The notes beneath the pieces are model-generated. The model saw only the letters and a list, made by a program, of their open reading frames with translations, was not told the origin of the DNA and made no database searches. The position numbers and the translations under genes are program-made. A stretch of 64,000 bases of DNA, from contig NZ_CP034879.1 in NCBI RefSeq assembly GCF_005081945.1, positions 563,363 to 627,362 on the forward strand, written 5' to 3'. This document shows positions 1 through 64,000 of this stretch, piece by piece. Source of the stretch: Buchnera aphidicola (Brachycaudus cardui). Lineage in GTDB: Bacteria; Pseudomonadota; Gammaproteobacteria; Enterobacterales; Enterobacteriaceae. Within the stretch, counting starts at the first letter, position 1. Each line of letters begins with the position of its first letter.

Positions 1-236
1 CGCCAAATCGGACTTCTGAAAGATCCTGCTCTTGCACGACCTGTACCTTTTTGACGCCATGGTTTTCTACCTGATCCAGATACTTCGGCACGACTTTTTT
101 GTGCTCTAGTACCTTGACGGGTAGATGCTGAATAAGCAATAACAACTTGATGAATTAGAGCTTTATTAAAATCACGACCAAAAATGACTTCAGAAACACT
201 AAGAACACTTTGTATGTCTTTAACTACTAATTCCAT
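1..236 (-). CDS. rplD: 50S ribosomal protein L4, N-terminal part (cut by window edge)
   Basis: L4 is an early-assembly protein of the large subunit and, in E. coli, the autogenous repressor of the S10 operon. The reverse strand opens with ATG at 234-236 and reads MELVVKD, then the conserved stretch [13 protein letters not shown] and the basic loop [19 protein letters not shown] typical of L4. About 78 residues are present and the rest lies beyond position 1. It follows rplC by 19 bp on the same strand, the usual rpsJ-rplC-rplD order. The sequence shows no defect. Identification is secure; only the C-terminal part is missing from view. Confidence 0.96.
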
Positions 237-255
237 GCTTTACTCCTCACTGCTC

Positions 256-885
256 TCAAACCTTAATAGCTGGTTTAACGATAAGATCACTACCGGTGGC
301 ACCGGGAACCGCACCTTTTACTAAAAGAAGACTTTTATCTTTATCAAGATGTACTATATTCAAATTTTGTATAGTTACGCGACTATTTCCTAATTGTCCT
401 GCCATTTTTTTTCCTTTAAATACTCTACCTGGAGTTTGATTTTGACCAATAGAACCAGGTACCCTATGAGATAAAGAGTTCCCATGAGTTGCATCTTGAG
501 TATGAAAATTCCAACGTTTGACTGTTCCAGAAAAACCTTTTCCCTTAGAAATACCTGTAACATCAACTTTTTTTATATTATGAAAAATATTAATATTAAT
601 TTTTTGACCCACTTGAAAACTTTCATTGGAATCAATTTTAAATTCCCATAAACCACGACCAGGGGTTACGCCTGACTTTAAAAAATGACCTGCTTTTGGC
701 TTTATTAATCTATTTGATTTTTTTATACCAGTAGTTACTTGAACAGCGCAGTAGAGGTCAGTATTCATGTTTTTTACTTGTGTAACTCGATTTTCTTGAA
801 GTTCAATTACTGTAACCGGGATTGAAGATCCTTCTTTAGTAAAAATTCGAGTCATACCTAGTTTTTTACCAACTAAACCAATCAT
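256..885 (-). CDS. rplC: 50S ribosomal protein L3
   Basis: L3 is a primary rRNA-binding protein of the large subunit that nucleates assembly near the peptidyl transferase centre. The start [15 protein letters not shown] matches E. coli L3 and gives 209 residues, the same length as E. coli. An in-frame ATG 21 bases upstream would add seven residues with no family support, so I reject it. An AAGG sequence lies upstream of the chosen start. The loop [20 protein letters not shown], which carries the methylated glutamine of the family, is intact. It sits between rpsJ and rplD in one operon. Confidence 0.97.
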
Positions 886-916
886 TCTTTTTGATACCTT
901 AATCATGTATATCTAA

Positions 917-2753
<1,837 letters not shown>

Positions 2754-2794
2754 TTATTAATCAAAAATATTGTATACACTATAGAAAAAAACTT

Positions 2795-4903
2795 CTACTT
2801 TTCTCTTCTTTCAATAATAGCACTAGAAATATTAGATGGTGCTTCTACATATTTTAAAAATTCCATAGAATAAGATGCTCTACCTTGTGTTTGAGAGCGT
2901 AAATCAGTAGCATATCCAAACATTTCAGATAAAGGCACAGATGCACTAATAATTTTACCAATTGATAAATCTTGCATACCCTCAATCATACCTCTTCTAC
3001 GATTTAAGTCGCCTATAACATCTCCCATATAATCATCTGGAGTTTCTACTTCTACTTTCATAATTGGTTCCAACAAAACTGGTTGTGCTTTTTTAAAACC
3101 TTTTTTAAATGCTATGGAAGCAGCTAATTTAAAGGCTAATTCTGATGAATCAACATCATGATAAGAACCAAAATACAGTCGTATACCAATGTCTACAACA
3201 GGATAACCAGCTAACGGGCCATATTTTAATTGCTCTTGAATTCCTTTATCAATCGCTGAAATATATTCATTAGGTATCACTCCTCCTTTGATGTCATTGA
3301 TAAATACATATCCTTTTCCTCCTGGATCTAATGGAAATAACTCTATCACAACATGACCGTATTGACCTCTACCCCCTGATTGCTTGATATGCTTTCCTTC
3401 AATATTTTCTACTTTATGCAAAATAGTTTCACGATATGCAACCTGAGGTTTTCCAACATTAGCATCTACACTAAATTCTCGCTTCATTCGATCAATAATA
3501 ATTTCTAAATGTAATTCTCCCATCCCAGAAATTATTGTTTGATTAGATTCTTGATCAGTTTTAACTCGAAAAGATGGATCTTCTTTTGCTAAACGACTTA
3601 AAGCTAATCCCATTTTTTCCTGATCAATTTTAGTTTTAGGCTCTACAGAAATTGAGATTACTGGCTCTGGAAACTCCATGCGCTCCAATATAATTGGTTG
3701 GTTTAGATCACATAAAGTATCACCAGTAGTAACATCTTTTAATCCAATAGCTGCAGCTATATCACCTGCATATACTTCTTTAATTTCCTCTCTTTTATTA
3801 GCATGCATTTGAACAATTCTACCAAATCTCTCTCTTTGAGATTTCACTGAATTAAATACAGTATCCCCAGATTTTACTACTCCAGAATATACACGGAAAA
3901 AAGTCAAATTTCCTACAAAAGGATCGTTAGCAATTTTAAAAGCTAAAGCCGAAAAAGGAGCTGTATCATTTGAAGTTCGAATAACAGGAGTATTTACATT
4001 ATTATTTACAATACCTTTGATATCTTGAATATCATCAGGAGCTGGTAAATATTCAATTATTGCATCTAATAATGCTTGAACTCCTTTATTTTTAAATGCA
4101 GAACCACAAGTAATTAAAACAATTTCATCATTTAATGCACGTTTTCGTAATGCAGATTTAATTTCATTTTCAGATAGCTCAATCCCATTTAAATATTTTT
4201 CTAAAAGGTCTTCATTTGACTCAACTGCAGATTCAATTAAATTTTGGTGCCATTTTTCTGCTAATGCAATCATTTTGGTAGGAATTTCATTATAAGTAAA
4301 TGTTAAACCTTGATCAGATTCTGTCCAATGAATAGCTTTCATTTTAATCAAATCTATAATTCCAACAAATTTATCCTCTGCACCAATAGCTAAATGTAAC
4401 GGAACAGGATTCGCACCTAAACGTGTTTTAATTTGTTCAACTACTTTTAAAAAATTTGCCCCCATACGATCCATTTTATTTACAAACGCTATACGAGGAA
4501 CATTATATTTATTTGCTTGACGCCATACAGTTTCTGATTGAGGTTGTACACCTCCCACTGCACAATAAACCATAACAGCACCATCTAAAACACGCATAGA
4601 ACGTTCAACTTCTATAGTAAAATCTACATGTCCCGGTGTATCAATAATATTAATTCTATGAGGTTTAAATTGCTTAGCCATACCACTCCAAAAAGTAGTA
4701 GTAGCTGCTGATGTAATAGTAATTCCTCTTTCTTGTTCTTGTTCCATCCAATCCATAGTAGCAGCGCCATCATGAACTTCACCTATCTTATGATTAATTC
4801 CTGTATAAAATAAGATCCTTTCAGTCGTAGTTGTTTTCCCTGCATCTATATGAGCACTAATACCAATATTACGATAGCGAGAAATAGGCGTTGTACGAGA
4901 CAT
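2795..4903 (-). CDS. fusA: Elongation factor G
   Basis: EF-G is the translocase GTPase that moves tRNAs and mRNA after peptide-bond formation and helps recycle ribosomes. The 702 residues are close to the E. coli 704. The P-loop [13 protein letters not shown], the DTPGHVDF motif and [10 protein letters not shown] are intact in the N-terminal G domain. The domain IV loop with [10 protein letters not shown] and the C-terminal domain V are present. It lies between rpsG and tuf in the standard str order with short spacers, so co-transcription is likely. Confidence 0.98.
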
Positions 4904-5022
4904 TATCTTTCTCTTGTATTTAGGTTTTAAAAAGTTAGACCTTATGAGTACAATTAAGATAATTGTCTCAATATATAATTCAACACATAGATATATATAT
5001 ACTAAATAAAATTATAAAAATC

Positions 5023-5493
5023 TTACCAACGATAATGAGCAAATGCTTTATTAGCTTCTGCCATTCGATGTACTTCTTCTCTTTTTTTAACTGCTGCCCC
5101 TTTATTTTCTAAAGCATCATAGAGTTCATTAGATAAACGTAAAGACATAGATTTATCTGCACGTTTACGAGCTGATTCTACAATCCAACGCATAGCTAAT
5201 GCATTACGTCTTACTGGACGTACCTCAACAGGCACTTGGTATGTAGAACCACCAACTCGACGAGACTTAACTTCTACTGTTGGACGTACATGTTCTAAAG
5301 CTATTTCAAATGCTTCTAATTCCTTTTTATCTGTACGTTTAGACAAATTCGTTAATGCAGTATAAACAATTACTTCAGCAATAGATTTTTTACCATCTAT
5401 CATAAGAATATTAATAAACTTAGCTAATAATTCTGAAGAAAACTTTGGATCTGGTAAAATTTTACGAATACTAACAATACGACGACGAGGCAT
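5023..5493 (-). CDS. rpsG: 30S ribosomal protein S7
   Basis: S7 is the primary 16S rRNA-binding protein of the 30S head and the translational repressor of the str operon in E. coli. The 156-residue product begins [18 protein letters not shown] and contains [18 protein letters not shown], both strongly conserved. A GGAG sequence lies just upstream of the ATG. It sits 50 bp downstream of rpsL and upstream of fusA. The length is that of the shorter E. coli form and no defect is seen. Confidence 0.97.
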
Positions 5494-5543
5494 AAAGGCT
5501 CCATTTTAATAAATATAGAAAAAATAATATGCATAATACTTTT

Positions 5544-5918
5544 TTATAATTTTGGTTTTTTAACTCCGTATTTAGAGCGACCTTTTTTCCGTTCTTTAAC
5601 ACCAGCACAATCTAATGAACCCCTAACTATATGATATCTAACTCCAGGTAAATCTTTAACACGACCACCTCGTATTAAAATTACAGAATGCTCCTGTAAA
5701 TTATGCCCTTCACCTCCAATATAAGCAGTGACTTCAAAACCATTCGTTAATCTTACACGACATACTTTACGTAATGCTGAATTAGGTTTTTTAGGTGTAG
5801 TAGTATAAACTCTTGTACATACGCCTCTTTTTTGAGGACTTCCACCTAACGCAGGAACATTACTTTTAATAACTTTACGTAAACGAGGTTTACGGACCAA
5901 TTGATTTACTGTGGCCAT
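5544..5918 (-). CDS. rpsL: 30S ribosomal protein S12
   Basis: S12 lies at the decoding centre and controls accuracy; its mutations give streptomycin resistance. The start [15 protein letters not shown] gives 124 residues as in E. coli and is preceded by AGGAG at good spacing, so I reject a longer frame beginning 45 bases upstream. The loop with [18 protein letters not shown] carries the lysine where resistance mutations arise, and it is wild type. It is the first ribosomal gene of the str operon, directly after tusB, as in E. coli. Confidence 0.97.
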
Positions 5919-6035
5919 AACAACTCCTATTCTTAAATTGATTTTATTAAAAATCATCAACATAAATAAAAATAGTCTTTCTATTATGGAGATTTTTTAG
6001 GATTGGATATAATTTAATCACGAACTTAGTAGTTT

Positions 6036-6323
6036 TTACCAAGCCATTTGTTTTTTATGTTTAAGTGTCAATGAAACGAAATGAATATAACTTATTAGGA
6101 CAAATTCACTAGAAATGTGTTTATGAATACCTCGAGCATAGACATCTTCTTTTATAATATATAATTTGGATGAAGATAAAACTATATTTTTTAAAAAGAT
6201 ATTATTCGTTAATGCAATAAGTACACCATCTTGAAGTGCTAAAAAATCATCAGATCTTTTTAACATACTTGTAAGAAGAGACATATTAGTCTCAAACGGA
6301 GATTTCATTAAAGTATGCAGCAT
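6036..6323 (-). CDS. tusB: Sulfurtransferase relay subunit TusB
   Basis: TusB belongs to the TusBCD heterohexamer that passes persulfide sulfur from TusA to TusE for 2-thiouridine synthesis at the tRNA wobble base. The 95 residues match the family length. MLHTL at the start, LQDGV near residue 30 and the C-terminal LKHKKQMAW agree with E. coli TusB. It is the last of the three adjacent tus genes and lies directly upstream of rpsL, as in E. coli. The sequence is diverged but undamaged. Confidence 0.94.
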
Positions 6324-6335
6324 ATAAAATGCACC

Positions 6336-6695
6336 TTAAAAATTAATAATTGCATCATGAATATCTAGTTTTGAACGTAAACAAGATGAATTTAATATAT
6401 CTATTTTTAATATAAAATTTTCATGGTGATTAAAACCTCTATTCATTAATGATGATTCACAACAATAAAAATTTTTAATATCATAAAATGATAATATAGA
6501 AAAAGAAGAAGTATAATTTCGTGCTAAAATATGTTCTGATTGATAATTCTTCATTAATTGCAAAACACCATCACCAATAAAAAACAAGCTTATTTCTTTT
6601 ACAACTGAAGAAATACTAAAAATAGCATCTAATCCTTCTCTACCAAAACTTGTTCCATGTGGAGCATGAGAAAAAATAAAAGCAATTTTTTTCAT
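6336..6695 (-). CDS. tusC: Sulfurtransferase relay subunit TusC
   Basis: TusC is the DsrF-like subunit of TusBCD in the tRNA 2-thiouridine pathway. The 119-residue product starts MKKIAFIFSHAPHGTSFGREG, matching the first beta strand and glycine-rich turn of the DsrE/F fold, and has FFIGDGVLQL near residue 38. It lies 12 bp upstream of tusB and 18 bp downstream of tusD, so translation is probably coupled. No catalytic residue is known for this subunit, and I see nothing anomalous. Confidence 0.94.
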   Translation of the reverse strand: MKKIAFIFSHAPHGTSFGREGLDAIFSISSVVKEISLFFIGDGVLQLMKNYQSEHILARNYTSSFSILSFYDIKNFYCCESSLMNRGFNHHENFILKIDILNSSCLRSKLDIHDAIINF

Positions 6696-6713
6696 TATAG
6701 TAAAAATACCAAA

Positions 6714-7100
6714 TTAAAATTGTATTATGCGATCGCATATATTTATAGAATTAGCTAATTCTATTAACCCACTTAACTGAAAAAAACGATCTAAATTCCC
6801 TTTTTTAATATTTGCATTTACTATAAGCTCATCTTCTATGACTCCTCTTCTCAGAGCAGCGCTATTACAAACATATAGATTTACTTTATATTTTTTATTT
6901 AAATTTTGCCATGCTTTAATTAAATTAAATTCATCAATTGCTGGTGTAGTCATACTATTAGCATTATAGACACCATCGCAATAAAAAAAAATACTATGTA
7001 ATATATTTTTTGTTTGTACTAAAGCTTGACAAAAAAGAAAAGCAGTACTTGCATTTTGTGTTCCATAAGCAGCACCTGTTACTAATATTGTATAATTCAT
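6714..7100 (-). CDS. tusD: Sulfurtransferase TusD, catalytic subunit
   Basis: TusD is the sulfur-carrying subunit of TusBCD, accepting persulfide from TusA and handing it to TusE for thiolation of tRNA U34. The 128 residues match E. coli. The catalytic cysteine is kept at residue 78 in the context [26 protein letters not shown] near the start is the DsrE-type glycine-rich motif. It is the first of the tus cluster leading into rpsL. With its active cysteine intact, the thiolation relay is probably functional here. Confidence 0.95.
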
Positions 7101-7181
7101 ATTTATAACTTTATACCAAGAAAATTTATTAATATTAATTATTATTTATATTTTTAAAATAAATCATTATTTATAATAATA

Positions 7182-7940
7182 TTAGACCGTATTAATAGCA
7201 TCTAATAATTCTATATCAAAAATTAAGGTAGAATTACTTGGAATACCATTAACTACTCTATCTCCATATGCTAAATGAGGAGGTATAATTAATTTTATTT
7301 TACCACCTTTTTTTATATGTTTTAAGCCTTCTTGCCAACCGATTATTACATCTTTTAGCATCAATGAAATAGGATTACCTCTTATATAAGAATTATCAAA
7401 TTCTATACCATTAATTAACATACCCTTATAATGTACAGTAATTTTTGTATTATTTGTTAATACTTCGCCATGACCTTCTTTTTCTATAAGATATAAAAGA
7501 CCACTAGATGTCTTGTTAACTCCTTTAAGTTTCGAAAAATTTTTCATATATAGTTCACCTTGAACTAAATTTTCTTTAGCATTTTTTTCAATTTGAATTT
7601 TATTAGCATTAGCTAATTTTTCTTCTAATTCATGTAGAATGACAGAAATTTCTTGACGAGAGAGCTTTAAATTACCAGAGATTGCATCTTGAACTCCATT
7701 TAGAATACTATTTTTATCTAATGTTATTCCTATTTTTTTTTGTTTTTTAAAAGATTGATTTACATATTCTCCTAATGAAACCCCTAAAGAATAACTTAGT
7801 TTGTCATTATTTTTAAATATGTTATTGTTTTGTAAAGAAGATTGTATATCAATATTCTGTAACAATGCTCCTGAAAACGATTGTGGAATATATAATATTA
7901 TACATAATAATATTATTCTTTTTAAAAGAAAAAAAATCAT
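7182..7940 (-). CDS. fkpA: FKBP-type peptidyl-prolyl isomerase FkpA
   Basis: FkpA is a periplasmic chaperone and prolyl isomerase. The 252 residues compare with about 270 in E. coli. A hydrophobic signal peptide spans roughly residues 7-25, ending near SFSGA. An N-terminal helical dimerisation domain contains KLSYSLGVSLGEY. The C-terminal FKBP domain has VHYKGMLINGIEFDNSY, the GWQEGL helix and IPPHLAYGDR. It lies upstream of tusD on the same strand, as in E. coli where the intervening slyX, slyD and yheO occur. Its retention suggests that some periplasmic folding still takes place. Confidence 0.92.
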   Translation of the reverse strand: MIFFLLKRIILLCIILYIPQSFSGALLQNIDIQSSLQNNNIFKNNDKLSYSLGVSLGEYVNQSFKKQKKIGITLDKNSILNGVQDAISGNLKLSRQEISVILHELEEKLANANKIQIEKNAKENLVQGELYMKNFSKLKGVNKTSSGLLYLIEKEGHGEVLTNNTKITVHYKGMLINGIEFDNSYIRGNPISLMLKDVIIGWQEGLKHIKKGGKIKLIIPPHLAYGDRVVNGIPSNSTLIFDIELLDAINTV

Positions 7941-8144
7941 TTATGACTCCAAAAAAATATCTACAAAATATTTTTTTTATTATCAGTACTATTTTATCAA
8001 ATAGATTATTCTTTTTAGAAAATGAATTTGTCTAATTCAAGATACATATTTACTAATTTTATAAGATACTTTTATATTAAATTTAATTTTTTATATAGAT
8101 TATTAATTGTTCAATATTAAAATATATAAAAAACTAATTTAGTT

Positions 8145-9362
8145 TTAATATAAAACTTTTTCTAAGGCACGATAAAAACGTTTCATACCTTCAGTAATAT
8201 CAATTTTATCAATAATTAACGATGGGGCTAAACGAATAACATCATTGCCAGCTGTTAAAAAAATTACTCCTTCTAATAGTGCAAAATTTAATATTTCACG
8301 TATTTTATTAGAAAACTCAGATTTTAATACAATACCGATTAATAAACCGCGACCTCGTATTTCTTTAAACAATTTAAAACGTTTATTAATAACATTTAAT
8401 TCAGATTTGATGTGTTCAAATTTTTCTTGAACTCCAGATAAAACTTTTTTTGTATCAATAATATTGATAACAGATTCCGCTACAGCACACGCTAGAGGAT
8501 TTCCTCCATATGTAGTACCATGAATTCCAGGCGTAATAATTGATACAATTTTTTTTGTAGTTAACATTGCACTAATCGGAAAACCTCCACCTAAAGATTT
8601 AGCAAGAGTTAGAATATCTGGAATAATATTATAATGCTGATAAGCAAATAATTTTCCAGTTCTACCAATTCCTGTTTGTATTTCATCAAAAATAAGCAAT
8701 GCATTATATTGATTACATAATACTCTTAAGTCTTTAATAAAAGAAACTGTTGCCGGTATTATTCCTCCTTCTCCTTGTATTAATTCTACAACTACTGCAC
8801 AAGTATCATGATCAATAAGACTTTTTACAGTCTCAATATCATTAAATGAAGCATGCATAATTCCTGAAGGTTTTGGGCCAAAATTATTAGAATATTTTAA
8901 TTGACCTCCTACTGAAACAGTAAAAAATGTACGTCCATGAAATGAATTATAAAAAGAAATAATTTTGTTTTTTTGAACATTATATACTTGAGATGAATAG
9001 TAACGTGCTAGTTTAAAAGCAGCTTCATTTGCTTCTGCACCAGAATTTGCAAAAAAAACTCTTGATGCAAAACTAGAAGAAACTAATTTTTGAGCTAATC
9101 TAAGAGCTGGTTCATTAGTAAAAACATTACTTAAATGCCATAATCTTTCACTTTGTTCTTTTAAAACTTGATTTAATAAAGGATGGCAATGCCCTAAGGA
9201 TGTTACAGCAATTCCACCTGAAAAATCAATATATTCTTTTCCTTGTTGATCCCAAATACGACTACCTATTCCTTTTACTGGAACAAAAGATAAAGGATTG
9301 TAAACAGGTAAAATTAGCTTGTTAAAAGTATCGCGTGTAATTAATCTTTTTTTTGATATCAT
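8145..9362 (-). CDS. argD: Acetylornithine / succinyldiaminopimelate aminotransferase
   Basis: This PLP-dependent class III aminotransferase acts in arginine biosynthesis and, as DapC, in lysine/diaminopimelate synthesis. The 405 residues include NSGAEANEAA near 106, the FHGRT motif near 141, FDEIQTGIGRTG near 225 and the PLP lysine at 255 in LAKSLGGGFP, the same position as in E. coli. The neighbouring pabA, fic and ppiA of E. coli are absent. In Buchnera both arginine and lysine precursors are made for the host, so a dual role is likely. Confidence 0.96.
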   Translation of the reverse strand: MISKKRLITRDTFNKLILPVYNPLSFVPVKGIGSRIWDQQGKEYIDFSGGIAVTSLGHCHPLLNQVLKEQSERLWHLSNVFTNEPALRLAQKLVSSSFASRVFFANSGAEANEAAFKLARYYSSQVYNVQKNKIISFYNSFHGRTFFTVSVGGQLKYSNNFGPKPSGIMHASFNDIETVKSLIDHDTCAVVVELIQGEGGIIPATVSFIKDLRVLCNQYNALLIFDEIQTGIGRTGKLFAYQHYNIIPDILTLAKSLGGGFPISAMLTTKKIVSIITPGIHGTTYGGNPLACAVAESVINIIDTKKVLSGVQEKFEHIKSELNVINKRFKLFKEIRGRGLLIGIVLKSEFSNKIREILNFALLEGVIFLTAGNDVIRLAPSLIIDKIDITEGMKRFYRALEKVLY

Positions 9363-9714
9363 TAAATTTCCTAAAGAGTATTTGTTATAATAAAAAACTT
9401 TTAGAAAACTATTTTAATAAGTAAAGAGAGATGTTTTAAATACTATAAAAAAAGTATAAAGCTTTATTAGATAATTAATTAATTTATATATATTAAAATT
9501 AAAATAGAATTTATAAATTTTTAAAATAAAATATACATCATATTCCAGTAAAATTAAACTTATTTTATTAATAATATTATTATATTTTTTTAGAAAATAT
9601 TTCTTTTTAAATTATAAATAAAAAAATATTAGAAAATATCATATGATGTATTGAAAATACTCAATAATAAACGATACTGTTATAAATATTAAAATTTATA
9701 AAAAGGTGATAAAA
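9363..9714. other. spacer between divergent argD and tsgA
   Basis: This 352-bp, almost pure A+T region must hold the promoters of two divergent genes. I see a 10-bp palindrome ATCATATGAT at 9638-9647 and a 6-bp inverted repeat TATTGA/TCAATA at 9649-9666 just upstream of tsgA, either of which could be an operator or chance. No ORF with family similarity is visible. Confidence 0.5.
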
Positions 9715-10896
9715 ATGACAGAAAGAAATCGAATAGGACTTACATGGATCAGTTTTTTTTCATATGCATTTACAGGTGCATTAATTGTTGTTACAGGTAT
9801 AATCATGGGAAATATTGCTAATTATTTTAATTTATCTATATCTCAAATGAGTAATATATTTACTTTTTTAAACGGAGGTATCTTAATAGCAATTTTACTT
9901 AATTCTTGGTTAATAAAAATTATATCATTAAAAAAACAATTAGTATTTGGTTTTATACTTACAGTCATAGCTATCATAGGTATTATTTTTTGTCATAGTG
10001 TATTTTTGTTTTCAATAAATATGTTTATACTTGGATTGGTAAGTGGAATTACAATGTCAATTGGTACATTTCTTATCACTCATCTATATTCAGGATCAAA
10101 AAGAGGTTCAAAATTATTATTAACTGATTCTTTTTTCAGTATGTCAGGTATGATCTTTCCTGTTATTAGTGCTTATCTTTTAGAAAAAAAAATTATTTGG
10201 TATTGGTCTTATATATGTATAGGAGGAATTTATTTATTTATTATACTTTTAACCATTAACTTAGATTTTTCTAAATTAAAAAATAAAAATACAAATCAAG
10301 AACAAATAAAAAATATATGGAATATAAATGTAATTTTATTATCTCTTTCAGCATTATTATATATATTAGGACAATTAGGTTTTATTTCTTGGATTCCGCA
10401 ATATACGACTGAAATACTGAATATCAATATAAAACAAACTGGTAGTTTAGTTGGTAGTTTTTGGATGTCTTATATGATAGGAATGTGGTGTTTTAGTATA
10501 ATAATTAAATTTTTTAATTTACATCATATGTTTATATTTCTCTCAGGAATTTCTACAGTTCTTATGTATTGTTTTATACATAGTAACAATTATTTAGTAT
10601 TGCAATATATAATAATTAGTTTAGGTTTTTTTTCTAGTGCAATTTATACTATTATCATAACATTAGCTTCATTACAAACAAAAAAACCTTCTCCAAAATT
10701 AATAAATTTAATTTTATTCTTTGGTACTATAGGAACTTTGCTTACATTTATTGTAACTAGTCCTATTGTTGAATATAAAGGACTATATGCTACTTTAATT
10801 AGTTCAAATATATTATATAGTATAGTATTTTTACTATCTTTATTAATTTATATTAATACAAAATATCGAAAAATAATATGTAATAATTTATTTTAG
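9715..10896 (+). CDS. tsgA: MFS transporter TsgA
   Basis: TsgA is an inner-membrane protein of the major facilitator superfamily whose substrate is not established. The start MTERNRIGLTWISFFSYAF matches E. coli TsgA and follows AAGGTG at 6-nt spacing; an ATG nine bases earlier is less likely. The 393 residues contain about twelve hydrophobic segments, and TGALIVVTGIIMGNIANYF near residue 18 is family-typical. It stands alone between divergent argD and convergent trpS. Because the symbiont keeps few transporters, retention of this one suggests a role in exchange with the host cell, but that is inference. Confidence 0.9.
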   Translation: MTERNRIGLTWISFFSYAFTGALIVVTGIIMGNIANYFNLSISQMSNIFTFLNGGILIAILLNSWLIKIISLKKQLVFGFILTVIAIIGIIFCHSVFLFSINMFILGLVSGITMSIGTFLITHLYSGSKRGSKLLLTDSFFSMSGMIFPVISAYLLEKKIIWYWSYICIGGIYLFIILLTINLDFSKLKNKNTNQEQIKNIWNINVILLSLSALLYILGQLGFISWIPQYTTEILNINIKQTGSLVGSFWMSYMIGMWCFSIIIKFFNLHHMFIFLSGISTVLMYCFIHSNNYLVLQYIIISLGFFSSAIYTIIITLASLQTKKPSPKLINLILFFGTIGTLLTFIVTSPIVEYKGLYATLISSNILYSIVFLLSLLIYINTKYRKIICNNLF

Positions 10897-10920
10897 AACC
10901 GTTATATTTTTTGTTCTTAT

Positions 10921-10956
10921 AAATAAACTAGAAGAAAACTAATTTCTGGTTTATTT
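10921..10956 (+). terminator. hairpin between convergent tsgA and trpS
   Basis: A 13-bp stem (10921-10933 with 10944-10956, one G-U pair) has a 10-nt loop and overlaps the trpS stop codon. It could serve transcripts arriving from tsgA. There is little GC in the stem, so strength is uncertain. Confidence 0.4.
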
Positions 10957-11976
10957 TAAAAATGGAATCAATCCTAATTTTGAATTGATATCATTTAAAG
11001 TTTTTTCAGCTTTTAACTGAGCTTTTAAAGCACCTTCATAAGCTATTTTTTTTAAGTAAGACTCATTACAACGATATTTAAAATAAGATTGTTGTAATTG
11101 CAATAGAAATTTAGATAGATGCTCTGAAACTATATTTTTAAATTCAGAATACATTACACCTTCTAACTCTTGTGATAAAATATGAATTTCTTTATTGGTA
11201 AGAGCAGAAAAAATTTCTAATAAATTTGAAATACCTGGTTTTTTTTCTAAATCAAAATATATTTTTGATGATTTTTCTGAATCAGTCATAGCATTTTTTA
11301 CTTTTGAAACAACACTTGATATATCATCTAACAAAAAAATTACATTTTTTTCATTAATATCAGACTTCGACATCTTTTTTTTAGGTTCTAACAAACTCAT
11401 TATTTTAGAACCGTATTCACTAATTAAAGGTGTAGGTAATGTAAATATATTTCCATATAAAGAATTTAGACGATTAGCTATATTACGTGTCAATTCTACA
11501 TGTTGTTTTTGATCACGTCCTACTGGAACAAAATTAGTTTGATACAATAAGATATCTGATGCCATTAAAATAGGATAATTAAATAAACCTACATTTATTT
11601 TTTTAAAATAATTATTTTCTATTATTGTTTTTTTTGTTTTAAATTGTGTCATACGAGATAATTCTGAAAATTGACTAAAACAATTAAGAATCCAATTTAA
11701 TTGACTATGTTGATGAACATGTGATTGAATGAAAATAATACTTTTATTGGGATCAACACCGCAAGCTAAATAAAAAGATATAGTATCTAGTATTGATTTT
11801 TCTAAAAAAGAGTGTTTAACTTGTACAGTAAGAGAATGTAAATCAGCCACACAGTACAAACATTCATAATCATCTTGCATTTTAGACCAATGACGCATAG
11901 TTCCTATATAATTTCCAATAGTTAATTTTCCAGAAGGTTGTATAGCACTAAACAAAATAGGTTTAGAAAAAATCAT
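10951..11976 (-). CDS. trpS: Tryptophanyl-tRNA synthetase
   Basis: This class I synthetase charges tRNA-Trp. The 341 residues compare with 334 in E. coli. The HIGH-like motif occurs as PSGKLTIGNYIG near residue 14, PVGRDQKQHVELTR follows near 150, and the KMSKS loop reads KKMSKSD. It is followed by rpe on the same strand, 21 bp upstream, the residue of the E. coli dam-rpe-gph-trpS group from which dam and gph are gone. The catalytic motifs are all intact. Confidence 0.97.
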   Translation of the reverse strand: MIFSKPILFSAIQPSGKLTIGNYIGTMRHWSKMQDDYECLYCVADLHSLTVQVKHSFLEKSILDTISFYLACGVDPNKSIIFIQSHVHQHSQLNWILNCFSQFSELSRMTQFKTKKTIIENNYFKKINVGLFNYPILMASDILLYQTNFVPVGRDQKQHVELTRNIANRLNSLYGNIFTLPTPLISEYGSKIMSLLEPKKKMSKSDINEKNVIFLLDDISSVVSKVKNAMTDSEKSSKIYFDLEKKPGISNLLEIFSALTNKEIHILSQELEGVMYSEFKNIVSEHLSKFLLQLQQSYFKYRCNESYLKKIAYEGALKAQLKAEKTLNDINSKLGLIPFLK

Positions 11977-11996
11977 TGTATATCCTACATAAAATA

Positions 11997-12683
11997 TTAA
12001 TGAATAGATTTAGAATGAGCATATTTTAGTTCTTTTCGAATCTCTTGAATGATAAGATTATAATTAGAAAATTTAAATATTCCTGAACCTATAACAAAAG
12101 AATTTGCACCAGAAAATGCTATTTCAGCAATATTATCTACTTTTACACCACCATCTACTTGTAAAATAATATCTAAAAAATTACTATCAATAATTTTTCT
12201 TACTTCTCGTAATTTATTAAATGTAGCAGGTAAAAAAGACTGGTTTCCAAATCCTGGATTTACTGACATTAATAAAATTAAATCTAATTTCTCTAATATA
12301 TAATCAAGAAAATTCAGTGGTGTAGCTGGATTAAACGCTAATCCTGCTTTGCATCCGTGATCTTTAATTAATTGTAATGTTCTTTCAATATGTTGTGTTG
12401 CTTCTGGATGAAAAGTAATGAAATTAGCTCCAGCTTTAGCAAATTGAGGAATGAGATTATCTACTGGTTGTATCATTAAATGAACATCAATTGGAGCTGT
12501 AATATTATACTTACGAAGTGATTCTAAAACCATAGGACCCATGCTTAAATTCGGTACATAATGATTATCCATAACATCAAAATGTATTAAATCACTTCCT
12601 GCATCTATTACTTTTTGTATATCTTCTCCTAAACGAGCAAAATCAGCAGATAAAATTGATGGAGCTAAAAAGAATTTTTTCAT
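11997..12683 (-). CDS. rpe: Ribulose-phosphate 3-epimerase
   Basis: This enzyme interconverts ribulose 5-phosphate and xylulose 5-phosphate in the non-oxidative pentose phosphate pathway. The TIM-barrel residues are intact: [13 protein letters not shown] at the start, [12 protein letters not shown] with metal-binding His and Asp, ITFHPEA, and [12 protein letters not shown] choose the second of two nearby ATGs because AGGA lies 8 nt before it but only 2 nt before the first. The product is 228 residues versus 225 in E. coli. It lies between aroB and trpS; E. coli has damX, dam and gph around here. Confidence 0.96.
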
Positions 12684-12952
12684 CTTCATATTCCTATCTT
12701 TTTCTAAATTAACTACATCTATAATCTAAAAAAATAATATTATTAATTATATAAATCTAATGATTTATTATTTTAAATAATCTCAATATAAATAATATAA
12801 TATTATTTTTACTCTCTATAGTTTTACTTTGATAATTCTAAATATATTAATTAAAATATAAAATATGTAATTTTTTAAAGAATAAAACTATAAGAGCAAA
12901 AAACATTATGATGCAAAAATATATAAAATAACTTATTTTAAATAATAAAAAA

Positions 12953-14035
12953 TTATTGAGAGTCTTTAATAGCACTTAGAATAATATTTTTATCTATATT
13001 ACTATAAATTTCTGCTTTTCCAATAGATAATGGTAAAACTAATCTAATTTCCCCTGAAATTACTTTTTTATCTCGCATCATATACGGAATATATGAAGCA
13101 GCTGACATATTTTTTGGTCCTTTAATAGGCAAACCAGTTCTTTTTAATAACATTAATATTCTTTTGAAATCGTTTTTTTCTAGATTTCCAAGTAATTCTG
13201 AAGTACGAGCGGCCATGACTATACCTGCTGATATTGCTTCTCCATGCAACCAATTCCCATAACCAGCATGCACTTCAATAGCGTGACCATAAGTATGACC
13301 AAGATTTAATAATGCTCGAAAATTTTTTTCTCTTTCATCAAGAGAAATTAATTTTGCTTTTAGTTCACAGCATTTTTTTATACAATAGGATATAGCTTTA
13401 TAATCTAGTGATAAAATAGTTTCAATATTTTCTTCTAACCAAGAAAAAAATGATTCATCAAAAATAATAGCATATTTAATAACTTCAGCCATTCCAGATA
13501 CTAATTGATTATACGGAAGTGTTTTTAAACAATCAACGTCAATAATTACAGAAGATGGTTGCCAAAAAGAACCAATCATATTTTTACCAAATAAATGATT
13601 AACTGATGTTTTGCCACCAACAGAAGCATCTACTTGAGATAATAGCGTAGTTGGAATCTGAATAAAACGAACACCTCTCTGATAAACAGAAGCTGCAAAA
13701 CCAGTTAAATCACCTATCACACCTCCACCTAATGCAATTAACGTAGTATCACGAGTATGTTTTTTCTCTAATAAAGCAGAAATAATTACTTCCATTTCAT
13801 TTAGTGTTTTATATTGTTCACCATCTGAAAGAATCACCTGATCTATTTTTATACCAGATTTTCTTAAATGATAAAAAACTTTATCTTTTAAAAGGTTAGC
13901 TAACGTTTTATTAGTGACTAACATAGCTTGGTCTCCTGGCTTTAAAGGCCAAAAAATATTATCTTCCTTAATAATACCTGAACCTATTTTTATAGGATAA
14001 CTACGTTTTCCTAGAATAACTGTTAACTTTTCCAC
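12953..14035 (-). CDS. aroB: 3-dehydroquinate synthase
   Basis: AroB converts DAHP to 3-dehydroquinate, the second step of the shikimate pathway that supplies aromatic amino acids to the aphid. The 360 residues match the E. coli 362. The NAD-binding region [20 protein letters not shown], the phosphate-binding [20 protein letters not shown] and the zinc-binding [12 protein letters not shown] are all present. It follows aroK by 43 bp on the same strand, as in E. coli, and a 269-bp spacer separates it from rpe where damX and dam are missing. Confidence 0.97.
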
Positions 14036-14078
14036 AATTTTATTTATACTCCATTAATTGTTTATTCTAAGTAATTAA

Positions 14079-14600
14079 CTATATTTTTTCTAATAAATTA
14101 ATGATGTTAAACGCTACAGATTTAGCACTTTGATTATCAGTTTGCACTGTAATATCTGCAATATTTTCATATAAAGGATTTCTTTTATAAGCTAAATCTT
14201 CTAGTACAGTTCGATTTGAAGCTGTGACTTGTAATAATGGTCTTTTTTTATCTCTTTTAGTACGTGATAATTGTTTATCGATTGTTGTTTCTAAATAAAT
14301 TACAATACCACGAGCTGATAGAAAATTACGAGTTTCTTTAAATGTAACAGATCCTCCTCCTGTAGCTAATATGATACCTTGTTTTTTAGTCAATTCATCA
14401 ATAATTTTTTGCTCTCTTACACGAAAACCACTTTCACCTTCTACATCAAAAACCCAATTTATATCTGCACCCGTACGTTTCTCAATCTCTTGATCAGAAT
14501 CAAAAAATTCCATATTAAGTTGCTGAGATAATTGACGACCAATAGTACTTTTTCCAGCACCCATTGGTCCAATTAGAAAGATATTTCGTTTTTCTGCCAT
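14079..14600 (-). CDS. aroK: Shikimate kinase I
   Basis: AroK phosphorylates shikimate in the fifth step of aromatic amino acid synthesis. The 173 residues equal the E. coli length. The Walker A motif GPMGAGKST spans residues 11-19. [15 protein letters not shown] binds shikimate, RVREQKII follows, and the glycine-rich ATGGGSV is intact. It forms an operon with aroB downstream. A small GC hairpin lies about 40 bp upstream of the ATG at 14641-14655 and could affect the leader. Confidence 0.97.
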
Positions 14601-15067
14601 TTTTTTATTATTAAAATCATTTGTTAATAATACCTGTGCTCGGCATATTTTGCCGGCAAGACATAAATATTAAAATAAGAATTAAATTTATTTTTTAAAT
14701 AAATTATTGTAATTTTTAAAATTCATTAAAATCTTTTATATTTTATAGAGAAATAAATTCTATATGCATAGTAAAATATTTTTATTTTTATTTCATTAAT
14801 AACTTGTATCCTTGTAATTAATTAAAAATTAAATGTCGTCAAAAATATTTTAAAATTTTTTTTAAATTCAAGAAACATTCTATCAGAATCACAATAATTT
14901 TTTCTATTTTTCTTTTAAAAAATATAAAATTATAGTTATTTACTATAAATGATTAGTTTTTTATAAGATAAAATCATGCAAAAACTTGACGTAGTTTATT
15001 TGTTTAGTTTAATATATTCTATAAAGTATAAATAATAAATCTAATTATATCATAAAAAAAACCACAA
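14601..15067. other. spacer between aroK and tRNA-Ser
   Basis: This 467-bp AT-rich spacer separates two divergent transcription units. It contains a short hairpin CGGCA/TGCCG at 14641-14655 in the aroK leader and a promoter-like site for the tRNA at 14986-15015. No ORF or degraded gene is recognisable; in E. coli the hof genes lie upstream of aroK. Confidence 0.5.
14986..15015 (+). promoter_or_regulatory. sigma-70-type promoter for tRNA-Ser
   Basis: TTGACG at 14986-14991 and TAATAT at 15010-15015 are separated by 18 bp, close to consensus. The expected start near 15022 is about 46 bp before the tRNA. This is among the clearest promoter matches in the window, though AT-rich spacers give chance -10 boxes easily. 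Confidence 0.5.
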
Positions 15068-15152
15068 GGTGAGGTGTCCGAGAGGCTTAAGGAGCACGCC
15101 TGGAAAGCGTGTATATGGAAACGTATCAAGGGTTCGAATCCCTTTCTCACCA
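15068..15152 (+). tRNA. tRNA-Ser (anticodon GGA)
   Basis: The 85-nt sequence folds as a class II tRNA with a 7-bp acceptor (GGTGAGG with TCTCACC), an anticodon stem CACGC/GCGTG enclosing CTGGAAA, a long variable arm and a T-loop GTTCGAATC. Anticodon GGA reads UCC and UCU. It is nearly identical to the E. coli serX/serW product. The discriminator base is A here where E. coli has G, and no CCA is encoded. The changed discriminator is worth noting because seryl-tRNA synthetase identity usually involves G73. Confidence 0.95.
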
Positions 15153-15187
15153 AAAAAATTATATATTTAGTATTTGTAAAAAAATAT

Positions 15188-15901
15188 CTATTTATGCAAT
15201 ATAATTAATTCTAAAGCAATATTAATCATATCCTCAAAACTTGATTCTCTATCTTTTGAAGAAACTTTTTCTTTTTTTTCAATATGATCAGAAACCGTGC
15301 ATATTGATAATGCTTGTGCTCTTAATTCTGAAGCTACTGCATATATTCCAGCAGTCTCCATGTCTATACCGAGAATATTATATTTTTTCAAAATATCTAA
15401 CATATTTTTATCATCATTATAAAAAGAGTCTGTGGTAAAAAAATTACCAACATAAACTTCAATATTCATTTTTTTTGCGATTTGAACTGCTGCATGAAGC
15501 ATATTATAATCAGAAATAGCAGCAAAATCATGATTATTAAATCCTATTCTATTGACCTTTGAATCAGTAGAAGCCCCCATACTAATAACTATATCACGTA
15601 ATTTTATATCATTTGATACCGTACCACAAGTTCCTATTCGCACAATTTTTTTTACATTATATTCAAGAATTAATTCTCTAACATAAAGAGATGCAGATGG
15701 TATTCCTATACCATGACTCATTACTGAAACTTTTTTATTTTTATAAAATCCAGTATAAGCTAACATCAAACGAGTGCTATTTATCTGTACACAATTACTC
15801 AAATAATTCTTAGCAATATATTTGGCTCGTACAGGATCACCTGGCATAAGAACTACATCTGAAAAATCATTTTTTTGACTATCAATGTGAGGCGTCGACA
15901 C
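15188..15901 (-). CDS. deoD: Purine nucleoside phosphorylase
   Basis: DeoD cleaves purine (deoxy)nucleosides with phosphate to give the free base and (deoxy)ribose 1-phosphate. The 237 residues match the E. coli 239. The start STPHIDSQKNDFSDVVLMPG, the active-site GIGIPSASLYVREL and the ribose-binding DMETAGIYAVA are conserved. It lies 47 bp downstream of deoB on the same strand, so salvage of purine nucleosides and processing of the sugar phosphate are coupled, as in the E. coli deo operon from which deoC and deoA are gone. Confidence 0.96.
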   Translation of the reverse strand: MSTPHIDSQKNDFSDVVLMPGDPVRAKYIAKNYLSNCVQINSTRLMLAYTGFYKNKKVSVMSHGIGIPSASLYVRELILEYNVKKIVRIGTCGTVSNDIKLRDIVISMGASTDSKVNRIGFNNHDFAAISDYNMLHAAVQIAKKMNIEVYVGNFFTTDSFYNDDKNMLDILKKYNILGIDMETAGIYAVASELRAQALSICTVSDHIEKKEKVSSKDRESSFEDMINIALELIILHK

Positions 15902-15947
15902 TAATCTTTTCCTTTTTTAATATATGATTTAGAAACATCTAAAATAT

Positions 15948-17168
15948 TTAAAGCATATTTTCACCATATGACATATTAGATAATAAAAAATACTTAGCAA
16001 TAGTTTGTCCTATGTCAGAAAACGTTTTACGGTGTCCTAGAAAATTTGTTTTAATACCTGGTGAATAAAGTAATATAGGAATATTTTCTCGAGTATGATC
16101 TGTTCCTTTCCAAGTAGGATCACATCCATGATCTGCAGTTAAAATTAATAAATCATTTTCTGTTACTAAATCAATTATCTCAGATAATCTAGAATCAAAA
16201 AGCTCTAAGCCTTTAGCATATCCAGCAACATCACGACGATGCCCCCAATTTGAATCAAAATCTACTAAATTAGTAAAAATTAATGTATTATTTTTTGATT
16301 TTTTTATTTCACTAATCGTTGAGTCACATAATGCATTTAAACCATTTGCTTTTACATTCTTACTTATTCCTATTCCAGCAAAAATATCAGAAGTTTTACC
16401 AATTGCAATAACTTTTCCTTTTTTTTCATCTATTAGTTTTTTCATGACAGTCGTTTCAAAAGGTTTTATTGAAAAATCACGTCTATTACCAGTACGTTGA
16501 AAATGTGATTTATTTCCAATAAACGGTCTTGCAATTACTCTTGCTACTTTATATTGATATTTATCTAAAATGAAACGAATATTCTCACATAATCGATAAA
16601 GATTAGATAATTTAAAAAAAACTTCATGACATGCTACTTGAAATACAGAATCTGTAGAAGTATAAAAAATAGGTTTATTTGTTTGAATATGTTCTTCACC
16701 TAAATCATTTATAATATTAGTTCCTGATGCATGACAATTACCAATAAAACCTGATAATTTTGATTTGTAAATAATTTCTTTTAAAATAACATCAGGAAAG
16801 CTATTATGTATATTTTTAAAATAAAACCAATCGTCTAAAACAGGTACTCCTGCAATTTCCCAGTGTCCTGAGGTAGTATCTTTACCAGAAGATATTTCAC
16901 TAGCAAAACCATAACTAGCAATAATTTTTGAATTATTATTAAATCCTAAAGGTAATTTTCCTGTTGATTTTTCAGAAGCTTTTATTAATCCTAACTTTAC
17001 TAAATTAGGTATATTTAAAACGCCTTTTCTACCTATATTAGCTTGACCTAAAAAACATTGTTCAGATATATGTCCAAATGTATCTGCACCAATATCATTA
17101 AATTTTTTAGCATCAGAACTAAAACCTATACCAAAAGAATCTAGAACCATTAAAAAAACTCGTTTCAT
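15948..17168 (-). CDS. deoB: Phosphopentomutase
   Basis: DeoB converts ribose 1-phosphate and deoxyribose 1-phosphate to the 5-phosphates, feeding the pentose phosphate pathway. The start [15 protein letters not shown] gives 406 residues (E. coli 407); the frame stays open 23 codons upstream but would collide with prfC and lacks family support. Metal-binding residues of the alkaline-phosphatase superfamily appear in [29 protein letters not shown] and [11 protein letters not shown]. It lies between prfC and deoD on one strand. Confidence 0.96.
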
Positions 17169-17214
17169 TATGAAATATCCAAAAATTGTTTTTAAAATAA
17201 CTATTATTGTAATA

Positions 17215-18810
17215 TTATTGTTCTCTTGTTTTTTCAAAAAAAATATCAGGATTTTGTTCCATAACTATTTTTAAATTAGCATTACTAGGTGCTAAATATA
17301 TTAAACTATTAGAACTATCATATCCTAAATAAGCACTGTGTTTATTTAAAAAATTCTTAATACTATAATCATTTTTGGATGCAATCCAGCGCGCAAGAAT
17401 AACATTAACTTCTTTATATATTGCATTAACACTATATTCTATTTTTAATCGTGCAATAACAACATCAAATTGTAACACTCCAATAGCACCTAAAATTAAT
17501 TTATTATTAGTTATAGGACGAAACACTTGAACAGCTCCCTCTTCTGATAACTGAATTAAACCTTTTATTAATTTTTTTTGTTGAAGGGGATTAGATAAAA
17601 AAATACAACGAAAGATTTCTGGTGCAAAGCTCGGGATACCAATAAATTTGAGATCTTCTCCTTGTGTAAAAGTATCTCCAATTTTTATTGTGCCATGATT
17701 ATGAATTCCTATAACATCACCAGGATAAGATTTTTTTATTGATAATCTATCTCCTGCTAAAAAAGAAAATGCATCAGAGACAATTATATTTTTTTTTGTT
17801 CGTACATGTCTTAATTTCATTCCTTGTGTATATTGCCCTGAAACAATTCTCATAAAAGCTATTCGATCACGGTGTTTTAAATCCATATTAGCTTGAATTT
17901 TAAATACAAAACCTGTAAATTTTTTTTCTTCAGGTTTTACAATACGCTTATTGCTTCTACGATATAGAGGAGAAGGAGCCCATCGTATTAAACCGCTTAA
18001 TAAATGATCAATACCCAAATTACCAAGAGCACTACCAAAAAAAACAGGCGTTAAACTACCTTTTAAAAATTTTTTATTATCAAATTCTGGATATATATTA
18101 ATAATTAATTCCAATTCTTGATGTATATGTCTGGATAAATCTGTTCCAAGATAGTTTTTTACAAGTTTATTAGATGAGCTATATACGTCTCGAAAATCTA
18201 AAAAAAAATTTTTATTTAAAGCTCTATTTTTATATGAATAAATTATTTTATCATGAATATGATAAACACCTTTAAAATTTTTTCCGCAACTAATAGGCCA
18301 TGTGATAGGAATACAACTCAATTCTAATTTTTTCTCAATTTCATCTAAAATTTCTATTGGTTCTCGGCTATCACGATCTAATTTATTAATAAAAGTAATA
18401 ATAGGAGTATTATGAATACGTGTTACATCTATTAATTTTTTTGTTCTCTCTTCTACACCTTTAGCAGCATCGATTACTACTATACAACAATCTACAGCAG
18501 TAAGAATACGATATGTATCTTCTGAAAAATCTTGATGACCAGGAGTATCCAGTAAATTAATTAAAATATTTTTATATGTAAACTGCATAACAGAAGTAGT
18601 GACAGAAATTCCACGTTCTTTTTCAATATTCATCCAATCTGATTTTGCATATTTTCCACTCCCCCTTCCTTTAATTGTCCCTGAAGAGCGAATAGCTTTT
18701 CCAAAAAATAACATTTTTTCAGTAATAGTAGTTTTTCCAGCATCAGGATGGGAAATAATAGCAAAAGTTCTTCTTTTATTTAATTCCTGTTTATGATTTA
18801 TATTAAACAT
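17215..18810 (-). CDS. prfC: Peptide chain release factor 3
   Basis: RF3 is the GTPase that removes RF1/RF2 from the ribosome after termination. The 531 residues compare with 529 in E. coli. The P-loop reads SHPDAGKTT, the switch region [13 protein letters not shown], and [14 protein letters not shown] and [10 protein letters not shown] follow. I choose ATG at 18810 ([16 protein letters not shown]); a TTG 18 bases earlier is possible. In E. coli prfC lies near the deo genes too. RF3 is dispensable in many bacteria, so its retention here is of mild interest. Confidence 0.96.
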
Positions 18811-19149
18811 ATATACACTCGTTAACAAAATACTTTATATTTTAAATTTATCAAACAATATTCTCTACCTTATTTAATAAAAAACATTAAACATATATTT
18901 TAAAAAAATCTCATATATAAGTAATCTTCATTTATTTAAAAAAAACAATAAGATTATAAAAAAAATTATAATAAAATATTTCTTTAATCTTTAAAAATAT
19001 AATAGATTAATAAAATATTCGTTAAAATCTTTTTGATTTTTTAAAAAATATATCATTTTTTTAAAAAAAATTAAATATAGATAATATTTACAATATTATT
19101 GTAATATAAGTGTTTATAATACTAAAATACATGATAAAAGAGCTTTTTA
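18811..19149. other. spacer between divergent prfC and ansA
   Basis: This 339-bp spacer is almost entirely A and T. A perfect 7-bp inverted repeat TTACAAT/ATTGTAA lies at 19088-19104, about 46 bp before the ansA start, where an operator could lie. I see no gene remnant. Confidence 0.5.
19088..19104. repeat. inverted repeat upstream of ansA
   Basis: TTACAAT and ATTGTAA are separated by ATT in the presumed promoter region of ansA. It could be a regulator site, but in such AT-rich DNA short palindromes are frequent. Confidence 0.3.
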
Positions 19150-20166
19150 ATGAAGAAAAAAAATATATATATTGCATATACTGGAGGAACTATAGGTATG
19201 CAAAAATCAAAATATGGATATATTCCAGTTTCTGGATATCTTCAAAAACAACTCATAAATATGCCTGAATTTCATAGTCCAGAAATGCCATATTTTACTA
19301 TAAAAGAATATCAACCATTAATCGATTCCTCTAATATGACACCAATAGAATGGCAAGTTATTGCGGATGACATTGGAGAAAATTATTATAAATATGATGG
19401 TTTTGTAATTCTTCATGGAACAGATACAATGGCATATACAGCTTCTGCTTTATCATTTATATTAGAAAATTTAGAAAAACCAGTAATTATAACAGGTTCT
19501 CAAATACCTTTATCAAAAATTCGTTCTGATGGTCGTCAAAATTTATTAAACTCTCTTCTCATGGCTGCAAATTATCCTATTCATGAAGTCACTTTATTTT
19601 TTAATAATAAATTATATAGAGGTAATAGAGCAACGAAATCACATGCTAATGGTTTTGACGCTTTCTCTTCTCCTAATTTAGCACCATTATTAGAAATAGG
19701 GGTAAATATTCAATATTTATACAAAAAAAAAGACATGAAAAATCATTATAAAAAATTAAAAGTCTATCAAATAACACCACAACCTATCAGTATAATCACT
19801 ATTTATCCAGGAATTTCTAGTAAAGTTATTAAGCATTCTTTATCATATCCAGTAAAAGCATTAATTTTATGCACATATGGAATAGGAAACGCTCCTCAAA
19901 ATAGAGATTTTTTAAAAGAATTATACCTAGCATACAAAAAAAATATTATTATTATTAATTTAACACAATGTGTTTCTGGAAGAGTTAATATGCATGGATA
20001 CGCAACAGGAAGCTCGCTTATAAAAGTAGGTGTTATTAGTGGTTTTGATTTGACAGTAGAAGCAGCTTTAACTAAATTGCATTTTTTATTAAGTCAAAAT
20101 ATTTCAAAAGAAAAAATTTGCTTTCAAATGCAAAATAATTTACGTGGTGAACTCACACCTATTTGA
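19150..20166 (+). CDS. ansA: L-asparaginase I (cytoplasmic)
   Basis: AnsA hydrolyses asparagine to aspartate and ammonia in the cytoplasm. The 338 residues equal the E. coli length. The two catalytic threonine regions are intact: AYTGGTIGMQ (residues 9-18) and LHGTDTMAYTASALSF near 88, followed by ITGSQIPL and FFNNKLYRGNRATKSHANGF. It stands alone, convergent with nfuA 18 bp away. Asparagine is abundant in aphid diet, so the enzyme may feed imported asparagine into aspartate-derived amino acid synthesis; that is inference. Confidence 0.96.
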   Translation: MKKKNIYIAYTGGTIGMQKSKYGYIPVSGYLQKQLINMPEFHSPEMPYFTIKEYQPLIDSSNMTPIEWQVIADDIGENYYKYDGFVILHGTDTMAYTASALSFILENLEKPVIITGSQIPLSKIRSDGRQNLLNSLLMAANYPIHEVTLFFNNKLYRGNRATKSHANGFDAFSSPNLAPLLEIGVNIQYLYKKKDMKNHYKKLKVYQITPQPISIITIYPGISSKVIKHSLSYPVKALILCTYGIGNAPQNRDFLKELYLAYKKNIIIINLTQCVSGRVNMHGYATGSSLIKVGVISGFDLTVEAALTKLHFLLSQNISKEKICFQMQNNLRGELTPI

Positions 20167-20184
20167 GATCTTTGATTTATCGAT

Positions 20185-20760
20185 TCAATAAAATGAATGT
20201 TTTCCATGTAAATGATCTGTATCATCAGATACTTGTTTTATTTCAGGAAAAGCGTTTAATATTTTTTTTTCAACTGCCTCTTTTAAAGTTAATCCAATCA
20301 TTGAACAGCCATTACAACCACCACTAAATTGTATTTTAGCAACTCCTTTTTTACTAATTTCAATTAAATGAACTTTTCCTCCATGCATAGATAAATGAGG
20401 ATTAATTTTTTCATTTAAAAAATATTTGATTTTCTCTTCTAATAAAGAAGATTTTTTAAAATTATTATTCTTGATATATGGAGCTTTTAAAGTTAGTTGG
20501 GAGCTCACTTTATCAATTAAGATATCAATTTCTGCATTTTTTAAATATGAAATAATATTTTTGTTAACATAAATAAAAAACTGATCATATTTTAATTGAA
20601 TATCTGATTCTTCTATTTCATTTGCTGGACAGTATGCTATTCCACATTCTGCATTAATTGTACCTGGATTAATAACAAATACTCGAATATGAGTATCAGA
20701 AGGTTCTTGTAATAAAAGTGTTTGAAAATGTTTTTGTGCGTTTTTCGATACAGTAATCAT
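20185..20760 (-). CDS. nfuA: Fe/S biogenesis protein NfuA
   Basis: NfuA is a carrier that delivers 4Fe-4S clusters to target enzymes. The 191 residues match E. coli exactly in length. An N-terminal degenerate A-type domain includes [15 protein letters not shown], and the C-terminal Nfu domain carries the cluster ligands Cys149 and Cys152 in GGCNGCSM, the same numbering as E. coli. It lies between convergent ansA and ssb. With hemW and mutY in the window as iron-sulfur enzymes, a delivery role remains plausible. Confidence 0.97.
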
Positions 20761-20889
20761 AATAGTTATTTTAACAAATATTTTTTAAAAAATAATTTTA
20801 CTCATTTATTTTAAATAATACAAGATAATTTCAATAAGATATAAAATTAATTTTTTATAAAAACACTAAATGTGATTTAAAAACGTATG

Positions 20890-20906
20890 GCCCCATAACA
20901 TGGGGC
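20890..20906 (-). terminator. terminator of ssb
   Basis: A GC-rich 7-bp stem GCCCCAT/ATGGGGC with a 3-nt loop lies 30 bp past the ssb stop, in a region otherwise lacking G and C. On the minus strand it is followed by CATACGTTTTT. This is one of the strongest hairpins in the window. Confidence 0.75.
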
Positions 20907-20935
20907 TTTAACAAGTAAATTTTAAAAAAAATATA

Positions 20936-21448
20936 TTAAAATGGAATTTCATCATCAAAATCAAGATCTGAAGAATGAACTGATTCTTTTCTAGATGTAT
21001 ATTGTTCTGTATTTTTTTCAAAATCTGATTTATCTGTTTTTTTAACTTTTACTGAATTAAGATTATTATCATTTTTTGTTATTGTCTGTACATTAGAATT
21101 TCGACTACCTAACATCTGCATTGTACCACCAATATTAACAATAATTTCTGTAGTATAACGCTCAAGACCATTTTGGTCTTGCCACTTTCTAGTTTGCAAC
21201 GATCCTTCAATATATACTTGAGATCCTTTTCTAAGATATTCACCAGCAATTTCAGCTAATTTACCAAATAAGACTATTCGATGCCATTCAGTTTTTTCTT
21301 TATTTTCTCCAGTATTCTTATCCTTCCAATTCTCTGAAGTTGCTAATGTCATGTTTACTACTGCATTTCCATTCGGCATATAACGAACTTCAGGATCTTG
21401 TCCTAAATGTCCAATAAGAATAACTTTATTAACACCTCTACTAGCCAT
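20936..21448 (-). CDS. ssb: Single-stranded DNA-binding protein
   Basis: SSB coats single-stranded DNA in replication and repair and recruits partners by its C-terminal tip. The 170 residues comprise an OB fold (about 1-112, with [19 protein letters not shown] and [20 protein letters not shown]), a shortened hydrophilic linker, and the intact acidic tail DFDDEIPF. E. coli SSB has 178 residues, so only the linker is reduced. Divergent from dnaB. Conservation of the tip implies that partner binding persists despite the loss of many repair proteins. Confidence 0.97.
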
Positions 21449-21916
21449 CGTAAAACTCCATTTTTAAAATATTAAAAATAATATATTTTATAGTTTTTAA
21501 CTATATATCGTAAATATTTTATTTAGTATGATCCATACCATAAAAAATGCTATATTATTTTTAATATTTTTCAAAAAATATTATCACTTACATTATTAAA
21601 AATTTATACTTACTATCATAATATATAAAAAAATATCATGATATTTTAAAAAACTAACAAAATACATAATTAAGAATATTTATTATCTAATAAAATTTAG
21701 CTAAAGATACATTCTTATAATCCATATATATAGGTTTTGATTATCAAATACGTTTAATGATTTTTTAGTTGCATATTATATTGCATATTATATAGAAAAA
21801 ACTACAATAATTATAAAAAAAAGACTTAAAATAGATTGATCTCTAGATAGTGTATTATTGCAATATTACGATATAATTTTATAGAAATTAACTAAATAAT
21901 GGTATATGCAATAAAT
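21449..21916. other. spacer between divergent ssb and dnaB
   Basis: This 468-bp AT-rich spacer contains a direct tandem repeat of TTGCATATTATA at 21769-21792 and a TATAAT at 21872-21877, about 40 bp before the dnaB start, that could be its -10 box although no good -35 lies upstream. In E. coli ssb neighbours uvrA, which is absent. No gene remnant is recognised. Confidence 0.5.
21769..21792. repeat. 12-bp tandem duplication
   Basis: Two exact copies of TTGCATATTATA (21769-21780 and 21781-21792) lie side by side, 124 bp upstream of dnaB. It may be replication slippage or a duplicated regulatory element. Confidence 0.5.
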
Positions 21917-23296
21917 ATGGCTAAAAATAAATTATATTTACATCAAATTAATAGATTAAAAATTCCACCACATTCTTTAGAAGCAGAACAATCAGTATTA
22001 GGCGGTTTAATGCTAGATAATGAACAATGGGATACAGTTTCAGAACATGTTGTTGCAGATGATTTTTTCAGTAAACCACATCGTTTAATTTTTCAAGAAA
22101 TGCAAAAACTTCTTGATTTAGGATATCCAATTGATTTAATTACTTTATCTGAATCTTTAGAACAGAAAGGAAAATTAGAGAGTGTGGGTAGATTTTCTTA
22201 TTTAGCTGAACTCTCAAAAAATACTCCTAGTACTGCAAATATCACTGCATATGCCGATATAGTCCGAGAACGTGCAATAGTAAGAGAAATGATATTAGTA
22301 GCTAATAAAATAGCTAATGCTGGATACGACACACAAGGCCGAAAAAGTGAAGAATTATTAGATTATGCAGAATCAAGTGTCTTCAAAATTGCAGAAAAAC
22401 GCTTTAAAAAAGACTCAGGACCAAAAAATGTTGAACAAATTCTTGATGAAACTGTTTCTAGTATCGAAAAGTTATTTTTATCACCGCATGACGGAGTGAC
22501 AGGAATTAATACAGGATATCAAGACTTAAACAAAAAAACATCAGGTTTACAACCTTCTGAATTAATTATCATTGCCGCAAGACCATCCATGGGAAAAACA
22601 ACATTTGCAATGAATTTATGTGAAAATGCTGCTATGCTTTATGATAAACCAGTTTTAATTTTTAGTTTAGAAATGCCTGGAGAACAAATTATGATGCGTA
22701 TGTTAGCATCTTTATCCAGAGTTAATCAAGCACGTATTCGAACTGGACAATTAAACGATGAAGACTGGTCACGTATGTCTGGAACTATTAATGTACTTCT
22801 TAAAAAAAAGAATATCTATATTGATGATTCTTCAGCATTAACTCCTAATGAAGTTCGTTCTAGAGCTCGTCGTATTTACCGTGAAAATAATGGATTAACT
22901 TTAATTATGGTAGATTATTTACAATTAATGAGAGTACCATCTTTATCTGAAAATAGAACTCTTGAAATTGCAGAAATATCTAGAACTCTAAAAGCATTAG
23001 CAAAAGAACTACAAGTACCTGTTATCGCACTTTCACAACTTAATCGTTCTTTAGAGCAAAGATCTGATAAAAGACCGGTAAATTCAGATTTACGTGAATC
23101 AGGTTCTTTAGAGCAAGATGCAGATCTAATAATGTTTATATACCGTGATGAAATTTACAATGAAAATAGTGATTTTAAAGGAATAGCAGAGATCATAATA
23201 GGAAAACAAAGAAATGGTCCTATTGGCACAGTATGTTTAACTTTCAATGGACACTGGTCTAGATTTGATAATTACTCTGGTCCTAAATATGATTAA
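21917..23296 (+). CDS. dnaB: Replicative DNA helicase DnaB
   Basis: DnaB is the hexameric 5'-3' helicase of the replication fork. The 459 residues compare with 471 in E. coli. The N-terminal domain contains PPHSLEAEQSVLGGLMLDNE. The RecA-like domain has Walker A in ARPSMGKTTFAMNL, Walker B in LIMVDYLQLM, and the arginine finger region near RQRNGPIGTVCLTF. I choose the ATG of MAKNKLYLHQ by alignment with MAGNK of E. coli; an ATG 18 bases earlier is possible. No ribosome-binding site is obvious at either. Confidence 0.96.
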   Translation: MAKNKLYLHQINRLKIPPHSLEAEQSVLGGLMLDNEQWDTVSEHVVADDFFSKPHRLIFQEMQKLLDLGYPIDLITLSESLEQKGKLESVGRFSYLAELSKNTPSTANITAYADIVRERAIVREMILVANKIANAGYDTQGRKSEELLDYAESSVFKIAEKRFKKDSGPKNVEQILDETVSSIEKLFLSPHDGVTGINTGYQDLNKKTSGLQPSELIIIAARPSMGKTTFAMNLCENAAMLYDKPVLIFSLEMPGEQIMMRMLASLSRVNQARIRTGQLNDEDWSRMSGTINVLLKKKNIYIDDSSALTPNEVRSRARRIYRENNGLTLIMVDYLQLMRVPSLSENRTLEIAEISRTLKALAKELQVPVIALSQLNRSLEQRSDKRPVNSDLRESGSLEQDADLIMFIYRDEIYNENSDFKGIAEIIIGKQRNGPIGTVCLTFNGHWSRFDNYSGPKYD

Positions 23297-23641
23297 ATAT
23301 TGAAAATATATTTACTATTTTTAATAAATATTTTTATTTTTTTAGTTATTTAGAAAAAAACAATATAAATTACAATGATCAAAAAATATTTTTTTAATTA
23401 TTTAATTAATAAAAAAATTGATTCTTTTTTAAATAAATTCTTTAAATATTCAAAAAAAATATTAAATTTTATAAAATTACTATTGATGCAAATAAGTTTA
23501 TCAATATATCTTAAAAAGATAATAAAATAATTAAAATAATATTATTTTAGCTTGAAATATATCAGTATATTCAGTGATTTCAGTAACTAAAAAACATTAT
23601 CTCTTTATAAGAGTAATGATTCAATTACTAAGACTAAATAC
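23297..23641. other. spacer between dnaB and gshB
   Basis: This 345-bp spacer is nearly pure A+T with long A runs on both strands. A small hairpin (CTCTT at 23601-23605 with AAGAG at 23609-23613) lies upstream of gshB. In E. coli alr follows dnaB; I see no trace of it here. Confidence 0.45.
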
Positions 23642-24598
23642 ATGTATAATAAAAAAAAATTAAAAATTGGAATATTAATGGATGCTATTGAATCCATTAA
23701 TATAAATAAAGACTCAAGCTTTGCAATTTTACTAGAAGCACAAAAAAGAAATCATATGATTTATTATATGGAAATGAATGATCTTTATTTAAAAAAAGGA
23801 TATGCATATGCACGTATTCGTTTAATTAAATTAAAAAGGAATATAGAAAAATGGCATACAATTATTGAAGAAAAAAATATTCCATTAAATGAATTAGATG
23901 TTATTTTAATGCGTAAAGATCCTCCATTTAATACCGAATTTATTTATTCAACATATATTCTAGAGCGAGCAGAAGACGAAGGCGTATTAGTTGTTAATAA
24001 ACCTCAAAGCTTAAGAGATTGTAATGAAAAAATATTTACATCATGGTTTCCTGAACTTACTGCAACAACTTTAGTAACTAGAAGTTATTTGCAAATACGT
24101 AAATTTTGGGAAAAACATCAAGATATTATAATAAAACCATTAGATGGAATGGGAGGTACTAGTGTTTTTCGTATTCAAAAAAACGATTCTAATTTTTCAG
24201 TAATTATTGAGATAATGACAAATTACGAAAAAAAATATTGTATGGTTCAAACTTATTTACCTGATGTTAAAAATGGTGACAAAAGAATTTTAATTGTTAA
24301 TGGTAAAGCTATATCTTGGTGTCTAGCTAGAATGCCAGCAATTGGAGAAACACGAGCTAACTTAGCTGCTGGAGGAATAGGTAAAGTACAACCACTTAGC
24401 CGCACCGACTGGGAAATTGCTAATCATTTGTCACCTATTTTGAAAAAAAAAGGATTAATTTTTGTTGGATTAGATGTAATAGGAGATAAATTAACAGAAA
24501 TCAATGTAACAAGTCCAACATGTATTTGTGAAATTGAATCACAAACACATATTTCTATTACTGGTTTATTATTAGATTATATTGAAAAAAAAACATAA
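23642..24598 (+). CDS. gshB: Glutathione synthetase
   Basis: GshB joins gamma-glutamylcysteine and glycine with ATP to form glutathione. The 318 residues compare with 316 in E. coli. ATP-grasp motifs are present: ILMRKDPPFNTEFIY, NKPQSLRDCNEK, IIKPLDGMGGTSVFR and GLDVIGDKLTEINVTSP. Next to the last motif the usual Arg in CIREI is Cys (CICEIE), an unusual change. It overlaps the region before ruvX, which begins 13 bp after the stop, the remnant of E. coli gshB-yqgE-yqgF with yqgE deleted. Confidence 0.96.
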   Translation: MYNKKKLKIGILMDAIESININKDSSFAILLEAQKRNHMIYYMEMNDLYLKKGYAYARIRLIKLKRNIEKWHTIIEEKNIPLNELDVILMRKDPPFNTEFIYSTYILERAEDEGVLVVNKPQSLRDCNEKIFTSWFPELTATTLVTRSYLQIRKFWEKHQDIIIKPLDGMGGTSVFRIQKNDSNFSVIIEIMTNYEKKYCMVQTYLPDVKNGDKRILIVNGKAISWCLARMPAIGETRANLAAGGIGKVQPLSRTDWEIANHLSPILKKKGLIFVGLDVIGDKLTEINVTSPTCICEIESQTHISITGLLLDYIEKKT

Positions 24599-24611
24599 TA
24601 GAGATTATAAA

Positions 24612-25034
24612 ATGATAATTCTTGCATTCGATTTTGGTATGAGAAAAATTGGAGTTGCTGTTGGAGAGGATATTATTAAAAAAGGAAGACCTTTAAATAC
24701 CTTAAACGCACATAACGGGAAACCGAATTGGCATATCATAAAAAATTTATTAGAATATTGGGAGCCTAAATTCATAATCGTTGGACTCCCATTAAACATA
24801 AACGGTACAAAGCAAAATATAACAAATCGATCAGAAAAATTTGCTCATTTATTAAAATGCAAATTTAATATTATAGTAAAAATGCATGATGAACGTTTAA
24901 GTACTGTAGAAGCTAAATCAATAATTTTTAAAAAAGGTGGATTTAAAGCATTATTAAAAAAAGAAAAAGTTCATTCTTTAGCAGCAGTAATTATACTAGA
25001 AAGTTGGTTTAGTCATAATATATTTAATATCTGA
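24612..25034 (+). CDS. ruvX: RuvX/YqgF, Holliday-junction-resolvase-like, pre-16S rRNA processing nuclease
   Basis: This RNase H-fold protein is implicated in maturation of the 16S rRNA 5' end. The start MIILAFDFGMRKIGVAVGE matches E. coli YqgF and gives 140 residues (E. coli 138). An ATG 30 bases upstream lies inside gshB and is rejected. The catalytic Asp of AFDFG, the Glu-containing IVGLPLN region and HDERLSTVEA are conserved, as is the final Asp-equivalent segment near VHSLAAVIILES. It is the last clearly intact gene before the frameshifted yggS. Confidence 0.93.
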   Translation: MIILAFDFGMRKIGVAVGEDIIKKGRPLNTLNAHNGKPNWHIIKNLLEYWEPKFIIVGLPLNINGTKQNITNRSEKFAHLLKCKFNIIVKMHDERLSTVEAKSIIFKKGGFKALLKKEKVHSLAAVIILESWFSHNIFNI

Positions 25035-25066
25035 TATTATTATAACAATGCACAAGGTGAAAAAAA

Positions 25067-25746
25067 ATGAAAAAAATTGATATAAATTTTAATTTAATAA
25101 AAAAAAAATAGACAATATTATTAAAAATAATAATCTTCCTTTAAAAAAAATTAAAATTATAGCAGTAACTAAAAACCAAAATATTAATGTAATTAAAAAA
25201 GCAATATCAATAGGAATAAAAGAATTTGGAGAAAATTATATCCAAGAAAGTATTGTAAAAATACAAGCATTAAAAAATTATAAAAATATTATTTGGCATT
25301 TTATTGGTAAAATACAATCTAAAAAAACTAAAATTATTGCTCAAAATTTTCACTGGTGCCAAACAATTGATCGAGAAAAAATTGCAATTTTATTAAATAA
25401 ATATAGACCTAAAAATTTACCTCCAATTAATGTATTAATACAGATAAATATTTCTGAAGAAAAAAATAAAAATGGAGTATATATCAAAGATTATAAAAAA
25501 TTAGCAGAAAGCATTTATTTAATGCCTCATCTTAATTTAAGAGGAATTATGGCCATGCCTGCAATAAACAAAAATTCTATAGATAATAGCATTCAATATA
25601 AACAAATAAAAACGATTTTTGAAAAATTAAAAAAAAGATATATCTCAGTAGATACTTTATCATTAGGTACTAGTTTCGATATAAAAAAATCTTTAATTGC
25701 TACAAGTAACATGATAAGAATTGGACGTGATATTTTTGACAAATAA
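25067..25746 (+). pseudogene. yggS: YggS-family PLP homeostasis protein, frameshifted at an A10 run
   Basis: YggS (PLPHP) binds pyridoxal phosphate and maintains B6 and amino acid homeostasis. A good AAGGTGA lies 6 nt before ATG 25067, but after 14 codons the frame meets TAG at 25109-25111, directly after ten A (25099-25108). One extra A opens a frame that runs uninterrupted to 25746 and contains AVTKNQ with the PLP lysine, FGENYIQES, WHFIGKIQSKK and NLRGIMAMPA, all YggS signatures, plus LGTSFDI and MIRIGRDIF at the end. Restored length is about 226 residues (E. coli 234). Everything else is intact, so slippage rescue is more likely than decay. Confidence 0.88.
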
Positions 25747-25790
25747 AGGGCTTCAATTCCATGTTAATTTTATAAAACGAAAATATTATT

Positions 25791-26921
25791 ATGTGTAAAC
25801 TACAAACTATTAGCCTATACATTCATATTCCTTGGTGTTTAAAAAAATGTGGATACTGTGATTTTTATTCATATGTAAGTAAAGATAATATTCCAGAAAA
25901 AAAATACATCGAACATTTACTAAAAGATTTTGAACAAGATTTACGACTAATTAATAATAGAGAAATTAATACTATCTTCATTGGTGGTGGAACACCTAGT
26001 TTATTGAAAGCTTCATCTATAAAACAATTAATTTATGGTCTTAAAGAAAGAGCATTAGTTTCTAAAAATGCAGAAATTAGCATAGAAGCAAATCCTAAAA
26101 CAATGGAATATAAACGTTTCATTCATTATAAAAATGCTGGTGTTAATCGTTTTTCTTTAGGTATTCAAACATTTAACTCTAATTTATTACAAAAAATAGA
26201 ACGTACATATGATTCAAAAGAAGCAATTAATGCAATTAAAGAATCAAAGAAAATTATTAATAATCTTAATTTAGATTTAATGTATGGTTTACCGGATCAG
26301 ATATTAGAAGATACGTTATTAGATTTAAAAAATGCTATTAAACATAATCCATCACATATATCATGGTATCAACTTAGTATAGAACCTAATACTCCATTTT
26401 ATTCTAAAAAAATAAAACTTCCTCACGAGGATCTCATTTTTAAAATGTTGATACAAGGAGAAAAATTACTAGAAAAATCAGGATATAAAAAATATGAAAT
26501 ATCCTCATATTCAAAACCAAATTATCAATGTCAACATAATCTTAATTATTGGAATTTTGGCGATTATATAGGAATAGGTTGTAGTGCTCATGGAAAAATT
26601 ACACAAAAAAATGGTAAAGTTCTTAGAACTCTTAAAAATAAAAATATTAATGATTTTTTACATGGTAATTATCTTAATTCTATACATTCAGTTTCTCAAA
26701 AAGATCAAGTATTTGAATATTTTATGAATGTTTTTAGATTATATAAACCAGTGTTAAAAAAACATTTTAGAGAAAAAACAAATGTAAATGAAATAGTTAT
26801 TAAAAACCAAATTCAAATAGCAATAAAAAATGGATTTTTAACTAATAAAAAAAATTATTGGTATACAACTAAAAAAGGAAAATTTTTTTTAAATTTATTA
26901 TTAGAAATTTTCTTAAACTGA
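25791..26921 (+). CDS. hemW: Radical SAM heme chaperone HemW
   Basis: HemW (formerly YggW, annotated as an oxygen-independent coproporphyrinogen oxidase) is a radical SAM protein that inserts heme into respiratory enzymes. The 376 residues match the family. The cluster motif has Cys16, Cys20 and Cys23 in PWCLKKCGYCDF, the same positions as E. coli. FIGGGTPSLL, NLDLMYGLPDQ and HNLNYWNFGDYIGIG are conserved. Unlike HemN it lacks the extra cysteine after the CX3CX2C motif (F follows). It lies 44 bp after yggS on the same strand, as in E. coli minus three genes. Confidence 0.93.
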   Translation: MCKLQTISLYIHIPWCLKKCGYCDFYSYVSKDNIPEKKYIEHLLKDFEQDLRLINNREINTIFIGGGTPSLLKASSIKQLIYGLKERALVSKNAEISIEANPKTMEYKRFIHYKNAGVNRFSLGIQTFNSNLLQKIERTYDSKEAINAIKESKKIINNLNLDLMYGLPDQILEDTLLDLKNAIKHNPSHISWYQLSIEPNTPFYSKKIKLPHEDLIFKMLIQGEKLLEKSGYKKYEISSYSKPNYQCQHNLNYWNFGDYIGIGCSAHGKITQKNGKVLRTLKNKNINDFLHGNYLNSIHSVSQKDQVFEYFMNVFRLYKPVLKKHFREKTNVNEIVIKNQIQIAIKNGFLTNKKNYWYTTKKGKFFLNLLLEIFLN

Positions 26922-26931
26922 ATAAAATATT

Positions 26932-27651
26932 CTATTCTTGTAACTGAAATAATAAATCAAAAATATTATTACCTCGCATGTGTCCTTTTTTTTCAAATTT
27001 AGTTGTTATACGCGAAATAGGTCGTAAAATAAAATTATTTTTTTTAGATAAATTAATATAATTTTTAATATTTTTTATTTCTTCTAATATATAGAAAGCA
27101 TATTCTTCTGAATCAGTAGCAATATGTAATGTACCACCAACTATTAATTTTTTAGAGATAGCTTCTAAAAATTTACTTTGTATTAGTCTTCTTTTATGAT
27201 GACGTTTTTTTTTCCAAGGATCTGGAAAAAAAATCTGAACTTTTGACAAAGTATTATCCATAATCATATTATGAATGACTTCTGTTACATCATGATAAAT
27301 AACTCTTAAATTTTTAATTTTCGCAATATGAGCAAAATGCAAACAAGATCCTATCCCTGATTTATATACTTCTACTCCTAAAAAATTTTTATCGGGGAAA
27401 TTGATTGCAGTTTGCACTAAAGATTCTCCTGAACCAAAACCAATTTCTAATACAATTGGAGCATCACAATTAAATATATATAAAAAATTTAACGCCTCTA
27501 ATTGGAAATCAATTCCCATTAAAGGCCAATACTTTTTAATCCATTTTAACTGGGATTGAGTAATACGACTTCTGCGACATACAAAACTACGAATTTGACG
27601 CAAAAAAATACCATTTTTATTATACTGAGGTATTAGGATATTATTTTTCAT
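26932..27651 (-). CDS. trmB: tRNA (guanine-N7-)-methyltransferase
   Basis: TrmB makes m7G46 in the variable loop of many tRNAs. The 239 residues equal the E. coli length. The SAM-binding motif is LEIGFGSGESLVQTA, the catalytic/tRNA-binding motif IFFPDPWKKKRHHKRRLIQ, and the C-terminal RPISRITTKFEKKGHMRGNN is family typical. It is convergent with hemW (10 bp apart) and divergent from mutY, the E. coli arrangement with yggL removed. Confidence 0.95.
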   Translation of the reverse strand: MKNNILIPQYNKNGIFLRQIRSFVCRRSRITQSQLKWIKKYWPLMGIDFQLEALNFLYIFNCDAPIVLEIGFGSGESLVQTAINFPDKNFLGVEVYKSGIGSCLHFAHIAKIKNLRVIYHDVTEVIHNMIMDNTLSKVQIFFPDPWKKKRHHKRRLIQSKFLEAISKKLIVGGTLHIATDSEEYAFYILEEIKNIKNYINLSKKNNFILRPISRITTKFEKKGHMRGNNIFDLLFQLQE

Positions 27652-27770
27652 ATCTACTTAAAAGTTTTATTTATAACTAAATAAATGTTTATTTGATGTT
27701 TTAATCATTAATAATTAAAAATATTTAAAAAATACAACTATTACTTTTTATAAATACGGTTTTTATTATA

Positions 27771-28823
27771 ATGACAATATACAATTTTTCACAATTAGTT
27801 ATCAACTGGTATCACATAAATGGTAGAAAAGATTTACCATGGCAAAAAAATAAAACATTATATATTATCTGGATATCTGAAATAATGTTACAACAAACTA
27901 CAGTAAAAACTGTAATTCCATATTTTAAAAAATTTATATTAAATTTTCCTAATATAGAATCTTTAAATAATAGTTCATTAGATGAAGTTTTATATTTATG
28001 GAGCGGTCTAGGATATTATAATAGAGCTAGAAATATTTACAAATCCGCTAAAATTATTACTGCTAAATATTATGGAATATTTCCTAGTAACTTTTCAGAT
28101 GTTATTAAACTACCAGGAATAGGAAAATCTACAGCAGGAGCAATTTTATCCTTATCATTAAATTTTTTTTTTCCTATTTTAGATGGTAATGTAAAAAGAG
28201 TTTTAATTCGATATTATGGTATTATAGGGTCTTTAAAAGATAGAATAATAGAAAAAAAATTATGGCATATAACTGAAATAGTGACACCAATACACAATAC
28301 TGGAAAATTTAATCAAGCCATGATGGATATAGGTGCATTAATTTGTCTTGCTAAAAAACCAAAATGTGAAATTTGTCCATTAAGTAAAAGATGTATTGCA
28401 AAAATAAAACAAAAATGGGAAAATTATCCTTTAAAAAATACTAAAAAAATATACCCTATAAAAACATCTTGGTTTACTTTAATACAATTTAATAATACTC
28501 TATGGATGGAAAAAAACATAGAAAAAAAAATCTGGAAAAATTTATTTTGCTTTCCAAGTTTTGATACTGAAGAAAAAGCTCTAAATTGGTTAAAAGAAAA
28601 AAAGATCAATACAAATACATATAAAAAAATAAAACCATTTATTCATAAATTTAGTCACTTTATTTTATATATCTATCCTATTTTAATTCCATTATCCTCT
28701 TGTTTAAAATTTTGTAAAAAAAATAATACTGGTCTTTGGTATGATCTAAAAAAACCTCAACATATAGGATTATCAAAACCTGTACAAAAAATACTAGAGA
28801 ACTTTAAAAAAAATATTTTTTAA
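27771..28823 (+). CDS. mutY: Adenine DNA glycosylase MutY
   Basis: MutY removes adenine misincorporated opposite 8-oxoguanine. The 350 residues equal the E. coli length. The catalytic Glu lies in [17 protein letters not shown], the helix-hairpin-helix in [13 protein letters not shown], and the catalytic Asp in LDGNVKRVL. The 4Fe-4S loop keeps C-X6-C-X2-C-X5-C in [17 protein letters not shown]. The C-terminal NUDIX-like domain is diverged but present. Its retention contrasts with the strong AT drift of the genome, which MutY activity would partly counter. Confidence 0.95.
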
Positions 28824-28843
28824 AAAAGGAAAATAAAAAAATA

Positions 28844-29077
28844 ATGCGTCGTATAATTTTTTGTACATTTTTAAAAGAAAAATCTGAAGGTCAAGATTTT
28901 CAAATATATCCAGGTCAATTAGGAAAAAAAATATACAATGAAATCTCTAAAAAAGCATGGAAAACATGGATTATTCAACAAACTATTTTAATAAATGAAC
29001 AAAAACTTAATATGTTTAATCTTGAAGATCGTAAAAAAATAGAAAAACATATGAAACTATTTTTATTTAAAAAATAA
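28844..29077 (+). CDS. yggX: Fe(2+)-trafficking protein YggX
   Basis: YggX is a small protein linked to iron handling and protection of iron-sulfur clusters from oxidation. The 77 residues begin [20 protein letters not shown] with the conserved cysteine at position 7, followed by [18 protein letters not shown] and [12 protein letters not shown]. coli YggX has 91 residues, so the last 14 are missing and the protein ends in MKLFLFKK. It follows mutY by 20 bp, as in E. coli, and is probably co-transcribed with it. Confidence 0.93.
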
Positions 29078-29142
29078 ATATATAACATATAAAAAAATAT
29101 TGTTATTTTATATAATACTCATCATATTAAAAAAATTATAAA

Positions 29143-29925
29143 GTGCTTATATTTGATTCTGGAATAGGTGGTTTATGTATATTAAACCATATAAAAAAAA
29201 TACTACCAAATATGAATTATATTTATATGTTAGATAATCAAGCTTTTCCTTATGGAAATAAAAAAGAATGCTTCATTATTGAAAGAAGTATAAAAATTAT
29301 TAAGACAATAAAAAAAAAATATCCTATTAATATCGTTATAATTGCATGTAATACAGCAAGTACTATAGGTTTGTCTTTGTTAAGAAAAACATTCAATTTT
29401 CCTATTATTGGAGTATTTCCTGATATTGAATCTGCTAAACAATTAACTAAAAATAAAATTATTGGTTTAATAGCTACTAAAGCAACAGTTAATTCTTTTT
29501 ATACTAAAAACATCATATGTCATAATCCTTCTAATTATATTGTTAAAATAATAGCTACAAATAAATTAGCTTTAATAGCAGAAAAAAAAATAAGAGGAAT
29601 TAAAATTAAAAAACAAGAATTTCAAAAGATTTTTAAAGCATGGACTACTCTTTCAGTACAACCTGATACAATCATATTAGGTTGTACCCATTTTTTATTT
29701 TTAAAAAAAGATATAAAAGAAATTCTATATAAATCTATTTATTTTATTGATTCAAAAGAAGCAGTAGTATATAAAATTAAAAAATATCTACAACAATTAA
29801 ATATCAAACAAAATATACAAGAAAATATTATTTTTTATTCAAAATATAATAATAATTTAAAAGAATTATTATATTTTTTAAAAAAATATCACTTCAAAAA
29901 AATAAAAAATATTAATTTAAATTAA
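29143..29925 (+). CDS. murI: Glutamate racemase
   Basis: MurI makes D-glutamate for peptidoglycan. Both catalytic cysteines are present in IIACNTASTIGL and ILGCTHFLFL, and FDSGIGGLCIL at the start is the substrate-binding loop. The frame is limited upstream by TAA at 29128 and contains no ATG before the motif, so GTG at 29143 is the only reasonable standard start; no ribosome-binding site is visible. The 260 residues lack the N-terminal extension of the 285-residue E. coli enzyme. Its 3' end overlaps sbcB on the other strand by 14 bp. Confidence 0.92.
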   Translation: MLIFDSGIGGLCILNHIKKILPNMNYIYMLDNQAFPYGNKKECFIIERSIKIIKTIKKKYPINIVIIACNTASTIGLSLLRKTFNFPIIGVFPDIESAKQLTKNKIIGLIATKATVNSFYTKNIICHNPSNYIVKIIATNKLALIAEKKIRGIKIKKQEFQKIFKAWTTLSVQPDTIILGCTHFLFLKKDIKEILYKSIYFIDSKEAVVYKIKKYLQQLNIKQNIQENIIFYSKYNNNLKELLYFLKKYHFKKIKNINLN

Positions 29926-31357
29926 CATATTTATTTAATAAATCTTCATATTTCTTAAAAATATAAATTAATAAATGATTTAGTAAGATAGTTTTTTCTG
30001 AATCAGAAGAATATTTTTTTAATAAATCTTTAATTGTACTTTTATATTCTTCTAAAGAGTATGGATGTATAATTTCAAAACAATGTTTTAACCATATTTT
30101 TTTTTCATGATTATTTAGTAATTCAAAAAAATTACGAGCACGGTAACGAAAAAATAAAGTTTGTAAGCGAGAGTCATGAAAATTACAATTAATATTTTTT
30201 AAAAAAATCGGTTCAGCATCTCTGATACTTTTTATATTTTTTTTATCATATAAATTGAAAAAAGAATTATAGATTTGTAAATCTACATTTAAAGATTGAT
30301 TATAATTAATTTCTTGAGAAAAAATAATTTGTATCTTATTAATAAAATCTTTGTTTTCTCTTAAATATTTAATTTTACTGTTATATAAAGCAGTATTTAA
30401 TTGCAATCGTTTATAATCATTTTCACGAATTACTTCTATAGGTGCTAAAATAGGACAACGATTAAGATGTAATAACACAATTCCTAAATTAAATAGATTT
30501 TTAAAGTCATAATATGGAAAAGGTATATTTTGAAAAAATAGTATTATTTTTTTTATATCTTTAAATAAATCAATAGCAATTAATATATTTCTATTATTTT
30601 TATGCCATATTATAGGAAGAATAAAAGTCATATTATGACGTACAGTACCAAAATAACTAGAAATATACACTATGGGTTTATTTTTTTTTAAATCAATTAA
30701 TTTATATAGTTTATTTTTATTACGATTTTTGAAAAAAAAATTAAATAATTTAGGTTGTTTTTTTTTAATTAGTTTTGCTATTTCAATAGTCGCATATACA
30801 TCTGATAGCGCATCGTGTACATTAAAATGTTTAATATTATTAACACTTGTTAAATGAGAAAGCTTAAAACTAGATATTCCTAATTCATTTTTAGGCCATT
30901 TTATACCATTTGGTCTTAAAGCATAGCATCCTCGTATTAAGTTTAATAAGTCCCAACGAGAATTACCATTTTTCCAACTCCATTCATAAGGGTCAAAAAA
31001 ATTTCGATAAAATATATTTCTTGTAATTTCATCATCAAAATTAATATTATTAAAACCAACAATACAAGTATTAGATACCGTTAAAATATTATATATTTTT
31101 TTAGTAAAATAATATTCATTAGTCCCATGTTTTTGTGTATATTGAGGGGTGATATGAGTAATTAAAATAGAATTAGGATCAGGTAAATAATCATCTGGTG
31201 GAAAACAATAAAAACACTGCGGAGGATTAATTATATTCAAATTCATATCTGTTCTAATACATGCAAATTGAGCAGGTTTATCTAGTGCTGTATGTGTTCC
31301 AAAAGTCTCATAATCATAAAACAAAAAAGTAGGTATATTTTTTTTAAGTAGTATCAT
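29912..31357 (-). CDS. sbcB: Exodeoxyribonuclease I
   Basis: Exonuclease I degrades single-stranded DNA 3' to 5' and serves in repair and recombination. The 481 residues compare with 475 in E. coli. The DEDD residues are recognisable: Asp15 and Glu17 in FYDYETFGTHTALDKPAQF, NINFDDEITRNIFYRNFFDPY, and NVHDALSDVYATI. RARNFFELLNNHEKKIW lies in the C-terminal domain. It is convergent with murI. In E. coli sbcB lies near yeeX, whose orthologue follows here on the other strand. Confidence 0.95.
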   Translation of the reverse strand: MILLKKNIPTFLFYDYETFGTHTALDKPAQFACIRTDMNLNIINPPQCFYCFPPDDYLPDPNSILITHITPQYTQKHGTNEYYFTKKIYNILTVSNTCIVGFNNINFDDEITRNIFYRNFFDPYEWSWKNGNSRWDLLNLIRGCYALRPNGIKWPKNELGISSFKLSHLTSVNNIKHFNVHDALSDVYATIEIAKLIKKKQPKLFNFFFKNRNKNKLYKLIDLKKNKPIVYISSYFGTVRHNMTFILPIIWHKNNRNILIAIDLFKDIKKIILFFQNIPFPYYDFKNLFNLGIVLLHLNRCPILAPIEVIRENDYKRLQLNTALYNSKIKYLRENKDFINKIQIIFSQEINYNQSLNVDLQIYNSFFNLYDKKNIKSIRDAEPIFLKNINCNFHDSRLQTLFFRYRARNFFELLNNHEKKIWLKHCFEIIHPYSLEEYKSTIKDLLKKYSSDSEKTILLNHLLIYIFKKYEDLLNKYVNLN

Positions 31358-31455
31358 TGTTGTTTATTTTAGTAATTAAATAAAATATTAAAATGCTAAA
31401 ATATCAATTTTATTAAGACAAATTTATTTATTCAAAAACTTAAAAGGTTTTTAAA

Positions 31456-31764
31456 ATGGCAGATACAAAAAAATCCTTCAAAAACGTGCTAGAATTTGTA
31501 CATAAATTTAGAAGAAAAAACAAAATTAAAAGAGAAATATGTGATATTGAGAAAAAAATCAGAGATAATCAAAAAAGAATATTACTTTTAGATAATCTGA
31601 GTCAATATATTACATCAGATATGAATTATGATGAAATAAAAAAAATAATTTTCATGATGAAAAATGACTATGAAGATAGAGTAGATGATTACATTGTCAA
31701 AAGCGCAGATCTATCAAAAGAAAAAAGAAATTTATCAAGAGATTTAAAAATGATTATTGATTAA
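31456..31764 (+). CDS. tmaR: PTS system regulator TmaR (YeeX)
   Basis: TmaR is a small coiled-coil protein that in E. coli binds PTS enzyme I at the cell pole and moderates sugar uptake. The 102 residues (E. coli 109) keep [31 protein letters not shown] [18 protein letters not shown] and [13 protein letters not shown]. The tyrosine in YEDRVDDY aligns with the phosphorylated tyrosine reported for E. coli. Most of the protein is predicted helical with heptad character. It is divergent from sbcB. Its retention fits with a functional PTS, of which mtlA is encoded in this window. Confidence 0.92.
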
Positions 31765-31799
31765 AAAATATTATATTTTTTATTAAAAATATTTATTTA

Positions 31800-31872
31800 C
31801 TCCCCTGACTGGATTCGAACCAGTGACATACGGATTAACAGTCCGCCGTTCTACCAACTGAACTACAGAGGA
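31800..31872 (-). tRNA. tRNA-Asn (anticodon GTT)
   Basis: On the minus strand the 73-nt sequence starts TCCTCTGTAGTTCAGTTGG and has the anticodon loop CTGTTAA in the stem GCGGA/TCCGT, with the T-arm CTGGTTCGAATCCAG. It is nearly identical to E. coli tRNA-Asn. The acceptor contains one G-U pair, and no CCA is encoded. Anticodon GUU reads AAC and AAU, the latter being very frequent in these AT-rich genes. Confidence 0.96.
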
Positions 31873-32015
31873 ATATAAACATATATATCAAAATTTTGAA
31901 TAGCTGTCAAACATATATACAAAAAAAAATTTTTTTTTAAAAAAAGTATAAAATTTTGAAAAGAAATATAGATTATTAGAAAAAATTGATTTATAGTAAA
32001 GATAGCAAAAAAAAT

Positions 32016-32088
32016 GGCCCTTTAGCTCAGTGGTAAGAGCAGGCGACTCATAATCGCTTGGTCGCTGGTTCAAATCCAGCAAGGGCCA
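32016..32088 (+). tRNA. tRNA-Ile2 (anticodon CAT, lysidine type)
   Basis: The 73-nt sequence begins GGCCCTTTAGCTCAGTGG and has anticodon loop CTCATAA in the stem GGCGA/TCGCT, with the T-arm GCTGGTTCAAATCCAGC. The body matches the E. coli minor isoleucine tRNA (ileX), not elongator tRNA-Met, whose anticodon stem reads ATCAC/ATGAT and acceptor GGCTACG. The C34 would be changed to lysidine by TilS to read AUA. Automated tools usually call it tRNA-Met. AUA is a common codon in these genes, so this tRNA is essential. No CCA is encoded. Confidence 0.9.
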
Positions 32089-32219
32089 TCAAAAACAATA
32101 AAACTTAATTTCTACATGATATTATATCATCAATAAAAAATGTCATAGTAATTTTAAATATATATTAATATTTAGAATAACATTCTAAATTTTTTATGAT
32201 GAATTAGGATTTAATTTTT

Positions 32220-32864
32220 ATGGACTGGAAAAAAGAATTTATTGACTTTTCTTTCAAAAAAAAAGCATTAAGATTCGGAGTGTTTACATTAAAATCAGGA
32301 CGAACAAGTCCTTATTTTTTTAATTCAGGTTTACTCTCCACAGGTAAAGATATTATTAAAATTGGTTTATTTTATGCTCGTTCCATTATAGAATCAAAAA
32401 TAAAATTTGATATGTTATTTGGAGCAGCATATAAAGGCATTCCAATTGCTGTAGCTACTTCTATAGCATTAAAGAATCACTATAATTTAAATGTTTCATA
32501 TGCTTTTAATAGAAAAGAAGAAAAAAATTATGGAGAAAAAGGAGATTTAATTGGAAAAAAAATTCAAAATAAAAAAATTATTATTCTAGATGATGTGATA
32601 ACATCAGGAACCGCAATACATCATTCTATTAATATTATTGAAGGAAAAAAAGCACATATATCATCCGTATTTGTACTTTTAGATCGTAAAGAAAAAGGAA
32701 AAAGAAATTTACACACCATCAATCATCTTCAAAATAAAAAAAGCTATAAAATCAATTCAATAATTACTATCGAAGATCTAATCTCTTATTTATTTGAAAA
32801 TAAAACATTAAAAAAACATATACCTGAATTAATAAAATATCGTGAAAAATATGGTATTTATTAA
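32220..32864 (+). CDS. pyrE: Orotate phosphoribosyltransferase
   Basis: PyrE joins orotate and PRPP to form orotidine 5'-phosphate in pyrimidine synthesis. The 214 residues equal E. coli. The substrate-binding [30 protein letters not shown] and the PRPP loop [13 protein letters not shown] are intact. Its stop codon overlaps the end of the convergent dut by 4 bp. In E. coli pyrE and dut are also near neighbours with slmA between them. Confidence 0.97.
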
Positions 32865-33316
32865 GCAATACCAGAATGACCAAAACCTTTTTTAGAACGT
32901 GATGTTTTATTGAAGTTTTCTACTAAAGAAAAATATGGTTTAATAATCGGAATAAATACTATTTGAGCAATTCTATCATCTGGATTAATATAAAAATCTT
33001 CTTTACTACGATTCCATAAAGATATCATCAATTGACCTTGATAATCAGAATCAATTAAACCAACTAAATTACCTAATACAATACCTTTTTCATGACCCAA
33101 TCCAGAACGAGGTAAAATTAATGCTGTAATATTAGGGTCTTCAATATATATTGCTATTCCAGTAGGAATTAAAATAGTTTGTTGAGATCGTAGTCTTGTT
33201 TTTCCTTCCAAACACGCTCTAAGATCTAGTCCTGAAGATCCTGCAGTTGCATAAGTAGGAAATAAAAAATTTTTTTTTAAACGTAAATTTAAGATCTTTA
33301 TTTGAATTTTATTCAT
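32861..33316 (-). CDS. dut: dUTP diphosphatase
   Basis: Dut hydrolyses dUTP to dUMP and pyrophosphate, keeping uracil out of DNA and supplying dTMP synthesis. The 151 residues match E. coli. All five trimeric dUTPase motifs are present, including [40 protein letters not shown] and the C-terminal KKGFGHSG. It is convergent with pyrE with a 4-bp overlap and lies 44 bp downstream of cysQ on the same strand. Confidence 0.97.
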
Positions 33317-33360
33317 AGTAATATGATATATTTCTTATTTAAAGAATTTATAAAAAAATT

Positions 33361-34107
33361 TTATGCTGATGCATAAAAACCGGAATTAAGAAAAGATGAA
33401 CGTGAAGACAATGAATAATTTAAATCTGTACCTGTCCATGTTTTTACTATTCCACCAGCTGCAACAACAATAGCATGACCTGCAGCAGTATCCCAAATAT
33501 GAGTATTGCCAAATCTTGGATACAATTGTGCTTTTCCTTCTGCAACTAAACAAAACTTTAACGAAGAACCTAAATTTTTTAGTTTATAATTTTTTATACT
33601 TTCTAAATAATTTTTTAATTCTTTATCAGGGTGTGAACGACTAGTAACTAATGTTGGAATCTCTAGTGAAGATACTTTAATTCTTTTTTTTAAACCTATC
33701 TGTATTTCTTTCCAAGCTTTATTATTATAAGACGAATATAACACATCAAAAAAAGGAGCATATATTACTCCTAATACAGGAATTCCATTTTGGATTAAAC
33801 TAATATTAACTGTAAATTCACCATTTTTATTTAAAAATTCTTTTGTTCCATCTAATGGATCAATTAACCAATAATTATGCCAATGACGACAAATATCAAG
33901 ATTATATTTTTCTTCTTCAGAAATAATTGGAATATGAGGAGAAATTAAAAATAATTCTTTTTTAATGATATGATTAGCTTCACAATCAACATTTGTTATA
34001 GGAGTTTGATCAGATTTATAACTAATATCTATCAATTTTTCAGAATAATAAAATTTCATAATGACACTGCCGGCACGACGTACTAATTGACAAATTTTAT
34101 TTAACAT
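33361..34107 (-). CDS. cysQ: 3'(2'),5'-bisphosphate nucleotidase CysQ
   Basis: CysQ removes the 3'-phosphate of PAP, the toxic by-product of sulfate assimilation, and can act on inositol phosphates. The 248 residues match the E. coli 246. The lithium-sensitive phosphatase metal sites are intact: SEEEKYN, LIDPLDGTKEFLNKNGEFT and HIWDTAAGHAIV. It lies 51 bp downstream of rplI on the same strand. Its presence is consistent with an active cysteine biosynthesis pathway, whose genes are not in this window. Confidence 0.95.
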   Translation of the reverse strand: MLNKICQLVRRAGSVIMKFYYSEKLIDISYKSDQTPITNVDCEANHIIKKELFLISPHIPIISEEEKYNLDICRHWHNYWLIDPLDGTKEFLNKNGEFTVNISLIQNGIPVLGVIYAPFFDVLYSSYNNKAWKEIQIGLKKRIKVSSLEIPTLVTSRSHPDKELKNYLESIKNYKLKNLGSSLKFCLVAEGKAQLYPRFGNTHIWDTAAGHAIVVAAGGIVKTWTGTDLNYSLSSRSSFLNSGFYASA

Positions 34108-34158
34108 TTTAAACCAAATTTTAACAAAAATAAAAGATACAATATTTAATAAAAAAAA

Positions 34159-34611
34159 TTAATTTCTTGAAATTATATTCACTATAAATTCTATTTGAAC
34201 TTCATTATGCGGCTGAAATACAACTTTATGTTCACCAACTTTACGTAATAAACCATTAGGTAGACGAATTTCTTTTTTATTTATTTTTATACCTAATGAT
34301 ATCATTTCTTTTATAATATTTCTTACTCCTACTGAACCAAATATTTTTCCTTCTTTTCCTACTTTAGATGATATAGTTATAGATTTTATTTTTTGAATTT
34401 TTTGAGCACGTGATTGAGCTATTAGTAATTTACTAATATTTTCTTTTTCTATTTCAATACGATGAGCTTCAAAAGACTTAATATTTTCTTTATTGGCTAA
34501 AATAGCTTTGCCATTTGGAATTAAAAAATTTCTCGCATAACCAGATTTAACGTTAATAATTGAACCAGAATCACCTAACTTATGCAATTTACACAGAAGT
34601 ATGACTTCCAT
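34159..34611 (-). CDS. rplI: 50S ribosomal protein L9
   Basis: L9 is a stalk-like protein at the base of the L1 arm that helps hold the reading frame. The 150 residues (E. coli 149) begin MEVILLCKLHKLGDSGSIIN, followed by KSGYARNFLIPNGKAILA, the long connecting helix, and the C-terminal globular domain with KVGKEGKIFGSVG. It is the last gene of the rpsF-rpsR-rplI group. L9 is often dispensable, yet it is complete here. Confidence 0.97.
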   Translation of the reverse strand: MEVILLCKLHKLGDSGSIINVKSGYARNFLIPNGKAILANKENIKSFEAHRIEIEKENISKLLIAQSRAQKIQKIKSITISSKVGKEGKIFGSVGVRNIIKEMISLGIKINKKEIRLPNGLLRKVGEHKVVFQPHNEVQIEFIVNIISRN

Positions 34612-34662
34612 TGTTTTATTATTCTCTCTTAATATATATTATTAATAAATTCGATTATACTC

Positions 34663-34890
34663 TTAACGATGTTGATCAGTGTAAGGTAATAGAGCAAGAT
34701 AACGTGCTCGTTTAATAGCTCTAGATAACTGTCGTTGATATTTTGCTCTAGTACCAGTGATACGACTAGGAACAATTTTGCCACTTTCTGTAATATAATT
34801 TTTTAATATAGTAATATCTTTATAATCTATTTCTTGTATATTTTCTGCAGTAAATCGACAAAATTTTCGACGACGAAAATAACGTACCAT
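34663..34890 (-). CDS. rpsR: 30S ribosomal protein S18
   Basis: S18 is a small-subunit platform protein that binds with S6. The 75 residues equal E. coli. [16 protein letters not shown] and [20 protein letters not shown] are strongly conserved. It lies 51 bp upstream of rplI and 107 bp downstream of rpsF. E. coli has priB in the latter gap, and no trace of priB is visible. Confidence 0.97.
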
Positions 34891-34997
34891 TTAAAATTTC
34901 CTTTTAAAATAGAAAAAAAATATATCAAATTTATATAGTATATTTTTAAAAAGTATATAAATAATCATTACTTTAAAAAAGTAATTTATAGTAAAGT

Positions 34998-35339
34998 TTA
35001 TTTTTTTTCTTTTCTATCATCTTTTAATTTCATTATAGGAGATAATTCAGTTATTGATTTTTTCATACTCATAATCATATTTCTAAGAATTATATTATTA
35101 AAACGAAAGTCTGTTTCTAAAATATTAATGGTTTTAGGCATAACTTCTATGTTCATTAACACGTAATGTGCTTTATGTAATTTATTAATTGAATAAGATA
35201 ATTGACGTCTACCCCAATCTTCTAGACGATGTATCGTGCCAGAATTTTCATGAATAATTTTTTTATATTTTTCGATTAATAACGGTATTTTATCACTTTG
35301 ATCCGGATGAACCATAAATATTATTTCATAATGACGCAT
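34998..35339 (-). CDS. rpsF: 30S ribosomal protein S6
   Basis: S6 binds S18 on the platform of the small subunit. The start [19 protein letters not shown] gives 113 residues; the frame continues 24 codons upstream without support, and AGGAGCG-type sequence before the ATG favours the shorter form. [20 protein letters not shown] is the conserved core. E. coli S6 has about 131-135 residues because of a glutamate tail added after translation; the tail region is absent here and the protein ends KDDRKEKK. Confidence 0.96.
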
Positions 35340-35516
35340 AATAAGAACGCTCCTTTTGGCTTTTTTAGCTTCCTTATTCGAGAATATTATAGCTATTTTC
35401 CAAGGAAGCAAGGAACTTTTTTTTTAAATTATAGCTAATTTTTTATATATGTTATTTTACTTTTCAATAAAAATCAATATAATTTCATTTTTTAATCATA
35501 AAAAACATAAAAAACT

Positions 35517-37694
35517 CTATATTAAAGATAACTCTATCTTTCGTTCATTTAAATTCACAGAACTAACTTTAACTTGTAAAGTATCACCTAAACGATAAAT
35601 ATGTTTATTAGATTTACCTATTAATTTAAGTCCTAAAGAATCAAAATAATAATAATCATCTTGCAATGAAGTAATATGAACTAATCCTTCAATAAAAAAT
35701 TGATTTAAGCGTACAAAAAATCCAAATGAAGTTACATTAGAGATAACACCAGTTAATATATGACCAATTTTTTTATTCATAAAATCACATTTCAACCAAT
35801 CCATGACGTCTCTATTTGCTTCATCTGCACGTCTTTCAGTCATCGAGCAATGAACTCCTATTTTTTTTATTTCAGTTATATTATATAAAGAAGTATGAGA
35901 ATTTTTTAAAGGAATTAACTGTTCCTCTAATAGTAAATGTTTGATGACTCTATGTAATATAAGATCAGGATAACGTCTAATAGGTGAGGTAAAATGAACA
36001 TAACTAGATAAAGATAATCCAAAATGACCGCAATTATCTGGAGAATATACAGCTTGTTGCATAGAACGTAATAATATTGTTTGAATCATTTCATATTCAG
36101 GACGATTAGAAATTTTTCTTAATAAATCTGAATAGTGAATTGATTCTGGTGCTTCTCCTCCTAATAATGTAAGTCCTAGTTCCTTTAAAAATAAACGAAA
36201 ACTAATCACATTATCTTTTTTAGGTCGGTTATGATTTCTAAATAAAACAGAATATTTATGCTGTTCTACAAAAGAAGCTGAAGCTATATTTGCTAGAATC
36301 ATACATGACTCAATAAATTTATGTGCATCATTTCTAATATTTGGATAAATATTTTTAATTCTTAAATTAGAATCTAAAATAAATTTAGGAACTATATTTT
36401 CAAAATAAATGCCTTTTTTAGAAATATCATCTTTATTAAAAGTTTTTTGCAAACGTAATAAATTTTTAATATCTTTTAAAAATTTTTTATATTTAGCACA
36501 GAGAAAAACATCACCATTCCAAATTTTAAAGATTTCATTATATGTAAACCGTCCATGTGAACATATAATCGCCTCATAATGTTTATAACTGATCAATTCT
36601 CCTTTATTCGATAAGCTCATTTCACATATTAAACACAAACGCTCTTCATTAGGATTCAAAGAACATACATCTGTAGAAATTTTTTCCGGTAGCATAGGAA
36701 TTACTAATGAAGGAAAGTATATAGATGTACCTCTTTCTAATGCTGCTTTATCTAATGCAGTATTAGGTTGAATATAATAACTAACATCTGAAATTGCTAC
36801 CCATAAATTCCATCCTTCTTCTAAGTTGATTTTTTTTTTACAAAAAATAGCGTCATCGAAGTCACAAGCATCTTCATCATCAATTGTAAAAAAAGGAAGG
36901 TGTCTTAAATCTATACGATTTTCTAAATCACATTGATGTATTTTGTTATCTATCATACATAATTGTTTTTTAACTTCTTCAGACCATAAAAATGGGATAG
37001 AATATGTACGCAACGCTATATCTATAGCTAAATTGGTATTCATTTCTTTCCCAAGAACTTCTACTATTAAACCTTGTTTTTTATTATTTCTAATTAGATG
37101 TTTGTTTAACTTTACAACTACAATAGATCCTATTGTAATACTTTCTCTAATAGATGATAAAATAAAAATTTTAAAATTAAAACGCGCATCGTCTGGGATA
37201 ACAAATTTAACGTTGTCATTAATATAATATCTACCAACAATTAAAGAAGTATTAGGTTTTAATATTTTTAAAAATCTTGCTGCATTACGTCCTCTTTTAT
37301 CAGATTTTATAATATGAGCTAAAATAAGATCACCATGAATACATGATTTCATTTGTTCTGATGAAAGCCAAAGATCATCTTTTAATGTCTCTGATCGAAG
37401 AAAACCGTAGCCATCTCTATGACCTATCACTTTACCTTGAACTACTTGTAAGTTTTCAGGAGTAATATAGCAACGATTCCTAGTATATATAATTTGACCA
37501 TCTCGTTCCATTGCTCTTAATCTACGACGTAATGCTTTTTTTTCTTCCTGATGAATAATACCAAATCTTTTTTCTAAATTTTTCTGACTAATTAAATCAG
37601 TACATTTCTTTAACCAAGATGCAATATATTCTCTACTTGGAATTGGGTTTTTATATTTTTTAGATTCTCTTTTTTGGTAGGGATCTACTACCAT
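35517..37694 (-). CDS. rnr: Ribonuclease R
   Basis: RNase R is a 3'-5' exoribonuclease that degrades structured RNA. The 725 residues compare with 813 in E. coli. After an N-terminal helix-turn-helix region come two cold-shock domains (VIGHRDGYGFLR), the RNB catalytic domain with Asp residues in DDEDACDFDDAIF, HFTSPIRRYPDLILHR, and the S1 domain ending NLNERKIELSLI. The protein stops exactly at the end of S1, so the lysine-rich C-terminal tail of E. coli is absent. In the catalytic motif the usual Arg is Cys. It lies upstream of rpsF and downstream of purA as in E. coli. Confidence 0.95.
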   Translation of the reverse strand: MVVDPYQKRESKKYKNPIPSREYIASWLKKCTDLISQKNLEKRFGIIHQEEKKALRRRLRAMERDGQIIYTRNRCYITPENLQVVQGKVIGHRDGYGFLRSETLKDDLWLSSEQMKSCIHGDLILAHIIKSDKRGRNAARFLKILKPNTSLIVGRYYINDNVKFVIPDDARFNFKIFILSSIRESITIGSIVVVKLNKHLIRNNKKQGLIVEVLGKEMNTNLAIDIALRTYSIPFLWSEEVKKQLCMIDNKIHQCDLENRIDLRHLPFFTIDDEDACDFDDAIFCKKKINLEEGWNLWVAISDVSYYIQPNTALDKAALERGTSIYFPSLVIPMLPEKISTDVCSLNPNEERLCLICEMSLSNKGELISYKHYEAIICSHGRFTYNEIFKIWNGDVFLCAKYKKFLKDIKNLLRLQKTFNKDDISKKGIYFENIVPKFILDSNLRIKNIYPNIRNDAHKFIESCMILANIASASFVEQHKYSVLFRNHNRPKKDNVISFRLFLKELGLTLLGGEAPESIHYSDLLRKISNRPEYEMIQTILLRSMQQAVYSPDNCGHFGLSLSSYVHFTSPIRRYPDLILHRVIKHLLLEEQLIPLKNSHTSLYNITEIKKIGVHCSMTERRADEANRDVMDWLKCDFMNKKIGHILTGVISNVTSFGFFVRLNQFFIEGLVHITSLQDDYYYFDSLGLKLIGKSNKHIYRLGDTLQVKVSSVNLNERKIELSLI

Positions 37695-37765
37695 ATTTAC
37701 TTCTCCATTTATATTATTTTAAAATATAATTATATATTAATTAAATTATTTTAAATTTATAATGT

Positions 37766-39067
<1,302 letters not shown>

Positions 39068-39106
39068 CTATTTTATATATTTTTTATTTTTTGCTCTTCA
39101 GTAACT

Positions 39107-40036
39107 CTATTTTTCAAAAGTAATCATTTTGTTCATATATTTAAAAAAATCATTGTCTGAAGTAATCAACATAATATTCCCATTATTTTTAAAGCTATTT
39201 TCATAAGCACGTAAACTTCGAACAAAATAATAAAAATAAGGTTCATTACTAAAATTTTCTGCAAATAATTTTGTTATTATAGCTTCACCTTGACCTTTAA
39301 TAATTAAAGCTTCTTTTTTTGCTTGTGATAATATTATAGATACTTTATAATCTGCTGTTGCACGTAATTTTTCAGCTTTTTCTTGTCCTTGAGAACGTTG
39401 ACTTCTAGCCACAGCTTCTCTTTCTGCTCTCATTCGATTATATATAGCATCAGAAACTTCTACAGGTAAGTTAATTTGTTTAATACGAACATCTACAACC
39501 TGAATTCCTAATGCATTCATACTATTAACATTGATCGAAGATGCTTTTTCTAAATTAATAGTTCCTTTATTTAAAGCATTTAAAACATCTGTTGTTAATC
39601 TTCCTCGAGAATCAGTAACAATTTCTTTGACATTCAGACAACCTATTTCAGAACGTAATCGATCACTAAATTTTCTTTTTAATAAAACTTCAGCTTGAAA
39701 AATATCTCCTCCTCCAGTAGCAAGATAATATCGATTAAAATCATTAATACGCCATTTTATATAAGAATCAACAATCAGGTCTTTTTTTTCTTTTGTTACA
39801 AACCGATCTGCTTGATTATCCATAGTATGAATTCGTGCATCTAGCATTTTAACTGTTTCTAGAAATGGAAGCTTAAAATGTAATCCCGGATTATATACTA
39901 AAGTTTTTTGTTCATGGTTACGTAAAACTCGACCAAATTGTAAAACAATACCACGCTCCCCTTCCTTAACAACAAAAAAAGAAGAAGAAAATAAAAATAA
40001 TAAAATACTTGATAGACAAATAAACACTTTATTCAT
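39107..40036 (-). CDS. hflC: HflC, FtsH modulator subunit
   Basis: HflC is an inner-membrane SPFH protein that with HflK surrounds and modulates the FtsH protease. The start MNKVFICLSSILLFLF gives 309 residues (E. coli 334) and leaves a 4-bp gap to hflK; the longer open frame upstream overlaps hflK and is rejected. One N-terminal membrane segment (about 2-20) precedes FVVKEGERGIVLQFGRV and the SPFH domain, then ARSQRSQGQEKAEKLRATAD. The missing length corresponds to the alanine-rich insert of E. coli around residue 180. Confidence 0.95.
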   Translation of the reverse strand: MNKVFICLSSILLFLFSSSFFVVKEGERGIVLQFGRVLRNHEQKTLVYNPGLHFKLPFLETVKMLDARIHTMDNQADRFVTKEKKDLIVDSYIKWRINDFNRYYLATGGGDIFQAEVLLKRKFSDRLRSEIGCLNVKEIVTDSRGRLTTDVLNALNKGTINLEKASSINVNSMNALGIQVVDVRIKQINLPVEVSDAIYNRMRAEREAVARSQRSQGQEKAEKLRATADYKVSIILSQAKKEALIIKGQGEAIITKLFAENFSNEPYFYYFVRSLRAYENSFKNNGNIMLITSDNDFFKYMNKMITFEK

Positions 40037-40040
40037 ATAT

Positions 40041-41282
40041 TCATTCTCTCTCTGAATTCTTGACATCATTTCGCATAGAATCAATACGACGTTGCTCTAA
40101 AATACTATTAGGAGATAATGAAGAGAAGTAATTAATATGTTTATCTTTTTTAGAAAAATAAGGATTATTTTTACTAAAATTAATATTTTTTGAAAAATTT
40201 TTACTTATCAGTTTTCTATTAGAAAAAAAATTATCTAAAGATAAAAACAATCTTGTATTGTTGTTATTTTTATCAATAAATATTTTTTTATTTTTACTCA
40301 ATAATCTTTCCATCGATTCAATATAAAGACGTCTTAAAGTTATTTTTTTAGATTTTCTATATTCAGGCAAGATTTGAGAAAAACGAGCAACTTCTCCTTG
40401 CGCTTCTAAAATTATACGTGATGAATATGCTCGTGCTTCTTCTAAAATTCTTTGGGCTTTACCATTAGCTTTAGGCTCTACTTCATTTGAATAAGCTTCA
40501 GCTTCACGTACATATTGCTCACGATTTTCACGAGCTGCGATTGCATCATCAAAAGCAGCTTTTACTTCTTCTGGAGGTCTCGCTGTTTGAAAATTAACAT
40601 CTAATATAGTTATTCCCATTTTATATGGTTTAATTGTCTCTTCAATTTCTTTTTGAGTATCACTTCGCACTAAAGTTCTTCCTTCTGTTAATACTCGATC
40701 CATAGTCGAATGACCAATAACTCCACGTAACGCACTATCTGTTGCTTGACGTAAACTATCATCAGGATAAGTAACAGAAAAGAGATAGTCAGCAGGATTT
40801 GTTATTTTATATTGTACATTCATCTCTACACGTACTACATTTTCATCTGAAGTAAGCATAACTCCTGAAGTTGCTAGCTCACGTACACTTTCAACATTTA
40901 CAGCTTTTACTTCATTAATAAAAATTGGTCGCCAATTTAATCCTGGTTGAACCAAATGACTAAATTTACCAAAACGAGTAATTACACCACGTTCAGCTTC
41001 TTTAATAGTATAAAAACCACTCATACACCAAATAAAAAAACTTATAAATATTATTATAATATAAGGATGAATGGTTTTTTTAGATGAATTAGATGAATTA
41101 GATGAATTAGATGAATTAGATGTTTTAACAAAAAAATTTTTTATACTATATAAAAAATGTTTTATATCTGATAAAGTTTTCTTTTTTTGGTTCTTATTGT
41201 CTGGACTATTTTTGTTGTCACTGTTTTTATCCCCCCATGGATCAGGTTCAGATTTATTATCATTAGGCTTGTTCCAGACCAT
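40041..41282 (-). CDS. hflK: HflK, FtsH modulator subunit
   Basis: HflK is the partner of HflC in the FtsH-regulating membrane complex. The start MVWNKPNDNKSEPDPWGDKN gives 413 residues (E. coli 419). A polar N-terminal region is followed by a membrane segment near residues 74-92 and the SPFH domain, with YTIKEAERGVITRFGKFSHL and ARPPEEVKAAFDDAIAAREN conserved. Residues 55-67 are a repeat of Ser-Asn-Ser from a 9-bp DNA repeat, where E. coli has a glycine/serine-rich linker. It directly precedes hflC. Confidence 0.95.
   Translation of the reverse strand: MVWNKPNDNKSEPDPWGDKNSDNKNSPDNKNQKKKTLSDIKHFLYSIKNFFVKTSNSSNSSNSSNSSKKTIHPYIIIIFISFFIWCMSGFYTIKEAERGVITRFGKFSHLVQPGLNWRPIFINEVKAVNVESVRELATSGVMLTSDENVVRVEMNVQYKITNPADYLFSVTYPDDSLRQATDSALRGVIGHSTMDRVLTEGRTLVRSDTQKEIEETIKPYKMGITILDVNFQTARPPEEVKAAFDDAIAARENREQYVREAEAYSNEVEPKANGKAQRILEEARAYSSRIILEAQGEVARFSQILPEYRKSKKITLRRLYIESMERLLSKNKKIFIDKNNNNTRLFLSLDNFFSNRKLISKNFSKNINFSKNNPYFSKKDKHINYFSSLSPNSILEQRRIDSMRNDVKNSERE
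41081..41122. repeat. 9-bp tandem repeat inside hflK
   Basis: The unit TAGATGAAT occurs 4.7 times without mismatch. In the hflK frame (minus strand) it encodes repeated Ser-Asn-Ser in the cytoplasmic linker before the membrane segment. Because the unit is a multiple of three, changes in copy number keep the frame. It is a likely length-variable site between strains. Confidence 0.9.
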
Positions 41283-41433
41283 TTTATACCTCATTAATTA
41301 GTTTTTATATAATGTTTGTTAAAAAATTACTTTAATAATTATATGTATTTATAATCAGATTATAAAAAATATGAATACAAATAATACATCCTATAAAACT
41401 TAAAATTAATTTCTTATATATATTTTACTACAT

Positions 41434-42390
41434 TTATGTAGATAAATTATTTTTTTCTTGAAATACATCTAATACTTTTTGAATTAAAATCTCAATAGGA
41501 GAACTGGATAATATTATATTAAGATCTTTCCATTTTTTTAACCATGTTAATTGATTTTTAGCCAGTTTTCTTGTTGCATAAATTGTTTTGTCAAACATGT
41601 CTTTGTAACTTATTTTATATTCGAGATACTCCCACATTTGACGATATCCTATACATCGAATAGAAGGTAAATTTATATGTAAATCTCCTCTAAAAAAAAG
41701 ATTTTCTACTTCTTCTTGAAAACCTAACATCAACATTTTTTTAATACGAAGCTCAATGTTATTATTTAACCATTCTTTATTCGGAGGTATAATAGCAAAT
41801 TGCAATATAGTATATGGTAATTTATAGTGATTATTTTTTTTTAGTTCTGTTAAATTTTTTCCAGAAATATAAAAAACTTCTACAGCTCTTAATAATCTTT
41901 GAAAATCGTTTTTATGAATTCGAACAGCAGAGATAGGATCTATTGATTCTAATTTTTTATATAAAAAATTTTTTTTAGTATTTTTTTGAAGTAAATATTC
42001 ACGAATCTGGACATTAGCTGGTGGTAAAATAGATACTCCATGTAATAATACATTATAATAAAACATGGTCCCACCAACAAGACAAGGTATTTTACCTAAA
42101 TTAATAATTTTATTAATTTCTTTTAAAGCATCTTGTTGAAATTCTACAGCTGAATAATTTTCACTTGGATCCTTAATGTTTAATAAACGATGAGGATGAT
42201 GACATAAATCTAAAAAACTAGGTTTAGCTGTTCCTATATTCATTCCTCGATAAATTAAAGCAGAATCTACACTAATCAATTCTATTGGTAAGTATTGTCT
42301 AAGATTAATAGCTAATTGACTCTTTCCAGATGCTGTTGGGCCCATTAAAAAAAGAACTACAGGCAATTTTTTTTTATAATTGAAATTCAT
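41434..42390 (-). CDS. miaA: tRNA dimethylallyltransferase
   Basis: MiaA adds the isopentenyl group to A37 of tRNAs reading UNN codons. The 318 residues match E. coli (316). The P-loop is LMGPTASGKSQL, followed by ISVDSALIYRGMNIGTAKPS, LVGGTMFYY and PSIRCIGYRQMWEYLE. I choose the second ATG because it overlaps the mutL stop codon as ATGA, the arrangement expected for translational coupling. The E. coli mutL-miaA-hfq-hflX-hflK block is kept with hfq and hflX deleted. Confidence 0.95.
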   Translation of the reverse strand: MNFNYKKKLPVVLFLMGPTASGKSQLAINLRQYLPIELISVDSALIYRGMNIGTAKPSFLDLCHHPHRLLNIKDPSENYSAVEFQQDALKEINKIINLGKIPCLVGGTMFYYNVLLHGVSILPPANVQIREYLLQKNTKKNFLYKKLESIDPISAVRIHKNDFQRLLRAVEVFYISGKNLTELKKNNHYKLPYTILQFAIIPPNKEWLNNNIELRIKKMLMLGFQEEVENLFFRGDLHINLPSIRCIGYRQMWEYLEYKISYKDMFDKTIYATRKLAKNQLTWLKKWKDLNIILSSSPIEILIQKVLDVFQEKNNLST

Positions 42391-44137
42391 ATTTTTAACA
42401 TACATAACGCTGTATTTATATTAATTTTTTGTAATAGTTTAGATGGAAGATTGTTTAATAAAGGAAAAAAGTATTCAAGCTCTAACAATACTGAAATTCC
42501 ATTTGTATAATTCCAACTTTTTGATTCCATAAAAATATAGGTATAAAACCAATTTATTGCATCTGAAATGAAAACTATTTCTTTAAAAAATAAAAATACA
42601 AAAAATTTTGATATTAGTTCATTAATATTATTTTTTTTAAAAAAACAAGGAATGGAAACTAAAATAATATATTTTTTTTTAAAGACTAAATTAAATCCTA
42701 ATTTATATAAAACATTTTTATTTTTAAATAAAATAATATATTCTTTAGAAGTCAGATCAAGTTTAATATTAGTTAAAAAATATTCAGGTATTATCTTTTG
42801 CTTAATTTTAACTTCTAATTGATGCTTTTTCACAATTCTTTCAGCAAAAGGGAATGAAATCAATAGGAAATTATCATTATGAAAAATTAAACCATAATAT
42901 TTTTGAAATACCATTAACAATCTTCCAAAAGAAAAACAATCTTTTTTTATACAAATGTTAGTTGTAAAATTGTTTTTTTTTATTAAATCTTTTTTTTTTG
43001 AGAAACAAAATCTTTTTTAGAAAAATACGAAGATATTAATATAAAAAATTTCAAATAAAGTAATTCAAAATAATTTAATTTATTTTTTTTATATGTTGCT
43101 AAATTATTTTTATAAAACATAGGATTGTTAAAAAAATATTTATTTTGAAATTTGTTTAGATGAAATAAAATAGTTTCATAAATAAATGTATGAATTTCAT
43201 GAGAATCATGAAATCTAATTTCATTTTTAGTAGGGTGAATATTAATATCAATTTTATTAGATGGTATTTGTAAATACAATATAAATGATATATCTCTACC
43301 TTCTTTTATTTTTTCATAAGCAGATCGAATGATATTAATAATAGCATGATCATGAATATATCGATTATTAATATAAAAATATTTAATATTATTTAATAGT
43401 TGAAAATTTTCAGGGCACAATATCCATCCAAATAGTAAAATATCATTTATGTTTGACTTTATTTGTATCATTTTATTTATATCAAAAGTGTTTAATACAT
43501 CTTTTAATCTATTTTTTTTATTTTTAACAGCATTATATTGTAAAATTAATTTTTTATTATGTTTTAATGAAAAGTTTATATGAAAATGAGACAAAGCTAT
43601 TTTTTTAATTACTTTAAAAATTTGTATAAATTCTAATTTTTCATTTTTTATAAATTTAAGACGCACTGGAATATTATAAAATAAATTTTCTATTATAATA
43701 GTAGTACCTTTAGGATGTGCTATTGGTTGTAAAATAATATCTTTATTATGCATAAAGCCTTCTGAATAAATCTTCCAACCAATTTCTTTTGAATCATAAC
43801 AAGAAATTAAAGTTAATCTTGAAACAGCTCTAATATTAGCTAAAGCTTCACCTCGAAATCCAAAGGTACTAATTGAATCTAAATCTGATAATACATTAAT
43901 TTTGCTAGTAGCATGTCTAGTAACTGCAAGTAATAATTCTTTTTTTTTAATACCGTAGCCATCATCATTTACAATGATAGATTTAAGACCACTTTTTTCA
44001 ATTGCAATATTAATATTTTTTGAACCAGCATCAATACTATTTTCTATTATTTCTTTAATCACTGAAGCTGGCCGTTCAATAATTTTTCCAGAAGAAATTT
44101 GACTTGATAAATCAGTTGGTAATATATGAATAGTCAT
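42387..44137 (-). CDS. mutL: DNA mismatch repair protein MutL, split by a frameshift at an A10 run
   Basis: MutL couples MutS mismatch recognition to strand removal. The first frame (42983-44137, 384 aa) holds the GHKL ATPase with catalytic Glu29 and Asn33 in KEIIENSIDAG, Asp58, TFGFRGEALANI and the transducer domain, then stops at TAA just after ten A (42990-42999 on the plus strand). One extra A opens a frame that runs without interruption through FGRLLMVFQKYYG and FPFAERIVKKHQL, the C-terminal dimerisation domain, to 42387. The repaired protein would have 583 residues (E. coli 615). A second run of nine A lies just downstream. It probably relies on slippage, or is a dying gene. Confidence 0.9.
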
Positions 44138-44218
44138 TACCTAATGCTCTCAATTAATATAATTGAATAAAGTATATTCACGACTAATTATTTTTATATA
44201 TATGATTATTTTTTATCT

Positions 44219-45379
44219 TTATATAATTGTTTTAAGAATAGATTCGTATTCTAAGACAATAGAATATACTTCTTTACTATTTATAGATAAACTACAAATG
44301 TCAATCAAACTTTTTTTAATACCTTGTTTTTTAATTAAAGAAGAAATTTTCATTGACTCTAAATCATTTTTATTTTTATAATGAAATGCTGCAGCAATAC
44401 CTTTTACTAAATTAAAATAAGGCAGTCCATATTCTATACTACCTAAAAGAGGTTTGATTAAACGTTCATTTCTTGCTAATTTCTGTAAAGGATTTCGTCC
44501 TATACGTTCAAGTGTATCTGATATAAATGGATTCTCAAAACGAACAAAAATACTATTAATATAAGATAAATGATCTTTTTTATTAAAATTATATCGTTTA
44601 ATTAATACTGCCCCACTTTCTTCCATAGCACAGCGAACAATAAAACGTATTTTTTTATCTAAAATCGCATCTTTTATAGTTTTATATTTTTTTATTAAAC
44701 CTAAATATGCAGCTATCGCATGACCAGTATTTAACGTAAATAACTTTCTTTCTATAAAAGCATTTAAATTGTTACTTAGCGTCATATTAATTATTTTTGG
44801 CAAATTTCCTTTAAACTGATTAGTATTGACAATCCATTCTTTAAATTCTTCAGTAATTAAAAATGAATAATTTTTATTGTTATGAACAATAGGTATGATA
44901 GTATCAATACTACAATCTATAAAACCAATATATTGATTTAAATAATCATAATACTTCGTAGATAATTTTTCAAGTACAGCTTTTTTTAAAAAAGAACTCG
45001 CTTGAATTTTATTTTCACAAGCAATAATATTTAATGGTTGAATAGATTGTGTTTTAATTTTTAATATAATTCCTTGTGCAATAATCATAGCAACTGCATC
45101 TAATGCAATAGGACCAACTGCAGTGGTAATTAAATTAACTGTAGCGATCATTGGAATAATCTTTGGATTATTAGAATTAATAGCGCTAACATTTTTAACA
45201 TTCACAGTGTTATCTAGATTACTTCCGACTGTTCTAACTGAATATCCTTTATTACTATTAATAAAATCTATAAGATTTTGATCTATATCAGAAAAAATTA
45301 CTTTAAAACCTGATTCTGATAATACTTTACCAATAAAACCGCGTCCAATATTTCCTGCTCCAAAATGGAGTGCTTTCAT
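44219..45379 (-). CDS. mtlD: Mannitol-1-phosphate 5-dehydrogenase
   Basis: MtlD oxidises mannitol 1-phosphate to fructose 6-phosphate with NAD. The start MKALHFGAGNIGRGFIGK carries the Rossmann glycine motif and gives 386 residues (E. coli 382); the frame is open 18 codons further upstream without support. The catalytic Lys/Asn/His residues of the long-chain dehydrogenase family fall near LFTLNTGHAIAAYLG. It lies 40 bp downstream of mtlA, so transport and oxidation are coupled. The regulator gene mtlR of E. coli is absent. Confidence 0.95.
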   Translation of the reverse strand: MKALHFGAGNIGRGFIGKVLSESGFKVIFSDIDQNLIDFINSNKGYSVRTVGSNLDNTVNVKNVSAINSNNPKIIPMIATVNLITTAVGPIALDAVAMIIAQGIILKIKTQSIQPLNIIACENKIQASSFLKKAVLEKLSTKYYDYLNQYIGFIDCSIDTIIPIVHNNKNYSFLITEEFKEWIVNTNQFKGNLPKIINMTLSNNLNAFIERKLFTLNTGHAIAAYLGLIKKYKTIKDAILDKKIRFIVRCAMEESGAVLIKRYNFNKKDHLSYINSIFVRFENPFISDTLERIGRNPLQKLARNERLIKPLLGSIEYGLPYFNLVKGIAAAFHYKNKNDLESMKISSLIKKQGIKKSLIDICSLSINSKEVYSIVLEYESILKTII

Positions 45380-45419
45380 AATTAGTTCCAAAAAATGTAT
45401 ATGAAGACTTAATAGTAAA

Positions 45420-47327
45420 TTAAAATTTTTCACTACTTAAAATCGATAAAACTTCTTTTACGTCAGTTGTTTTAGATAGTTTTTTAATCGTATCTTGATT
45501 ATCTAATGCATTAGTAATACTACTGACTACCATAATATGCTCATTATTTTTAGCAGCTATCCCAATTACAAGATAAGCAATATCATTTATATCTTCTCCA
45601 AAATGAACACCTTTTGGAAATTGACAAAAAATGATACCTGTTTTTAAAACAGAGTTTTTCCCTTCGATAGTGCCATGAGGTAATGCTATTGATTCTCCTA
45701 ACCAAGTTGAAGACATTTTTTCTCTTTCTATCATAGAATGAATATAATCAAGCTTAACATATCCTTGTTTTACTAAATTCTTACCTACAATATTAATTGC
45801 CTCTTCTTTATTAGCTGCATATTGATTAAGTAGAATATTTTTTTCTGTTAACTGGAATAGATTATCTGATGTATTTTTATCGTCGATATTATTTTTTATA
45901 CTAGAAATGGAATTACTATTATCTAAACAGACTATATTTTCTCTTAATTTTTTTATTAAATTATCATAAAAATTATTATTAAGAAAGTTTTTTAAAGATA
46001 TATGATTAGCATAAGGAGCATATTTTTTAGCGCGATGAGTTAAATTTTGATGTGTAATGACTAAATCTGCATGTTTAGGCAATAAATTAATAGCCATATT
46101 TAATACAGAAATATGATTTAAATTAGCATTTTTTATTTTTTTACGTAAAATACTTGCACCCATAGCACTCGATCCCATTCCTGCGTCACAAGCAACTATA
46201 ATCGTTTTAACGCTACTTAAAAAGCTAGATGTGTAAATATTATGATTATCTTGTAACGTTTTTAAATGTAAAAAATCTTTATTTTTTTCCAAATCGTTTA
46301 TTGTAGTGTTATATAGATTAAATTTTAACAATAAAGAAGCGCTGAGAAAAGAAATTACAAAGGAACAAAAAATAGCAGCAATATTGGACAAGTAACAACC
46401 TTTAGGTGTCATAATCAAGATAGATAAAATAGAGCCTGGTGATACTGCAGAAACCAAACCTCCTTCTAATAAGACAAGCATAAAAATACCAGACATACCA
46501 CCTAAAATTAAAGCAATAATTAATTTTGGTTTAATTAATACATAAGGAAAATAAATTTCATGAACTCCTCCTAAAAACTCAATTATTGCAGCTCCTCCTG
46601 ATGATTTAGATAGTTCTCCTTTTCCAAAAAAAAACCATGCGATTAATACACCTAATCCAGGACCTGGATTAGATTCAATTAAAAAAAAGATGGATCGATG
46701 ATTTTCTGATACGTCTTGTATTCCTAATGGAGAAAAAATACCATGATTAATTGCATTGTTTAAAAAAAATATTTTAGCTGGTTCTATTATGACAGAAATA
46801 AAAGGTAATAAATGATAAGATACTATAACTTTTATTAAATCTCCTAAAATACGAGAGCTCCACTCAATAAAAGGACCAATAGTGAAAAATGAAATTATTG
46901 CTAATAATACTCCAAATATAGCAATAGAAAAATTATTTACTAACATTTCAAAACCATTTTTTACTTTATTTTCTATTATTTCATCAAACATTTTTATGAT
47001 CCAACCACCTAATGGACCTACAATCATTGCACCTAATAACATTGGTATATTAGTACTAGTAATAACTCCTATTGTAGTTATACTGCCTACTAATCCTCCT
47101 CTATCACCTGCAATTAAACGACCTCCAGTATATCCAATTAAAATAGGTAATAAATAAAAAATAATTGGTGATATTAACTGTTCTAAAATTTTATTAGGTT
47201 GCCAGCCCAATGGGATAAATAAAGCAGTCATAATTCCCCATACGATAAAAATACTTATATTAGGCATTATCATATTACTTAAAAATTGACCAAAATTTTG
47301 GATTTTTAATTTAATGAATGAAAGCAT
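45420..47327 (-). CDS. mtlA: Mannitol-specific PTS enzyme IICBA
   Basis: MtlA takes up mannitol and phosphorylates it in one step using phosphate from HPr. The 635 residues match E. coli (637). The IIC domain (about 1-340) has multiple membrane segments and [11 protein letters not shown] at 253-263. The IIB domain has the phospho-cysteine at 380 in [12 protein letters not shown]. The IIA domain has the phospho-histidine at 551 in [16 protein letters not shown] lies just before the ATG at 47327. All domains are intact, in a genome with few other sugar systems. Confidence 0.96.
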
Positions 47328-47439
47328 AATAACCACCTTTATTCGAGATAATTAGAATTATCAATTTAATGATTTAAATAATTAATGTTTAATTGATTTT
47401 TTAATTTAAATGTGTTATTAATTTAAAATAGTAACATTT

Positions 47440-49089
47440 TTACGTTATAAAAGATTTATAAAAGTGAATCAGTCCTTTAGTAGAAGAATCATAATCTTTA
47501 TCTGGAATATTATTATTTAAATGACTAAAAATATTTTGAGATAATTTCTTTCCTATTTCCACACCCCATTGATCAAAACTATATATATTTAATATATAAC
47601 CCTGAACAAAAATTTTATGTTCATATAGAGAGATTAATGCTCCTAAGTTATAAGGATTTATTTTGCGAATTAAAATTGAATTAGTAGGACGATTTCCTTC
47701 ACATATATAAAAAGGAAGAATTTTATTGATACTAGCTCTATCTTTTGAAGATAATAATAATTCATTTAATACCTCATTTTTAGATTTACCAAATGCTAAT
47801 GCTTGCGTTTGAGCTAAAAAATTAGATATTAACTTTATATGATGATTACCTAAATTATTATGTGACAGTACTGGAGCAATAAAATCGCAAGGAATTAATT
47901 TAGTTCCTTGATGCATTAATTGATAAAATGCATGTTGACCATTAGTACCAGGTTCTCCCCAAATAATAGGACCAGTGTGATAAGATATTTTTTCTCCATT
48001 TCTATTAATTGATTTTCCGTTAGATTCCATATTTGACTGTTGAAAATATGCAGAAAAACGATGCATATACTGATCATATGGTAAAATAGCTTCTGTTTCT
48101 GAACCAAAAAAATTAGCATACCATATGCTAATTAAAGCTAATAATATTGGAATATTCTTATCATAATCACTATCATAAAAATGATTATCCATATCATGAG
48201 CACCATCTAAAAATTTTTCAAAATTATTAAATCCAATTGATAATATAATAGATAAACCTGCTGCAGACCATAAAGAAAAACGTCCACCTACCCAATCCCA
48301 AAATTTAAAAATATTATTGATATGAATGCCGAAATTTAAAGCATTTTTTACATTAGCTGATAAAGCAAAAAAATGTTTATCTAACGTATTAACATCTTTT
48401 GCATAATGTAAAAACCATTTTTTTGCACTAGAAGCATTAGTTATTGTTTCATCTGTTGTAAATGTTTTAGAAGCTATTAAAAAAAGTGTTGTTTCAGGAT
48501 CAATTTTTTTTAAAACTTCGCTAATATGAGTACCATCTATATTGGAAACATAATGCATATTTAAATGATTTTTATATGCTTTCAATGCTTCAGTGACCAT
48601 ATATGGACCTAAATCAGATCCACCAATACCAATATTTACAATATCAGAAATAGTTTTTCCAGTATAACCTTTCCATTTTCCACTGATAACATCATTTGAA
48701 AAATACTTCATTTTTTCAAGTACAGCATTAATTTCTAACATAATATTAGAATTATTTACTATAATAGGCATATTACTTCTATTTCGTAATGCAATATGCA
48801 GAACAGAACGATCTTCTGTTTGATTAATTTTAACTCCAGAAAACATTTCTTTTATAACAGATTTTACATTAGTTTCTCTAGCTAAATTTAATAAATACAT
48901 CAAAGTATTATCATTGATACGATTTTTTGAGAAATCAATTAATATTTGATTTTTAAATAATATTGAAAATTTTTTAAATCGATTTATATCTGATGAAAAA
49001 AGATCTCTTAAATGAACATTTTTTATTTTTTTAAAATGATTTTTTAGATCTTTATAAGATTGAGTATTATTAAAATTAATATTTTTCAT
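47440..49089 (-). CDS. pgi: Glucose-6-phosphate isomerase
   Basis: Pgi interconverts glucose 6-phosphate and fructose 6-phosphate. The 549 residues equal E. coli. Conserved segments include [33 protein letters not shown], the active-site Glu in [19 protein letters not shown] with catalytic His, and [12 protein letters not shown] with the catalytic Lys. It lies upstream of mtlA on the same strand, 112 bp away; this adjacency is not that of E. coli. Fructose 6-phosphate from mannitol can reach the pentose pathway through this enzyme. Confidence 0.97.
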
Positions 49090-49327
49090 GAAAAATTTAT
49101 CTCTCTTGAATGTATAATAAATATGATACTATGTTGTAAATAAAAATTTTTATATTGTAAAAAAATTTTTAATGTCTTTATTTTAATAAACAATAATATT
49201 TTTAGTCTAAATGTTTTATATAAAAAGTTATATAAAAAAATAAGACTCAAATAAAAATATTATTATTTACTAATAAAAATGATTATAGATATAAAAAAAC
49301 TAACCTGTAGGTTATATAAAAAGTATT

Positions 49328-49882
49328 ATGAAATGTAGAAAAACAAACCTTATTTGGATCGATTTAGAAATGACTGGGCTAAATCCAAAAATACATCGTA
49401 TTATTGAAATCGCAACATTAATTACAGATTTTAACTTAAATATAATTGCAGAAGGTCCAGTCATTTCTATACATCAAAAAAAAGAAGATATTTTAAATAT
49501 GGATCAATGGAACACTAACGTTCATACAAAGAATGGATTAATTGAAAGAGTTAAAAAGAGTCTATATAACGAATGTCAAGCAGAAATTGAAACAATACTT
49601 TTTTTAAAAAAATGGGTTTCTATAAAATCATCTCCAATATGCGGAAACAGTGTTGGCCAAGATAGAAGATTCTTATTTCAATATATGCCTAAACTTGAAA
49701 ATTATTTTCATTATCGATGTATAGATGTTAGTACTCTTAAAGAATTATCTTTGCGTTGGAATCCTATCATTCACAATAAATTAAAAAAAAATAACTCTCA
49801 TAGAGCACTAGAAGATATTTATGAATCGATAATAGAATTAGATTTTTATAGAAAACATTTTATTAAATTACCACTAAAATAA
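49328..49882 (+). CDS. orn: Oligoribonuclease
   Basis: Orn is the 3'-5' exoribonuclease that degrades the shortest RNA oligomers to mononucleotides and is essential in E. coli. The 184 residues (E. coli 181) have the DEDDh residues: Asp and Glu in [31 protein letters not shown], and the His/Asp of [13 protein letters not shown]. It is followed by tRNA-Gly, as in E. coli where three tRNA-Gly genes occur. It is divergent from pgi. Confidence 0.96.
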
Positions 49883-49969
49883 TTTTTTATAAAAGAAAGC
49901 TTGAAAAATATATTTTATATATATAAAATATATTTATATTAAAAATATGAATTATCACTTGTAATTTTT

Positions 49970-50045
49970 GCGGGAATAGCTCAGCTGGTAGAGCACAACC
50001 TTGCCAAGGTTGGGGTCACGAGTTCAAATCTCGTTTCCCGCTCCA
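49970..50045 (+). tRNA. tRNA-Gly (anticodon GCC)
   Basis: The 76-nt sequence folds with acceptor GCGGGAA/TTCCCGC, anticodon loop TTGCCAA in the stem CAACC/GGTTG, and T-arm CGAGTTCAAATCTCG. It encodes the 3' CCA (50043-50045), unlike the other three tRNAs in this window. Anticodon GCC reads GGC and GGU. Position after orn is conserved from E. coli, which has three tandem copies. Confidence 0.97.
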
Positions 50046-50147
50046 ATCATATTATCAAAAAATTTTGTTTTAATAAACAACACTTTATTTAAAAAAACAA
50101 AAAAAATAATATTCAATAGAAATATATAAAAAAATTAAGGAAAAAAT

Positions 50148-51074
50148 ATGATTTTTTATAATTCTTATAAATGGATAGTATTTTTTATTTTTTTAATCAC
50201 ATTTCCAATTCTAGCTAGTAATAAAAAAGAAGATAGTTTAAAAAAATCATTTATTTTTTTTAAAAATAATAAATTTAATAAAATATGAAAAAAAAATAAA
50301 AAAACTAAAGTAGTTTATTCTTCTAAAAAAAAATTAATAACTAAAAATTATACAACAAAAAATAAAAACAATATTTCATTAAAAAAAATAATTATAGCAA
50401 TAGATGCAGGACATGGAGGACAAGATCCAGGAGCAATAGGTTATACAGGATTAAAAGAAAAAACAGTTAATATAAAAATCGCACTTCAAATTAAGAAATT
50501 ACTAAATAATAATAGAATGTTTCATGCAATTCTAACACGTAACAATGACTCTTATCTTTCACTTAAAAAAAGAAGACAATTTCTTACAAAGAATCACATA
50601 AATTTATTAGTTTCTATTCACGCAGATTCTTCTAAAAAACAATATGTATCCGGAGCATCCGTATGGATAATTTCTAATACTAGAATGCATCGTGAAATTA
50701 ATAATTATTTAAAAAATAATAATTCTATAATATGTTTTTCTAAAAATATTCAGAATATCTTTAATGAAAATAAATATGATACATTTTTAAAAAAAACTAT
50801 TCTTGATTTACAATTTAATAATTTTCAAAAACTAGAGTTAGATTTATCCAAACATATCTTTGAACAGCTTAAAAAAAATATAAAATTACATAAAATACAT
50901 CCAAATTATGCTAGTTTAGGAATATTAAGTTGTATAAATATACCTGCTATATTAATTGAAACTGGATTTGTTACAAATTTTTTAGAAGAAAAAAAACTAA
51001 GAACAACAGATTACCAAAATAAAATTGCTAAATCTATTTATTTAGCTTTAAAAAATTATTTTTTGGAGTTTTGA
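50148..51074 (+). pseudogene. amiB: N-acetylmuramoyl-L-alanine amidase AmiB, interrupted by an in-frame TGA
   Basis: AmiB splits septal peptidoglycan during cell separation. AAGGAA precedes ATG 50148, which opens a clear signal peptide (hydrophobic residues 9-23 ending near LAS). Codon 47 is TGA (50286-50288), then the same frame runs open to 51074. It contains the zinc ligands His89 in IDAGHGGQDPGA, Glu in LKEKTVN, His in VSIHADSS, and the catalytic Glu in ILIETGFVTN. Read through it would be 308 residues, short of the 445 of E. coli because the AMIN and LysM parts are missing. A T8 and an A9 run flank the stop. The first ATG after it lies inside the domain at 50517. Confidence 0.85.
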
Positions 51075-51122
51075 TTCATCAATATATCAAACTATTTTTT
51101 AAATAAAATTTTATATATTTTT

Positions 51123-51159
51123 TTTAAGCATCTAAACATATTTATGTTAGATGCTTAAA
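51123..51159. terminator. bidirectional terminator between amiB and rpmE
   Basis: TTTAAGCATCTAA with CAT and its complement form a 16-bp stem with one bulged base (51123-51139 with 51144-51159) and a 4-nt loop. It lies between convergent genes and is flanked by T runs on one side and A runs on the other, so it can serve both. Confidence 0.75.
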
Positions 51160-51166
51160 TAAAATT

Positions 51167-51385
51167 TTATATTATTTTTTTTTTAGTCAAATTAAAACGT
51201 TTTTTAAATCTTTCAACACGACCTCCAGTATCAATAACTCTTTGCTTTCCTGTATAGAATGGATGACATTTTGCACATATATCTAAATGTAAATTATGAC
51301 CAATAGTAGAAAAAATTTCAATTATGTTTCCACAAGAACAAGTAGCTGTTATCTTAGAATAGTGAGGATGAATTTTTTTTTTCAT
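51167..51385 (-). CDS. rpmE: 50S ribosomal protein L31
   Basis: L31 bridges the two ribosomal subunits. The start [20 protein letters not shown] gives 72 residues (E. coli 70). It is the zinc-binding form, with Cys16, Cys18, Cys37 and Cys40 in CSCG and DICAKCHPF. The frame is open 15 codons upstream without family support. It is convergent with amiB and divergent from ftsN; in E. coli rpmE is also near the cytR-ftsN-hslVU block. Confidence 0.96.
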
Positions 51386-51481
51386 AAAACATATTCCTAA
51401 ATTAATTAAAATATCTACCTTATTATACAATTATTAGCAAATTAATACTAAAAAATTAGCAATTTATATTCTTATAGACTA

Positions 51482-51754
51482 ATGATATATATAAAATATA
51501 TGTATGATGATAAAAATAAAATTAATTCTATGTATTTTAAAAAAAATAATAAACATAAAAAAAAGATAAAATTGCACGTATGTGTATTTTTTATTTTAAC
51601 ATCTATGTTTATTTCCCTGATTTTTTTCAATATAGATTTAAAACATTTTTCTAAAAAAGATAAAATATTAATAAAACATCATCAAAACGAAAAGGTATTA
51701 CCTCCTAAACCAAAAGAAAAATGGACATATATTCGAAAATTAGAAAGTTTATAA
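51482..51754 (+). CDS. ftsN: Minimal FtsN: membrane anchor plus essential periplasmic motif, no SPOR domain
   Basis: FtsN triggers septal peptidoglycan synthesis in the divisome. This 90-residue protein has a basic cytoplasmic start (Lys-rich to residue 30), one membrane segment (about 31-50), and a short periplasmic tail ending VLPPKPKEKWTYIRKLESL. That tail aligns with residues 74-92 of E. coli FtsN (LPPKPEERWRYIKELESR), its essential segment, and keeps Trp81, Tyr83 and Leu87, equivalent to Trp83, Tyr85 and Leu89. The long linker and SPOR domain (E. coli 319 residues) are absent, with no remnant in the next 215 bp. Location just upstream of hslVU is as in E. coli. The start could also be ATG 51500 or 51530. 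Confidence 0.85.
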   Translation: MIYIKYMYDDKNKINSMYFKKNNKHKKKIKLHVCVFFILTSMFISLIFFNIDLKHFSKKDKILIKHHQNEKVLPPKPKEKWTYIRKLESL

Positions 51755-51861
51755 AAACATATAATTATTTAAGAAATTTCATTCAATAATTAATATTTAA
51801 TAAAATTAAAAAAATATTTATATAAATGATTTTTAATAAATATAAATAAATTAACAATAAC

Positions 51862-51890
51862 TTGCTATTTACTTATAATAAAAATAGCAA
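51862..51890 (+). terminator. hairpin between ftsN and hslV
   Basis: A perfect 9-bp stem TTGCTATTT/AAATAGCAA (51862-51870 with 51882-51890) has an 11-nt loop. It may end the ftsN transcript or sit in the hslV leader. The U-tract after it is poor. Confidence 0.4.
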
Positions 51891-51969
51891 ACTATATTTT
51901 ATATAACATATTTTTATACACAATAAAAATGTATAAAAATAAACACGTTATGTTAAAGAGGCTTTTCTT

Positions 51970-52500
51970 GTGACCACAATATTAAGTGTAAGATTAAAAA
52001 ACAAAGTAGTAATTGGAGGTGATGGACAGGCAACTTTAGGTAATACCATTATGAAAAGTAATGTTAAAAAAATTAGATCTCTTTATCATGAAAAAGTCAT
52101 TGCTGGCTTCGCAGGTGGTACAGCCGATGCATTTACTTTATTTGAAATGTTTGAAAAAAAATTAGCGATGTATCAAGGTCAATTACAACGTGCTGCAATT
52201 GAATTAGCTAAAGATTGGCGATCTGATCGAATGTTACGAAAATTAGAAGCATTACTAGCAGTAGCAGATAAAGAAACTTCATTAATAATTACAGGTAATG
52301 GAGATGTAATACAACCTGAAGATGACTTAATAGCTATAGGATCAGGTGGTGCATATGCTCAATCTTCTGCTCGAGCATTACTAGATAATACAGATTTAGA
52401 TGCAAATCAAATTGTAAAAAAATCATTAAATATTGCAGCAAATATTTGTATTTATACAAATCATACTTTTACTATAAAAGAACTATTTTCAGAAAAATAA
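51970..52500 (+). CDS. hslV: HslV, ATP-dependent protease proteolytic subunit
   Basis: HslV is the threonine protease of the HslUV complex. The 176 residues equal E. coli. The start codon is GTG, preceded by AGAGG; the initiator is removed to expose the catalytic Thr2 in [23 protein letters not shown] and [15 protein letters not shown] are conserved. It is 11 bp upstream of hslU, so the two are translated together. In E. coli the operon is heat-shock induced; I cannot identify such a promoter here. Confidence 0.96.
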
Positions 52501-52511
52501 GGAATATCTCT

Positions 52512-53843
52512 ATGTCTGAAATGACTCCTCCTCAAATTGTTTCTGAACTTGATAAATTTATTATTGGGCAAGAAAAAGCAAAAAGAGCTGTATCTATTGC
52601 ATTAAGAAATCGTTGGCGTCGAATGCAATTAAATAGTGAACTGCGACATGAAATTACTCCTAAGAATATTTTAATGATTGGTCCTACTGGAGTAGGAAAA
52701 ACAGAAATTGCAAGACGTTTAGCTAAATTAGCTAATTCTCCTTTCATTAAAGTAGAGGCAACTAAATTTACTGAAGTAGGATATGTAGGAAAAGAAGTAG
52801 ATTCAATTATTCGTGATTTAACTGATGCTGCAATAAAAATGATACGAATAAAAAATATTGAAAAAAATAAAATACGTGTAGAAGAAATTGTAGAAGAAAA
52901 AATATTAGATGTACTTGTTCCTACGCCTAATAAAAATTGGAAAGAAAATGAAAAAAATGAAAGTTTACTAAATACTATTCAAACATTTCGAAAAAAATTA
53001 AGAGAAGGAGTTTTAGATGAAAAAGAAATAGAAATTAATGTATTAGCAACTACTATGGGTGTTGAAATTATGGCTCCTCCAGGAATGGAAGAACTAACTA
53101 GTCAATTGCAATCTTTATTTCAAAATTTAGGAGGTCATAAAAAAAATAGCAGACGTCTTAAAATAAAAGATGCTATTAAATTATTAACAGAAGAAGAAGC
53201 TGCTAAATTAATTAATCAAGAAGAAATTAAAAAAGAAGCAATTCATGCAGTAGAACAGAATGGTATAGTCTTCATTGATGAAATCGATAAAATATGTAAA
53301 AGAGGTGATTCTTCTGGTCCAGATATCTCTAGAGAAGGTGTTCAAAGAGATTTACTTCCACTAGTTGAAGGTTGTACTGTATCTACTAAACATGGAATGG
53401 TTAAAACAGATCATATTTTATTTATTGCATCTGGTGCTTTTCAGACTTCTACTCCTTCTGATTTAATTCCTGAATTACAAGGACGTCTTCCAATTAAAGT
53501 TGAATTACAAGCACTAACCATCAATGATTTTGAAAAAATATTAACTGAACCTAAGGCATCTATTACTGTACAATATCAAGCACTCATGGAAACAGAAGGT
53601 GTTTATATAAAATTTACTAAAGAAGGAATACGAAATATTGCAGAAGCAGCTTGGAAAGTTAATGAATCTATGGAAAATATTGGTGCTCGTCGATTGCATA
53701 CTATATTAGAAAAGTTAATGGAAGAAATATCTTTTAATGCTACTGAAAATAAGGGTAATACTATTATTGTTGATTCAAAATATGTAGGACAACATTTAGA
53801 TCAATTAATATCTAATGAAGATCTTAGTCGTTTTATTTTATAA
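52512..53843 (+). CDS. hslU: HslU, ATPase subunit of HslUV protease
   Basis: HslU is the AAA+ unfoldase that feeds HslV. The start [20 protein letters not shown] gives 443 residues, as in E. coli. Walker A lies in [17 protein letters not shown], the pore loop in GYVGKEVDS, Walker B in [13 protein letters not shown], and sensor regions in [10 protein letters not shown]. The C-terminal DLSRFIL that docks into HslV is intact. The frame is open upstream into hslV but the family start is clear. Confidence 0.97.
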
Positions 53844-53873
53844 GTAAGTTTTTTAAAATATTTATCCATGATG

Positions 53874-53898
53874 ATATTCATCTAAAATGGATGAATAT
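53874..53898 (+). terminator. terminator of hslVU
   Basis: A 9-bp stem ATATTCATC/GATGAATAT (53874-53882 with 53890-53898) with a 7-nt loop is followed by TT and further T-rich sequence, 31 bp after the hslU stop. Confidence 0.6.
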
Positions 53899-53955
53899 TT
53901 TCATAAAATAATTATATTAATATATCAATCAAAAAATTAATTATAAAAAATAGTA

Positions 53956-53982
53956 TTGAAAAAAAAAAATAAGACCTTATAT
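53956..53982 (+). promoter_or_regulatory. possible sigma-32 (heat-shock) promoter of ibpA
   Basis: TTGAAA at 53956-53961 and CCTTATAT at 53975-53982 are separated by 13 bp, resembling the sigma-32 pattern CTTGAAA-N13-17-CCCCATNT. It lies about 100 bp upstream of the small heat-shock gene. The long A run between them makes chance agreement possible. Confidence 0.35.
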
Positions 53983-54081
53983 GAAATAAGAAACTGTTTT
54001 ATCTTTTAGTTAAGTAAAAACAAAAAATTTTCCACGATTGGATATAATCATCATAAAATATAACTAATAAGGAGTATTTTT

Positions 54082-54564
54082 ATGTCTTATCGCTCTCTTT
54101 CATTTGTTCCAAATTTTAATGATCATGATATTTTTTCAAATAGATTCAATCAAATTGATAAAATGTTTAGTACACTAACAGGAGAAAAACCAATATCTGA
54201 TACACCAGCATATAATCTTTATCAAATAAATGAAGTAGAATATGAATTAACACTTAATATTCCTGGCTATGAAGAAAAAGAATTAGATATATCTGTACAC
54301 AATAATCAATTATCTATTCAAGGAAGAAAAGAGAATCAAAAAGAACAGCATAATAAAGAAACTAGCAAATGGCTACATAAAGGAATTATTTTTAATAATT
54401 TCTCTTTAAACTTTAATTTAGATCATAAAGTTAAGGTAAAAAAAGCAGAGCTATCTTTAGGCTTACTAAAATTATATTTTGAATGTCATATTCCAGAAGA
54501 AGAAAAGCCTAAAAAAATTTCTATTAATATACCGAATGATACGAAAAAAATTGATAAAAAATAA
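54082..54564 (+). CDS. ibpA: Small heat-shock protein IbpA
   Basis: IbpA is an alpha-crystallin chaperone that binds unfolding proteins. The 160 residues (E. coli 137) have an N-terminal arm MSYRSLSFVPNF, then the crystallin domain beginning PAYNLYQINEVEYELTLNIPGY, and a C-terminal extension with the hydrophobic ISINIP motif. AAGGAG lies 8 nt upstream of ATG. In Buchnera this gene is known for heat-tolerance variation caused by a promoter homopolymer. The upstream region here has a run of nine or more A between the presumed -35 and -10. It has its own terminator. Confidence 0.94.
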   Translation: MSYRSLSFVPNFNDHDIFSNRFNQIDKMFSTLTGEKPISDTPAYNLYQINEVEYELTLNIPGYEEKELDISVHNNQLSIQGRKENQKEQHNKETSKWLHKGIIFNNFSLNFNLDHKVKVKKAELSLGLLKLYFECHIPEEEKPKKISINIPNDTKKIDKK

Positions 54565-54613
54565 AATTGAAAATAATTTAAAGAAAAATATTAAAATTCT
54601 TTTAACATTAAAA

Positions 54614-54651
54614 AAATCATTGTACTTATTTTTATATGAGTACAATGATTT
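54614..54651 (+). terminator. terminator after ibpA
   Basis: A perfect 13-bp inverted repeat AAATCATTGTACT/AGTACAATGATTT (54614-54626 with 54639-54651) with a 12-nt loop is followed by A-rich DNA. It lies 49 bp after the ibpA stop and 30 bp before fpr, so it may separate them. Confidence 0.55.
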
Positions 54652-54680
54652 AAAAAAATTATCATGATTGAGAATACATA

Positions 54681-55442
54681 ATGAATTCTTGGATTAATGC
54701 AGACATTCTACACGTTAAACGATGGACTAGTAATTTATTTAGTCTTATTTTACATGCTCCCATTGAATCTTTTTATGCAGGACAATTTACTAAATTAGCT
54801 TTATATGATACCACTTATAGTGTATATAAAAAAAAAATTCAAAGAGCATATTCATATGTTAATGCGCCTAGTAATGAAAATTTAGAAATTTATATTGTTC
54901 GTGTTTTAAATGGAAAATTAAGTAATTTATTATATAATCTTCAAGACGGTGATAAAGTTTTTATTAAAAAAAAAGCATGTGGTTTTTTTATTATAGATGA
55001 AATACCTAATTGCGAAAATTTATGGATGTTTGCTACAGGAACGGCTATAGGTCCATATTGTTCTATTTTAAAAGAAGGAAAAAATCTTGATAGATTCAAT
55101 AATATTATTTTAGTACATGCAGTACGATATCAAAATGAATTAAATTATCTTCCTCTTATGCAAGAACTATGTCATAAATATAAAGGAAAATTAAAGATAC
55201 AGACTGTTATTAGTAGAGAACAAAATAAAAAGTCTTTAACTGGCAGAATTCCTTTTTTAATTGATAGTAAAATATTAGAAAAAAAAATTGGTTTATCAAT
55301 AAATTCCGAAAATTCACATGTTATGTTATGTGGCAATCCTTTTATGGTTAAAGATACTTATTTATATCTTCAAAATAACAGAAACATGAGAAAACACTTA
55401 CGTCGTAAAAGAGGCCATATTACTATGGAAAATTATTGGTAA
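54681..55442 (+). CDS. fpr: Ferredoxin/flavodoxin-NADP+ reductase
   Basis: Fpr is a FAD enzyme that passes electrons from NADPH to flavodoxin or ferredoxin, feeding radical and reductive enzymes. The 253 residues compare with 248 in E. coli. The FAD-binding AGQFTKLAL and [15 protein letters not shown], the NADP-binding [15 protein letters not shown] and [13 protein letters not shown], and the C-terminal aromatic NYW are present. It follows the ibpA terminator and is convergent with epmA. A flavodoxin partner is not in this window. Confidence 0.95.
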
Positions 55443-55459
55443 ATTATTTTTATAACAAT

Positions 55460-56437
55460 TTAACAACGATCTAATGGAAAAGATATTACTTGACTAATGC
55501 TCTTTTCATTTAATGCCAACATAATGAGTCTATCTAAACCTATAGCAACGCCTGCACAAGGAGATAATCCATAGGATAAAGCACTTAAAAAATAAGTATC
55601 GATTTTTTGAACAGGAAGATTCATAGATTGTCTTCTTTTATTATCTTGTAAAAAACGATTTTTCTGTTCATTAAAATCTGTAAGCTCATAAAAACCATTT
55701 CCTAATTCTATTCCTTGAAAAAAAAACTCAAACCTTTCTGATATACGAGAATCTTTAGCATTAATTGCAGCAAGAGATGCTTGTTCTGCAGGAAAATGAT
55801 AAACAAATAAAGGTTTTTTTTTACCAAGATTAGGTTCTATCTCTAGAGTAAAAAACAATTGTATTAATTTATTTAAATCATTTTCTGAATCTGTTAAATG
55901 ATCTAATTTCAATTGTTTAGATAATTGACGTAGTTCTAATAAATTAGTATTTAAAGGATCTACCTGTAAAGATTTTATAAATATCTTTTGATAAGAAATT
56001 TTATCTGATTTTTTATAATTTAATATTCTTTGCAGCAAAGTATCTATTTCTGCTATTAATTTTTTCATTGAATAATAAGGTTGATACCACTCTAAAATAG
56101 TAAATTCTGGATTATGATACTCTCCTAATTCTTTATTTCTGAAACTATGACATATTTGGTATATAGGCCCACTTTCTGCTGCTAATAAGCGTTTCATATG
56201 ATATTCTGGACTAGTTATTAACCATAATTTTAATTTATCCACGTGATTTAATGAAAAATAATTTGTTTTAAAAGGTATTAAGTTCACATCAGTAACTGTC
56301 GAACGAGATAAAATAGGTGTTTCTACTTCCATAATATTACGTTCTAAGAAAAATAAACGAATATCAGAAATTATTTTTGATCTTTTAATTAAATTTTTAA
56401 TTGGCGCACAAGGTTTCCAAAAATTTTTTTGATTCAT
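55460..56437 (-). CDS. epmA: EF-P beta-lysylation enzyme EpmA (YjeA/GenX)
   Basis: EpmA is a class II lysyl-tRNA synthetase paralogue that attaches lysine to elongation factor P, not to tRNA. The 325 residues equal E. coli and lack an anticodon-binding domain. Motif 2 appears in ICHSFRNKELGEYHNPEFTI and motif 3 in AGVAIGLDRLIMLAL. VETPILSRSTVTDVNL is near the start. It is convergent with fpr (17 bp) and divergent from coaD. EF-P and EpmB are not in view, so the complete pathway cannot be judged here. Confidence 0.95.
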   Translation of the reverse strand: MNQKNFWKPCAPIKNLIKRSKIISDIRLFFLERNIMEVETPILSRSTVTDVNLIPFKTNYFSLNHVDKLKLWLITSPEYHMKRLLAAESGPIYQICHSFRNKELGEYHNPEFTILEWYQPYYSMKKLIAEIDTLLQRILNYKKSDKISYQKIFIKSLQVDPLNTNLLELRQLSKQLKLDHLTDSENDLNKLIQLFFTLEIEPNLGKKKPLFVYHFPAEQASLAAINAKDSRISERFEFFFQGIELGNGFYELTDFNEQKNRFLQDNKRRQSMNLPVQKIDTYFLSALSYGLSPCAGVAIGLDRLIMLALNEKSISQVISFPLDRC

Positions 56438-56530
56438 ATCGATTTTCTTTAAAAATTTATTATTGAATAATAAAAAATATATATTTAAAAAATAAGTTTT
56501 AAATCAACTACTAAAAAAATACAATAAATT

Positions 56531-57028
56531 ATGAATAAAACTGCAATATATCCAGGTACATTTGATCCTATTACATACGGACATTTAGATATTATAACAC
56601 GTGCAACAAAAATATTTGATAGTATAACTATTGCAATTTCTAATAATTTAAAAAAAAAACCTATTTTTAATTTAAAAGAGAGAATAGAACTAACTCGAAT
56701 AGCTACATTGCATCTTACCAACGTTAAAAAAATACTTGGATTTAATGATTTATTAGCTAATTTAGCAAAAAAAGAAAATACTAATGTTTTAATTAGAGGA
56801 GTTCGAACAATATTTGATTTTGATTACGAAATAAAGTTAGCTGCTATAAATAAACAGATCTATCCAGATTTAGATAGTATTTTTTTGCTATCTTCTAAAG
56901 AAGTCTCTTTTATATCTTCTTCTTTCGTTAAAGAAATAGCTAAATATAAAGGTGATATTAAACCGTATCTTCCGAAAGAAGTACATTTTGCATTATTGAA
57001 AAAACTCAATATTACTTCAAAAAAGTAA
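56531..57028 (+). CDS. coaD: Phosphopantetheine adenylyltransferase
   Basis: CoaD transfers AMP to 4'-phosphopantetheine, the penultimate step of coenzyme A synthesis. The 165 residues compare with 159 in E. coli. The nucleotidyltransferase HxGH-type motif occurs as YPGTFDPITYGHLDII, followed by KKPIFNLKERIEL, VLIRGVRTIFDFDYE and SSKEVSFISSSFVKEIA. It is divergent from epmA and has a good terminator after it. The waaA neighbour of E. coli is absent. Confidence 0.96.
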   Translation: MNKTAIYPGTFDPITYGHLDIITRATKIFDSITIAISNNLKKKPIFNLKERIELTRIATLHLTNVKKILGFNDLLANLAKKENTNVLIRGVRTIFDFDYEIKLAAINKQIYPDLDSIFLLSSKEVSFISSSFVKEIAKYKGDIKPYLPKEVHFALLKKLNITSKK

Positions 57029-57048
57029 AATATTTTTCTTATTAAAAC

Positions 57049-57074
57049 AATAGGGTGTAATTATACACCCTATT
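57049..57074. terminator. terminator between coaD and the orphan gene
   Basis: A perfect 11-bp stem AATAGGGTGTA/TACACCCTATT (57049-57059 with 57064-57074) has a 4-nt loop and a GC core, followed by ATTTTC on the plus strand. Between convergent genes it can serve both. Confidence 0.8.
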
Positions 57075-57124
57075 ATTTTCAATTCAAAAATACATATTTA
57101 CTAATAATATAAAAAATATAATGT

Positions 57125-58566
57125 CTATTTTTTTATAAAATGTGAATATTTCATTATTGGTAAATCATTTGGTGGTATGACAATAGTAGCACGTATTCCA
57201 AAAGATTTATATTTTGAAATATTGTTATTATTTTTTATATCTAAATCAGATAGATTAGTTGCAACTAATTTAATAGAACCATCATCTAACTTATCTATTT
57301 TATAAATATTTCTAGAATTTTTTATTTGATATTCATTAATTTCTGGTGTTTCAGAAATTAATTGAAGATAAGATTGATATAAAAATTTTTGATTTGCATA
57401 TGTAGAAATTAATTTTTGAAGTTCAACTTCTGGTATTATTTTTTTAAAATCTTGTATCATTTTTCTTCTATCATTTAATGTAATGATATTCTCATTTACA
57501 ATAAAAAGAGATTGATAAGAATCATTCATAAATTGATTATCTAATTCATTAGATGATTTTAAATTTTCATAATTATTTTGAAAATTTTTAATTGTAAATT
57601 TAATGTTTTCTAAAGAATTTGATTGATCTGAGACTTGCCATAAATCATGATTAACAAAATCATTATAATAAGATTCTTGAACACTTTTATTCATTCGTTC
57701 TTTAAAATTTTTATCTATTTTTAAGATATCTTTTCTTCCTTCTGAATCAAAATTTTCATCAAATCTAGTTAAGGGATAAAAGTTATTTGCGTTATTAGGT
57801 TTAGGTATAAAATTGAAAAGATCAGGAAAGGAACTTTGAAATTCAGGGTGTTTGGGATTATTATTTAATTCATTAACAATTTTTATTTTACCTTGATAAC
57901 GAATTTTATCAATGATAGCTCTCATAAAAACTTTTGAAGACTCAATTGTTCTTTTAAGATCTTCAACATGTTTGGCTAAAGCATCAATGGATTCTATATT
58001 ATTAGGATCTAATTGCTCATCTGCAAAAAATATTCTCTTAATGGTTGTACCATTAAATAATTCTACAGCTTCTTTTTTTACGGCTTCATAAGTTGTTATG
58101 ACAGTATTCTTTATTGTCTCAAGAATATCTTCACTAATTTTTAAAATATTAAAACCAAAAAATTTTTTATTAGACGCATCTAATGTGTTATTAAGAAAAT
58201 ATGAAGAATTATTTAGAATTTTTTTTTCATCAATATATTTTTAATAATATCATTTTGACTATTATTAATGATGTTGTGAGAATTTTTTTCTATAAGTAAA
58301 TTATTCTTGATATCATACTTTTCTAGTATATTTTTTTTTGCATTTTTATTTAAAAGATCTAATAAAAATAGAGAATCTTTATATGCTTTTTCTAAATTTA
58401 TTGAATTTTTTGGATCTTGAGAAATTTTATGTGTTTTATTATTATGATTTTCAAGATCTTTTTGTTTTTTTAAAAATTTTTCAATGTATTTTGGATCAAT
58501 ATTTATTTGATTTTTAGAATGTTTCTCTGTTATGTCTATTGGAAGAATTGCAAAATTAGATGACAT
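57125..58566 (-). CDS. Orphan protein of Buchnera type (yba family), split by a frameshift at an A9 run
   Basis: I cannot assign a function. The first frame (58213-58566, 117 aa) starts after AGGACAAAAATT and ATG, then ends at TAA right after nine A (58219-58227). One extra A leads into a frame that stays open through 58212-57926, which has no good start of its own, and on to the end at 57125. The repaired protein would be 480 residues, Asn- and Lys-rich, hydrophilic, without signal peptide or membrane segment, and probably helical. Parts such as ALAKHVEDLKRTIESS suggest coiled coil. From memory, orphan genes named yba occupy this region between coaD and rsmJ in Buchnera; not checked. Confidence 0.75.
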
Positions 58567-58815
58567 AATTTTTGTCCTTTTTTTAATTTACTATTTTTTA
58601 ATTGAATAAATTGTTATATAAATGTAAATTAAATCTATATAACAAAAAAAATTAATAATTTAAATTTTTATATAAAAAAATTTTAAAAATTAACTTTAGC
58701 AACGATTTTTAATATATTATTTACATCAAGTATATAAAAAATCATCAAGTTATATTTTAATTAAATTTATTTAAAAGTCAATTATTAATTTTAAAAAATA
58801 AAAAAAAATCAAAAT

Positions 58816-59556
58816 ATGAAAGTATACTTATCATTTAAACATTACAATCAAAGGATATGTAATTTAATTAATTCATTAAATTTAACACATGATGAACATT
58901 GTTCAACAGGTTTAATAATAAATTCTAATTCTTTAGAACTATATAATCGTGAAAATCTTAATCAAAAAGCTATAAAAGTTGATTTTTCTTCAAAAAAAAA
59001 TAATTATAGATGTCATTTTTTTAGAAAAAAACATGAAATTTTATATAAAGCTGTGGGGATCAAAAAAGCTTATTTTCCTGTTGTTTTAGATGCTACTGCA
59101 GGATTAGGTAATGACGCTTTTATACTTTCTTTTTTAGGCTGTAAGGTAACTATGATAGAGCGTCATCCAATAGTTTTTGCTTTATTAAAAGATGGCTTAT
59201 ACAGAGGTTACAAAGATAAAAAAATAGGAACATGGCTTCAGGAAAGATTAAATTTAATTTTAAATGATAGTTGTAATATGTTAAAAATACCTCTTTTAAA
59301 ACCAGATGTCGTTTATTTAGATCCTATGTATCCTATCAATAAAAAAAAATCTTTACCAAAAAAATATATGCAAATTTTTAGAAAACTAATAGGAAAAGAT
59401 ACAGATGCTAAAGAGTTACTAAATATTGCTCAAAAAAAAGCAAAAAAAAGAGTTGTTGTAAAACGTCCTTGTTATGCAAAATCTTTATGTAAAGAAAAAA
59501 TCAGTTTTGTTATTTTAGGGAAAAAACATCGTTTTGATGTATATAATCCTCTTTAA
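58816..59556 (+). CDS. rsmJ: 16S rRNA (guanine-N2)-methyltransferase RsmJ
   Basis: RsmJ methylates G1516 of 16S rRNA. The 246 residues compare with 250 in E. coli (YhiQ). SAM-binding motif LDATAGLGNDAFIL is near residue 91, the catalytic-type motif VYLDPMYP near 169, and VVVKRPCYAKSL in the C-terminal part. It is divergent from the orphan gene and convergent with pitA, the E. coli neighbourhood (yhiQ, usp genes, pitA) with the usp genes removed. Confidence 0.94.
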   Translation: MKVYLSFKHYNQRICNLINSLNLTHDEHCSTGLIINSNSLELYNRENLNQKAIKVDFSSKKNNYRCHFFRKKHEILYKAVGIKKAYFPVVLDATAGLGNDAFILSFLGCKVTMIERHPIVFALLKDGLYRGYKDKKIGTWLQERLNLILNDSCNMLKIPLLKPDVVYLDPMYPINKKKSLPKKYMQIFRKLIGKDTDAKELLNIAQKKAKKRVVVKRPCYAKSLCKEKISFVILGKKHRFDVYNPL

Positions 59557-59562
59557 ATAAAA

Positions 59563-59595
59563 ACAGGAGTACATATTTTGTAGACGTACCCCTAT
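59563..59595 (-). terminator. terminator of pitA
   Basis: On the minus strand ATAGGGGTAC pairs with GTACTCCTGT (59586-59595 with 59563-59572, two wobble pairs), followed by TTTTA. It lies 36 bp after the pitA stop, before the convergent rsmJ end. Confidence 0.65.
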
Positions 59596-59631
59596 TAAAA
59601 AAATATGATTAATATCATAAAAATTTATATT

Positions 59632-61104
59632 TTATATTAAAAATAATGCGATCCAATATAAAAAACTAGATAAAAAAATTGAAACAGGTAAGGTTAATAT
59701 CCATGCTAATGCAATATTTTTAACAGTCTTCATTTGAATACCATCACCATCGATTAGCATTGTACCTGCTACAGAAGATGAAAGAATATGCGTAGTGGAA
59801 ACGGGTATTCCGGTATAACTTGCTATTCCAATAGATAAAGAAGCTGTTATTTGAGCTGACATAGCTTGTGCATATGTCATTCTTTTCTTACCTATTTTTT
59901 CACCAATAGTAATAACTATTCTTTTCCAACCGATCATTGTTCCTATTGATAAAGATAAAGCAACAATTAATATTATCCACATTGGTGCATATTCAATAGT
60001 TTTAAGTATATTCTTTTTACTTTTAATTAAGAAATATTTATCTTGAGAATTAATGTTAGAAGAACTTAATGTTTGATCAATAAGATCAGAAATACATAAT
60101 AAAACATGTCTTAATTCAAATCTTTTTTTAATATTTAATGTATTATAATTAGAAGTATTTTTTAATAAAAATTTAGATTTTTTAATATTATTTATAATAT
60201 TATAAAAGGGATCAGTTATATTTAAATGATTAATAATATTTTTATTATTCGTTTTTTGTAAAATACTTTTATTATATTTAAGATAATATTTTTCTAAATT
60301 ATTAATTGTGTTTTTTGTACAAATAATTTCGTATTTATCAGCATTTAAATTAACTAAAAAAGAAGAAGGCACAATTCCTATTAAAACCAACATGATTAAT
60401 CCAATACCCTTTTGACCATCATTTGCACCATGAGCATAACTTACTCCAATAGATGATAAAATTAATGCTATCCGAATTAAAAATGGTGGATTTTTTTTTC
60501 CATCTATTTTTTCACGTTCTAATGGTGTCATATGAATACGACAAAACTTCTTATCATTTTTTAAAAAAAATCTTAATAAAAAAATCAAACTTCCAGCGAC
60601 TATTAATCCAACAATAGGCGAGAAGATAAGGGATAAAAATACATTAGTCATTTTGGGAATATTTAGCGCATCTACTAAAGATGAACCTGTAACGATGGCA
60701 TTTGTTAAACCTATTCCAATAATTGCTCCAATAAGAGAATGCGAACTTGATGCAGGTAAACAAAAATACCAAGTAGATAAATTCCAAAGTATTGCTGCTA
60801 ATAACATAGAAAAAACCATAGCTAAAGCATTTTTTGAAGTAGTATTTAATAATAAATCATTTGGTAATAAATGTACAATTGCGTAAGCAACAGTCAAACC
60901 ACCAAGTACAACTCCTAAAAAATTAAATATACCAGACATTATAACTGCAATATTTGCAGACATAGCTCTTGTATAAATTAAAGTCGATACTGCATTAGCT
61001 GTATCATGAAAACCATTAATAGCTTCATAAAATAACACAAAAAACAAAGCTAAAAAAACAAATAAACTTTGATTCAAATCAGAATAAGAAAATAAATATA
61101 GCAT
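59632..61104 (-). CDS. pitA: Low-affinity inorganic phosphate transporter PitA
   Basis: PitA imports metal-phosphate by proton symport in the inner membrane. The 490 residues (E. coli 499) begin with a hydrophobic segment, and repeats of the Pit signature occur in [17 protein letters not shown] and [19 protein letters not shown] polar loop of about 130 residues (roughly 250-375) separates N- and C-terminal halves. The final half has [20 protein letters not shown] and [14 protein letters not shown]. The high-affinity Pst system is not in this window. Confidence 0.94.
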
Positions 61105-61242
61105 AATCTTTAAGCCATTTTGATGAATTGAATTAAGCTTATTATCTGTGAGAAACTATGATTGAGGAAAGTAAAATATGAATATTATTTATATCATACT
61201 ATTTATAATAGTATTTTTATAGAAAAATATAAAAAAATTTTA

Positions 61243-62463
61243 TTATTTAATTTGATTTTTTTTTAATTTAAAAGATAGAAATATTCCTAAAAATAACATA
61301 ATTAAAATAAAAATTGAAATTCCAGGCCATTTTAGATGAAACCAAAAAAATCCACCAAATGTTCCAAATACACTAGAACCTAAATAATAGAAAAATAAAT
61401 ACAAAGATGTAGCTTGAACTTTTGCAGTTTTTGTATAAGAACCTACCCAACTACTAGCAATGGAATGAGATGCAAAAAAACCACCGGAAAATATTATTAA
61501 GCCTAAAATAATTATTAATAATTGATTAAACTGAGTAATACATATACCTATTACCATTAAAAATAATGATATAAGTAAAATATTATTTCTATGATATTTA
61601 TTAATTAATATACCAGCTTTAGGAGAACTATATACTCCTGTTAAATAAATGATAGATAGTAGTCCTATACTGGATTGACATAGAAAAAATGGCTCTAATA
61701 TCAAACGATAACCAATATAATTAAAAATAGTAACAAAACTTCCCATTAATATAAAACCTATTACAAAAAGAACAAATAATGCTGGATTTTTTAATTGGAA
61801 ATAAAAACGATTTAAAAATTTAGGTAAGTTAATAGAAACAGAATAAAAATTTTTAGATTGAGGCAAAAAATATAAAAAAAAACAAGATGATATTAAAGAA
61901 AAAATTCCAATTACCATTAATGAAATATTCCATGAAAATTTTTCAGCCAAAATACTACTTATTAATCTTCCTGAACATCCACCTATAGTATTTCCACTAA
62001 TATATAGACCCATACAAAAAGATAAAGAATCAGGATGTATTTCTTCACTAATATATGTCATAGCAACAGCAACAACACCACTTAATGCTAAACCAGTTAA
62101 AGCACGTAATAAAACAATAGAACTCCAACTAGTCATCATTGAGCATATTATTGTTAATATTGCTGCTATAAATAAAGAAATAGACATGATGATTTTTCTA
62201 CCAATCACATCAGATAATGGTCCAGTAAAAATCATTCCTAAAGCCATCATACCTGTTGCAGCAGAAAGAGCAAAACTACTTTCTGCTGGAGTTAAATAAA
62301 ATTGTTTAGAAAATATTGGTAAGATAGATTGTACACAGTACAAAATAGAAAAAGTAGAAAAACCACCTGAAAAAAGAGCTAGAAAAACTTGATTAAATTT
62401 TTGTGTATTTTTTTTTATGTATTGTTTTTTTTGTAGTATGTCTTTTCTGTCTTTTGATAACAT
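61243..62463 (-). CDS. ynfM: MFS transporter, YnfM family
   Basis: This inner-membrane major-facilitator protein probably exports a small molecule; the substrate is unknown. I choose ATG 62463 (MLSKDRKDILQKK) because AAGGA precedes it at 10 nt and the longer frame overlaps dapF. The 406 residues have about twelve hydrophobic segments, with the MFS loop GPLSDVIGRKIIM and MGLYISGNTIGGCSGRLIS matching E. coli YnfM. It follows dapF on the same strand by 34 bp, an arrangement not in E. coli. Retained with tsgA, it may be an amino acid exporter, but that is speculation. Confidence 0.88.
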   Translation of the reverse strand: MLSKDRKDILQKKQYIKKNTQKFNQVFLALFSGGFSTFSILYCVQSILPIFSKQFYLTPAESSFALSAATGMMALGMIFTGPLSDVIGRKIIMSISLFIAAILTIICSMMTSWSSIVLLRALTGLALSGVVAVAMTYISEEIHPDSLSFCMGLYISGNTIGGCSGRLISSILAEKFSWNISLMVIGIFSLISSCFFLYFLPQSKNFYSVSINLPKFLNRFYFQLKNPALFVLFVIGFILMGSFVTIFNYIGYRLILEPFFLCQSSIGLLSIIYLTGVYSSPKAGILINKYHRNNILLISLFLMVIGICITQFNQLLIIILGLIIFSGGFFASHSIASSWVGSYTKTAKVQATSLYLFFYYLGSSVFGTFGGFFWFHLKWPGISIFILIMLFLGIFLSFKLKKNQIK

Positions 62464-62497
62464 AAAATATAATTCCTTCTTTTTTAATAAAACAATT

Positions 62498-63352
62498 TTA
62501 GATATATATATATCCATCATAAACATGTTGTGCAGGTCCTATCATATAAAGAGGATGTCCAAGACCTTTCCATTCTATAATTAATGTACCACCTAATAAA
62601 TCTACTTTTACTTTATTTGCAAGTAAATTTTTTGCAATACCAACTGCTACTGCAGCACAAGCACCAGTTCCACATGATTGTGTTTCTCCTACGTCACGTT
62701 CGTAAACTCTTAATTTAATATAATTTCTATTTATAATTTGCATAAAACCTACATTTATTCCTTGTAAAAAAATTGATTTTTTTTCTATAGTATTACCAAT
62801 AATATTTACCGGAGCATTTTTAATATTTTGAACTGTAATAACACAATGAGGGTTACCAATAGATACTATACTGCATGTTAAGCTATCATTTAAAATATTC
62901 ACTGAAAAATTTTTACATAAAATATTTTTTGACAATTCTATGTTATCTAGTTTAAAATCTGGTTCTTCCATATTAACTTTAATCAAATTATTGTTGATAA
63001 AATAAATTATTAAGCGTCTTTTTTTAGTACTAACAGATATTTTTTCTTTATTAGTTAATTGTTTTAATAAAAGAAAAAGACCAAAACATCGAGCACCATT
63101 TCCACATTGTTCCACTTCATTTCCATTAGCATTAAAAATTCGATAATTAAAATCAAATAAAGAATTATGTGTTTTTTCTACAAGTAATAATTGATCAAAA
63201 CCAATTCCAGTATATCGATTAGATAATTCTTTTATCGTTATAGATGTTGGATGAAAATCTTGATTGATACAATTAACAACCATAAAATCATTACTTAAAC
63301 CATGCATTTTAGAAAAATAAATTTTTTTTTTGTATTTAGGATATGAAAACAT
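62498..63352 (-). CDS. dapF: Diaminopimelate epimerase
   Basis: DapF converts LL- to meso-diaminopimelate for lysine and peptidoglycan. The 284 residues (E. coli 274) have the two catalytic cysteines in [11 protein letters not shown] and [29 protein letters not shown] is the substrate loop near residue 13. The start [16 protein letters not shown] is slightly longer than in E. coli; TAGG lies upstream. It is divergent from cyaY, as the E. coli cyaY-dapF neighbourhood implies. Confidence 0.96.
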
Positions 63353-63527
63353 TTTTTTTACCTAATGATATTTTTTATATTCTTAGAAAGAAGAGTGTTA
63401 TTTTTCATGATATATAAAATATAATTTAAATTAATTATTTTAAGAAAAAATATTATGTAAATTATATTAATTTCGTAATTTTTATATTTAAAGTCTATTA
63501 TAAAACGAATTAAAAGTGGTAATCCAA

Positions 63528-63872
63528 ATGAAAAAAAATATTAATAATTTTTATATGTTAGTGGATGCATTATTTCTAAAAATTGAAGATAATTTAAATT
63601 TATATGATAATCATGATATTGATATTGATTATGAAATTCAAGATTATGTTATGACTATTACTTTTGCAAATAAAAGTGTTATTATTATTAATAAACAAGA
63701 ACTATTACAACAAATATGGCTAGCTACAACAGTAAATGGATATCATTTTAATTATAGGGAAAATGAATGGATTTGTAATCGTAGCAATAAAAATTTTTGG
63801 GAAATATTTCAATATGCATGTTCTGTTCAATCAAATAAAAACATTATTTTTATAAAAAATAATATTAATTAA
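63528..63872 (+). CDS. cyaY: Frataxin-like iron-sulfur cluster protein CyaY
   Basis: CyaY is the bacterial frataxin that binds iron and regulates the IscS cluster assembly. The start [20 protein letters not shown] gives 114 residues (E. coli 106); a GTG 12 bases earlier is possible. The acidic helix with [16 protein letters not shown] carries iron-binding residues, and [17 protein letters not shown] and [17 protein letters not shown] are conserved. It is divergent from dapF and directly upstream of hemC, as in the E. coli cya-hem region with cyaA deleted. Confidence 0.94.
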
Positions 63873-63980
63873 ATACAAAAAAAATTTTTATATATAAAAA
63901 TAAAAAATATGATAAGGTTTGTATCTTTTTTTAGATTAAAACATTATAAAAAACATATCTATATTAAAACGAATAGTAAT

Positions 63981-64000
63981 ATGCAAAATAAAACATTAAG
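63981..64000 (+). CDS. hemC: Hydroxymethylbilane synthase, first codons only
   Basis: ATG at 63981 opens a frame reading MQNKTL and cut by the window edge. In E. coli hemC is the next gene after cyaA/cyaY and its product begins MLDNVLRIATRQS, so the short match plus position supports hemC. Only 20 bases are visible, so this rests mainly on context. Confidence 0.55.

Follow-up and report, generated by a model that had tools for sequence, protein, structure and literature searches.

A short ftsN gene between rpmE and hslV

FtsN is a protein that triggers cell division, and in Buchnera, the symbiont of aphids, it is trimmed. The window, by which we mean the whole 64-kb stretch of DNA analysed here out of a genome of 654,826 bases, carries between rpmE and hslV a forward-strand open reading frame (ORF; 51482..51754) of 90 amino acids, whose C-terminus reads ...LPPKPKEKWTYIRKLESL*. 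In E. coli K-12 the genes run hslV-ftsN-cytR-priA-rpmE; in the window, rpmE and hslV enclose neither cytR nor priA, and since the ORF fills this interval in matching order, we assign it to the place of ftsN, minus cytR and priA. An earlier, sequence-only reading of this stretch had proposed a 90-residue product. The ORF is real, but the gene likely starts at the ATG at 51500, which occupies a conserved place 18 bases downstream of 51482 and 84 codons before the ORF end, so that the first six codons of the ORF probably lie outside the real gene. The database-predicted protein (P0122) also has 84 residues.

Table 1. The reduced ftsN gene, its parts and its neighbours (window coordinates)
Feature	Coordinates	Strand	Basis
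rpmE, neighbour	51167..51385	-	
Reduced ftsN gene, 84 aa	51500..51754	+	conserved ATG place, FtsN-model match, alignment
Lys-rich cytoplasmic start lacking the R/K-D-Y motif known from E. coli FtsN	51500..51568	+	alignment; start-region comparison
Single membrane anchor	51569..51631	+	hydrophobic stretch judged by eye
Periplasmic linker, weak constraint jointly with the anchor	51632..51697	+	anchor plus linker dN/dS 0.68
E segment LPPKPKEKWTYIRKLESL = E. coli FtsN 75-92	51698..51751	+	alignment, dN/dS
Stop codon, same position in 31/31 genus loci (TAA 29, TAG 2)	51752..51754	+	
hslV, neighbour	51970..52500	+	

Two NCBIfam models of FtsN match the ORF, TIGR02223 over residues 25-89 (E 2.7e-4) and NF008179 over residues 40-89 (E 1.4e-4); with 21.5 of 525 and 20.6 of 107.65 bits, respectively, both matches miss the curated cut-offs, as is expected when thresholds for the whole protein are applied to a fragment. 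The E segment aligns without gaps to E. coli K-12 FtsN, its last residue corresponding to E. coli 92, and, judged by eye from the alignment, a single membrane span follows a short basic cytoplasmic tail, as in FtsN. The E segment of the E. coli protein is Leu75-Gln93 (PMC7939390, PMC10390529), and alanine scanning singled out W83, Y85 and L89 as the most sensitive residues of FtsN (PMC10390529). The Buchnera form thus shares with E. coli FtsN the place beside hslV, the single anchor and an E segment of the pattern LPPKP..W.YI..L with these three residues, and differs from it in having no long linker, no SPOR domain and no visible R/K-D-Y motif, and in ending at 92. This bears out what had been read from the letters, namely that the product ends beside the limit of the E. 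coli essential segment, keeps the key Trp, Tyr and Leu, and amounts to an anchor plus essential segment close to the minimal construct found by experiment.

A Pfam search of the short ORF gave no significant match, an Rfam search found nothing, and a tblastn search of plasmid records returned no match. Eleven PDB sequences matched at E values up to 10, among them DNA polymerase gamma subunit 2 and an enkurin, and were taken as chance; the best PDB match (E 3.4e-5) is a chain with two copies of one 12-bit stretch, outside the E segment. Scanning for promoters and terminators gave five promoter-like sites, against 8.5 in shuffles, and zero terminators. The FtsN of a second Buchnera genome (G012, protein P0126) is a 'hypothetical protein' in its NCBI label and a 'Cell division protein FtsN' in its UniRef label, so the name is already present in a database. 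Upstream of rpmE, the window also holds a 185-residue ORF (50517-51074), a putative amiB; amidases of the AmiB kind produce the ligand of SPOR domains, and the window's genome nonetheless has no SPOR match.

Conservation in Buchnera and trimming in other genera

Our genus sample comprised 36 genomes, 35 of which yielded a locus with hslV. The motif ORF is kept at the same place in 31 of the 36; ftsN is absent in three (G004, G018 and G024), contains a masked run in G003, and gave no match in G029, where hslV was unmatched as well. A run of 66 stop-free codons has a mean chance of 0.0005, with each locus taken at its own base composition, and together with the retention at the same place this means that the ORF is open by more than chance. 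True loss looks different: the corresponding loci L033-L035 present 254-463 bases without any motif. All 31 loci agree in W83, Y85, L89, the terminal Leu and the position of the stop, and the common stop may go back to a single inherited event. Pooled dN/dS is 0.134 for the 18 codons of the E segment and 0.684 for the anchor plus linker (15 disjoint pairs, covering 30 of the 31 loci, with L032 unpaired; Fisher p 1.8e-9 on pooled, rounded counts), so the constraint that the sequence-only reading had anticipated for the terminal motif in sister strains is present. That most of the genus conserves FtsN argues that septal synthesis plays a part where the gene is retained. The unpaired locus (genome G013) has an altered PPKP stretch (KPSQITEKWKYIKKLKNL); it keeps ftsN, and amiB was not found there beside rpmE.

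The SPOR domain (PF05036) had been called missing, and an intact copy elsewhere in the genome had been named as the finding to look for. At E <= 0.001 there was no match in the ORF's own genome or in any of the 36 genus genomes, and the control gave matches in 6 of 14 genomes, including E. coli; given this absence of a C-terminal SPOR domain, we call the protein a reduced variant of FtsN. The R/K-D-Y motif, which binds FtsA in E. coli (PMC7613929), was seen near the start in none of the 13 in-frame N-termini of the genus. A 2023 review (PMC10591338) scores ftsN at 0% in 38 Aphidinae Buchnera genomes, infers alternative mechanisms and states that the bacteria covered encode no FtsN homologue. 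In our sample, 31 of 36 genomes retain the essential segment; full-length models miss the short form, whose scores fall under both cut-offs.

An ATG in frame with the anchor is present in 13 of the 31 loci, 79-84 codons from the end, and the remaining 18 have none between 75 and 92 codons from the end. In these 18, the conserved start region stands in another frame (10 loci), is interrupted by a stop (2) or was not recognised (6), and the longest nearby A-run measures 9-19 bases in 17 of them and 6 in L029; A-runs of 11-13 also occur at some intact loci, and in L019 and L022 a TTG lies in frame 70 codons before the end. For lack of an in-frame ATG before the anchor, the product of such loci would need slippage or another start, unless the A-runs carry assembly errors. 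Slippage at A-runs is the likely source where the start is out of frame, and assembly error within long A-runs may alternatively have caused the broken starts; homopolymer frameshifts in Buchnera have been published before (PMC3164680). Where both members of a pair have broken starts, the E segment is still constrained, though less: its pN/pS is 0.21 in six such pairs, 0.085 in four pairs with both starts in frame and 0.175 in five mixed pairs.

FtsN trimming is repeated in other genera. Among 392 genomes of the GTDB family, TIGR02223 matched at E <= 0.01 in 298 and over its cut-off in 272, and we re-searched 28 matching genomes of 0.6-2.4 Mb together with 80 of the 91 genomes from other genera that had given no match. 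An FtsN with the W.Y...L pattern and no SPOR domain in the same ORF was found in 21 genomes of up to 2 Mb, which belong to 15 genera besides Buchnera. In 22 rows, Buchnera counting as one, the end position is 91-95 in nine rows from seven genera and 100-177 in the others. A SPOR domain is kept elsewhere in the genome in 9 of the 21 and was not found in 12, and the R/K-D-Y motif was seen, in a by-eye count on alignment A2, in 12 of 16 truncated rows of other genera.

Mapped on a tree of HslV plus partial HslU (51 rows), the SPOR label changes eight times, at least five of these changes being forced by well-supported branches, a rough count owing to the long symbiont branches. Omitted from the tree were L085, which is interrupted and lacks hslV; L088, L089, L101 and L110, whose loci gave no hslV match; L077 and L106, whose genomes are already represented by L105 and L078; 18 of the 31 ORF-bearing genus loci; and 23 of the 30 loci of free-living family members (L040-L069). 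The SPOR label was given to L079 despite its interrupted frame; omitting it or labelling it SPOR-less still gives eight changes. The A2 search matched 23 of the 80 genomes at E <= 0.05, and four matches with E <= 9e-9 were accepted as real; four of the other 19 (E 0.0015-0.05), L111-L114, were inspected, and three of these showed no FtsN. The remaining one, L113 in the reduced genome G088, has a KDYV-like piece with stops upstream of hslV and looks like a decayed ftsN. Seven loci of more distant gammaproteobacteria from a scan of genome contigs were left out of the results.

Partner proteins and the genomes without ftsN

The essential segment of FtsN has remained nearly unchanged while its partner proteins shrank too, and the truncation noticed from the sequence belongs to a broader reduction of the activation module. 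FtsQ (PF03799) is unmatched in the window's genome, and the gap between ddlB and ftsA, 102-410 bases long, holds no FtsQ match in any of the 30 genus loci examined. FtsB, read in the window's genome alone, is a 71-residue ORF whose likeness to E. coli FtsB stops at residue 61; the FtsQ-binding part of the E. coli protein is residues 64-87 (PMC6134095). Buchnera FtsL stops at a position matching E. coli 96-107, soon past the activation segment, whereas E. coli FtsL reaches 121. Of the 34 readable genomes, 15 have the C-terminal part of FtsL in frame with the start of the gene and 19 do not. In the window's genome, a run of 15 A interrupts ftsL (L037:17840-18043, reverse strand, outside the window), and the AWI segment continues in another frame. 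murF of the same genome (L037:13089-14467, reverse strand, outside the window) is split into two ORFs; independent inactivation of murF in Buchnera lineages has already been published (PMC3164680).

Two positions of the synthase and its activator carry residues known from E. coli alleles. All 34 readable genomes have Lys at FtsL 88, next to an E87 that stays Glu in all 34, including the FtsN-less G018. A search with E. coli FtsL gave 496 relatives, of which 120 were listed; E88 is found in all 115 of these with a readable motif (five lacked one). At FtsW 269, 26 of 35 genomes have Ile and nine have Met; in a protein search with FtsW, of which 120 matches were listed out of 7980, the best 44 (Buchnera where named) have Ile in 30 and Met in 14, and the other 76 all have Met. 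In E. coli, FtsL E88K is less dependent on FtsN (PMC7733951), and FtsW M269I lets cells divide with reduced FtsN function, as a weak bypass or one effective when overproduced (PMC8078798); the two papers describe neither allele as FtsN-free. In a published model, the E segment touches FtsL 86, 87 and 90 and FtsI 86 and 168 (PMC10390529). FtsI Y168 is present in 34 of 35 Buchnera genomes, the exception being the FtsN-less G004, where it is replaced by Leu.

The three genomes without ftsN have fared differently. In G024, a search of the usual place between ftsA and rsmH found none of ddlB, murC, murG, ftsW, murD, mraY, murF, murE, ftsI and ftsL; the site of this block (L196:146-5834) spans 5.7 kb at 15% GC, with no N and no ORF of 60 residues. 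At the ftsN locus of this genome (L034), amiB was also not found beside rpmE. G004 retains the mur genes, ftsW and ftsI, with one stop in murF, and its FtsL stops before the AWI segment. G018 retains the mur-ftsW-ftsI-ftsL block, with murC and murE each matched in two pieces, and carries FtsL N83E, I85M and A90M as well as FtsI V86L, each unique among the genomes read. Since G004 and G018 keep FtsW and FtsI without FtsN, FtsN is dispensable in some Buchnera. Both have FtsW I269, and FtsW Y289 occurs in 2 of 35 genomes, exactly these two. We gave no weight to Y289, since Q, L and R at this position fail to rescue FtsN depletion in E. coli; the residue is N, D, Y or H in Buchnera, and the activating residue in E. 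coli is G (PMC8078798).

The co-variation of FtsN loss with changes in the partners is suggestive, with three loss genomes in all. We compared these with 33 'keepers', that is, all genomes but the three losses, including G003 with its partly masked ftsN and G029 without an ftsN or hslV match. Of the FtsI sites that do not vary among keepers, G004 has changed 9 of 157 and G018 6 of 154, both above the highest keeper rate of 0.038, and part of the partner change may therefore be general fast evolution. At the corresponding FtsW sites, 2 of 143 are changed in G004 and 7 of 143 in G018, both below the highest keeper rate of 0.064.

Interpretation of the short FtsN

In our view, the ORF most probably encodes a working, minimal FtsN descended from a full-length protein. 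An ancestor of the genus would have lost the linker and SPOR domain, and the short form would since have been maintained by purifying selection acting on the E segment. The anchor would position the E segment in the periplasm, where the PPKP stretch together with W83, Y85 and L89 may insert between FtsI and the FtsL AWI segment and so switch FtsW on, SPOR-based localisation to denuded glycan having presumably been abandoned. From loci with an out-of-frame start region, the protein would probably be expressed via slippage at the A-runs.

It is conceivable that the ORF is instead a decaying remnant, open by accident, as the 18 loci without an in-frame ATG ahead of the anchor, the weaker E-segment constraint where both starts are broken and the three losses of ftsN might suggest. 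A remnant would not, however, be expected to show a pN/pS of 0.21 even in the six both-broken pairs or the same W, Y, L and L in 31 of 31 loci, nor do the motif-free intervals of the real losses resemble the retained gene, which makes this reading highly improbable. The segment could also have been retained for another partner than FtsL and FtsI, chiefly the class A synthase PBP1b: an EFtsN fragment is reported in a paper's title to bind and activate PBP1b, a major peptidoglycan synthase (PMC7939390), and PBP1A/B is scored in 66% of Aphidinae Buchnera (PMC10591338). We consider this improbable too, because it is the contact sites on FtsL and FtsI that are altered or gone in the three FtsN-less genomes.

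More weight attaches to two readings of the partner residues. If FtsL K88 and FtsW I269 kept the synthase on, the FtsN signal would be needed no longer and FtsN would be on its way out. This would fit the frequency of these residues in the genus (34 of 34 and 26 of 35), set against E88 and M269 throughout the readable listed FtsL relatives and the lower-ranked FtsW matches, as well as I269 in both FtsN-less genomes that keep FtsW and the three losses inside the genus; but W, Y and L are invariant in 31 loci that come mostly from I269 genomes, and in E. coli E88K is just less dependent on FtsN and M269I a weak or overproduction-reliant bypass (PMC7733951, PMC8078798), so that we regard it as unlikely. 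A reading that stops only somewhat short of probable is that AT-biased mutation alone produced K88, I269 and the stop after the E segment, and that the match with laboratory alleles has no adaptive meaning; the DNA is very AT-rich, with a spacer GC of 0.13. At the codon level, replacing Glu by Lys or Met by Ile adds A or T, so both residues run in the direction of this bias and may be neutral. Caulobacter FtsW and RodA also have Ile at the position of M269 (PMC8078798), whereas the adjacent FtsL E87 has stayed Glu in every genome in which 88 is Lys. Such a mutational origin is compatible with the working short FtsN that we favour.

Beyond the minimal FtsN itself, we tentatively propose, as a possible rather than probable arrangement, a stripped Buchnera switch, with no FtsQ, an FtsB that stops short of its FtsQ-binding part (seen in this genome), an FtsL trimmed behind the activation segment and fixed for K88, mostly FtsW I269 and an FtsN of anchor plus E segment, in which a near-on synthase with a lowered need for FtsN would require the short E segment and no SPOR targeting. 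If so, nature would have fixed the very substitutions known as FtsN bypasses, and lineages losing FtsN would have changed its docking sites. The genus offers, in many genomes and, with the other genera, several lineages, a natural test of which part of FtsN division needs, in a switch without detectable FtsQ or SPOR. With K88 and I269 occurring naturally, the idea of a pre-activated synthase can be tested directly in E. coli K-12.

The trimming as such is known from Serratia symbiotica, also an aphid symbiont with a small part of ftsN left, for which a truncated ftsN was published with the same reasoning, citing E. coli FtsN 1-119 as sufficient for division (PMC5013485); that lineage is separate, and for Buchnera we find a stop common to the genus and extend the analysis to constraint, losses and partners. 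The E-segment constructs of E. coli (PMC9525312, PMC10390529) contain a nearly identical stretch, the Buchnera form being one residue short of 93, but they were made in the laboratory and either overproduced or placed in a superfission strain, whereas the Buchnera form is a natural gene; likewise, the residues of the E. coli bypass alleles FtsL E88K and FtsW M269I occur naturally in Buchnera, the former in all 34 readable genomes and the latter in 26 of 35. Smith et al. 2022 (PMC9116674) do not use the words ftsN, ftsL or ftsQ in their text, and our literature search, in which coverage of subscription journals was thin, found no work on the short Buchnera FtsN with its partners and no experimental trial of a natural FtsN ending at residue 92.

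FtsA is present in all 36 genus genomes. Its position 286 (E. coli numbering), the one changed in the E. coli allele R286W, holds Lys at 23 of the 31 loci read (L130-L159 plus L037, where L037 and L130 belong to one genome) and is varied in the others.
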